Part shown: piece after piece, positions 1 to 40,119 of the stretch
How positions within the stretch are numbered: the stretch's first letter is position 1
Layout: each line of letters opens with the position of its first letter
Origin: Candidatus Saccharimonadota bacterium
GTDB taxonomy: Bacteria > Patescibacteriota > Saccharimonadia > Saccharimonadales > Saccharimonadaceae
Reading direction: 5' to 3'
Length of the DNA: 40,119 bases
Assembly (NCBI GenBank): GCA_027312225.1
Contig: DAICXK010000008.1
Location: 1-40,119 of the forward strand
The notes under the pieces: generated by a model
Told to the model about the DNA's origin: nothing
What the model saw: the letters and a program-made list of their open reading frames with translations, nothing else
Database searches by the model: none
Translations under genes and position numbers: made by a program

Positions 1-469
1 CAGCCAAATCCCACAGCTTGTGATCATTGCCGACAACATCACCATCGCAGCCGGTGTGACCCGCGTTGATGCTTGGCTCATTGCCAAGAACGACACCACG
101 GCAGCTGGTGTGAGCCGCGGTGCCTACGGCGCCATTGCTACCTGCGACCAACAGTCCGGCAGCAGCGGTAGCAACGGCATGGCCCAGTGGCTCGCCACGC
201 CAAACGGCAGCGGCACTAACTACACCGTGTCCAACAACAGCCGCCTCACCATCAGCCACTGTACCAGCCAGCTGCGCATCAATGGCCCCGTCATCGCTAG
301 CAAGCTCTACCTGCGCCGCACGGCTGGATCTGGACCTACCACTGATGCAGGTACTCCGGCAGAAATCATCAGCCTGCGCCCCGATGCCTACCTATGGGCA
401 CGGGAGCATATGAGTCCGGGGTTGGTGTATCAGAACGTGAATGAGCGTGAATTACCACCGCGGTATTAA
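1..469 (+). CDS. C-terminal end of a surface-type protein (5' partial)
   Basis: The reading frame is open from the first bases of the window, so this is the last ~155 residues of a longer protein cut by the edge. An internal GTG at 20 is unlikely to be the start. The visible part is rich in Thr, Ser, Asn, Gly and Ala. It has a repetitive beta-type texture and ends in a short tail ELPPRY, with a nearby segment LYLRRTAGSG and one PDAYLWA motif. There are two cysteines that could form a disulfide. Codon use is strikingly biased to C-ending codons (AAC, ACC, GCC, CGC), unlike the pilus genes downstream, which suggests very high expression or separate ancestry. A surface or secreted role is inferred from composition. 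I do not recognise a named family. The pilM promoter lies just behind its stop. Confidence 0.75.
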   Translation, partial: SQIPQLVIIADNITIAAGVTRVDAWLIAKNDTTAAGVSRGAYGAIATCDQQSGSSGSNGMAQWLATPNGSGTNYTVSNNSRLTISHCTSQLRINGPVIASKLYLRRTAGSGPTTDAGTPAEIISLRPDAYLWAREHMSPGLVYQNVNERELPPRY

Positions 470-484
470 AGTAGTATTTAAGAC

Positions 485-514
485 TTGTGTAAAACGCTAA
501 TGGTTGAGTATAAT
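485..514 (+). promoter_or_regulatory. pilM promoter, leaderless type
   Basis: A TTGTGT -35-like box (485-490) and a perfect TATAAT (509-514) are separated by 18 bp. The -10 box ends 7 nt before the ATG at 522, so transcription would begin at or next to the start codon. There is no Shine-Dalgarno sequence, which fits a leaderless mRNA. Confidence 0.75.
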
Positions 515-521
515 AACTAAC

Positions 522-1568
522 ATGAGATTACTAAAAGGCGTGGGCGACTTTTTCGCACTTGATATTGGTACGAATGCCGTGCGTGTTGTGCAGCTATCTT
601 CAAGCGGGCAGGACATGTGGACATTGCAGCACTATGGATACGCGCCACTCGATGAAAAAACGGCGGTTGCCGCATCTTCGGAAGGCAAAAGACGTCTGAG
701 CGAAGTAGTGATGACAGCTATCGGTCAAAGCGGTATTCATACAAAGAATGTCGTGATCGGGTTGCCGTCAAATAAGACATTCACGACGATTATTGATGTT
801 CCTGCGATGCCAGAGGCAGAACTTAAGTCAACGATGAAATATCAGATTGATCAATATATTCCTATGGCAATCGACGAGGCCAAGGTTGACTGGAAGCCAC
901 TCGGACAGTCGTTGCATGACCCTAGCAAACAAGAAGTGTTGCTGACTAGTACGGCTATCCAGTACGCTGAAGAGCGTCTTGAGGCGATTGAAGCGCTTGG
1001 ATTTAACGTTATAGCCGCAGAGCCAGAACCGATTGCGATGATTCGATCACTCTTACCAACTGGAGTAGGCGATGCACGCTTGATTATTGACATGGGTGAG
1101 ACAAGTACTGATCTTGCAGTAACCTATGCCGATGCGCCACGGTTGGTCCGCACGATTCCAACAGGACTACGTTCATTGGTCAAAGCTGCGACACAGAACC
1201 TTAACGTACAAGAGGATCAAGCCCGCCAGTTCATTCTGAAGTTTGGACTTGCTCCCGACCGCCTTGAAGGTCAGGTATACCGTGCGATTGAAGGAACTCT
1301 TGATAATTTTGCAGCCGAGCTTACAAAGTCAATTAAGTTCTTCCAGACACGATACCCCAATATACCAGTTGCGGGCATTCTACTATCCGGGTACGCGTCA
1401 GTTATGCCGATGTTCGGTGAATATGTAACGGCAAAGACGTCAGTGCAGGCGGGGATAGCAAACCCTTGGCAGAAGGTGCGTGTAGCCCAGAATGATCAAC
1501 AGCAGCTCGCGGCGATTGCGTCTGAGTTTGCTGCAGCGGTTGGCTTGGCGCAACGGAGGGGCGCATAA
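522..1568 (+). CDS. pilM: Type IV pilus assembly protein PilM
   Basis: Actin-like cytoplasmic protein of the type IV pilus alignment complex; family knowledge says it binds the short cytoplasmic tail of PilN and couples the motor to the envelope. The 348-residue product has the phosphate-1 motif DIGTNAVR near residue 14, phosphate-2 LIIDMGETSTDL near 187 and an adenosine-site loop GILLSGYA near 285, in the order expected of the ASKHA/PilM fold. I chose ATG 522 over the in-frame TTG at 504 because TATAAT at 509-514 overlaps the longer form. The stop overlaps the pilN ATG by one base (TAATG), so translation is probably coupled. First gene of the pilMNO-x-BTC run. Confidence 0.95.
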   Translation: MRLLKGVGDFFALDIGTNAVRVVQLSSSGQDMWTLQHYGYAPLDEKTAVAASSEGKRRLSEVVMTAIGQSGIHTKNVVIGLPSNKTFTTIIDVPAMPEAELKSTMKYQIDQYIPMAIDEAKVDWKPLGQSLHDPSKQEVLLTSTAIQYAEERLEAIEALGFNVIAAEPEPIAMIRSLLPTGVGDARLIIDMGETSTDLAVTYADAPRLVRTIPTGLRSLVKAATQNLNVQEDQARQFILKFGLAPDRLEGQVYRAIEGTLDNFAAELTKSIKFFQTRYPNIPVAGILLSGYASVMPMFGEYVTAKTSVQAGIANPWQKVRVAQNDQQQLAAIASEFAAAVGLAQRRGA

Positions 1569-2398
1569 TGATTGAAATTAATCTTATACCCGATGTAAAA
1601 CAAGAACTGCTTCGCGCACAGGCTCAGCGTAATATCGTTATCTCAGCGTCAATTGTCCTGTCGATCGCCGCTGGTGTGATTGTCGTCCTGGTTGCTTCGT
1701 ATGTATTTGGCGCCCAAGCGCTGTTTATGGATAACGCAAACAAGACAATCGACAAAGAATACGGCACATTGAAGGACGTCGAAGATCTCGATCGTCTTTT
1801 GACGGTTCAGAACCAGCTAAAGAAGGTATCTGAGCTCAACGCTAATAAAAATGCAGCTTCACGTCTCTACGGTATGCTGAATGTCATTGTCCCGTCTGAT
1901 CCGCATGCAGTGACTATTTCTGCACTGACGGTTGAGCCAACAGCAGCAGACGAAGGATCAGATCCTTCTGCCCAGTCAAGCCAGGGTGCAAAAATCACAC
2001 TCGAAGGTCAAACAACGGGCAGTTATGCAAGTCTCGAAGTGTTTGAGAAAACAATCGCGTCTGCGGTGATTGAATATAATCTTCCAAGCGATGCAGAGAA
2101 AACGGGTGAGTTTGAGTGCGGTAATGGCTCGGAAAAGCAATGCCGATGGCTTGCGGTGGGCGGAGGCGATCGATCTCAGGCCATTCAAATCTCAGAGATG
2201 AGCTTTGGAGAGGACCAAGACAGAAATAAGACATTGCGGTTCATTATCAGCTTTACCGTTGTACCTGAGCTGTTGTCAAATGTTGCAACTGACGTATCAA
2301 TCAAGATTGGCGTTAACGGAAATGTTACCGACTCGTATCTCAATACCCCTCGGGCAATATTCAGGGACCGAGTTGATGACAGCGAGGAGAACCAATAA
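1568..2398 (+). CDS. pilN: Type IV pilus inner-membrane protein PilN
   Basis: The 276-residue protein begins with MIEINLIPDVKQELLRAQ, which contains the INLIP tail motif that binds PilM in this family. One transmembrane helix follows at about residues 22-48, then a coiled-coil-prone segment (about 55-95) and an extracytoplasmic domain. It should pair with PilO to form the bitopic alignment subcomplex. It overlaps pilM and pilO by one base each, which suggests a coupled operon. At 276 residues it is longer than typical proteobacterial PilN (about 200), with an acidic Ser/Asp-rich insertion around residues 125-140 and two cysteines near residues 183-191. Confidence 0.92.
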   Translation: MIEINLIPDVKQELLRAQAQRNIVISASIVLSIAAGVIVVLVASYVFGAQALFMDNANKTIDKEYGTLKDVEDLDRLLTVQNQLKKVSELNANKNAASRLYGMLNVIVPSDPHAVTISALTVEPTAADEGSDPSAQSSQGAKITLEGQTTGSYASLEVFEKTIASAVIEYNLPSDAEKTGEFECGNGSEKQCRWLAVGGGDRSQAIQISEMSFGEDQDRNKTLRFIISFTVVPELLSNVATDVSIKIGVNGNVTDSYLNTPRAIFRDRVDDSEENQ

Positions 2399-3063
2399 TG
2401 TCTGATAAAGATGTCACAGCGTTACGCAAGCGCGCTCAAATAGCAAAGGCTAACCGGATTATGTTTATATGGGTTGCGGCCGCTTCGGTGATTGTCAGCG
2501 CCTCAGCGGTCATAGTAATTGTCATGGCGCAGAAGGGCGCTCATAACCAAAAGGCAATCACAGAGCTCAATAAGACAGTGAAAACACTGAAGGATAATAA
2601 CGCTAATACGGAAAACTTGAAGAACGCGATTCGTGCGCTCGGTAGCGACCAGGCATTACTAGGCCTGCGTGTTAACGAGTCAGACAATGCCCTTCAGGTC
2701 ATCCTTGACGCGTTGCCCGCGGACTCGAATCCATCTGCACTGGGTGCTTCAATGCAAACAAAACTGTTTCCTCCTGACCTGGAGATTGAAGGATTGGACA
2801 TATCTGCTGCGGCAGCAGAACCAGGTGCTGAGGCGGAGCAGGGTGACAGTATGAGTAAGATCAGTTTTCGGTTCACCGTCAAGGGTGACGCTGTGCAGCT
2901 AAAGGATCTGTTTGAGCGCCTAGAGCGATCAATCAGGACAATTCAGATTCTGCGCGTATCGATCCAGAGTGCCGGTGACCAACAGACACTATCTGTTGAA
3001 GGTGAGGCATACTACGAGCCAGCTAAAATACTAGAGTTAAGGAATGTGGATATAAAGCCATGA
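2398..3063 (+). CDS. pilO: Type IV pilus inner-membrane protein PilO
   Basis: The 221-residue bitopic protein has a basic N-terminus, one transmembrane helix at about residues 21-45 and a short coiled coil (about 48-80). Its extracytoplasmic domain ends with the SVQSAGDQQTLSVEGEAYYEP-type beta strands seen in PilO-like folds (described by position, about residues 185-208). The identity comes from order and architecture, since PilO sequences diverge widely. It starts in a TAATG overlap with pilN and ends in an ATGA overlap with the next small gene. Confidence 0.88.
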   Translation: MSDKDVTALRKRAQIAKANRIMFIWVAAASVIVSASAVIVIVMAQKGAHNQKAITELNKTVKTLKDNNANTENLKNAIRALGSDQALLGLRVNESDNALQVILDALPADSNPSALGASMQTKLFPPDLEIEGLDISAAAAEPGAEAEQGDSMSKISFRFTVKGDAVQLKDLFERLERSIRTIQILRVSIQSAGDQQTLSVEGEAYYEPAKILELRNVDIKP

Positions 3064-3308
3064 AGAAAACAGATATCGCATTAATCATTATCATTGTTTC
3101 GGCCAGCGCTGGCCTGTCGTGGTGGATTGCTGATATGACAATTGGCAAGTCAAATGACGAGCCAATTGTGGTGCGAACAATCGAAACAATTAACGTTGAT
3201 GATCAAAAGGTCGACCCTAAGGTATTCAATAAGGATGCAATTAACCCTACTGTTGAAGCAACGATTTCTGGTACAGAGACGGACAGTGGGCAAACGAGCG
3301 AGGAGTAA
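3060..3308 (+). CDS. Small single-pass membrane protein in the PilP position
   Basis: The 82-residue protein has one N-terminal transmembrane helix (about residues 6-27, rich in Ile and including WWIAD) and an acidic extracytoplasmic tail with no recognisable domain. It lies between pilO and pilB, where many genomes carry pilP, but it has no lipobox cysteine and no beta-rich PilP domain. It may be a reduced functional replacement for PilP or a lineage-specific alignment subunit. The ATGA overlap with pilO supports co-translation. Function is not known. Confidence 0.75.
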   Translation: MKKTDIALIIIIVSASAGLSWWIADMTIGKSNDEPIVVRTIETINVDDQKVDPKVFNKDAINPTVEATISGTETDSGQTSEE

Positions 3309-3314
3309 CCCCGC

Positions 3315-5078
3315 GTGGCCTTACTAACAAGTGATATTCAGTCAAAGCTTACCGCGCTGCTCGTCAGTGAAGGGCTTGTTGCGGCTGATGTCATTGCGGC
3401 TGCCGAAAAAGAGTCGGCAGAGGACTCAAAGCCGCTTATTGCATTGCTGACCGAGCAGGGAGTGGTGGATGACGAGCTACTGACTCATGCGATTGCGCAG
3501 GTATCTGGTGTCCCGTATGTTAACCTGTCTAACACGATTATTGACCAGTCGGTGCTTAGTTTGCTGCCTGAGGATATTGCCGAACGCTTTATGGCCGTAC
3601 CACTAGCGGAAGTTCAGAATCGCCTTGCCGTTGCGATGATTGATGCTAATAACGTCCAGGCGGTGGATTATCTAGCTAACCGTATTCAGAGGCCGCTTAA
3701 AGTGTTTATGGCGTCCGAAGAAGGGGTGCGACATGTCCTCGACCAGTACCGCGCCGACCTATCCGGCGTCAACGAGGCGGCAGCAGCAAGTGAAGAGGAG
3801 AGCCAGCTAGCAGCAACTAGCAATGTAAAAACAATTGTTCAGGATTCGCCGATCAGCAAGGCGCTCAGCACGATTCTTGAATATGCCGTCAAAACACGTG
3901 CCAGTGACATTCACATCGAGCCGCTTGAGAAGGCATTGAAGATCCGCTGTCGAGTCGATGGCGTGTTACGCGAAATTATGCAGCTGCCAAAAAGCATCGA
4001 GCCGGCCCTGGTGAGTCGTATCAAGATTCTCTCGAACCTCAAAATCGACGAGCACCGCGTCCCGCAAGACGGCCAATTCGCTGTCAAGGTGAGCGACAAA
4101 GAAGTCGACCTTCGTATCGCAATTAGCCCCGTCGTGTGGGGCGAGCAAGTGGTGATTCGCTTGCTTGATAAATCAGGCAACAGCTTTGATCTTGAGCAAA
4201 TGGGATACGCTGGCCGCGGCCTAAGGGCCATCCGTAAGGGTATAAAACGCCCGAATGGTATGATTTTAACGTCTGGTCCGACGGGATCGGGTAAGTCAAC
4301 CAGTCTGTATGCACTTATTAAGGAAATTAAGGACGATAGCGTTAATATTGTTACACTGGAGGATCCAGTCGAGTACAAGATGGACGGTGTTAATCAGATT
4401 CAGGTGAACGGTGATGTGGGCCTGACCTTTGCCAGCGGTCTGCGTTCAATCCTCCGCCAGGACCCTGACGTGGTGATGGTCGGAGAGATTCGTGACTCTG
4501 AGACGGCCAATTTGGCAGTCCAGGCGGCGCTGACAGGACATTTAGTGTTCTCGACACTTCACACCAACTCGGCAGCAGGCGTGTTGCCGCGTCTGCTTGA
4601 CATGGGCATCGAGCCATTCCTGATCGCAAGTACCGTGAACACGATTATCGGTCAGCGCTTGGTGCGCCGTGTGGCAGCTAAACGTGATGCCTATCAGTCA
4701 AGCGCGGTCGAAACCCAAAATATTTTGGCAACAGTCGGACATTTGCTGCCAAAGACGGCGGCTGATGTGGCGAGAATTTCAGAAGACCTTGGATATAAGG
4801 ACTTGCCACTCGCAGGGCAAAACGCTTATACTTTAGTTAAGGGTAAGGACACCCCGCAAACACCACGTGGATATAGTGGTCGTGCTGGACTGTACGAAGT
4901 GATGGACGTTGACGAGGATATTCAGAACCTCATTGTGAAACGCTCGACAAGTGCAGAGATTCAGCGGCTTGCTGTTGAAAAGGGCATGGTGACAATGCGT
5001 CAGGACGGATACCTTAAGGCACTGCAAGGACTGACCACACTAGAAGAAGTAAATCGCGTTGCGGCGGACATAGCATAA
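3315..5078 (+). CDS. pilB: Type IV pilus extension ATPase PilB
   Basis: Hexameric cytoplasmic ATPase that powers pilin polymerisation. The 587-residue product has an N-terminal GspE/MshE-type domain (about 1-150) and a C-terminal secretion ATPase domain. Walker A GPTGSGKS is near residue 321, the Walker B region VGEIRDSETA near 389 and the His box TLHTNSAAG near 413. The GTG start at 3315 is preceded by AGGAG at 3301-3305. The tetracysteine zinc motif found in many PilB/GspE proteins after the ATPase core is absent: the stretch after GQRLVRR contains no cysteine pairs. It precedes pilT by 14 bp in the same operon. Confidence 0.95.
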   Translation: MALLTSDIQSKLTALLVSEGLVAADVIAAAEKESAEDSKPLIALLTEQGVVDDELLTHAIAQVSGVPYVNLSNTIIDQSVLSLLPEDIAERFMAVPLAEVQNRLAVAMIDANNVQAVDYLANRIQRPLKVFMASEEGVRHVLDQYRADLSGVNEAAAASEEESQLAATSNVKTIVQDSPISKALSTILEYAVKTRASDIHIEPLEKALKIRCRVDGVLREIMQLPKSIEPALVSRIKILSNLKIDEHRVPQDGQFAVKVSDKEVDLRIAISPVVWGEQVVIRLLDKSGNSFDLEQMGYAGRGLRAIRKGIKRPNGMILTSGPTGSGKSTSLYALIKEIKDDSVNIVTLEDPVEYKMDGVNQIQVNGDVGLTFASGLRSILRQDPDVVMVGEIRDSETANLAVQAALTGHLVFSTLHTNSAAGVLPRLLDMGIEPFLIASTVNTIIGQRLVRRVAAKRDAYQSSAVETQNILATVGHLLPKTAADVARISEDLGYKDLPLAGQNAYTLVKGKDTPQTPRGYSGRAGLYEVMDVDEDIQNLIVKRSTSAEIQRLAVEKGMVTMRQDGYLKALQGLTTLEEVNRVAADIA

Positions 5079-5092
5079 AAGGAAGGGCAGAT

Positions 5093-6160
5093 ATGACACA
5101 GGAACTAAGGATCGAAGTTTTACTCGAAGAGGTTGTACGGAAACGTGCCTCTGACCTTCACATCCAAGTCGGTTTACCGCCAATGCTTCGTATTGATGGT
5201 GCACTGGTGCCGTCTGCTGGCCAGCCACCGCTGGATGAGGCGGCTGTCGAGTCACTTGTATTTGCTATTTTGGACGAAGACCAGCGCCAAATCCTCCTCA
5301 AGGACAAGGAGTTCGACTTTAGCTTTGCCTTCGGTACCCTTGGTCGTTTCCGCGTGAATGCCTATCACGAGCGCGGTAACCTAGCGGCGGCACTGCGTCT
5401 TATCCCAAATGAGATCAAATCGGTTACCGAACTAGGCATGCCAAATGTTGTGATGGGATTTGCGGACTTTCCGCGTGGTCTCGTGCTGGTGACGGGCCCA
5501 ACAGGATCGGGTAAGTCAACAACACTGGCGGCCCTCGTCGATAAGATTAATACTGAAAAATCTGCCCATATTATTACAATTGAGGATCCGATTGAGTTTA
5601 CGCATAAATCAAAAAAATCAGTCGTCGTGCAGCGAGAGGTGCATTACGATACCTACAGCTTTTCGGCAGCGCTCCGTTCAAGCCTTCGTCAAGACCCAGA
5701 TGTCGTGTTGATCGGTGAGATGCGTGACCTTGAAACTATCTCGGCTGCAATTACCATTGCAGAAACCGGGCACCTTGTGTTCGCCACACTCCACACCAAC
5801 TCGGCAGCGCAATCGATTGACCGTATGATTGACGTCTTTCCGCCGCATCAGCAACCACAGATTCGTGCACAGTTGTCCAACATCCTAATGGCGATTTGTT
5901 CACAGCGTCTGGTACCAGCGATTGGCGGCGGTCGTGTCGTTGCAGCCGAGATCTTGATTGCTAATCCTGCAGTGCGTAATATTATCCGTGAGGGTAAGTC
6001 ACATCAGTTGGATGCAGTGATTCAGACGGGTGCAGATCAGGGCATGCAGACGATGGACCGAACATTGGTGAACCTTGTACAATCTGGAACGATTACCTAT
6101 GACAATGCACGCGAATTTGCAGTTGATTTGACCGAATTTGAAAGGCTGGTGAGGGGGTAG
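5093..6160 (+). CDS. pilT: Type IV pilus retraction ATPase PilT
   Basis: Hexameric ATPase that disassembles the pilus and drives twitching or DNA-uptake retraction. The 355-residue length matches the family. It has an N-terminal PAS-like part with RASDLHIQ, Walker A GPTGSGKST near residue 134, Walker B IGEMRDLET near 205, a His box TLHTNSA near 235 and the PilT-specific C-terminal helix VRNIIREGK near residue 298. The last motif separates it from a second PilB. Its presence means the pili are likely retractile. ATG at 5093 follows GGAAGGGC with good spacing. Four bases separate it from pilC. Confidence 0.96.
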   Translation: MTQELRIEVLLEEVVRKRASDLHIQVGLPPMLRIDGALVPSAGQPPLDEAAVESLVFAILDEDQRQILLKDKEFDFSFAFGTLGRFRVNAYHERGNLAAALRLIPNEIKSVTELGMPNVVMGFADFPRGLVLVTGPTGSGKSTTLAALVDKINTEKSAHIITIEDPIEFTHKSKKSVVVQREVHYDTYSFSAALRSSLRQDPDVVLIGEMRDLETISAAITIAETGHLVFATLHTNSAAQSIDRMIDVFPPHQQPQIRAQLSNILMAICSQRLVPAIGGGRVVAAEILIANPAVRNIIREGKSHQLDAVIQTGADQGMQTMDRTLVNLVQSGTITYDNAREFAVDLTEFERLVRG

Positions 6161-6163
6161 TTC

Positions 6164-7375
6164 ATGAAAAAGTTCTCGTATGAGGCAAGAGACCAATCAT
6201 CTGGCAAGATAGTAAAGGCGTCTGTTCAGGCTGATTCCGAGAGCGCGGCGGCACGACTACTGAGTGAACAAGGATTCAATCCACTCTCAATTAAAGAGAC
6301 GGATGAGAGTACAGGATTCTTTAGCAAGCTGACCGGTCGCATTACGATGAAAGACAAAATTGTCTTTACCCGGCAGCTTGCAACACTGATTGGTGCTGGC
6401 CTTCCGCTTGCACAAAGCCTTCGAACAATTGTTGATCAAACCGAGAACAAGCAACTGCAGGGTATCGCTCAAGAGGTGCTGACTGCGGTTGAAGGCGGTA
6501 AATCACTATCCGAAGCGTTTTCAAAGCGTAAAGATGTCTTTGGTCCGATATTTATTGCACTTGTCTCAGCGGGTGAGGCATCGGGAACACTTGATCAGTC
6601 ATTGCAGCGTGTTGCAACGCAACAGGAAAAAGATGCTGCAGTCATGAGTAAGATTAAAGGTGCACTGACGTACCCAATCATTGTCTTATTTGTGATTCTG
6701 GGTGTCGTTGTGTTTATGTTGGTAACTGTGGTCCCACAGGTTGAGAACCTGTATGACGACTTGGGTAAAAGCTTACCACTGTTGACCCAGATCATGGTAG
6801 ACGCGGCGAAGATTGTCACTAGCTGGTGGTGGGTGATCCTCATCGTGGTTGGTATTGGTATCTACTTCTTGTTGCAGTACTTTAAGACCGAGAGTGGTAT
6901 TAAGGCGAAGGACTCTTTTAAGCTGAATGTTCCTATTTTCAAGGGTCTGTTTAGGAAACTATACATGGCACGTTTTGCGCGTACAGGACAGACACTTCTT
7001 AGTACAGGAGTAAGTATGCTTGATACGCTGAAGATTACAGGAGATGCACTTAATAACACAATTGTCCAAGGTAGCATTGTACGTGCTGCTGAGAAGGTCA
7101 AGGGTGGTAAAGAGCTCTCAACGGCCCTGCAACCGGAGGACTATATTTTGCCGCTTGTACCTCAGATGATTAAGATTGGTGAGCAATCGGGCCGCATCGA
7201 TGAGATGATGGGCAAGACTGCTCAGGTGTATGAGGACGAATTGGATGAAGAGATCAAAACGATCTCGACGATGATCGAGCCACTGTTGATGGTTGTGCTC
7301 GCTGTGGTGGCCGGTGGTATGGTGGGGGCAATCCTCTTTCCAATCTATAGCCTCGTTAATGGTATTAACGTATAA
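6164..7375 (+). CDS. pilC: Type IV pilus platform protein PilC
   Basis: Polytopic inner-membrane platform that PilB and PilT act on. The 403-residue protein has the two tandem GspF cytoplasmic repeats: the first around 65-190 with FTRQLATLIGAGLPLAQSL, the second around 265-390 with FARTGQTLLSTGVSMLDTL. Three transmembrane helices lie near 167-192, 219-238 and 373-400. Length and repeat structure match the family. It starts at ATG 6164 behind GAGGGGG and ends the main motor operon, about 100 bp before the pilin gene. Confidence 0.96.
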   Translation: MKKFSYEARDQSSGKIVKASVQADSESAAARLLSEQGFNPLSIKETDESTGFFSKLTGRITMKDKIVFTRQLATLIGAGLPLAQSLRTIVDQTENKQLQGIAQEVLTAVEGGKSLSEAFSKRKDVFGPIFIALVSAGEASGTLDQSLQRVATQQEKDAAVMSKIKGALTYPIIVLFVILGVVVFMLVTVVPQVENLYDDLGKSLPLLTQIMVDAAKIVTSWWWVILIVVGIGIYFLLQYFKTESGIKAKDSFKLNVPIFKGLFRKLYMARFARTGQTLLSTGVSMLDTLKITGDALNNTIVQGSIVRAAEKVKGGKELSTALQPEDYILPLVPQMIKIGEQSGRIDEMMGKTAQVYEDELDEEIKTISTMIEPLLMVVLAVVAGGMVGAILFPIYSLVNGINV

Positions 7376-7473
7376 AAAGGTATAGACAGTACGGCCGATA
7401 GTGGTGTATTATTACCACAAGCGATATGCTACAAGTAATAATTAAGTTCATGTGAAAGGTGGAATAAGTTCCT

Positions 7474-7977
7474 ATGAACGTACAGAATAAAGAAAAAGGA
7501 TTTACAATCATCGAGGTTGTTTTGGTGCTTGCTATTGCAGGTCTGATCTTCTTGATGGTGTTCATCGCTCTGCCTGCACTGCAGCGTAACCAGCGTGACA
7601 GTGCACGAAAGAACGAAGTAAGCGCGGTCGCTTCAGCAATCGAAAGCTACCGAAGTAATAACCGGGGCGGCACGCCAACAGCAACTAACATCGGTCAGTA
7701 CATCACTGGCAAAGCAAGCGCTACACTTGATAGTGGTGCCGTTGTTGTGACCCGTACCGGTCCTACTGGTGGTGGCTCAATCACCACAACGGCAAACGTA
7801 AGCGCTTGTACAAACCCAACTGCGCCTGCTGTTTCTGGAGATACGATTGTCGTATACACGAACGCAAAATGTGGTACGGGTGCTGCTATTGTTGCAGGAA
7901 CAACTCGTCAGACGGCGATTGTTACTGCACTTGAGAGTGGTGCTGCCAACGGAACAATCTACTGCCAGACTAACTAG
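7474..7977 (+). CDS. pilA: Major type IV prepilin
   Basis: The 167-residue prepilin has a nine-residue leader ending in Gly and a cleavage motif KG|FTIIEVV, with Glu at +5 of the mature protein. A hydrophobic N-terminal helix (about 10-35) follows. The globular part is rich in Thr, Gly, Ala and Asn and contains three cysteines, two or more of which could form a stabilising disulfide. It is the best candidate for the major subunit because it stands alone with its own leader (7376-7473), a Shine-Dalgarno AAAGGTGG and a downstream terminator, while the other pilin-like genes sit in a separate run. Confidence 0.92.
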   Translation: MNVQNKEKGFTIIEVVLVLAIAGLIFLMVFIALPALQRNQRDSARKNEVSAVASAIESYRSNNRGGTPTATNIGQYITGKASATLDSGAVVVTRTGPTGGGSITTTANVSACTNPTAPAVSGDTIVVYTNAKCGTGAAIVAGTTRQTAIVTALESGAANGTIYCQTN

Positions 7978-8001
7978 TAAGTCGTAAGTCTGATTTGGTA
8001 A

Positions 8002-8029
8002 AAATAACACCTCTTAGGAGGTGTTATTT
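8002..8029 (+). terminator. Terminator after the pilin gene
   Basis: A perfect 12-bp stem (AAATAACACCTC with GAGGTGTTATTT) and a TTAG loop follow the pilin stop. The last T-rich arm serves as the U-tract. Its placement also rules out the long upstream extension of the next open frame. Confidence 0.85.
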
Positions 8030-8057
8030 GTTGTCAGGTGGTGATATGATAGTGCTT

Positions 8058-8939
8058 ATGAACGAGGTATTTATTATTATAGGTCTGGCGATTGTTGGTG
8101 CAGCGTTTGGAAGCTTTGCGGGTGCACAGGTATGGCGCCTCAGGGCACGTCAGTTAGTAGAGGACAAGAAAGCTGGTGAGAAGGTCGATTCGAAAGAGTA
8201 CAAACGACTTTTGCCGCTAACAAAGCGGCCACTTCTTAGCGACCGATCAATTGATCTCGATACAGGCAAGCCATTACCGTGGTACGATATGATTCCTGTT
8301 ATTAGCTGGCTACTTTTACGGGGCAGGTCGCGGTTTAGTGGCAAGCCGATTGGAAAATTTGAGCTTGTGATGGAGGTGGGGGTGGCTCTATTTTTTGCGG
8401 TATCGTATGTGATGTGGCCGTTTGAACTGACCAACACGGTAGAAATTGCTAAACTTATTGTATGGCTTGCGGCCGGTGTTGTCTTGGCGGTACAGTTTGC
8501 AACCGATTTTAAGTGGCAAATCCTATGGACATTACTGAGCTATGCGTTGATTGGCCTTGGCGTGGTTTATACGGTTCTGACCGTTATCGGATCGGAAGAT
8601 ATGATAGCAGCAGCGTCTTCGGCGGTAGGGTCGGTGGCTATCCTGGGCGGCCTCTACTTTTTCCTTTACTGGGTCTCGAAAGAGCGCTGGGTAGGACTTG
8701 GAGATGCTATCTTAGGTGTTGGCCTTGGACTCTTGCTTGCAGACTGGGCACTGGCACTTGTTGCATTGTTTATGGCGAATCTTATCGGTACTACTATCGT
8801 TCTTATCGGGTTCGCGACAAAAAAGATTACGCGCAAGCAGCACGTTCCGTTTGGCCCCATGCTGATTGCGGGTGCGGTTATTGCCGGGCTTGCAGGTAAT
8901 GCAATTATCGCATGGTATTTTTCGGTCTTTTTACCGTAA
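8058..8939 (+). CDS. pilD: Prepilin peptidase, A24 family (cysteine-less form)
   Basis: Membrane aspartyl peptidase that cleaves prepilin leaders and usually N-methylates the new Phe. The ~293-residue protein has an N-terminal GSFAGAQVWR segment equivalent to GSFLNVVxxR, the WYDMIPVISWLLLRGRSR loop, several transmembrane helices, a first catalytic Asp in ATDFKW and the second in the GxGD motif VGLGDAILG. The CxxC...CxxC zinc tetrad of classical PilD is missing: the loop reads RGRSRFSGKP. I start it at ATG 8058, 7 nt after a TATGAT box (8045-8050). Longer frames would run through the terminator at 8002-8029. Confidence 0.9.
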   Translation: MNEVFIIIGLAIVGAAFGSFAGAQVWRLRARQLVEDKKAGEKVDSKEYKRLLPLTKRPLLSDRSIDLDTGKPLPWYDMIPVISWLLLRGRSRFSGKPIGKFELVMEVGVALFFAVSYVMWPFELTNTVEIAKLIVWLAAGVVLAVQFATDFKWQILWTLLSYALIGLGVVYTVLTVIGSEDMIAAASSAVGSVAILGGLYFFLYWVSKERWVGLGDAILGVGLGLLLADWALALVALFMANLIGTTIVLIGFATKKITRKQHVPFGPMLIAGAVIAGLAGNAIIAWYFSVFLP

Positions 8940-8963
8940 TCATTATGATATAATGAGACATAT

Positions 8964-9722
8964 ATGAGGGTGATGAAACAGCGTGGCTTTACTGTTATAG
9001 AGACGATGCTCTTCTTGGCGATCTCCGCTGTCTTGACGGTTGCTATATTGGCGACGACAGGCGTGTCGATCAGCACGCAACGCTACAAAGACGCAGTTGC
9101 CACCCTACAGTCTGATATCCAACAGCAATATGAAGACGCTCTCTCAATAAAGAATAGCCGTCAAGATGGCGGTGCAACCCCTAGTGATTGCACGGGTGAC
9201 CGTGGCCAAACAGGCTGTATCTTGATGGGAAAACTGATGACGATTACCCATGATGGAAGAATGACGCAGTATGTGGTGTATGGACGTGAGCCGGAGCCAC
9301 CACTTAGCGAGTCAATTACAAATGAGTATCAGGTCATGCGGGCATATAATCCGCGCATAGTAGAGTCATCAGCACAGGCGAAAACGATGGAGTGGGGTAC
9401 AGGCATTTCATGGCCGGAGTTTTTCCCTCCCGGGACGCCAGACCCCCGATACGCGACAAACCGTGACATGGGTATTCTTATTATTCGCTCACCACGATCA
9501 GGAATCGTCTATACATTTACAAAAGATAATGCGGTTGCAAATGCAGGAACAAGCTTTAACGCTATGATTGATGCAACGGCTCGTGGTCGACGAACGATTT
9601 GTGTTGCGCCGTCTGGGTGGGTGGTCAATGACAGGATGTCAGTAACGATTGCGGCTAATGCTTCGTCTGCCGGTGCGGTTGAAGTACGAACAAACCAGCT
9701 AACGACGGAGTTGAAATGTTAA
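8964..9722 (+). CDS. Type IV pseudopilin (minor pilin)
   Basis: The 252-residue protein has a short basic leader and prepilin cleavage motif RG|FTVIETM with Glu at +5, followed by a hydrophobic helix. The large extracytoplasmic domain has several cysteines (for example near residues 73, 80, 213 and 252). It resembles minor pilins of the PilV/FimT/GspH kind that prime or cap the pilus, but the exact subtype is not clear. TATAAT at 8949-8954 ends 9 nt before the ATG, giving a nearly leaderless start. The 3' end overlaps the next gene by 7 bp, so genes from 8964 to 12167 form one minor-pilin operon. Confidence 0.85.
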   Translation: MRVMKQRGFTVIETMLFLAISAVLTVAILATTGVSISTQRYKDAVATLQSDIQQQYEDALSIKNSRQDGGATPSDCTGDRGQTGCILMGKLMTITHDGRMTQYVVYGREPEPPLSESITNEYQVMRAYNPRIVESSAQAKTMEWGTGISWPEFFPPGTPDPRYATNRDMGILIIRSPRSGIVYTFTKDNAVANAGTSFNAMIDATARGRRTICVAPSGWVVNDRMSVTIAANASSAGAVEVRTNQLTTELKC

Positions 9723-10390
9723 AACGGGCACACACGGGTGATACGATGATCGAAGTACTGCTGGCAGTAACGATTTTCTCGGTTGTCGCCGTAACAGGAT
9801 TGACGATTATGAATCAGGGGTCTGCAGCTTCGCAGCGTTCACTCGAGATTACGTTGGTGCGCAACGAGATGGAGGCGCAGGCAACGGCCTTGCGGTTTAT
9901 GTATGATGCTGCATTGGCCCAAAAGAGCTCGGCCAGTTATGACAGTGCGAGTGTGAGCCCCACCAGCCCTGCAGGCAAGTGGAATGCCATCCTTGCCCTT
10001 CGTAAGTCAAGTACCGTCGGGGCTACCCCGTTTGCAAGTATGACGAGCGGCATCAGCTGCATTCGGCCGTCGTCCATTACGAATGCCTTTATCGTCAATC
10101 CAAGGACTGCCTCGCTCTATACGTATACTGCAAATGTAGCGCGTTGGCCAGCGGCAGCTCCCGTATTCTCTCGGGTGCGGTTTGATCCGCCGACTCCTTC
10201 TAATCTGCACCCCACTACTATTCGTAGCGTCGAAGGTATTTGGATAGAAGCCGTTCGACGGGATGCCGCACCTGTCGGTGGGGTAACGGTACCGGGGTAC
10301 ACGGATTTCCATATCAGGGCATGCTGGTCGACGGTTGGACAATCACGTCCCGCAACACTTGGGACGATTGTGAGGTTGTATGAGCCGTAA
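9716..10390 (+). CDS. Type IV pseudopilin with a non-canonical +1 residue
   Basis: The 224-residue protein has leader MLKRAHTG followed by DTMIEVLLAV. This keeps Glu at +5 and the hydrophobic helix but has Asp instead of Phe at +1. PilV/GspI-like proteins often carry a TxIEVL pattern at this position, so it is most likely a PilV/GspI-type minor pilin. It overlaps its neighbours by 7 and 11 bp. The globular domain is rich in Ser, Ala and Arg and has two cysteines. Confidence 0.8.
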   Translation: MLKRAHTGDTMIEVLLAVTIFSVVAVTGLTIMNQGSAASQRSLEITLVRNEMEAQATALRFMYDAALAQKSSASYDSASVSPTSPAGKWNAILALRKSSTVGATPFASMTSGISCIRPSSITNAFIVNPRTASLYTYTANVARWPAAAPVFSRVRFDPPTPSNLHPTTIRSVEGIWIEAVRRDAAPVGGVTVPGYTDFHIRACWSTVGQSRPATLGTIVRLYEP

Positions 10391-11024
10391 TCGATCAGGT
10401 TTTACTCTCGTCGAGCTTATGCTGTCGATGTCGTTTATATCGGTGATGCTGATGGCAATTGCGTTATGTGTCATACAGATATCAACGATATACTCACGAG
10501 GCGAGACAGTTCGTCAGCTCAATCAGGCAATGCGTGTCGTCGCAACTGATCTCGAGAACACAACAGCTATCTCGCATCCATTCGATGTCAGCGCTGCTGC
10601 GATTAACGCGGGACGGCTATGTATGGGAAGCTTTACGTATGTGTGGAGTACCCCCACGAGAACTAATACCGTATCCGGCGGCAGTGCGATTCGCTTTGGC
10701 CGCGTCAGTGATCCAGCAAGGTCGCTATGTAATGCAGGGAGCCTCTCGACGACTACCATATCAGGGGATGTGATTGAACTGATGGAAGCTGGTGATCGCA
10801 CGCTTATGGTTCATTCATTTTCAATAACACCGGTCATAGCAGAAAGCGCTGCAGAGCAGAGGATGTATAGTATTACGATGCTGGTCGGAACGAATAATAC
10901 AGCAGCCATTGAAACAACGGCAGACGATGTCGCTGTTTGTCGGTCTCCATCAGATGCAAGTGCAGACTTCACATATTGTGCAATTAATGAATTTACTATT
11001 ACAGTAAGGGCAGGGATAAGGTAG
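10380..11024 (+). CDS. Type IV pseudopilin (PilW/GspJ-like)
   Basis: The 214-residue protein has leader MSRNRSG, cleavage motif SG|FTLVELML with Glu at +5, and a hydrophobic helix to about residue 30. The position after the PilV/GspI-like gene and before the PilX-like gene matches PilV-PilW-PilX or GspI-J-K order, which is the main argument for PilW/GspJ. It has several cysteines in the extracytoplasmic part. It overlaps the preceding gene by 11 bp. Confidence 0.8.
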   Translation: MSRNRSGFTLVELMLSMSFISVMLMAIALCVIQISTIYSRGETVRQLNQAMRVVATDLENTTAISHPFDVSAAAINAGRLCMGSFTYVWSTPTRTNTVSGGSAIRFGRVSDPARSLCNAGSLSTTTISGDVIELMEAGDRTLMVHSFSITPVIAESAAEQRMYSITMLVGTNNTAAIETTADDVAVCRSPSDASADFTYCAINEFTITVRAGIR

Positions 11025-11033
11025 AATAGAAGC

Positions 11034-12167
11034 ATGAGCAATATATCACACCGAAGGGGAGCAGTATCAATCTTTGTGGTTATCTTTACGGCTCTGTTAA
11101 TTACGATTGTCACCGTTAGCTTTGTTCGGCTTATGGTGCGCGATCAGCAACGTGCTTCTGATGGCGACTTATCGAGGAGCGCGTATGACTCGGCAATGGT
11201 AGGAGTTGAAGACGCAAAGCGTGCCCTGACGCGGTATTATACGAACCCTGCGGCCCATGCGAGTGTTGACCTCTCGGCATGCAATGCAATTACGGGATTG
11301 TTGACAGGGAGTCCGTCAACAGACGAAGTGAGGGTACAGACCACTGCAGCAGCAGATAACCAGCTTAATCAGGCCTACACATGTGTTCGGGTATATACGC
11401 AGACCGATGACTATGACCGTGCGGTCGCAGCTGACGAGGCAGCAATGGTACCACTTACGACGCCACCTGATGCCGGCGGAAGCCCACGGCAATTCGACCG
11501 CATCAGGATCCAGTGGTTTATTGAAACTGACTTGACGGGCGCATCACTCAATTTACCTGCATCTGGTACGTCTGTACTGTCTGAGGAGTGGCCAGCAGGA
11601 AGGCCTCCGGTGATTGAGGCGCAGCTGATACAGACGAGCTCGACATTTACGCTTGATCAGTTTGATGCTCGAACGGGCGCCAGCCAAAACACCAACACAC
11701 TATTCTTGTATCCCAAGAGGATCGCCGAGCCTACGGTGTCATTTAACAGTGACCTGCGCCAAACACCAAAGACAACCGTGACGGATGCGGGATGTACGCC
11801 GACTTTCTCTGAGCGGTACTTGTGCGCAATAACGATCCAGGTACCCGCACCTGTTGGCGGGGCGGCAGGGAACCGCAGTAATGCATACCTACGACTTACC
11901 CCTCGCTACAAGGGTGCTCAGGTTCACGTAACACTGTATAACGGGCCAGTACAGCCAGACAACCTTGTCCAATTCGACGGCGTGCAGCCGCGGATTGATT
12001 CGACAGGCCGCGCAGATGACCTATTCAGAAGGGTCGAAGTAAGGGTAGAATCAGGTACAAATGTTGTCTATCCAAATGCAGCGGCTGATGTTAGTGGCAG
12101 TTTCTGTAAGACATTCTCGTTGACTGACCGTGTCGAAGATTATGCCCGCGGTAGTTGTACGCCGTAG
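11034..12167 (+). CDS. PilX/GspK-like minor pilin
   Basis: The 377-residue protein begins MSNISHRRGAVSIFVV with one long N-terminal hydrophobic helix (about 10-32). Like PilX/GspK proteins it carries RG before the helix and lacks the Glu at +5 that other pilins have, which in type II systems marks the tip subunit. The remainder is a large extracytoplasmic domain with a few cysteines. A TAGAAT box at 11022-11027 ends 6 nt before the ATG, so it may also be made from a leaderless message. It converges with the recombinase gene, with 9 bp between the two stops and no clear terminator there. Confidence 0.75.
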   Translation: MSNISHRRGAVSIFVVIFTALLITIVTVSFVRLMVRDQQRASDGDLSRSAYDSAMVGVEDAKRALTRYYTNPAAHASVDLSACNAITGLLTGSPSTDEVRVQTTAAADNQLNQAYTCVRVYTQTDDYDRAVAADEAAMVPLTTPPDAGGSPRQFDRIRIQWFIETDLTGASLNLPASGTSVLSEEWPAGRPPVIEAQLIQTSSTFTLDQFDARTGASQNTNTLFLYPKRIAEPTVSFNSDLRQTPKTTVTDAGCTPTFSERYLCAITIQVPAPVGGAAGNRSNAYLRLTPRYKGAQVHVTLYNGPVQPDNLVQFDGVQPRIDSTGRADDLFRRVEVRVESGTNVVYPNAAADVSGSFCKTFSLTDRVEDYARGSCTP

Positions 12168-12176
12168 GCACCTCTC

Positions 12177-13088
12177 CTAATCTGTGTGGAATTTCTCATA
12201 TGCTTCACGCAAGTGCTGATCGGTGACGTGCGTGTACACCTGGGTCGTTGCAATACTGCTATGTCCTAGCATGCTTTGGACGCTACGGATATCCGCACCG
12301 TTCATGAGAAGATCGGTTGCAAAGCTGTGCCGCATTGTGTGAGGGCTGACATGTTTAGTGATACCGGCAAGGCGTGCATACTTACTCACCATACGCTGGA
12401 TGCTACGCGCGCTGAGACGGCGATAATCACCGGTTGTCGAAGAGATATTATTAGTGCTGTAGCTGAGAAATAAAGGGGGGAGGTTGTCCATCCTGGCTGC
12501 AAGGTATTCGTCGACGTGCCCTGCGGCCGATTGGCTAACAAACACAGGACGATCCTTCTGTCCTTTTCCTCGTACCGTGAACTCACGCCGCTTTGTATTG
12601 ATATGGTCGCGATTAAGATTGACGAGCTCGGATACACGAAGTCCACTTGAGAAGAGCAATTCTACGATTGCACGATCCCGAAGACCAGTTTCATCTGAAC
12701 AATTAATTTGTTCAATAAGGCGAGTAATCTCGTCGTAATGAAGAAAGGTAACTTGCTTGCGGCTTACCTTTGGAAGGATGATCTTCTCTGGGCTTAGTGA
12801 TGGAATATCGCGATTTGATAGGTATCTGAGGAACCCGCGTAAGGCAACAAGGTGGTAGTTCTGAGTGATAAGAGCAAGCTCTTCGCCTTGGTCGTTCGTG
12901 TGTCGATTGAGCCAGATACGGTATTTACGGATTTGTTCTTGAGTGATTTTCTCGACAGGAATGTTTCCTAAAAACTCAACAAGACGCTCGAGGTACCGTT
13001 TGTAATTCTCGGCTGTCTTGGCAGACCGTCCACCTTCTACTTCAAGGTGTTCGACGTAGTCTAGTATCATGTCGGACAAATCATGCAT
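12177..13088 (-). CDS. xerC: Tyrosine recombinase of the XerC/XerD type
   Basis: Site-specific recombinase expected to resolve chromosome dimers. The ~303-residue form from ATG 13088 has an N-terminal SAM-like core-binding domain (about 1-90) and a C-terminal catalytic domain. All catalytic residues are present: R151 (SSGLRVSE), K175 (VRGKGQK), H250 and R253 (HTMRHSF), H276 (GHSS) and nucleophile Y285 (TQVYTHV). Length and motifs match XerC/XerD rather than a phage integrase. I prefer ATG 13088 over TTG 13127 or ATG 13106 because a TACACT box on the minus strand (13095-13100) ends 6 nt upstream. It is the only recombinase in view, so it could also act at non-dif sites. XerC versus XerD cannot be decided here. 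Confidence 0.88.
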   Translation of the reverse strand: MHDLSDMILDYVEHLEVEGGRSAKTAENYKRYLERLVEFLGNIPVEKITQEQIRKYRIWLNRHTNDQGEELALITQNYHLVALRGFLRYLSNRDIPSLSPEKIILPKVSRKQVTFLHYDEITRLIEQINCSDETGLRDRAIVELLFSSGLRVSELVNLNRDHINTKRREFTVRGKGQKDRPVFVSQSAAGHVDEYLAARMDNLPPLFLSYSTNNISSTTGDYRRLSARSIQRMVSKYARLAGITKHVSPHTMRHSFATDLLMNGADIRSVQSMLGHSSIATTQVYTHVTDQHLREAYEKFHTD

Positions 13089-13154
13089 ACCTCTAGTGTA
13101 CTTCATAAGTAGCAAGGTTTGATACAATGGGATAGATACATAACGAGGAGAAGT

Positions 13155-13667
13155 ATGAAGCGAACAAGTACAATGCAGCAGACGCTAGTATTATTCAAAC
13201 CGGACACCGTGCAGCGAGGGCTCGTTGGTGAGATCTTGACCCGATTTGAGCGTGTGGGACTAAAGATTGTCGGTACCAAGATGATCTTTCCTGATCGAGA
13301 TCATTACTACAAGCATTACGAGGATATTGGCCAGATGGTAACACGTCGTGGACAGAAGGCGTTTGACGTTACCCTGACGATGATGCAGACCGGCCCAGTG
13401 GTTGCAATGGTGTTTGAGGGTGTTGAAGCCGTCGCGCTGGTACGCAAGATGGTCGGTGGAACCGAGCCAAAGAGCGCGCTACCTGGTACAATTCGCGGTG
13501 ATTTTAGCCACATGAGCTTTGAATATGCTGATGCTGAAGAGAAGGGTATTCCAAACCTTATCCATGCAAGTGGCGATCCAGCCGAAGCCGAGCAAGAGAT
13601 CGGTCATTGGTTCAGCGAGCAAGAGTTGTTCAGCTACGAGCTTGCGCACGAGAAGTTTACTCGCTAA
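13155..13667 (+). CDS. ndk: Nucleoside diphosphate kinase
   Basis: Transfers the gamma phosphate from ATP to nucleoside diphosphates through a phospho-histidine. The 170-residue product starts with TLVLFKPDTVQRGLVGEI and keeps the active-site His in NLIHASGD (residue 137) and the GDFS loop. It is about 30 residues longer than the usual 140, with an insertion between GDFS and the active-site His (HMSFEYADAEEKGIP region). That insertion is typical of some archaeal and deep-branching forms. ATG 13155 follows GAGGAG closely. A TACAAT box lies upstream at 13123-13128. Confidence 0.95.
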   Translation: MKRTSTMQQTLVLFKPDTVQRGLVGEILTRFERVGLKIVGTKMIFPDRDHYYKHYEDIGQMVTRRGQKAFDVTLTMMQTGPVVAMVFEGVEAVALVRKMVGGTEPKSALPGTIRGDFSHMSFEYADAEEKGIPNLIHASGDPAEAEQEIGHWFSEQELFSYELAHEKFTR

Positions 13668-13700
13668 AGGTGTTACAATGGGGCAGGCGCAGCCCCATCT

Positions 13701-13777
13701 GCCTCGGTAGCTCAATTGGATAGAGCAGTTCCGTCCTAAGGAAAAGGTTGCAGGTTCGACTCCTGCCCGGGGTACCA
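13701..13777 (+). tRNA. tRNA-Arg (CCT)
   Basis: A full cloverleaf with encoded CCA (13775-13777): acceptor GCCTCGG with CCGGGGT (two G-U pairs), D arm GCTC/GAGC, anticodon loop GTCCTAA giving CCT, T loop TTCGACT. The top anticodon-stem pair (27-43) is a G-A mismatch. A TACAAT box at 13674-13679 and a short ATGGGGC/GCCCCAT hairpin lie just upstream. Confidence 0.95.
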
Positions 13778-13818
13778 ACGCAAACACCACCTCCTTCCAG
13801 GGGTGGTGTTTGCGTTGG
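13775..13818 (+). terminator. Long hairpin beginning at the tRNA-Arg CCA
   Basis: A perfect 17-bp inverted repeat (CCAACGCAAACACCACC and its complement, 10-nt loop) whose 5' arm begins with the CCA of the tRNA. It has no long T-run after it but the 3' arm is T-rich. Most likely a terminator or 3' processing signal. Confidence 0.65.
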
Positions 13819-13894
13819 TGGGTCGCAGTATGGCCTGCAAGGTTCGTTCTATGGGAGTGCCGCTGACATGAGGTGTTTATGCTAAACTGGACAT

Positions 13895-14437
13895 ATGGGG
13901 CGAAAAGAACCGTCAAAACAAGTCGAGTTTAATGGTCAGCGTGATGGCGAGGAGGTCCAGTTTGTATTTCGTCGGCACATTATTGCCATGCGAAAAGGTT
14001 TTTATTGTTTGTTGGTGCCACTTGCGCTAACCTCGATCCCACCATTGATATGGCAGACGAATCTTTATCTGTTCTTATTACCGCTTGGGGGGTTAGCATT
14101 AGGGCTGGTCCTATTTAGCTATCATTTCTTAATGTGGCGCTACACCTACTATATTGTGACCGACCAGCGTATCAGGCAAGTGACGCAAAAAGGGTTCTTT
14201 GGTACCGATGTTATCGAGCTGCGTCTATCGAAGATACAAAACATTAGCTATAATATACCAGGGTTCTTTGGTGAAGTTTTTCACTTTGGAACCATCGTCA
14301 TACAGACATTCGTCGGAGATCTCGTGATTAATAACGTTGATCACCCAGAAGATACATATAACAAGCTGCAAGATGTCGTCGACACGGCCGCAAGCCAGCA
14401 GGAGAACTATGAAGAAGATAATCCAGAAATTGCGTAA
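13895..14437 (+). CDS. Membrane protein with a bacterial PH domain
   Basis: The 180-residue protein has two adjacent transmembrane helices (about 33-52 and 57-80) followed by YYIVTDQRIRQVTQKGFFGTDVIELRLSKIQNI, which is the typical start of the bPH2 (YdbS-like) domain (described by motif, about residues 87-170). Such proteins are membrane-associated, with poorly defined function. A TAAACT box at 13883-13888 ends 6 nt before the ATG, so the mRNA may be leaderless. The gene overlaps the foldase gene, whose own ATG with GGAG lies inside the last 30 bp. Confidence 0.85.
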   Translation: MGRKEPSKQVEFNGQRDGEEVQFVFRRHIIAMRKGFYCLLVPLALTSIPPLIWQTNLYLFLLPLGGLALGLVLFSYHFLMWRYTYYIVTDQRIRQVTQKGFFGTDVIELRLSKIQNISYNIPGFFGEVFHFGTIVIQTFVGDLVINNVDHPEDTYNKLQDVVDTAASQQENYEEDNPEIA

Positions 14438-15479
14438 GGGAGAGATTCCAGAGCCACCGAGCCGAATTACAAATGACACCGTTAGCGAGTATCGTAAGCG
14501 CGTGCTTGCGGGTGGGCGAAAGTTCAAGTATCCCATTCAGTATTCTCGTCACAAGCTTGTCATTAATACGGTCATTATTAGCGCGTTGGCACTGGTGCTC
14601 GTCTTGATTATTGGCTGGTGGCAACTTTACCCGCGTCAAAATATGAGCGAATTCGCATATCGGGTTGTTGCGGTGGTGCCGCTACCAGTGGCTAATGTGA
14701 ACGGCGAGAGCGTCCGGTACAGCGATTATTTGATGAAACTTCGGAGTGCCGAACATTACCTGCGCCAGAAAGAGAAAGCGACACTCACAGGCAATGATGG
14801 CGTACGACAAATTAGCTACCTCAAACAGCAGGCGATGAACGATACGATTGCTGATGCGTACGCGACCCAGCTTGCGCGTTCAAAAGGCATTGTCGTGAGT
14901 GATGATGAGCTAGCGAATTTCTTGCGCTCCCAGCGACAGTCTGAGGATGGTGAAATCTCAGAGCGCACATACTATGCGGTGATCAAGGATTATTACAACT
15001 GGAGTTCAGAAGAGTACGCGCATACGATGAGGGCAAAGCTGCTCCGACAAAAGGTATCATACGAAATCGATGAAACTGCCCGAGAGATCGCAACGTCAGC
15101 AGGCAAGCTAGTGAACGCGGCTGGCGACAAGCCATGGGCAGTTGTCGTGCAAGAGAATGCCAAATCACTGCCAGGCGTTACCTATGGTGCCTCTGGCTTG
15201 GTCCCCCGTACAAATCAAGATGGTGGGCTTGCGGTCCAGGCTGCGCAGCTTAAGAAAGGGGAGATATCAAAACCGGTCACGTCCCTCAACGGAGATGGTT
15301 ACTATATCATTCGTCTTGTTGATAGCAACGATACACAAGTAAGTTATGAGTTTGTAAAGATTCCCCTGACCACTTTTCAACGCCAGCTTGATGCGCTGTA
15401 CGGCGATAACAAGATAAAAATCCATATCGATGTACCATTTAGGGACGAGCAAGGAGGGCAGACAGATGAACGCCAGTAA
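14409..15479 (+). CDS. Membrane-anchored parvulin-type peptidyl-prolyl isomerase (PrsA/SurA-like)
   Basis: Extracytoplasmic foldase. The 356-residue protein has a basic cytoplasmic N-terminus, one transmembrane helix (about 50-72) and a SurA/PrsA N-terminal domain opening with VANVNGESVRYSDYL. A rotamase domain follows toward the C-terminus, with YGASGLVPRTNQDGGLAVQAAQ, LKKGEISKPVTS and GYYIIRLVD strands. ATG 14409 is preceded by GGAG. Upstream in-frame starts lie inside the PH-domain gene and lack a ribosome site. Together with the PH gene and SOD it forms a short operon. It would help fold exported proteins such as pilins, which is inference. Confidence 0.88.
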   Translation: MKKIIQKLRKGEIPEPPSRITNDTVSEYRKRVLAGGRKFKYPIQYSRHKLVINTVIISALALVLVLIIGWWQLYPRQNMSEFAYRVVAVVPLPVANVNGESVRYSDYLMKLRSAEHYLRQKEKATLTGNDGVRQISYLKQQAMNDTIADAYATQLARSKGIVVSDDELANFLRSQRQSEDGEISERTYYAVIKDYYNWSSEEYAHTMRAKLLRQKVSYEIDETAREIATSAGKLVNAAGDKPWAVVVQENAKSLPGVTYGASGLVPRTNQDGGLAVQAAQLKKGEISKPVTSLNGDGYYIIRLVDSNDTQVSYEFVKIPLTTFQRQLDALYGDNKIKIHIDVPFRDEQGGQTDERQ

Positions 15480-16080
15480 TAATTACCCTTTTACTCTTCC
15501 TGATCTTCCATATGGATATGATGATCTTGGCGAGCATATCAGCGGTGACATTATGCGCCTTCATCATGATAAGCACCATAATGCATACGTTGATAAACTG
15601 AACGAAGCGGTGGTGAGTGCGCCAGCACTACAGGGACTACCGTTAGTCTCGTTGCTTCGGAATCTTGCGACTATTCCTGATGAGGTGCGAACTGCTGTTC
15701 GTAACAACGGAGGTGGACATTATAACCACAGCTTGTTCTGGCAATGGATGTCGCCTCAGGGCGGCGGTGAGCCTGGTGGTGAGCTCGGAGAGCAAATCGT
15801 CCGCGCACACGGCAGCTACCAGCAGTTTGTTGATACCTTTAGCCAAAAAGCGCTCGGTGTATTTGGTAGTGGCTGGGTGTGGCTGCAGCCAGATATGACA
15901 ATCGTAACGACACCAAACCAAGATAATCCGGTGATGCAGGGTGGTGATGAGCCGTTGCTTGGCCTTGATGTCTGGGAACATGCGTACTATTTGGATTATC
16001 AAAACCGACGCGCAGACTATGTGAAGGCGTGGTGGGATGTAGTGAACTGGCAGTTTGTGGAGGAGCGATACAAGGGATAG
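15466..16080 (+). CDS. sodB: Superoxide dismutase, Fe/Mn family
   Basis: Converts superoxide to oxygen and hydrogen peroxide. The 204-residue protein starts FTLPDLPYGYDDLGEHIS. Its four metal ligands lie in the HHDKHHNAYV motif (His33), GHYNHSLFWQWM (second His), and GLDVWEHAYYLDY (Asp and His). Length is normal for the family. Fe versus Mn preference cannot be fixed by eye. ATG 15466 follows a strong AAGGAGG at 15451-15457 and overlaps the foldase gene by 14 bp. The two are probably co-translated, and a shared terminator follows at 16118-16163. Confidence 0.95.
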   Translation: MNASNNYPFTLPDLPYGYDDLGEHISGDIMRLHHDKHHNAYVDKLNEAVVSAPALQGLPLVSLLRNLATIPDEVRTAVRNNGGGHYNHSLFWQWMSPQGGGEPGGELGEQIVRAHGSYQQFVDTFSQKALGVFGSGWVWLQPDMTIVTTPNQDNPVMQGGDEPLLGLDVWEHAYYLDYQNRRADYVKAWWDVVNWQFVEERYKG

Positions 16081-16117
16081 GGTTTTAATCTCATTCGCTC
16101 CACGACCCGGCGAAGGT

Positions 16118-16163
16118 GCGCCATAGAAAATACCCACCATTTGGTGGGTATTTTCTATGGCGC
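16118..16163. terminator. Bidirectional terminator between sod and tRNA-Asp
   Basis: A perfect 21-bp stem with ATTT loop. The arms are GCGCCATAGAAAATACCCACC and its complement (each named by position: 16118-16138 and 16143-16163). It serves sod on the plus strand and tRNA-Asp on the minus strand. The right arm runs into the CCA and the last acceptor bases of tRNA-Asp. Confidence 0.8.
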
Positions 16164-16233
16164 GCTCGACCGGATTTGAACCGGCGATCTCCTCCGTGAC
16201 AGGGAGGCGTGATAACCCCTTCACTACGAGCGC
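16158..16233 (-). tRNA. tRNA-Asp (GTC)
   Basis: Cloverleaf read on the minus strand: acceptor GCGCTCG/CGAGCGC, anticodon stem CCTCC/GGAGG with loop CTGTCAC (GTC), T arm CCGG TTCAAAT CCGG, discriminator G and encoded CCA (16158-16160). Confidence 0.96.
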
Positions 16234-16322
16234 AGACGGGTCGTTACGACTTAGGCTATGATAGCAAATAAGTGTCTCTGTTGCAAGGCCGGCCGACGGT
16301 TTATTTATCGTGGTATAACTGG

Positions 16323-16328
16323 TATACT
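16323..16328 (+). promoter_or_regulatory. -10 box for tRNA-Thr
   Basis: TATACT 17 nt before the mature tRNA-Thr 5' end. No convincing -35 was seen. Confidence 0.55.
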
Positions 16329-16344
16329 TTATCGGTAGGAGCAC

Positions 16345-16420
16345 GCCGCCTTAGCTCAGTTGGTAGAGCGACACATTCGTAACGTGTAGGTCGCCGGTTC
16401 AATCCCGGCAGGCGGCTCCA
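16345..16420 (+). tRNA. tRNA-Thr (CGT)
   Basis: Acceptor GCCGCCT/AGGCGGC, anticodon stem ACACA/CGTGT... with loop TTCGTAA (CGT), T loop TTCAATC, discriminator U (T at 16417) and encoded CCA. The U73 discriminator is the base that would pair with the TGGA bulge of the thrS T-box. The membrane-protein gene begins 18 bp downstream without a terminator, so it may be co-transcribed. Confidence 0.96.
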
Positions 16421-16438
16421 TAGCAAGAAAAGACCACT

Positions 16439-16807
16439 ATGAAACATCATATATTCGGCGCATTCAAACAACTCCCAAAGCACAAGCGACTCTTGTGGCT
16501 CTTGGTTGTCTTGGCAATCTTTTCACTTGCTGTCGCAGTCTTTATTGGTATGACGATTGAACCAAGTGAACTTCGTATCATTACTCATTACACTGCCTAT
16601 GGGAGCACGCATTTCTATCGAGACCAGTGGGTATATATGATCAGCTTTATCGTATTTATCGTCATGGTGGCCATTTTAGGAGTTGGCGTCTCTCTCAAGC
16701 TACTTCGCCAAGATCGTGAAGTGCTCGCCTTGCTCTACGGATGGATAAGTATTGGACTTGTTGCGATGACGCTTATCACCTATATTCATCTGACAAGGTT
16801 TATATAG
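16439..16807 (+). CDS. Small three-helix membrane protein
   Basis: The 122-residue protein has three predicted transmembrane helices (about 19-38, 66-86 and 97-116) with an extracytoplasmic stretch between the first two. I recognise no family. It ends 4 bp before the glycosyltransferase gene, so it is probably an accessory subunit or topology partner of that enzyme. This is inferred only from position. There is no clear Shine-Dalgarno sequence. Expression may start from the tRNA-Thr promoter. Confidence 0.8.
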   Translation: MKHHIFGAFKQLPKHKRLLWLLVVLAIFSLAVAVFIGMTIEPSELRIITHYTAYGSTHFYRDQWVYMISFIVFIVMVAILGVGVSLKLLRQDREVLALLYGWISIGLVAMTLITYIHLTRFI

Positions 16808-16811
16808 CGCG

Positions 16812-18506
16812 ATGATTGACCTTGAGATCCCCATTGGCAAGCGTTCTCGAAGCTATCGTTTTTTTGAAATACTGCCAGCTGTCTGCAGCTACGGTGCGAT
16901 CATCCTATTGATAGTCCTATCTTTTGTTAATCCACTGCTTGCTGCAGCATATCTCTTGTTGGTCATCATGACGATGCTTACCAAGGCAATTTTGATTGCG
17001 TATCATACCATTCGTGGTCGATCAAACTCCGAAAAAGCTCAAAAAATAGACTGGAAGAGCCGCCTGATGGAGCTTGAGGATCCGGTTGAGTCGTATAAGC
17101 GTCGCGAGAAGCTCGTGACAAAATCAACGATGCGTGAGTTTGGCGCCCATGCTCATCTTGAGAACCTTCGTCTCATGGCGGCGGCTCCTGATACGTTCCC
17201 GCGTCCATCAGAGGTGTATAACGCGGTCATCATTGCTGCGTATAACGAGGGGTATGATGTATTAGGCCCGACGCTGCAATCTGTTCTTGATACGACGTAT
17301 GACAAGCAACACCTCATCGTCGCCATTGCGTACGAAAAGCGTGGTGGTCCCGCTATGAAAAAGACAGCACAGCAATTGCAGCGCGAATTCGGCGATAAGT
17401 TCTTCGCATTCCACATTGTTGAACATCCTGATGACATTCCTGACGAGGTCGTCGGCAAGGGCGGTAATATTACCTACGCGGGCAAGTTCCTTGCAGACTG
17501 GATTCCTACGATTGGGATTGATTATAAAGACGTAATTATCACGACTCTTGATAGCGATAATCGTCCACATAAAACATACTTTGACTATGTGACATATGAA
17601 TACATTGTCCACGAAGACCGCAAACACCTGTCATATCAGCCGATTTCCTTGTTCCTGAATAATATTTGGGACGCGCCAGCACCAATGCGTGTGATCGCAA
17701 CAGGTAACTCTTTTTGGAATATTATTAGTTCGATGCGTCCGCACACGCTGCGTAACTTCGCATCTCACTCCCAACCTATGGATGCACTCGTAGAGATGGA
17801 TTTCTGGAGTACCCGGACTATCGTTGAAGACGGCCATCAGTATTGGAGAAGTTACTTTTACTTTAATGGTAATTATTCAGTCACGCCGATTCTCGTACCA
17901 ATCTATCAAGATGCGGTTATGTCCAATACGTACATCAAGACGCTGAAGGCCCAGTTTGTACAGCTGCGCCGTTGGGCGTATGGCGCATCTGACGTACCAT
18001 ATGTGGCAACCCGTGTCTTTTCTCGTGATCGCAATGTGCCACTACTTGAGGGTTTTGCTCGTTTCATCCGATTGCTCGATGGCCACGTGACATTGGCGAC
18101 CGTGGCAATTCTGGTTGCATTCGGTGGCTGGGTCCCGTTGCTTATCAACTCAGAGGCGGCAAGAAATAGCGTTGTTGTCCATCAGCTTCCTGATACGATC
18201 AGTATTATTCAACGGGTTGCGATGATAGGACTCTTTATCACAGTATTTCTATCATTCAAGATGCTGCCGCCACGCCCTGAGCGTTACAAGCGTCATCGTT
18301 CCATTTTTATGTTGGCGCAATGGGTGCTAATGCCGGTCACGGCTGTGGCATATAATGCGGCGGCCGCGCTCTACTCTCAGGGACGGCTTGCTGCTGGCCG
18401 CTACCTTGATAAGTTTGACGTAACAGAAAAGGCTACCGTTGACTCAGTCTCGAAAGAAAAGGCTAAAAAGGCAAAGTTGAAACAAGCCAAGGCCGTTAAA
18501 AAATAA
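16812..18506 (+). CDS. Processive membrane glycosyltransferase, GT2 family (BcsA-like)
   Basis: The 564-residue enzyme has two N-terminal transmembrane helices (about 20-60), a GT2 catalytic domain and about four C-terminal helices. The catalytic signature is complete: an early nucleotide-binding AAYNEG near residue 140, DxD in TTLDSDNRP near 240, the catalytic VEDGHQYWRSYF near 340 and QLRRWAYG (QxxRW) near 385. QxxRW marks processive or cellulose-synthase-like enzymes, so it probably makes or extends an exported polysaccharide or glycan. The donor and product cannot be predicted. The C-terminus is a lysine-rich tail. ATG 16812 lacks a strong ribosome site. Confidence 0.9.
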   Translation: MIDLEIPIGKRSRSYRFFEILPAVCSYGAIILLIVLSFVNPLLAAAYLLLVIMTMLTKAILIAYHTIRGRSNSEKAQKIDWKSRLMELEDPVESYKRREKLVTKSTMREFGAHAHLENLRLMAAAPDTFPRPSEVYNAVIIAAYNEGYDVLGPTLQSVLDTTYDKQHLIVAIAYEKRGGPAMKKTAQQLQREFGDKFFAFHIVEHPDDIPDEVVGKGGNITYAGKFLADWIPTIGIDYKDVIITTLDSDNRPHKTYFDYVTYEYIVHEDRKHLSYQPISLFLNNIWDAPAPMRVIATGNSFWNIISSMRPHTLRNFASHSQPMDALVEMDFWSTRTIVEDGHQYWRSYFYFNGNYSVTPILVPIYQDAVMSNTYIKTLKAQFVQLRRWAYGASDVPYVATRVFSRDRNVPLLEGFARFIRLLDGHVTLATVAILVAFGGWVPLLINSEAARNSVVVHQLPDTISIIQRVAMIGLFITVFLSFKMLPPRPERYKRHRSIFMLAQWVLMPVTAVAYNAAAALYSQGRLAAGRYLDKFDVTEKATVDSVSKEKAKKAKLKQAKAVKK

Positions 18507-18527
18507 AAGCCGCCAGTAACTGGCGGC
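18499..18527 (-). terminator. Terminator of the 39-codon gene
   Basis: On the minus strand GCCGCCAG-TTA-CTGGCGGC is followed by TTTTATTTTTT, a classical intrinsic terminator. The A-rich flank makes it partly usable on the plus strand for the glycosyltransferase gene too. Confidence 0.85.
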
Positions 18528-18567
18528 AGCAGATGAATGTCCAGGGATGGTAAAGGAGCAGGGCGTA

Positions 18568-18687
18568 CTAGATAGTACGAATCTTTACACTGTGCTTTAT
18601 ATCACGTAGCGTCTTGTCGTATTCAAACGCCAATGGCACGCGTGCTAGTTTTGATGGGGTGGTGGTTTTGATACTATGTTCAACCAT
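18568..18687 (-). CDS. Small protein of 39 residues, independent transcription unit
   Basis: ATG at 18685-18687 opens 39 codons that begin MVEHSIKTTTPSKLARVPLA and end with DIKHSVKIRTI before TAG. It is basic (several Lys, Arg and His), with no membrane helix and no signal peptide. It is shorter than usual annotation cut-offs. The case for a real gene is its own perfect promoter (TTGACA, 17 bp, TAATAT) ending 6 nt before the ATG, and its own U-tract terminator at 18499-18527. That implies a transcript of about 190 nt. Family unknown; nucleic-acid or ribosome binding would fit its charge but is a guess. Confidence 0.72.
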   Translation of the reverse strand: MVEHSIKTTTPSKLARVPLAFEYDKTLRDIKHSVKIRTI

Positions 18688-18693
18688 GCTTTT

Positions 18694-18722
18694 ATATTAG
18701 CATAACCAAGTAAAAATGTCAA
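18694..18722 (-). promoter_or_regulatory. Consensus promoter of the 39-codon gene
   Basis: Read on the minus strand, TTGACA and TAATAT lie 17 bp apart, and the -10 box ends 6 nt before the ATG at 18687. It is the closest match to the sigma-70 consensus in the window and points to strong, leaderless expression. Confidence 0.8.
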
Positions 18723-18815
18723 TAGAACATAAGCATTACTAATATATCACGGAACGCATAACAGGGGAGGTTTGACGGAAAATCACACGTGGAAAACTCT
18801 TCTTGTATAGTGGGA

Positions 18816-18853
18816 AAATAAAAAAGATCACCGTGTAGTGATCAATTTTATTT
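18816..18853 (-). terminator. Hairpin behind the duplicated tRNA-Val 3' end
   Basis: GATCAC/GTGATC stem extended after a small internal loop by AAATAAAA/TTTTATTT. Read on the minus strand it directly follows the CCA of the duplicated tRNA end and has a T-rich 3' arm. It therefore copies the CCA-then-terminator arrangement of the real tRNA with a different sequence. Confidence 0.7.
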
Positions 18854-18873
18854 GGTGGGCGCGGAGGAGCTCG
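18853..18873 (-). repeat. Duplicate of the tRNA-Val 3' end (21 bp)
   Basis: Exact copy of 19037-19057, covering tRNA positions 56 to 76: the 3' part of the T loop, the T-stem strand, the acceptor strand and CCA. On the minus strand it ends GAGCTCCTCCGCGCCCACCA. No 5' tRNA half accompanies it. It is 184 bp from the functional copy and resembles an integration-generated att repeat. Confidence 0.85.
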
Positions 18874-19000
18874 GCGAAACGCAGCCCAGAGGCTGGGCAA
18901 GCGGAGGAGCGGAGGCTTTAGCCGAAGTGATATCCGCGAATTTTGCCCTGGCGAAATATCGGGGATGAGAGCGACGGGACACGCGCAATGTTCCGGGAAA
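18874..19000. other. Spacer between duplicated tRNA-Val ends
   Basis: No open frame of note. It contains a GCCCA/TGGGC hairpin near 18886-18900, the segment GAGCGGAGGCTTTAGCCGAA (ten-base core GGCTTTAGCC at 18914-18923) and several short GC-rich repeats. The same core occurs at 29641-29650 in the spacer of the tmRNA duplication. Confidence 0.6.
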
Positions 19001-19035
19001 AGAAAAAAGATTGCCGTTCAGACAATCTTCTTTCT
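19001..19035 (-). terminator. Terminator of tRNA-Val
   Basis: Stem AAGATTG/CAATCTT extended past one mismatch by AGAAA/TTTCT, starting one base after the CCA. On the minus strand a T-run follows. Confidence 0.8.
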
Positions 19036-19036
19036 C

Positions 19037-19113
19037 TGGTGGGCGCGGAGGAGCTCGAATCCCCGACCTCGTCAACGTCAATGACGCGCTCTAGCCAACT
19101 GAGCTACGCGCCC
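19037..19113 (-). tRNA. tRNA-Val (GAC)
   Basis: Cloverleaf on the minus strand: acceptor GGGCGCG/CGCGCCC, D arm GCTC/GAGC, anticodon stem CGTCA/TGACG with loop TTGACGT (GAC), T loop TTCGAGC, discriminator A and encoded CCA (19037-19039). The T stem closes with A53-U61 instead of the nearly universal G53-C61. Its last 21 nt are duplicated at 18853-18873. Confidence 0.94.
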
Positions 19114-19133
19114 GTACCTGATACATTTTAACA

Positions 19134-19353
19134 GAAGGCGGGAGAGCTTGCAATAACTGGGGTAGTTATGTATCATGAAGGCAAGCGATGACGCGGTCTA
19201 ACCACCCGCCGAGCACGTGGGAGCGGTCGCAGACACACGATCAAAGAATGCGGCAATAGTAATAGCCAAGGTGGAACCTCCTGAGACTTCGGGACCGAGG
19301 CACGCACGTAAAGTATTACGGTATGCGTGCTTTTTGTATAAAAAGGAGGTTCT
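19134..19353 (+). promoter_or_regulatory. T-box riboswitch leader of thrS
   Basis: Senses uncharged tRNA-Thr. Stem I is closed by GGCGGG (19137-19142) with CCCGCC (19205-19210) and GCTTGC with GCAAGC. The likely specifier ACC (19201-19203), a Thr codon followed by A, lies on the 3' side of the stem. The T-box core AAGGTGGAACC (19268-19278) is followed by a short stem TCCTG/CGGGA, as in antiterminators. The TGGA (19272-19275) complements the UCCA end of tRNA-Thr. Two OFF switches follow: a terminator (19300-19335), and pairing of GAACCTCC (19274-19281) with GGAGGTTC (19345-19352), the thrS Shine-Dalgarno region. A TACATT box at 19122-19127 is a possible -10. The T-box assignment is from motif and context; the class is inferred. 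Confidence 0.87.
19300..19335 (+). terminator. Terminator within the thrS T-box leader
   Basis: GCACGCA...TGCGTGC with an inner CGTAA/TTACG stem, followed by TTTTT. It would end transcription before thrS when the antiterminator is not stabilised. Confidence 0.8.
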
Positions 19354-21165
19354 ATGGATACAGATCAACTACATGCGATGCGCCACAGCTTGGCACACAT
19401 TACGGCTGCAGCCGTTCAACGCCTCTGGCCGGAGGCAAAGTTTGGTGTTGGGCCAGTCGTCGATAACGGATTTTACTATGATATCGACCTTGGTGAGCGC
19501 AAAATCAGTGACCAGCAATTTGCCAAAATCGAGAAGGAAATGCGCAAGCTCATTGAGTATGGTGATGATTTTGAACGGTTTACGATGTCGATTGATGAGG
19601 CAATCAACTGGGCGCGCGAGAACGGACAACCGTATAAGGAGGAGTTGCTGAATGACCTTAAACGTAGTGGTACCACTGCTGCAAGGGATCTCGACGCAGA
19701 TGAACTGGGGTTGGCAACAGATGGCGATGCAGCAGTCGAGGAAGTCTCATTTTACAAAAACGGTACGTTTACTGATCTCTGTCGTGGTCCGCACGTGGCA
19801 AATGCTAAAGACGTCGGCGCGTTCAAGTTGCTTCGCGTGGCAGGTGCGTATTGGCGTGGCAAAGAAGGTAATCCGCAGATGCAGCGGCTCTATGGTGTCG
19901 CATTTGCTACCCAAGCAGAGCTTGATGAGTATCTCGAACGTCTCGAACAAGCCAAGTTGCGCGATCACCGTAAGCTTGGTAAGGAACTCGACCTCTATAC
20001 GACATCACAACTGGTCGGCGTTGGCTTGCCGCTATTTACGCCACGCGGGACAGTGCTGCGTGACATTATGGCACAGTACTCGAATCAGCTACGCCAGCGG
20101 CACGGGTTCGAAAAAGTATGGACACCGCATATTACTAAAAAAGAGCTATACGAGACGAGTGGTCACTGGGCAAAGTTTGGCGACGAGCTGTTTTTAGTCA
20201 CTAGCCAAGAAACCAGCGATAAAATGGCCTTGAAGCCAATGAACTGCCCGCATCATACGCAGATTTACGCGTCAAAACCACGCAGTTATCGTGATATGCC
20301 TGTCAGGTTCCTCGAAACAACAACTGACTACAGAGATGAAAAGACGGGCGAACTGGGCGGTTTGAACCGTGTTCGTTCGCTGACACAAGACGATAGTCAT
20401 GTATTTGCGCGGCCTGATCAGATTAAGGAGGAGATTAATAATCTCTTGGCGGCAGCCCGTGAACTATACGAAACAATTGGCATGAAGTTACGTGTACGCC
20501 TCAGTTACCGCGACGATAGTGATGGATACTTGGGTGATAAAGGGCTCTGGCAATCTGCCCAAGCGCAGCTGAAGGCGGCGGTGGAGGCGAATGATCTGGA
20601 CTTCTTTGAAGAAGAGGGTGAAGCGGCGTTCTACGGTCCAAAAATCGACTTTATGGCAACTGATGCGATTGGACGTGAACACCAAGTGGCGACCGTACAG
20701 CTTGATTTTGTACAGCCAGAACGATTTGGTCTTGAGTATACTACCGACGACAGCAGTAAGCGGCAACCAGTGATGATTCACTGTGCATTACTTGGTTCAA
20801 TCGAACGTTTTCTAAGTGTCTTTATCGAGCACACTGCCGGCTGGTTCCCGTTCTGGGCAGCACCAGAGCAAGTACGTATTTTAACCATCAATGACACGGT
20901 TTTACCCTATGTTGATGAAATCACATCGATTCTGACAGATACAGTATTGATGAAGCCGGTCAAATATAACGAAGTGAGATTTACAACGGATAGTCGAAAT
21001 GAGTCGTTGGGCAAAAAGATTCGAGAAGCTTCGTCTATGAAAATACCTGTCCAGCTAATTGTTGGTCCGAAGGATGTCGAAGCTAGGGAAGTGAGTGTCC
21101 GCACGCAGAGCCGCGAGGAAAAAGTAACGCTGAGCAACCTAGTAGCATACCTGCAGGAGCTGTAG
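19354..21165 (+). CDS. thrS: Threonyl-tRNA synthetase lacking the TGS domain
   Basis: Charges tRNA-Thr. The 603-residue enzyme starts directly in the editing (N2) domain, RHSLAHITAAAVQRLWP, and lacks the ~60-residue TGS domain found in the E. coli type. The editing site includes the RHSLAH helix and DLCRGPHV. Class II core motifs follow: motif 2 region FLETTTDYRDEKTGELGGLNR, MNCPHH zinc segment, and motif 3 GSIERFLSVFIEH. The anticodon-binding domain begins near residue 505. ATG 19354 sits behind AAAAGGAGG, which the T-box leader can sequester. It is directly followed by the alkyltransferase-like gene. Confidence 0.97.
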   Translation: MDTDQLHAMRHSLAHITAAAVQRLWPEAKFGVGPVVDNGFYYDIDLGERKISDQQFAKIEKEMRKLIEYGDDFERFTMSIDEAINWARENGQPYKEELLNDLKRSGTTAARDLDADELGLATDGDAAVEEVSFYKNGTFTDLCRGPHVANAKDVGAFKLLRVAGAYWRGKEGNPQMQRLYGVAFATQAELDEYLERLEQAKLRDHRKLGKELDLYTTSQLVGVGLPLFTPRGTVLRDIMAQYSNQLRQRHGFEKVWTPHITKKELYETSGHWAKFGDELFLVTSQETSDKMALKPMNCPHHTQIYASKPRSYRDMPVRFLETTTDYRDEKTGELGGLNRVRSLTQDDSHVFARPDQIKEEINNLLAAARELYETIGMKLRVRLSYRDDSDGYLGDKGLWQSAQAQLKAAVEANDLDFFEEEGEAAFYGPKIDFMATDAIGREHQVATVQLDFVQPERFGLEYTTDDSSKRQPVMIHCALLGSIERFLSVFIEHTAGWFPFWAAPEQVRILTINDTVLPYVDEITSILTDTVLMKPVKYNEVRFTTDSRNESLGKKIREASSMKIPVQLIVGPKDVEAREVSVRTQSREEKVTLSNLVAYLQEL

Positions 21166-21552
21166 ATGGACGAGCTGAGCGGCGGAGCAGCAGAAGATCC
21201 CTATGCACGGCGGAGCAGCGAGCGCGAGTTTCGCGCTAAGATAGAGGCGCTGATGGCTGAGCTACCCGATGGAAAGGTGACGACCTATGGTGATTTGGCT
21301 GCGATGGCGGGAAGTCCGCGGGCTGCACGAATTGTCGGGGGTATTGCGCATACCGGTCCGACGGAACTACCTTGGCATCGGTTGGTTAATGCCCAAGGTG
21401 GGCTGGCAGTAGGCTTTCCTGGTGGTCAGGATATACAGCGTCAGCTGCTGGCGCAAGACGGTATTGAATGCGATGAGCAGTGGCATGTAAGAGATTTTGG
21501 AGAACGGAGATGGCGACCAGAATGGAACGACCCGAACCTCCGCTTGTTGTAA
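21166..21552 (+). CDS. Alkyltransferase-like protein (ATL), DNA-damage recognition
   Basis: The 128-residue protein has the AGT/MGMT DNA-binding fold, with GKVTTYGDLAAMAGSPRAARIVGG and the active-site motif replaced: PWHRLV has Trp70 where alkyltransferases have Cys in PCHR. Family knowledge: ATL proteins bind O6-alkylguanine without repairing it and hand the lesion to nucleotide excision repair. The ATG immediately follows the thrS stop, with AGGAG inside the last thrS codons. Expression should thus share the thrS T-box. The miaA start lies inside its 3' end. Confidence 0.9.
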   Translation: MDELSGGAAEDPYARRSSEREFRAKIEALMAELPDGKVTTYGDLAAMAGSPRAARIVGGIAHTGPTELPWHRLVNAQGGLAVGFPGGQDIQRQLLAQDGIECDEQWHVRDFGERRWRPEWNDPNLRLL

Positions 21553-22397
21553 TTGTCGGACCAACAGCTAGCGGTAAGACGGCTTTGGCGATCAGGCTAG
21601 CAAAGCGGTATGACGGAGAAGTCATCTGTGCCGACAGCCGAACCGTCTACAGAGACATGGATATTGGTACTGCTAAACCAACCCCTGAAGAACAGGCTGA
21701 TGTTCCTCATTGGGGGCTTGATATGGTTGATCCAGGGCAGCGCTTTACGGCAGCTGATTTCAAGCAGTATGCGCTCCGTAAAGTTGCTGAAATTAAAGCA
21801 CGTGGACGCATACCGTTCATTGTGGGCGGTACGGGACTATATATCGATGGTGTGTTGTTTGACTATGAGTTTGGAGAAGGGTATGACCCAACGCGACGAA
21901 GTCAGTTAGAAGCGCTGACGATCGAAAAACTTTATGATTATTGTCATGACAACAACATTACGCTACCAGGCAATGATCGCAATAAGCGTTACATCATACG
22001 TGCGATTGAACAGGAAAGCATAAACAAAAAGAGAAAAACAACCCCCATTGAGGATACGATAGTTGTAGGAATCGCTACAGCACGGAATGAACTGCGCACA
22101 AGAATACAACACAGGTCCGAACAAATGTTAGCAAATGGTGTTGTGGATGAAGCAATAATATTGGGCAAGAAATATGGATGGAAAAACGAGGCAATGACGG
22201 GCAACGTCTATCCACTGGTGAAATCGTATCTAGAAGGACAGATTACCTATGATGATATTAAAGACAAAAATACAACACTTGATTGGCAGCTGGCGAAAAG
22301 ACAAATGACATGGTTTCGGCGAAATCCGTATATTTACTGGGGTGATGGTGAACAAATTTATCGATACGTTGCCTCTGTACTTGAACATAAGGTGTGA
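21510..22397 (+). CDS. miaA: tRNA dimethylallyltransferase MiaA
   Basis: Adds a dimethylallyl group to A37 of tRNAs that read UNN codons. The ~295-residue enzyme has the P-loop VIVGPTASGKTALAIRL near residue 18, the substrate segment ICADSRTVYRDMDIGTAKP, the DMVDPGQRFTAADF strand and GGTGLYIDGVLFDYEF. The start at 21510 (MATRME) has GGAG upstream. ATG 21522 is an alternative. It overlaps the ATL gene by 43 bp in another frame, part of a thrS-ATL-miaA unit. Confidence 0.95.
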   Translation: MATRMERPEPPLVVIVGPTASGKTALAIRLAKRYDGEVICADSRTVYRDMDIGTAKPTPEEQADVPHWGLDMVDPGQRFTAADFKQYALRKVAEIKARGRIPFIVGGTGLYIDGVLFDYEFGEGYDPTRRSQLEALTIEKLYDYCHDNNITLPGNDRNKRYIIRAIEQESINKKRKTTPIEDTIVVGIATARNELRTRIQHRSEQMLANGVVDEAIILGKKYGWKNEAMTGNVYPLVKSYLEGQITYDDIKDKNTTLDWQLAKRQMTWFRRNPYIYWGDGEQIYRYVASVLEHKV

Positions 22398-22430
22398 TAA
22401 AATGGATACAGAAAGGCAGGCGAGGGGAAA

Positions 22431-23027
22431 ATGATTGATGCGTTATTTGGTTCAAAAACAAGAGTGAAGCTACTTCATCTTTTTTTGAGCAATCCTGGTA
22501 AATCATTTTATGTGCGTGAGATTACGCGCCTGATCGACGAACAAATTAACTCGGTACGTCGCGAGCTGGCAAACATGACAACGGTGGGCATTGTAACGAG
22601 TGATACTGCTGATAACAAGTTGTATTACGAAGTAAACCAGAGATATGAATACTATGTACCGCTTCGCGCTATCTTTGCAGACGAAAAGATGCCCGCCGTC
22701 CAGAAGGAAGCCACGACAAAGAAAACCTGGCATGACGATCTCCGTGCACTACCAGGTGTTCGGATTGCCTTGCTTGCCGGGGTGCTTGCGAAAGGCTCGA
22801 CCAGCGCGGTTGATGTCCTTGTCGCCGGAAACGTGAATGCTGCGCGCTTTAAGAAGCTGGTTAAGGCCGCCGAGACCGCAGAAGGCCGAGAACTCAACTA
22901 TGTGGCTCTATCATATGACGACTTTTACTATCGCTTGAGCGTACGAGATAGATTTATCACAGAGATAATTGCCGGAAAATGTATTACACTAGTAGACGAC
23001 GATAATATACTGAAATCGACCGAATAA
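22431..23027 (+). CDS. Winged-helix regulator with nucleotidyltransferase-like C-terminus
   Basis: The 198-residue protein has an N-terminal wHTH (about 8-75; LFGSKTRVKLLHLFLSNPGK opening, recognition helix around INSVRREL). The second domain (about 100-190) has VRIALLAG...AVDVLVAG, resembling the degenerate minimal nucleotidyltransferase fold that is often fused to such HTH domains. The catalytic GS...DxD is not intact, so a regulatory or sensing role is more likely. SD GAGGGGA lies close to the ATG and a TAAAAT box is present near 22398. A separate, 11-bp gap leads to the MBL gene. Confidence 0.75.
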   Translation: MIDALFGSKTRVKLLHLFLSNPGKSFYVREITRLIDEQINSVRRELANMTTVGIVTSDTADNKLYYEVNQRYEYYVPLRAIFADEKMPAVQKEATTKKTWHDDLRALPGVRIALLAGVLAKGSTSAVDVLVAGNVNAARFKKLVKAAETAEGRELNYVALSYDDFYYRLSVRDRFITEIIAGKCITLVDDDNILKSTE

Positions 23028-23038
23028 GGAGAGAAGAG

Positions 23039-23674
23039 ATGTTTGATATTGAATATAAAGGTGGTAACACAATTGTAGTGACGACAAAGAAGGCAACGCT
23101 TGCTATTGATCCAAAGCAGTCGGTTGTCGGCTTGAAAGACCTTGTCATTAAGGACGCAGTTCAGTTAGCGACCGAAGAGCGGTTTGTAGTGCCCGCAGGC
23201 GAATACCGTCTGCTGCTCGAGGGTCCCGGCGAGTACGAGGCATCTGATTTCTCGATCCGCGGGATACCCGCTACTCGTCATATTGATGCTGACGATAGCC
23301 TACCGCTATCAACGATGTATCGTATCGAGGTGGGTGGTGTGACGATCGCAGTGCTTGGTAATATTGCACCAAAGCTATCAGAAGATCAGCTAGAAGGTAT
23401 TGGCGTTGTTGATGTGGTGATTCTACCTGTTGGTGGAGGCGGCTATACGTTGGATGCGACGAGTGCAGCAAGTATTGTTCGACAGATTGATCCGAAGGTA
23501 GTCATACCAGTGCATTACGCTGATGCAGCATTAAAGTATGAGGTGCCACAGGATACGCTCGAAACGTTTACGAAAGAGCTAGGTGCTCCGACTGAAGAGG
23601 TGGCGAAATACAAGGTTAAAAGTGCTTCCGCAGTGCCTGAAGTCTTAACGACGGTTATTGTTGCACGCTCATAA
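23039..23674 (+). CDS. Metallo-beta-lactamase-fold protein, metal site degenerate
   Basis: The 211-residue protein follows the UPF0173-like beta-lactamase fold: FDIEYKGGNTIVVTTKKATLAIDP at the N-terminus, FSIRGIPATRHID strand, ILPVGGGGYTLDATSAASIVRQI and PKVVIPVHYADAA near the C-terminus. It keeps the late His of PVHY. The HxHxDH motif that binds metals in active enzymes is absent, so hydrolase activity is doubtful. SD AAGGAGAG precedes ATG 23039. The gene ends in the shared terminator at 23691-23734. Confidence 0.8.
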   Translation: MFDIEYKGGNTIVVTTKKATLAIDPKQSVVGLKDLVIKDAVQLATEERFVVPAGEYRLLLEGPGEYEASDFSIRGIPATRHIDADDSLPLSTMYRIEVGGVTIAVLGNIAPKLSEDQLEGIGVVDVVILPVGGGGYTLDATSAASIVRQIDPKVVIPVHYADAALKYEVPQDTLETFTKELGAPTEEVAKYKVKSASAVPEVLTTVIVARS

Positions 23675-23690
23675 CCTCTTCTGAAGTATT

Positions 23691-23734
23691 AAAACTACAA
23701 AGCCCTCACTCATCGGTGAGGGCTTTGTAGTTTT
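23691..23734. terminator. Bidirectional terminator between the MBL gene and rpmB
   Basis: AAAACTACAAAGCCCTCAC pairs with GTGAGGGCTTTGTAGTTTT around a short TCATCG loop, with A- and T-rich ends that work for both convergent genes. Confidence 0.92.
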
Positions 23735-23744
23735 AGAAGACAGT

Positions 23745-23963
23745 TTACTTGGCTGCCTGAACGTCTTTCTTTCCGAGGATACCTTTTTTCTTGAGGGTGC
23801 GGATCGCACTAGTGCTCAAGGTCATGGTAACTTTCTGGCCATCCACTACAAATGTCTTTTTTTGTAGGTTTGGTTTGAAAACGCGCTTGGTGCGTCGAAG
23901 AGAGAAGCTGACGTTGTTGCCAAATTGCTTGCCTTTTCCTGTTAGTTCACAGCGTGCTGCCAT
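23745..23963 (-). CDS. rpmB: Ribosomal protein bL28
   Basis: The 72-residue large-subunit protein starts MAARCELTGKGKQFGNNVSF, the typical L28 opening, with KRVFKPNLQKK in the middle and a basic tail. I start at ATG 23963, which has AAGGTGA seven bases upstream, rather than at the in-frame ATG nine bases earlier. Single cysteine, no full zinc-binding CxxC pairs, so a C-minus form. A strong promoter lies upstream. Confidence 0.95.
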   Translation of the reverse strand: MAARCELTGKGKQFGNNVSFSLRRTKRVFKPNLQKKTFVVDGQKVTMTLSTSAIRTLKKKGILGKKDVQAAK

Positions 23964-23998
23964 ATCATTCACCTTACTTTAATTATTCAATCTGTACG

Positions 23999-24027
23999 AG
24001 TATAGCGTTCTTTAGCGTTTTCGTCAA
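23999..24027 (-). promoter_or_regulatory. rpmB promoter
   Basis: On the minus strand TTGACG and TATACT lie 17 bp apart, about 36 bp before the rpmB ATG. It overlaps the divergent promoter region of the site-2 protease gene. Confidence 0.75.
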
Positions 24028-24047
24028 GGTGTTGTATACTAGAATGA

Positions 24048-24698
24048 ATGGACATAGGGTATATTGTGATTCTTATTGGCGTGATTCTGTCCTCGATGAC
24101 GCTTCACGAGGCAATGCACGCATTTGTCGGGTATTGGTTAGGTGATGACACGGCCAAGCGGCAAGGGAGACTGACATTGAACCCAATAAAACACATTGAC
24201 CCGTTTTTGACGATTCTTTTGCCAGTGATGCTTGCGCTTATTCCTGGTGCACCTATCTTTGGTGGGGCCAAGCCTGTGCCATTCAACCCTGACAGAGTGA
24301 AGGGTGGCGAGTGGGGCGCGGCATTGATCGCCGTTGCTGGACCGTTAACCAACTTTATTATTGCCTTTATTTTCTTTGGCGTCGGTGTTGTTACCGGTGT
24401 TATCACGACCGCAGGGGTTGAGGTAAGCCTGATGGGACAGATCATAATAACAGGAGTGTATGTGAATATAGGCTTCTTTATATTTAATATGTTGCCGATC
24501 CCGCCACTTGACGGTTCACGGGTTGTTTATGCGCTTGCGCCTGAATTTGTGCGACGCGGTATGGAAGTGATTGAACGCATGGGTATTATTGTTATCTTTG
24601 TGTTGGTTATGCTTGCAGGCTCAGTCATAGGACCTCTGCTTGGTGGGGCTATTGTTGGAATCTTGGATCTATTTACAGCAATTTTTCGTCTGTCTTAG
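24048..24698 (+). CDS. Site-2-type intramembrane metalloprotease (M50 family)
   Basis: The 216-residue membrane protein carries HEAMH (residues 20-24), the zinc-binding HExxH, in the first transmembrane helix. The third ligand region NMLPIPPLDGSRV is near residues 149-161. About six helices are predicted. It belongs to the compact family without a PDZ domain, related to SpoIVFB/rhomboid-like S2P of unknown substrate. TATACT at 24035-24040 ends 7 nt before the ATG, so it is probably leaderless. The nearby 24044 ATG is out of frame. Confidence 0.93.
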   Translation: MDIGYIVILIGVILSSMTLHEAMHAFVGYWLGDDTAKRQGRLTLNPIKHIDPFLTILLPVMLALIPGAPIFGGAKPVPFNPDRVKGGEWGAALIAVAGPLTNFIIAFIFFGVGVVTGVITTAGVEVSLMGQIIITGVYVNIGFFIFNMLPIPPLDGSRVVYALAPEFVRRGMEVIERMGIIVIFVLVMLAGSVIGPLLGGAIVGILDLFTAIFRLS

Positions 24699-24700
24699 GC

Positions 24701-24729
24701 ATGACGACAGAACAATTCGGTGCTATACT
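24701..24729 (+). promoter_or_regulatory. Promoter of the 6S-like RNA
   Basis: ATGACG (24701-24706) and TATACT (24724-24729) are 17 bp apart; transcription would start near 24736, at the base of the RNA's closing helix. Confidence 0.7.
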
Positions 24730-24735
24730 AGAAGT

Positions 24736-24889
24736 GTCCCAGAGTAGCTTCGGGCGCATATGATTTTCCTAACATCATATTGATAGGGAGTTCAAATGAT
24801 TCGCTACCGTGGTAGCGCTTTGAGAACACCCACCTCCAGCTATACGCAGGGGAATATCAAGCGTCCAACGGCGATCTCTGGGATTTTTT
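24736..24889 (+). ncRNA. Structured RNA, probably 6S-like
   Basis: About 154 nt with a promoter just upstream. Its ends pair as TCCCAGAG (24737-24744) with CTCTGGGA (24876-24883), and a T6 run follows directly. Inside, an open bubble is followed by GGGCGC/GCGTCC, TGAT/ATCA with TTCC/GGAA, GTT-CAAA/TTTG-AAC, and an apical CGCTAC-CGTG-GTAGCG hairpin. A single rod with a large internal bubble is the 6S RNA plan, and the length is close to known 6S RNAs. No primary-sequence match was recognised, so the family is inferred. It ends 19 bp before tRNA-Pro. Confidence 0.62.
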
Positions 24890-24908
24890 GTGTTAAAACG
24901 GTACATAT

Positions 24909-24984
24909 CGGGATGTGGCGCAGTTGGTAGCGCGCACCGCTGGGGGTGGTGAGGCCGCTGGTTCAAGTCCAGTCATCCCGACCA
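24909..24984 (+). tRNA. tRNA-Pro (GGG)
   Basis: Acceptor CGGGATG/CATCCCG, D arm GCGC/GCGC, anticodon stem CACCG/TGGTG with loop CTGGGGG (GGG), T loop TTCAAGT, discriminator A and encoded CCA. The C1-G72 start pair is typical of tRNA-Pro. Confidence 0.96.
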
Positions 24985-24998
24985 AGGTGAAGAAGCAG

Positions 24999-25028
24999 AA
25001 AATGTCGTCCACAGGGCGACATTTTATT
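24999..25028 (+). terminator. Terminator after tRNA-Pro
   Basis: AAAATGTCG pairs with CGACATTTT around a nine-base loop and is followed by ATTCG. Confidence 0.7.
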
Positions 25029-25089
25029 CGTTTCATCGTAGAATAGCTGTAGGAATGAGACAATACAAACAGTCACAAGGAATGTAATA

Positions 25090-25968
25090 GTGAAGCAACG
25101 AATCTCAGTAAGAGCGATCGTACGGCGTGAAGGCAAGACGTTACTGCTACGTCGCGCGGATGGACGATCGAGCATCGTGGGCCAGTATGAATTGCCGGGA
25201 GGTAAGGTTGCGTATGAAGAGCAGCCAGAAGATGCGTTGCGTCGGTACCTTCATGATGACGTGGGGGTGTACGTTCAGACGGCCCAGCTGTATGACGCGG
25301 TGACGTACATTGATCATGACGACCGTGCTATCCAATATTTAGTGCTTGTCTATCTTGTGAGCCTTGCGCCTGGACATCATGTCATTAATCTGAGCGGCCA
25401 TTATAGTAAATATGAATGGAAATCGTTTAAAAATATACAACAAGAAGAAGTGACCGACCTTACGTCATTATTGTTGGGAATAATACAACATCAGTCAATT
25501 ACAGATGAACTTGTTGTTGAGGAGAATAAGATTGTTGATGAAATAACATCGAATGATGTGATAACTGTTTACTCGGATGGGGGGTCTCGTGGCAATCCTG
25601 GGCCATCGGCTGCCGGCTTCGTTATTGTAAACGGTCAACAAGAAATGGTGGAACAGGGTGGTGAGTATCTTGGTATCACGACAAATAGTGTCGCAGAGTA
25701 TCATGGGGTTCGTCTTGGGCTTGAGCGTGCGCTTGAGCTGGGGTACAAGCGAATTGATTTTCGGGTAGATAGTATGATGATCGTGAATCAGATGAATGGG
25801 ACATATACGATTAAGAATCGAGAGTTATGGCCGATTCACGAACGAATACGTGGATTGATTCGACAATTTGAGATGGTAAAGTTTTCGCACGTAAAAAGAG
25901 AATTTAATCAATTAGCTGATGGCATGGTGAATAAAACACTTGATGCCCGAGCGAAGCAAATAGAATAG
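25090..25968 (+). CDS. Nudix hydrolase-ribonuclease HI fusion protein
   Basis: The 292-residue protein has two domains. Residues 1-135 form a Nudix domain. Its box (about 37-60, GGKVAYEEQPEDALRRYLHD then DVGV) departs from the consensus: the usual RE is RR-Y and EE is DD, so catalysis may be altered or lost. Residues 155-290 are a complete RNase HI domain, with D163 (VYSDGGSRGNPGPS), E203 (SVAEYHG), D227 (RVDSMM) and D277 (LADGMV). RNase H degrades RNA in RNA-DNA hybrids. The start is GTG at 25090 with AAGGA eight bases upstream. The rnpB promoter begins at its stop. Confidence 0.9.
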   Translation: MKQRISVRAIVRREGKTLLLRRADGRSSIVGQYELPGGKVAYEEQPEDALRRYLHDDVGVYVQTAQLYDAVTYIDHDDRAIQYLVLVYLVSLAPGHHVINLSGHYSKYEWKSFKNIQQEEVTDLTSLLLGIIQHQSITDELVVEENKIVDEITSNDVITVYSDGGSRGNPGPSAAGFVIVNGQQEMVEQGGEYLGITTNSVAEYHGVRLGLERALELGYKRIDFRVDSMMIVNQMNGTYTIKNRELWPIHERIRGLIRQFEMVKFSHVKREFNQLADGMVNKTLDARAKQIE

Positions 25969-25970
25969 TG

Positions 25971-25976
25971 TATACT
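25971..25976 (+). promoter_or_regulatory. -10 box of rnpB
   Basis: TATACT ends seven bases before the predicted RNA start at 25983. It overlaps the end of the RNase H gene; no good -35 was found. Confidence 0.65.
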
Positions 25977-25982
25977 GGTCGG

Positions 25983-26360
25983 TAGGCAGTTTATTAGACG
26001 ATCGCTTGTAGCATATACAAGAGGAAAGTCCGGGCAGCGTAGGATACGGCAGTTGCTAACGGCAACCGGGGGTAACCCTAGGGAAAGTGCCACAGAAACG
26101 ATACCGCCTCGATTATAACCAGTCTTGCAAGGTCCTTTCGGGGCTCGGCAATCACTGAGAGGTAAGGGTGAAACGAGTGAGGTAAAGGCTCACAGCGACG
26201 TATGGCGACATACGGAGGAGGTAAACCCTGTCGGCTGCAAGGAGGTCTGTATAAAGAGTGATCCGCTCGCAGGCCGATATCCGCTCGATTTTTTCGGCAA
26301 CGGAAAGACTAGATAGATGATCGTCCACGACAGAACCCGGCTTACCGATAGACTGCCAAC
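25983..26360 (+). ncRNA. rnpB: RNase P RNA (rnpB)
   Basis: Catalytic RNA that matures tRNA 5' ends. The conserved blocks are present: GAGGAAAGTCCGGGC (about 26021-26035), GGGTAACCCTAGGGAAAGTGCCACAGAAA, AGGTAAGGGTGAAACG, the GGAGGTAAACCC stretch and CAGAACCCGGCTTA near the 3' end (all named by segments shorter than the full motif). The 5' GGCAGT (25985-25990) pairs with ACTGCC (26352-26357) to form helix P1. At about 378 nt it is a type-A RNA. A symmetric terminator follows immediately. Confidence 0.97.
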
Positions 26361-26388
26361 TAAAAACACCCCTTGTGGGGTGTTTTTA
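26361..26388. terminator. Bidirectional terminator between rnpB and rplT
   Basis: TAAAAACACCCC-TTGT-GGGGTGTTTTTA, a perfect 12-bp stem usable by the convergent rnpB and rplT transcripts. Confidence 0.93.
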
Positions 26389-26407
26389 GTTAAGAGAAGG
26401 CTTCTTC

Positions 26408-26749
26408 TTACTTTGCTGTTTTTACAACTGCAGTAAATGCCTTTGGCTCGTTGACGGCAAGATCAGCAAGTACTTTGCGGTCTAGTTCTACGTTTGCAGA
26501 TTTAAGGCCAGCGATAAGCTTTCCGTAGGTGGTACCTTCAAGACGCGCAGCAGCGTTAATACGTGTAATCCACAGTGCGCGTAGGTCGCGGCGGCGGTTA
26601 CGGCGATCGCGGTAACTATATTGCAGCGCGCGGATAACGGCTTGCTTGGCAAGGCGGTACGAACGCGTGCGTGCGTGCTGCATACCTTTGGCAGCTTTAA
26701 GAATCTTTTTGTGCTTGGCGCGTGCGGCAACTCCTCGTTTTACTCGCAT
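26408..26749 (-). CDS. rplT: Ribosomal protein bL20
   Basis: The 113-residue large-subunit protein begins [20 protein letters not shown], with the arginine-rich helix [20 protein letters not shown] in the middle. Length matches the family. It binds 23S rRNA early in assembly and in many bacteria represses its own operon; no such site was identified here. Third gene of infC-rpmI-rplT, three bases after rpmI. Confidence 0.97.
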
Positions 26750-26752
26750 GGG

Positions 26753-26947
26753 TTATACTCCTAGGGCTCGTTTAATGTTCTTTTCCATACCACCCTTTAC
26801 AACAGCAGTTGTATTAATGGCTCGTTTGCGGCTCTTGCTTTTCTTTGCAAGCATGTGGCCTTTGAACGCACGGCGGCGGGTAATCTTACCAGTGCTGGTA
26901 AGCTTGACACGCTTGGCGGTTCCTTTGTGGGTCTTTAGCTTTGGCAT
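26753..26947 (-). CDS. rpmI: Ribosomal protein bL35
   Basis: The 64-residue basic protein begins [20 protein letters not shown], the family's typical start, with [16 protein letters not shown]. The ATG overlaps the infC stop (TAATG), so it is probably translated by coupling. Confidence 0.97.
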
Positions 26948-27459
26948 TACTTCTTACTCCTTACTACTATACTCAGATTGCGACCAGCCATCTGAGGTTT
27001 TTGCTCGAGAATTGCATCTTCATCCAGTAGGGCAACGATTTTATCAATCAGTTCGTATCCAAGTTCTTTGTGAGCCATCTCGCGGCCACGGTAGAATATT
27101 TGGATGCGGACTTTGTGTCCTGCCTCAAGGAAAGATCGAATCTTGCGCAGCTTGATATCAAGGTCACCGCTGCCGATTTTTAGGCCAAAGCGCATTTGTT
27201 TTAGCTCGGCCTGCTTGCTGTTCTTGCGATTCTTCTGTTGCTCCTTCATCTTCTGGTACTGGTATTTACCCCAGTCAACGACTTTGGCAACAGGAGGATC
27301 GGCATTTGGTGAGATTTCAACCAGGTCAACCCCGGCTTCCTCAGCAAGCTTCAGTGCTTCAGCTCGTGAAACGATTCCCAATTGTTCTCCGTTTTGACCA
27401 ATGACACGTAACTCGCGAGCGCGGATTGATTCATTGATACGAACTGAATTGTTACTGAT
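26947..27459 (-). CDS. infC: Translation initiation factor IF-3 with an AUC start codon
   Basis: Binds the 30S subunit and rejects wrong start codons. The obvious TTG at 27381 would remove the conserved N-terminal domain. Reading upstream on the minus strand, the frame continues as [20 protein letters not shown], the standard IF3 opening, back to an ATC codon at 27457-27459. An AAGGAG Shine-Dalgarno sequence (27467-27472) lies seven bases before it. No ATG, GTG or TTG is available in that stretch. The protein is then 170 residues, normal for IF3. Rare AUU/AUC starts are known to give IF3 negative feedback on its own synthesis. A TTGTAT-17-TAGAAT promoter (27516-27544) gives a leader of about 50 nt. 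Confidence 0.93.
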
Positions 27460-27515
27460 TGTTACTCTCCTTGAATTACTTTATGAGTTTGCTTCTCGGG
27501 CGTTACTCATCGACT

Positions 27516-27544
27516 ATTCTACCAAAATACCCCCGAGAATACAA
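27516..27544 (-). promoter_or_regulatory. infC operon promoter
   Basis: Minus-strand TTGTAT and TAGAAT separated by 17 bp, immediately behind the comM stop codon. Confidence 0.65.
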
Positions 27545-27550
27545 GAGGTA

Positions 27551-29062
27551 CTAGTTCTGTCGGTACTGCAGGGCTTCGGCAATATGAGAGGTGTGAACAT
27601 CATCACTATCTTCGAGGTCGGCAATCGTGCGCGCTACGCGCAGTACTCGAAAGTATGCACGGGTACTAAGCTGCATTTTATCGGTGGCGGTAGCAAGAAG
27701 ACGCTTTGAGTCGGTATCAAGTTTGATAATAGATCTAATTTCGTGGCTTGATAGCATATCGTTGTATCTATTACTACTTTTGTATCTTATAGATTGACGA
27801 TACAGGGCACGAGAGATAGATTCTCGGGCTGCTTTATGTTGTGAATCCGATAACGAACTGTGCTCAAGTAATGTGTCGTGGGGAACGCGTGGAACAGTGA
27901 CGACAAGATCAATTCTATCAAGGAGCGGTCCTGATAATCGTTTTTGATAGCTGTTAATTTGGATGGGCGAACAAGAGCATTCTCTTGACGCATCTCCGTA
28001 GTATCCGCAGGGGCATGGATTCATCGTTGCAATTAATGTAAAGTCTGCCGGATACGACACCTTGCTTTGGGCGCGTGAGATTGCGACCTGACGGTCTTCT
28101 AGCGGCTGGCGTAGCGCCTCAAGGGTAGAGCGTGGGTATTCAGGGAGTTCGTCAAGAAATAGCACGCCACGGTGTGCTAGGCTGATCTCACCTGGTTGGG
28201 GGTGGCTGCCACCGCCAATGATGGCGATGCGACTTGAGGTGTGATGCGGGGTACGGAATGGCCGATGAGTGATGATGGTATCGATGGCCTCACCACCGAG
28301 GCTAAGCATTTTGGTGATTTCTCGTTGTTCATCTGGCTGAGGGGCGGGCAGCAGGTGAAGCAGCGCCTGGGCGAGCATAGTTTTGCCCGTACCAGGAGAT
28401 CCCTTTAAAAGGAGGTTGTGGCGGCCAGCGGCAGCTATGATAAGCGCGCGTTTTGCCTGAGACTGTCCGACGATGTCATCAAGCAGGGGGTGTTCAGGTC
28501 GCTCATCACGGGGCTGTGGGACAGGGGGAGTAGTTGGCTGTACACGCCGCTCACCCTTGAGATGAAGGAATAGCTCTTTCAGAGATTGTACGCCAATGAC
28601 AGAGATCCCAGTCACAAGACTTGCTTGGTGGGCGTTGCCAGCGGGAAGGTAGAGCGTGGTGAGATTGGTATTTTGTGCAATCTCAGCAATAGATATAGCT
28701 CCTTTGATGGGGCGCACCGACCCGTCAAGCGCTAATTCACCCGCAAGTAAGGCGCCTGCGACATCTGTCTGGAGTAATTGGCCACTTGCAACGAGGATGG
28801 CCAGCGCAATAGGAAGATCGTAATGAGTGCCCTCTTTGGGGAGCTCTGCAGGTGCAAGGTTAATCGTTAACCGTTTAGCAGGGTACTCAAGAAGAGAATT
28901 CGTAAGGGCACTTTTAACACGTTCTTTTGCCTCATCAATTGATTTGTTGGCTAATCCAACAATTTGGATAGAGGGAAGGCCTCTGGTGGCGTCGCCCTCG
29001 ACCTCAATGACCTTGCCATCAAAGCCGATAGGAGCTGCCGAGTACACCTTTGCCACCGTCAT
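27551..29062 (-). CDS. comM: YifB/ComM family Mg-chelatase-like AAA+ ATPase
   Basis: The 503-residue protein has the ChlI-type N-terminal domain (about 15-160), Walker A GSPGTGKT at 221-228, Walker B GVLFLDELPE and a C-terminal Mg-chelatase domain with CPCGYYGD. ComM proteins are hexameric helicases that promote branch migration during natural transformation. With a retractile type IV pilus in the same window, this fits DNA uptake, but no ComEC is visible here. A CTAGTTA-AGCA-TAACTAG palindrome (29069-29086) lies between its start and the tmRNA promoter. Confidence 0.95.
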   Translation of the reverse strand: MTVAKVYSAAPIGFDGKVIEVEGDATRGLPSIQIVGLANKSIDEAKERVKSALTNSLLEYPAKRLTINLAPAELPKEGTHYDLPIALAILVASGQLLQTDVAGALLAGELALDGSVRPIKGAISIAEIAQNTNLTTLYLPAGNAHQASLVTGISVIGVQSLKELFLHLKGERRVQPTTPPVPQPRDERPEHPLLDDIVGQSQAKRALIIAAAGRHNLLLKGSPGTGKTMLAQALLHLLPAPQPDEQREITKMLSLGGEAIDTIITHRPFRTPHHTSSRIAIIGGGSHPQPGEISLAHRGVLFLDELPEYPRSTLEALRQPLEDRQVAISRAQSKVSYPADFTLIATMNPCPCGYYGDASRECSCSPIQINSYQKRLSGPLLDRIDLVVTVPRVPHDTLLEHSSLSDSQHKAARESISRALYRQSIRYKSSNRYNDMLSSHEIRSIIKLDTDSKRLLATATDKMQLSTRAYFRVLRVARTIADLEDSDDVHTSHIAEALQYRQN

Positions 29063-29068
29063 GTGTCT

Positions 29069-29086
29069 CTAGTTAAGCATAACTAG
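29069..29086. promoter_or_regulatory. Palindrome between comM and tmRNA
   Basis: A perfect 7-bp inverted repeat CTAGTTA-AGCA-TAACTAG in the 60-bp divergent promoter region. It could be an operator or an incidental hairpin. Confidence 0.4.
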
Positions 29087-29106
29087 AAATGAACGACAAG
29101 TGATGG

Positions 29107-29112
29107 TAAAAT
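29107..29112 (+). promoter_or_regulatory. -10 box of tmRNA
   Basis: TAAAAT ten bases before the mature tmRNA 5' end. Confidence 0.55.
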
Positions 29113-29122
29113 AAATATATCT

Positions 29123-29519
29123 GGGGCTGATATAGCTTTCGACAGAAGGATATTAACAGATTATTTTGCAAGCCGACCATACACGTACGTATATTTTTAA
29201 TTGCAAACCCAATTAAAACAGCATTTGCAAATCTAAAGAGTGCTATCACTCCTAAGTTTGCCTTTGCACCAATCGCAGCCTAATACGCGCGATCATCCCG
29301 TGTCATCAGGTGACATATCGGCAGGGGGTGTTATATTTATGTCACTTACTACGTATGTGCGCAGTGGTGCATACGCTAGGAAAGTTTTCCACGCAACAAT
29401 TCGGACATTTCTGTTTATCTTTTAGCCTGAAGAGTTGTAAATTATCAAGATAAACTAAGCTTGTAGACGAATAGTCAGTTACCTTTTGGACGCGGGGGCA
29501 GTACCCGCCAGCTCCACCA
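29123..29519 (+). ncRNA. ssrA: tmRNA (ssrA) with a 26-residue tag and unusual T loop
   Basis: Rescues stalled ribosomes. The 5' GGGGCTG pairs with 3' CAGCTCC, followed by discriminator A and an encoded CCA (29517-29519). The tRNA-like TTTCGACAG block follows the start. The tag is read from GCA at 29203 for 26 codons to TAA at 29281; it begins ANPIKTAFAN and ends KFAFAPIAA, whose last residues resemble the usual LAA degron. The T arm is GCGGG/CCCGC but its loop is GGCAGTA, not the conserved TTCRANY. The last 17 nt (without the final CA) recur at 29673-29689. Confidence 0.95.
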
Positions 29520-29559
29520 AAGAAAATGCTCCAATCCTTTCGATTGGAGCATTTTCTTT
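29519..29559 (+). terminator. Terminator of tmRNA
   Basis: A perfect 18-bp stem, AAAGAAAATGCTCCAATC and its complement, around CTTTC; its 5' arm begins at the final A of CCA. Confidence 0.85.
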
Positions 29560-29672
29560 CTGGCTGATGAGGGCTGCTGCCCGTGAGGTGGAAGACAGCC
29601 AGTGGCTGTCTGAGCAATCATTGCTTGACCGTAGCGAGCGGGCTTTAGCCCCCGAGTGGAGTAAACGTGAAC
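29560..29672. other. Spacer between duplicated tmRNA ends
   Basis: No gene seen. It holds three adjacent hairpins: GACAGCC/GGCTGTC (about 29593-29610), AGCAAT/ATTGCT, and GGGCTTTAGCCC (29640-29651). The core GGCTTTAGCC with flanking GAGCGG and GAGTG resembles 18908-18930 in the tRNA-Val spacer. Confidence 0.6.
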
Positions 29673-29689
29673 GTACCCGCCAGCTCCAC
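29673..29689 (+). repeat. Duplicate of the tmRNA 3' end (17 bp)
   Basis: GTACCCGCCAGCTCCAC exactly repeats 29501-29517, from inside the T loop to the first C of CCA, 172 bp away. The final CA is replaced by AT, so this copy could not serve as a functional 3' end. Confidence 0.85.
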
Positions 29690-29743
29690 ATAAAAAGAAA
29701 CAACCGCCTGCGAGGAACGGTCGTTTCAAGTGTGGAGTTTTTT
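29684..29743 (+). terminator. Hairpin behind the duplicated tmRNA end
   Basis: CTCCACA, which belongs to the duplicated RNA end, pairs with TGTGGAG at 29731-29737, enclosing GAAAC-A-ACCG/CGGT-C-GTTTC, followed by seven T residues. A clear intrinsic terminator. Confidence 0.82.
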
Positions 29744-29930
29744 GGAAATACTTTTTATTTTTGGTTCCTGTATAATTTTTTTACTCAGGAACTACCCCTA
29801 TAATAAGCTAGCATCGTGCTTACGTCAATACTATTTTCGGGTAATATTTAGGTAAAAAATACCACGATAATTTGTCAGTAGCTGGGTAGGGTAGGACGGT
29901 ATATAGACCACACCATCCATGGTGTACGAG
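29744..29930. other. AT-rich intergenic stretch
   Basis: No gene seen. It contains an inverted repeat GTTCCTG...CAGGAAC near 29764-29790 enclosing a T-run, and ACACCAT-CC-ATGGTGT near 29909-29924, which may end the HIT transcript on the minus strand. Confidence 0.5.
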
Positions 29931-30398
29931 CTATGCGTTGTGATCGGCAAAATAACGACGCAGCCGCGCGGCGTAGAGCCGGCGATCGGCAGGAGGGACA
30001 AAGGCTTTATTGTCGTGGTTCTGGTAAAGCATGTCGCCAGGGTGGCGAGGGAAGACGTGGGTGTGAAAATGCCAGACATCCTGGTTGCCGTCTGGTTCAT
30101 TATGTTGGCGGGTTGATGTGCCTGTGCAATCGTAGGTTGATCGAATGGCAATGGCGATGCGCTTGGTGGTAACTGCAACATGCTTTAGCAAGGCGTCGTC
30201 GATATCGTAAATATTTTCGACGTGGCGGTTTGGGATAATAATGACATGGCCGGGATTGTTGACCCACCATTTCGGTGAAATGAACGCGGTAATATGCTCG
30301 TCTTGCAGGACGATATCGTCATTACGCTTATACTCAGTTTCATTGCCGCCTAGCCAATCGCAGAATGGACACAGGTAGTCGATTGGTTCGTGGTTCAT
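29931..30398 (-). CDS. HIT family nucleotide hydrolase or transferase
   Basis: The 155-residue protein has the histidine-triad signature HFHTHVFPR (HxHxHxx) near residue 118, preceded by the NPGHVIIIPNRHVENIYDI strand-loop typical of Hint/HIT proteins. Such enzymes hydrolyse nucleoside phosphoramidates or dinucleoside polyphosphates. The N-terminus has CPFCDW, a possible zinc pair found in some HIT subfamilies. I start at ATG 30398, close behind a minus-strand TACAAT box, rather than the ORF limit 30 codons upstream. Confidence 0.92.
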   Translation of the reverse strand: MNHEPIDYLCPFCDWLGGNETEYKRNDDIVLQDEHITAFISPKWWVNNPGHVIIIPNRHVENIYDIDDALLKHVAVTTKRIAIAIRSTYDCTGTSTRQHNEPDGNQDVWHFHTHVFPRHPGDMLYQNHDNKAFVPPADRRLYAARLRRYFADHNA

Positions 30399-30586
30399 AT
30401 GGAAGATATTGTAGCATGAATGGGCATATGACGACCGAATGGCTTCCGTTTTGCGGAAGTATTGTACTATTATATATAATCTACACAACGTACTTTTATT
30501 TACAACACCAATAAAATAACACCTATGTAGTAGAACATTCTACATATATGTTGTTGTAATTACATATTTAAAATAACGATAGACTA
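30399..30586. other. AT-rich region before the candidate RNA
   Basis: No gene seen. It contains CTTCCG/CGGAAG near 30450-30468 and the near-perfect palindrome GTAGAACATTCTAC near 30528-30550, which might be an operator. Confidence 0.4.
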
Positions 30587-30615
30587 TTGACTGAAAAGCG
30601 TAACCGTGCTATTAT
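30587..30615 (+). promoter_or_regulatory. Consensus promoter of the large candidate RNA
   Basis: TTGACT (30587-30592) and TATTAT (30610-30615) are 17 bp apart; transcription would start near 30621, where the closing helix begins. Confidence 0.72.
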
Positions 30616-30620
30616 CAGTT

Positions 30621-31057
30621 CAAGCTTTTAGAAAAACAAAAAAAGCAAAAAATACCTTAACAACTCAGCTCGCTAGAACTATACCGACGATAATGATTCG
30701 ACGGAAATTCGGTGACGACAAAACAAAAAGACAAAACAAAAACTATGTTGCGCTAGGCGCATCAAGCACCTTCTTTACTTTTCTTTTGATCGTGGCGTCA
30801 CCGATGCTCCGCCTAAGTTTTTACGTGGCGTTGAGTCGCATCCGGAGTACTGATGCGCCTAGTATATTCCTTTTTTCGTTCATAAGTGGCGAAGACATGA
30901 TAGTACTAGGCGTATCGTGGAAACGATGCAAAATACTTGCCCCGAGTTTTCTCGGAGCGGTCAGTAAGCCAACGAGCGGCAGGCCGTTCATACAGTTCAC
31001 ACGCCCTATTATTTGATATACGGTGGCGTATGCTGCAACTGGGAACATATAAGCTTG
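30621..31057 (+). ncRNA. Candidate large structured RNA, family unknown
   Basis: About 437 nt behind a good promoter. The two ends pair: CAAGCTTTTA (30621-30630) with TATAAGCTTG (31048-31057), 9 of 10 bases. Inside are CCGACGA/TCGACGG (30684-30704), a perfect 12-bp helix CTAGGCGCATCA/TGATGCGCCTAG (30753-30764 with 30851-30862) enclosing CC-GATGC/GCATC-C-GG and CGCC/GGCG, a GTATCGT-GGAA-ACGATGC hairpin with a GNRA loop (about 30911-30929), and CCGAG-TTTT-CTCGG (about 30941-30955). TCGGTGACG (30709-30717) complements CGTCACCGA (30796-30804), which would form a pseudoknot. The overlapping 136-codon frame has poor codon use. No T-run terminator is visible at 31057. I recognise no known family. 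Confidence 0.6.
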
Positions 31058-31124
31058 TCGCTTTGGCTACCTTGGGTTATGTCCAAAGTATTATGACCTT
31101 ACATCGTGTATAGTAAGAAGCGAT

Positions 31125-31514
31125 ATGCTTGCTAGAATTCTTACGATTACTTCGATTATAAGCTTTTTTCTTTTAATGCTATTGTTGACAACAACAGCAC
31201 CAGGGAGTGCTGGTCCCGTTGTCATATTGCTGGTATTTATTCTGTTGTATTTGTCACTGCTTGGCGCGGTGACTTTTTTGTTGTACGCGGGGACACGCAT
31301 TGTATATTTCTTATCGCATCTGCTGACGAATCGTAAAGTGCGGACAAGACTATCGTTGAACCGTGCGTATCTTTACGCAACCGTGCTCGCTGCGCTACCT
31401 ATGATTGTTATGGGATTGTATTCCGTCGATGGCATACGCTGGTATGAGTTGCTTTTGGTAGGAATTTTTGGCTGCATTGGTGTGTTGTATATTACGCGTC
31501 GGACGAAAAGCTAA
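31125..31514 (+). CDS. Membrane protein with about four helices
   Basis: The 129-residue hydrophobic protein has helices at about 4-24, 27-58 (possibly two), 84-101 and 104-124. No family recognised. A TATAGT box at 31109-31114 ends ten bases before ATG and there is no Shine-Dalgarno sequence, so it is probably leaderless. The spacing to the next gene is 44 bp and includes that gene's own promoter. Confidence 0.75.
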   Translation: MLARILTITSIISFFLLMLLLTTTAPGSAGPVVILLVFILLYLSLLGAVTFLLYAGTRIVYFLSHLLTNRKVRTRLSLNRAYLYATVLAALPMIVMGLYSVDGIRWYELLLVGIFGCIGVLYITRRTKS

Positions 31515-31558
31515 CCAGGCTTACTTGATTCCGAAGTTCTTATGCTATAATTACAGAT

Positions 31559-31978
31559 ATGGAACCGAGTCTTAACGCGCCACGTATGAACTACGAGCAA
31601 TCTCCCTCGCTGCCAGCTCCTACGCCCGAGCTAGTGCCAGGTGCTGCACCAGAGGTGTTTCCCGATCATGAGCCAGCGCGTATTGAGCGGGAGCCTGCAC
31701 AGGCTCCTCCTCAGCCAATGCCTGATCCTGTCGTGACGCCAGCTTTGCCGCAACCCGTTATCGGAGCGGATGACTCGGCTGTGACGCCAACAGCCATTAC
31801 AGACGTACCCGATACCGCAGCAGATGATGATCTTATTGAGAAGGAGTGGGTGAACAAGGCAAAGCATATTATTGCGCAGACGATTGATGATCCTCGGGCG
31901 AGGGAAGAGGCAGTTGGTCAGTTGCAGCGTGAATACTTGCGCAAGCGTTACGGAAAGGAATTGGGTGCCTCTGAGTAG
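31559..31978 (+). CDS. Proline-rich small cytosolic protein
   Basis: The 139-residue protein has a disordered Pro/Ala/Glu-rich N-terminal part (about 1-85) and a short helical C-terminal part (about 90-139; KEWVNKAKHIIAQTIDDPR, then a basic end). No family recognised by name, though small proteins of this layout occur next to TraG/VirB4-like ATPases in CPR genomes, as here. TATAAT (31546-31551) ends seven bases before ATG, a leaderless pattern. It ends 19 bp before the ATPase gene and is likely its partner. Confidence 0.75.
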   Translation: MEPSLNAPRMNYEQSPSLPAPTPELVPGAAPEVFPDHEPARIEREPAQAPPQPMPDPVVTPALPQPVIGADDSAVTPTAITDVPDTAADDDLIEKEWVNKAKHIIAQTIDDPRAREEAVGQLQREYLRKRYGKELGASE

Positions 31979-31997
31979 GTACATGAGGTAGAACGGT

Positions 31998-34946
31998 ATG
32001 ACAGAAGTATTGATAACAGGATTTATTGTTATCGTTCTCGCGATTGCTGCGGGAGTATTTTTGTTTAGCCAATACCGCAAGACGTTACGCGAGGCTAAGA
32101 ATTATGAACGTGGGCTAAAGATGATACCTATGTATATTCATATTCCACCAGCGAGCGACGACATTGAGGCCGGTGGGCGTGACGAGCGCGATGTAACGGA
32201 AGAAGTTTTATCTGAAGCGCAGGTGCTCTACAACATCATTGCAAGCACAGCGACCAAGGGGTTTAAGAGTCGTATTTACGGACAGCGGCACATTTCATTT
32301 GAGATTGTTGCTCATGAGGGGCTCGTACATTACTATGCGGTCGTGCCCTTTGTTCTTGTTGATGTTGTTAAGCAAGCGATAGCCGCGGCATACCCGACTG
32401 CTCGCCTTGAGGAAGTTGAAGAGAGGAATATCTTTAGCCGTGAGGGTCGTATGAGCGGCACGATTGGTGGCGAGTTTACCCTGAAAAAAGACTTTATTTA
32501 TCCGATTGCTACCTACCAAGACACAAAACGCGATGCGGCGCGCGCAATGTTGAATGCATTCTCATCGGCCTCGCGCGAGGACGGTATGGCGGTACAGTTC
32601 TTAATGCGTCCTGCACAAGAGGGCTGGACGAAGACATCGGTTGAAGCAGTAGAAAAAATCAAGAAAGAGAAGGGCATTAAGGGTCCTCTTGGGTTCAAGG
32701 GAGTAAGTGGATTACTTGAGGCGTTATGGAAACCGCCAGAGTCTGTTGATCAGATGAAGCCAGAAGATCGTCAGTTAACCGCTCTTGAGCAATCAGCGAT
32801 TGATGCGATCGAGGAAAAGACGCGGCACTCTGGGTATGAGGTGTTGATTCGTGTGGTGGTATCGTCGAACACGGCGGCACGATCACAGGGCCTATTAAAG
32901 AACGTTGTTGCTGCCTTCTCGCTGTTTGACTCACCAAGCTTTAATGGTTTTCAGTTTACGCCGACAAAGAGTGTCGATGAATTGGTGACGGCGTATATAT
33001 TCCGCTTCTTCCCTCAATCGATATCAAAGAATGTGCTCAATACTGTTGAGCTTGCGACATTGTTCCATCTGCCGGACCAGAGCAGTATCCCAACATCCCA
33101 GGTCAAGCGACAGATGTCAAAGCAAGTTGATGGCCCAACACAAGTTATGGACGAGGGCGTGCTGCTGGGATACAACGAATTCCGTGGTGTTAAAAAACCA
33201 ATCCGCCTCAGTACGAATGATCGCCGACGACATACCTACATTATCGGTCAGACCGGTACGGGTAAGTCGGTCTTGCTAGAGAATATTGCCTATCAGGACA
33301 TGATGGATGGGCGCGGGTTTGCCTTTGTCGATCCGCACGGTGATTCGGTTGAGGCGCTGCTAGGTAAGGTGCCAAAAGAACGTGTTGAAGACATCATTTA
33401 CTTTAACCCGAGTGATATGACCAATCCAATCGGGCTTAACATGTTTGAGTTTGATACTCCTGATCAAAAGGATTTCTTGGTTCAAGAGGCGATAAATATG
33501 CTGTATGGTCTTTATGACCCTGGGCATACTGGTATTGTCGGTCCCCGCCTGGAACACATCTTCCGTAACTGCGCGCTTTTATTAATGTCGGATCCAGCTG
33601 GAGGCACATTTATTGACATCCCAAAGGTGTTAATTGACGACGAGTTCCGCAACGCTAAGCTAAAGTACGTGACCGATCGCACGGTGCTCGATTTCTGGAC
33701 AAAAGAGTTCCCGGCATCACAAAAATCGAATGAGGCAGGTGAGGTTATCTCTTGGGTTGTCTCGAAGTTTGGTCCGTTCATCTCAAACGACTCGATGCGC
33801 AATATTATTGGCCAGACTAAGAGCGGTTTTAATCTGCGCGATATTATGGACAACAAAAAGATTCTGTTGGTTAACCTCTCAAAGGGTAAGATGGGTGAGT
33901 TAAACAGCAAATTGTTGGGTATTATCTTTGTGATGAAGTTCCAGGCCGCGGCGATGGCGAGGGCGAATATGCTCGAGCATGAGCGTCAGGATTTTTGTCT
34001 ATTTGTGGATGAGTTCCAGAATTTCGCAACTGAGAGTTTCGAATCAATTCTGTCTGAGGCTCGTAAATATCGCCTCAACTTGGCGCTAGGAAACCAGTTT
34101 ATGACGCAGTTGACCGATAAAATTCGTGAGGCAATTATCGGTAACGTCGGTACGGTGATTAGTGGTCGTATTGGTATCACGGACGCCGAGATACTTGAGA
34201 AGAAGTTCAAGCCGACGTTTGAAGCCGAAGATCTCGCCAAGCTGCCAAATCATAATTCTATTACTTCTGTGATGATCCAGAATGTTCCATCCGCACCGTT
34301 TAGTATGAGCTGGATTCCCCCGATGGGCCAGTCAAACCCTCATCTTGTTGATGCCCTAAAGAAACTATCCGCGGCCAAGTACGGCAAGCCTCGAGTGGTC
34401 GTAGAGAAAGAGATTTCTGATCGTCTTAGTGCAGGGGAGACTGCCAAGAAAAACAAGCTCGAAGAACTGCGAAAGGCACAAAGTAACAGATTTGGCGTAG
34501 GTGCAGGAGCTTCTCCTAAGGCCCCGGTCCCTGGAGCGGGGGCGGTTAAGTCAAATTCGGGATCATCATTCCTTGACGAATGGCTGGCAAAGCGTCAACA
34601 GCTCACAAGTCAGCGTGGAGCAGTACCTGCAGCTCCTCTGTCGCCGCAGCAGCCGCTCTCCTCGTTGCCGCCACGGCCTGCAGTGCAACCTACGCCTGCT
34701 CCCGCACCGCCTACGTCGGCGGCACCGCAGCCTCCTCTCCCGGCGGCATTGCCGCAACAACCAGTTTCGGCGCCGACGACAGAAGCAACGCCATCTATAC
34801 CGGCCGACATTCCGGCTTCGTTAACTCCTCCGCCGGTACTTCCAACTGACACACCGCCAATCGACGGTGTACATAAGTTTGATTTTCGTGCTGGATCAAC
34901 ACAAGAGTCTGATGAGTCGCAAGAATTTTCGATGAAGATTCGTTAG
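31998..34946 (+). CDS. Membrane-anchored TraG/VirB4-like DNA-transport ATPase
   Basis: The 982-residue protein has one N-terminal transmembrane helix (about 4-26), a long N-terminal domain, then a P-loop core: Walker A IIGQTGTGKSVLLE near residue 417, a DPHGDSVE strand, and Walker B LFVDEFQNFATES near 668 followed by a Gln-containing sensor LALGNQFMTQL. A Pro/Ala-rich disordered tail covers the last ~130 residues. The core belongs to the VirD4/TraG-TraM/HerA clan, which pumps DNA or protein across membranes. No other type IV secretion genes are in view, so its substrate is unknown. DNA movement or export linked to the host-associated lifestyle is only inference. Confidence 0.9.
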   Translation: MTEVLITGFIVIVLAIAAGVFLFSQYRKTLREAKNYERGLKMIPMYIHIPPASDDIEAGGRDERDVTEEVLSEAQVLYNIIASTATKGFKSRIYGQRHISFEIVAHEGLVHYYAVVPFVLVDVVKQAIAAAYPTARLEEVEERNIFSREGRMSGTIGGEFTLKKDFIYPIATYQDTKRDAARAMLNAFSSASREDGMAVQFLMRPAQEGWTKTSVEAVEKIKKEKGIKGPLGFKGVSGLLEALWKPPESVDQMKPEDRQLTALEQSAIDAIEEKTRHSGYEVLIRVVVSSNTAARSQGLLKNVVAAFSLFDSPSFNGFQFTPTKSVDELVTAYIFRFFPQSISKNVLNTVELATLFHLPDQSSIPTSQVKRQMSKQVDGPTQVMDEGVLLGYNEFRGVKKPIRLSTNDRRRHTYIIGQTGTGKSVLLENIAYQDMMDGRGFAFVDPHGDSVEALLGKVPKERVEDIIYFNPSDMTNPIGLNMFEFDTPDQKDFLVQEAINMLYGLYDPGHTGIVGPRLEHIFRNCALLLMSDPAGGTFIDIPKVLIDDEFRNAKLKYVTDRTVLDFWTKEFPASQKSNEAGEVISWVVSKFGPFISNDSMRNIIGQTKSGFNLRDIMDNKKILLVNLSKGKMGELNSKLLGIIFVMKFQAAAMARANMLEHERQDFCLFVDEFQNFATESFESILSEARKYRLNLALGNQFMTQLTDKIREAIIGNVGTVISGRIGITDAEILEKKFKPTFEAEDLAKLPNHNSITSVMIQNVPSAPFSMSWIPPMGQSNPHLVDALKKLSAAKYGKPRVVVEKEISDRLSAGETAKKNKLEELRKAQSNRFGVGAGASPKAPVPGAGAVKSNSGSSFLDEWLAKRQQLTSQRGAVPAAPLSPQQPLSSLPPRPAVQPTPAPAPPTSAAPQPPLPAALPQQPVSAPTTEATPSIPADIPASLTPPPVLPTDTPPIDGVHKFDFRAGSTQESDESQEFSMKIR

Positions 34947-35284
34947 CGGGCTGCGCGTCTCGAAATAACGAAGAACAAGTCGTAGAGGAGCCCAATACAC
35001 CAGCCGAAAACGAAGGCGATTAAAGGCTCGGTTGTATTAAACGGTACGTGGTAAATGAGCGCTACGATAAAAGTCCCTACAAGCGTTACAAGGGCGAGAG
35101 TTGCGCCAGTCATCAGCGACCGAGGTCGAAGAAGGATAGATCCAAAAAGGCCGCCAATAGCAATCCCTACGGGTGAGTGTATCGCGCGACTCCACGCACG
35201 CTCTGCGGAGGTTAAGTCCTCTCGCATATCATTCATGGTGTTGTCATAGCCTGATTTGAGTGCTGACTTGTCGGGAGTTGCCAT
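34943..35284 (-). CDS. Small membrane protein, two helices
   Basis: The 113-residue protein has a charged N-terminal part (about 1-35), then helices at about 38-75 (possibly two closely spaced) and 83-105, with an arginine-rich end. No family recognised. Its stop overlaps the ATPase stop by 4 bp tail to tail. It is 4 bp downstream of the other small membrane gene, so the two form a bicistron. Confidence 0.75.
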   Translation of the reverse strand: MATPDKSALKSGYDNTMNDMREDLTSAERAWSRAIHSPVGIAIGGLFGSILLRPRSLMTGATLALVTLVGTFIVALIYHVPFNTTEPLIAFVFGWCIGLLYDLFFVISRRAAR

Positions 35285-35288
35285 GATC

Positions 35289-35720
35289 TTACAGGCCTCC
35301 TGTATTTAGTTGTGTGCGGATAATACGTATCTCCTTGGCACGCAGGCGGAGGGATAGGTAAGTCAAGATATTAACGATTAGAAGCAGGCAGTAGATGCCG
35401 ATAATGATTGCGTTATCATACGAAGGTAGATTGCTTGCAAGGGTATCGAGTTGTGAGAGTATCGATGGGGCAGGAGTGACTGATGATTCATCGTAGAGCG
35501 GCGAGACAAAGGTATCAGATGATTGGTCAAGAGATTCTTGCGAGATATCGGACGGTGGCGGCACCATTGTTACAATAATTTGCGCAATACAGAGAATACC
35601 TACAACAATCAGACTCCACCCACTGATGCGCTGTCTGCGCTTAATGGTATGTGCGTACAGACTGAGACGCTCCACCATGGCAGGACTGAAGGAAATTTGT
35701 GAGACGATTTCTTGAAACAT
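35289..35720 (-). CDS. Small membrane protein, two helices with extracytoplasmic loop
   Basis: The 143-residue protein has helices at about 32-52 and 103-123, with an acidic Ser/Pro/Asp-rich loop between them that probably faces outward, and basic ends on the inside. No family recognised. AGGAGG inside its last codons serves as ribosome site for the next gene. It is divergent from gyrB with about 135 bp between them. Confidence 0.75.
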   Translation of the reverse strand: MFQEIVSQISFSPAMVERLSLYAHTIKRRQRISGWSLIVVGILCIAQIIVTMVPPPSDISQESLDQSSDTFVSPLYDESSVTPAPSILSQLDTLASNLPSYDNAIIIGIYCLLLIVNILTYLSLRLRAKEIRIIRTQLNTGGL

Positions 35721-35781
35721 TATCCACCCTTAATTATTATGCATCAAGATTACCATAACAGATATAAAATACGCAAGTTAC

Positions 35782-35810
35782 TTGAGTGAAACGCGTTTTT
35801 TCGGTATACT
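35782..35810 (+). promoter_or_regulatory. gyrB promoter
   Basis: TTGAGT (35782-35787) and TATACT (35805-35810) are 17 bp apart, giving a leader of about 40 nt. Confidence 0.72.
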
Positions 35811-35841
35811 ATACTGTAGAAGTAAATAGCTGAATGACTGA

Positions 35842-37833
<1,992 letters not shown>

Positions 37834-37834
37834 T

Positions 37835-40119
37835 ATGGATGACAAAAATACAACACCACAGGATGCACCGATGGATGATACTCAGCTGCCAGTAGAGGCG
37901 GAAGTTGTTGAAAACACATCAGGAGTTGAATATCAGACGCTCGAGAATGTTATGGAGAATAGCTTCCTGCGCTATTCAATGAGTGTTATCGTTGACCGCG
38001 CGTTACCTGACGTACGTGATGGACTCAAGCCGGTACATCGCCGCATTCTCTTTAGTATGAATCAAAATGGCAACCGCAGTACGAGTAAGTTCGTAAAATC
38101 TGCTCGTATTGTTGGTGATGTCATGGGTAAATACCACCCGCACGGTGACTCGGCTATTTACAATTCGATGGTTCGTTTGGCGCAGCCGTGGTCGCTACGC
38201 TATCCGCTTATTCAAGGACAGGGTAACTTCGGATCGATGGATGGTGACGAGGCCGCTGCAATGCGTTATACAGAGGCGCGCATGGCGAAGCCGGCTGATG
38301 AAATGCTTGCTGATATCGATAAAGATACGATTGATTTCAGGGATAACTTCGATGGCTCAGAGCAAGAGCCTGTCGTGTTGCCAGCGAAACTACCAAATCT
38401 TCTCCTTAACGGCCAGATAGGTATTGCGGTGGGAATGGCGACCAATATCCCGCCTCATAACCTAGGGGAACTTGTTGACGCGAGTATTGAGTTAATTGAT
38501 AACGCAGAGGCGACAACCGATGACCTTCTGAAGCATGTTAAGGGTCCGGACTTCCCGACAGGTGCAACAATCTACGGTGGGGCACCGATGAAGCAGGCAT
38601 ACCAAACAGGCCGCGGCAGTGTGATGGTGCGCGGCGAGGCAGAGATTGTCGAAACCAAGAAGGGGCGCCATCAGATTGTTATTACTGAAATACCGTATGG
38701 TGTTAACAAGGCATCGCTCGTTGAAAAGATTGCTGAACTTCATAAAGATAAGAAAATTAATATTGGTGATCTTCGTGACGAGACAGCGCGCGGCCAGGTA
38801 CGGATTGTGGTTGAGGTCAAGAAAGACGGCTATCCAAAGAAGCTCCTGAATCAGCTCTACAAGCTGACGCCGTTGCAAACAAGCTTTAGCTTTAATATGC
38901 TCGCACTTGTCGATGGCCTGCAACCGCGTGTGTTAGGTCTTCACGAGATGCTCAGCGAGTTTGTGAAGCATCGTCAGATCGTTGTTCGTCGCCGAACGGA
39001 ATACGAGCTTCGGAAGGCACGCGAGCGTGCTCACATTCTTGAGGGCTATAAGATCGCACTCGACCATATCGACGAGGTAATCAAGACTATTCGTGCTAGC
39101 AAGACCCAAGATGAAGCAGAGAAAGCATTGATTGCGAGGTTCAAGCTGAGTGAAATCCAGGCAAAAGCAATTCTTGCGATGCAACTTCGACGTCTGACTG
39201 GGCTCGAGCGTGAAGCTATCGAGAATGAGCTTAACGAACTACTGAAGATGATTAAGCGTTTTGAAGAGATTCTGGCCAATGAGAAAGAGATTCTCGCTAT
39301 CATCAAGACAGAGCTCTTGGAAATGAAAGAAAAGTATGGTGATGAACGACGCAGTAAGGTGATCAATCACGAACTTGGCAAATTTAGCGACGAAGAGCTC
39401 ATCCCAGAAGAAGAGAGCGTTATCTTGCTAACGACTGAGAACTATATCAAACGAACGCTTATTAGTGATTATCGCAAGCAGAACCGTGGCGGCAAGGGCA
39501 AGCGCGGTATGACGACCAAGGAAGAGGACGCGATTGACCAGCTGATACCTGCAAGTACGCACGACTATCTGTTGTTCTTTACGAATAAGGGTCGTGTTTT
39601 CCGACTCAAGGCATACGAAGTGCCGGCGGCGAGCCTGCAAGCAAAGGGTGTTGCTGCGGTGAACCTCTTGCAGTTGCAGCCAGAAGAGAAAATCACGAGT
39701 ATCATCAAGCATGAAAAAGACGCGAACGACGAGGGCTACCTCTTTATGACGACGACCAAGGGAACCGTCAAGAAGACACCACTGAAAGACTATGCGAATA
39801 TCCGCACTAACGGCTTGATAGCGATCAAGCTTGATGAAGGTGATGAGCTGCGTTGGATTCAGAAGACGGGCGGTGCGAACGATATCATTGTTTCAACATC
39901 CGCAGGGCAGGCTATTCGATTTAATGAGGCTGATGCGCGTCCAATGGGGCGTAGTGCGCGCGGTGTACGAGGCGTTCGCCTCCGTCCAAATGATACGGTC
40001 GTTGGAATGGACGTGGTGTGTGAAGATGACCAGCGACTCCTTGTGATTTCTGACTTTGGATACGGCAAGATCACAAAGGCATCTAACTTCCCAAGTCACA
40101 AGCGTGGTGGAGTTGGTAT
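37835..40119 (+). CDS. gyrA: DNA gyrase subunit A (3' partial)
   Basis: The first ~761 residues are present; the frame is open to the window end, so the stop is not seen. Breakage-reunion domain: [18 protein letters not shown], catalytic Tyr145 in [10 protein letters not shown]. The C-terminal beta-pinwheel begins with a GyrA box variant QNRGGKG (549-555; consensus QRRGGKG), which distinguishes gyrase from topoisomerase IV and allows negative supercoiling. An N-terminal extension of about 35 residues, acidic, precedes the conserved start. ATG is at 37835, directly after the gyrB stop. Confidence 0.96.

Follow-up and report, generated by a model that had tools for sequence, protein, structure and literature searches.

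OLE RNA, a transcript of ~600 nt in Bacillota, and its partner OapA, a protein of 21 kDa (PMC9723947, PMC12265935), are almost always encoded in tandem, and OapA binds the RNA and recruits it to the membrane (PMC9723947). GOLLD, ROOL and the raiA motif are likewise large, conserved, structured and independently transcribed RNAs, and their abstracts name no membrane-protein partner (PMC12286853, PMC11706538). Loss of both the signal recognition particle (SRP) RNA and Ffh has been reported for Parcubacteria (PMC4508563).

The window analysed here is a stretch of 40,119 nt from a Candidatus Saccharimonadota bacterium. It comes from the Patescibacteria, a very large assemblage of bacteria whose cells are ultra-small, whose genomes are stripped and most of which depend on a host. 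Positions 30622–31071 almost certainly form a standalone RNA gene, in which a consensus promoter is followed by a predicted transcript of ~450 nt with a structured, noncoding product. Large size, conservation, structure and independent transcription would place it beside GOLLD, ROOL and raiA, from which the absence of any Rfam match and the neighbouring membrane-protein gene set it apart.

The likeness to OLE is closer: both are large structured bacterial RNAs in tandem with the gene of a small transmembrane protein, an arrangement found here in 67 of 72 loci and in two other gene contexts, and in both the invariant unpaired segments are dispersed. Nevertheless, Rfam scans of the window and of homologous loci gave no match to the OLE covariance model. 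OapA (21 kDa) is larger than the window protein (~14 kDa), which has no Pfam or NCBIfam match, and binding and membrane localization have been shown for OLE, whereas the RNA–protein pair described here is known from its genes.

A standalone gene for a structured RNA

The promoter described in a sequence-only reading of this DNA (TTGACT-17-TATTAT) is present and also carries an extended TG; the f1 homologues show the same promoter, and all 72 loci recovered by a pattern scan (below) have a promoter match upstream of the RNA. Promoter spacing and a conserved AAGCTTTTA set the 5′ end at ~30622, and the match of model R1 and a conserved GGCTCTC/GGCWCC place the 3′ end near 31071 rather than at 31057. 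A DNA-only search of 100 relatives recovered collinear conserved blocks with variable spacers between them in ~20 genomes of the same family; together with the conserved promoter, this pattern is typical of structured RNA genes. The RNA measures ~450 nt in the window and down to ~140 nt in relatives.

No Rfam 15 covariance model matched the window RNA above its gathering cut-off, and at homologous loci the only matches were to neighbouring tmRNA, RNase P and tRNA genes. Within the window, Rfam matches mark RNase P RNA (25986–26360) and tmRNA (29123–29519). The open-access papers searched, preprints being outside the search, describe no comparable noncoding RNA from Saccharibacteria or the CPR, and the RNA is undescribed in the sources searched (this literature and Rfam). 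The earlier proposal of a large, discrete structured RNA outside the described families, driven by its own promoter, is upheld, its transcript being predicted. A phage origin was rejected, as phage records and viral contigs gave no match. An Hfq-dependent sRNA was rejected as well, since Hfq was found in 0 of 16 genomes tested (5 of 14 controls). As a separate observation, the tmRNA gene scores 97 bits with Rfam and is missed by ARAGORN, as a divergent Saccharibacteria tmRNA.

The region also contains an open frame of 136 codons (30606–31016), which starts upstream of the predicted transcript, as had been noted. That this frame is a protein-coding gene, with the RNA structure as a by-product, has next to no probability. 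Its third-position excess is only weak (substitutions 7, 11, 15), and in a sister genome with 87% DNA identity several in-frame stops and frame-shifting indels break the frame, refuting it as a protein; homologues do not keep the reading frame. Folding energy is uninformative here, because it is significant on both strands: measured against 100 dinucleotide shuffles, the stretch folds more stably (z = −4.0), and so does its complement (z = −4.4).

Table 1. Features of the RNA gene and the adjacent membrane-protein gene in the window.
Feature	Position	Strand	Basis
Sigma-70 promoter, TTGACT (30587–30592), 17 nt, (TGC)TATTAT (30610–30615)	30587–30615	+	Sequence, f1 homologues, 72/72 loci
Structured noncoding RNA, ~450 nt	30622–31071	+	Both ends predicted
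5′ hairpin GCUUUU (30624–30629)/AAAAGC (30641–30646), A-rich loop AGAAAAACAAA	30624–30646	+	f1 alignment
Conserved unpaired ACCUUAACAA	30654–30663	+	f1 alignment
Helix UCGGUGACG (30709–30717)/CGUCACCGA (30796–30804), extension 30719–30720/30793–30794	30709–30804	+	Covariation
Hairpin CUC-CGCC/GGCG-UU-GAG	30807–30835	+	Sequence, f1 alignment
Hairpin 30852–30863/30905–30916, conserved internal loop	30852–30916	+	Covariation
Hairpin CCGAG-UUUU-CUCGG running into invariant GAGCGGUCAG (30955–30964)	30942–30964	+	
3′ domain, closing helix GCC..GAGCGGCAGGC (30968–30984)/GCUUGUCGCUU..GGC (31053–31067)	30968–31067	+	R1
3′ domain, inner helices	30986–30989/31043–31046; 30993–30997/31037–31041	+	R1
Apical hairpin, AU-rich loop, 2-nt bulge (GA in most relatives, UA in window)	30998–31034	+	
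−10 element TATAGT of downstream gene (probably leaderless), 10 nt before ATG	31109–31114	+	
Uncharacterised 129-aa membrane protein, four predicted transmembrane (TM) segments, candidate partner	31125–31514	+	

Helices maintained through compensatory change

Homologues were aligned domain by domain, and base pairs were counted against shuffled partners and against partners slid by 1–3 columns. The structures were partly drawn from the alignments that were scored, which tilts the slid control somewhat in their favour; the margins are nevertheless wide, and families that were not used to define the 3′ architecture show it again. Covariation was present in four independent alignments under both controls. 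In the 3′ domain, 88.3% of cells were paired and 25 of 35 pairs had changed on both sides, with a score of 0.496 as compared with at most 0.144 for slid partners. For the hairpin 30852–30863/30905–30916 the figures were 98.2%, 11 of 12 pairs, and 0.679 against at most 0.201, while in the shorter RNA from other families of the order 91.8% of cells were paired and 18 of 30 pairs showed both-side changes. Such changes affected 13/15, 4/4 and 5/5 pairs of the closing and two inner helices of R1. The alignments show the helices of the RNA to be maintained through compensatory change.

Judged against these alignments, the fold given in the sequence-only reading is mostly wrong, because its closing helix, 12-bp helix and pseudoknot are not what evolution keeps. 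The sequences of the end-to-end pairing, CAAGCTTTTA and TATAAGCTTG, are present, but the helix is not conserved: AAGCTTTTA at the 5′ end is nearly invariant, whereas its distant partner varies in homologues, with 3–9 of 10 positions pairable. Opposite the 5′ arm lies a conserved AAAAGC at a distance of 12 nt, and for the 3′ arm the alignments show a partner at 30974–30984, with strong covariation. The 12-bp helix (30753–30764/30851–30862) was paired in 47.5% of cells among homologues and so does not share in the covariation that the RNA as a whole displays, and its 3′ arm belongs to the covarying hairpin 30852–30863/30905–30916. Without this helix the 9-bp pairing 30709–30717/30796–30804 crosses nothing, and the pseudoknot falls. 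That 9-bp pairing itself was correctly identified (97.2% of cells paired; both-side changes in 8 of 11 pairs), as was the CCGAG/CTCGG hairpin, which is supported together with the whole 3′ domain.

The invariant unpaired elements of the RNA are the A-rich 5′ loop, GAGCGGUCAG and the bulged 3′ hairpin with its AU-rich loop. The A-rich loop (..ACAAAAACAAAAAC..) recurs throughout the class, in the f1 alignment, in other families and at 54 of the 72 pattern-scan loci, and the apical hairpin, captured by model R3, is the most widely shared element of all. Helix 30709–30804 encloses a local hairpin (~30747–30763) and a conserved GCACCUU (30766–30772). In roughly half of the window family, inspection by eye suggested a pairing of CUGACC (5′) with GGUCAG (3′), which, being invariant, gives no covariation signal. 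In the f39 RNAs (L146–L148) the upstream part carries ACCTCCTTTT/ACCUCCUUUU, which resembles an anti-Shine–Dalgarno sequence; contact with the ribosome or mRNA is possible both for this ACCTCCTTTT and for the GCACCUU (GCACCTT in the DNA) of the window family.

A single-copy RNA of Saccharibacteria with probable homologues beyond

Genome samples comprised one genome per species, many of them MAGs, and E-values are rough as a result of short calibration. At E ≤ 0.01, model R1, built for the window family, matched 86 of the 295 class genomes, including one (G118) judged false, because the match (L073) lies in apparent coding sequence and was put down to chance. Model R2, for the other families of the class, matched 98 of 295; the union, counted from the two lists, is ~157 of 295. 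About half of the class genomes, among them whole genera of the window's own family, thus have no model match. In one such genus (g2), however, a recognizable divergent copy was found in G270 (L143), making insensitivity of the models the likely explanation, not proved for the remaining genera. Copies are single in nearly all matching genomes, the exception being two overlapping matches in G190.

A gapped pattern of 26 fixed bases found 72 loci in 84,980 species genomes. Where a taxon is given, all belong to Saccharibacteria, Saccharimonas/Saccharimonadia or Patescibacteria, and the rest are labelled ‘bacterium’. Model R3, which is limited to the apical 3′ hairpin and was trained on Saccharimonadia alone, gave low-scoring matches in other classes and in several other Patescibacteria families. 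Several of these (L180, L182, L183, L187, with L189, L192 and L200, and L158 and L172 judged by eye) have a promoter and, in most, a correctly placed A-rich loop, a motif with a background rate of 4.4%. This combination of promoter, A-rich loop and bulged 3′ hairpin makes homology to RNAs in other Patescibacteria families probable, although it is not proof. R3 matches L181, L186 and L188, and most matches with E > 0.01, come without the promoter and A-rich surroundings and were dismissed as chance.

A small membrane protein accompanies the RNA

A small hydrophobic ORF lies directly downstream of the RNA at 67 of the 72 pattern-scan loci. Its products are ~120 aa long (115–130 aa in the order), carry the motif T.P..xGP.G in the N-terminal part and, in many relatives, S(L/I).QL..RD, and match nothing in Pfam or NCBIfam. 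Profile comparison with hhalign gave 96–98% between the window family and other families of the class, and 94–96.5% when the window family and the class-level set were compared with f71, a family of a different class; unrelated small membrane proteins, used as controls, reached at most 13%. By these comparisons, homology of the membrane proteins extends beyond the boundaries of family and class, with a weak link for the pair f31–f71 (27%).

The surroundings of the pair vary. At the level of the order, the series runs comM/yifB (on the other strand), RNA, membrane protein, proline-rich protein, TraG-like ATPase; in other families of the class the order is trpS-RNA-memb-pheS-pheT, and in f71 it is RNA-memb-pheS. 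Pfam named comM/yifB, HIT and TraG-like genes in the window, the other gene names being assigned by eye from translations. The RNA and membrane-protein pair persists through three gene contexts and a change of class. Several further Patescibacteria have lgt, dksA-like/lspA, gmk or other genes (names by eye) after the RNA, implying that the membrane partner either was lost there or is not a universal companion. By eye, the RNA at L158, L200 and L182 lies beside lipoprotein-processing genes (lgt, lspA) and a dksA-like gene.

The order promoter, RNA, terminator, ORF, and the frequency of the downstream ORF, match what would be expected if the RNA were a very large riboswitch or attenuator, that is, a cis-regulatory leader of the membrane-protein gene. 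An intrinsic terminator lies between RNA and gene at 24 of 59 loci (0.5 expected), and a terminator alone also fits an attenuator. A leader of this kind is nonetheless unlikely. A −10 element stands right before the ATG of the membrane gene in many, though not all, loci (24 of 38 against 2.0 expected; in other families 18 of 59 against 4.5), and in the class-level relatives L146 and L148 a −10 also follows the terminator. At L149 and L150 an extra, unrelated ORF separates RNA and membrane gene (375 aa; 303 aa on the opposite strand), other genes follow the RNA in other classes, and its size and multi-domain conservation exceed those of ordinary leaders. The separate promoter, the insertions and the varied downstream genes favour an independent RNA. 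TATAAT-like elements 4–10 nt before an ATG were also noted at the start of the proline-rich gene in many loci, besides that at 31109–31127 in the window; these suggest that leaderless genes are widespread in Saccharibacteria.

Possible functions

We propose a trans-acting role: the RNA would be the scaffold of a ribonucleoprotein (RNP) that the small four-TM protein, whose gene follows immediately, would anchor at the cell membrane. The design would work like that of OLE RNA and OapA and yet represent a separate family. The ground for this reading is that the protein stays beside the RNA through complete changes of the genes around them; two-gene adjacency can also endure by chance or through co-regulation, and we consider the chances of a membrane RNP evenly balanced. 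Candidate outputs may include control of membrane stress, of the envelope or of translation.

The main competitor, which we regard as possible but rather doubtful, is a trans-acting housekeeping RNA that targets, for example, RNA polymerase or the ribosome, as 6S RNA or a hibernation factor does, with the membrane gene as a mere persistent neighbour. Near-ubiquity, single copy, a strong promoter and a position in the window close to the genes of RNase P RNA and tmRNA would suit such a role, as would the different downstream genes in some Patescibacteria. The lack of a confident match to 6S RNA (RF00013) here also speaks for this role. Plain synteny, however, explains poorly why the pairing with the membrane protein has outlasted two complete changes of neighbours. 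Like 6S RNA, the window RNA is standalone, has a strong promoter and is expected to be abundant, but it is multi-domain rather than one long hairpin with a central bubble, and Rfam scans gave no 6S resemblance. Identity with 6S RNA was rejected, since RF00013 matched neither the window nor its homologues and a sub-threshold hit in G062 belongs to another locus.

SRP RNA (RF00169) was found in 0/41, 0/192 and 0/14 genomes, and the Ffh M domain in 0 of 15 genomes as against 14 of 14 controls. The RNA is thus not SRP RNA, and a stand-in for the lost SRP RNA is very improbable: the GGUCAG motif that the two share by eye, the housekeeping-like distribution and the membrane-protein neighbour would fit, as would the failure to detect either SRP component in the Patescibacteria genomes tested, which agrees with the loss reported for Parcubacteria (PMC4508563), but the RNA has neither the GGAA tetraloop nor the AGCAGCC strand, matches no SRP model in Rfam, and would find no Ffh to bind.

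To return to the membrane RNP, an RNA kept by most Saccharibacteria, and probably by other ultra-small parasites, beside a membrane-protein gene is likely to belong to their basic machinery. A single-copy RNA gene retained by so many stripped genomes beside an uncharacterised membrane protein is unlikely to be dispensable. We offer, as a tentative and on present evidence unlikely extension, that the RNA is common to the Patescibacteria/CPR and as basic as RNase P RNA or tmRNA, forming a membrane RNP with the four-TM protein that possibly offsets the loss of SRP. If so, this phylum-wide RNP would add to the OLE/OapA design a second lineage of independent origin. The locus provides a concrete test case for membrane-associated RNPs, so far represented by OLE, as a general bacterial design, and may bear on membrane-protein handling in cells without detectable SRP. 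A further consequence is that annotation overlooks, in these genomes, a conserved RNA of up to several hundred nucleotides.

On the minus strand upstream of the RNA, behind a TATAAT-like element, we also observed a conserved hairpin AGCACTT..AAGTGCT followed by CAAAAACAAAAACG (L059, L060, L063, L064, L066, L068, L070, L071, L074). This element is perhaps another leader or small RNA with a shared A-rich motif.
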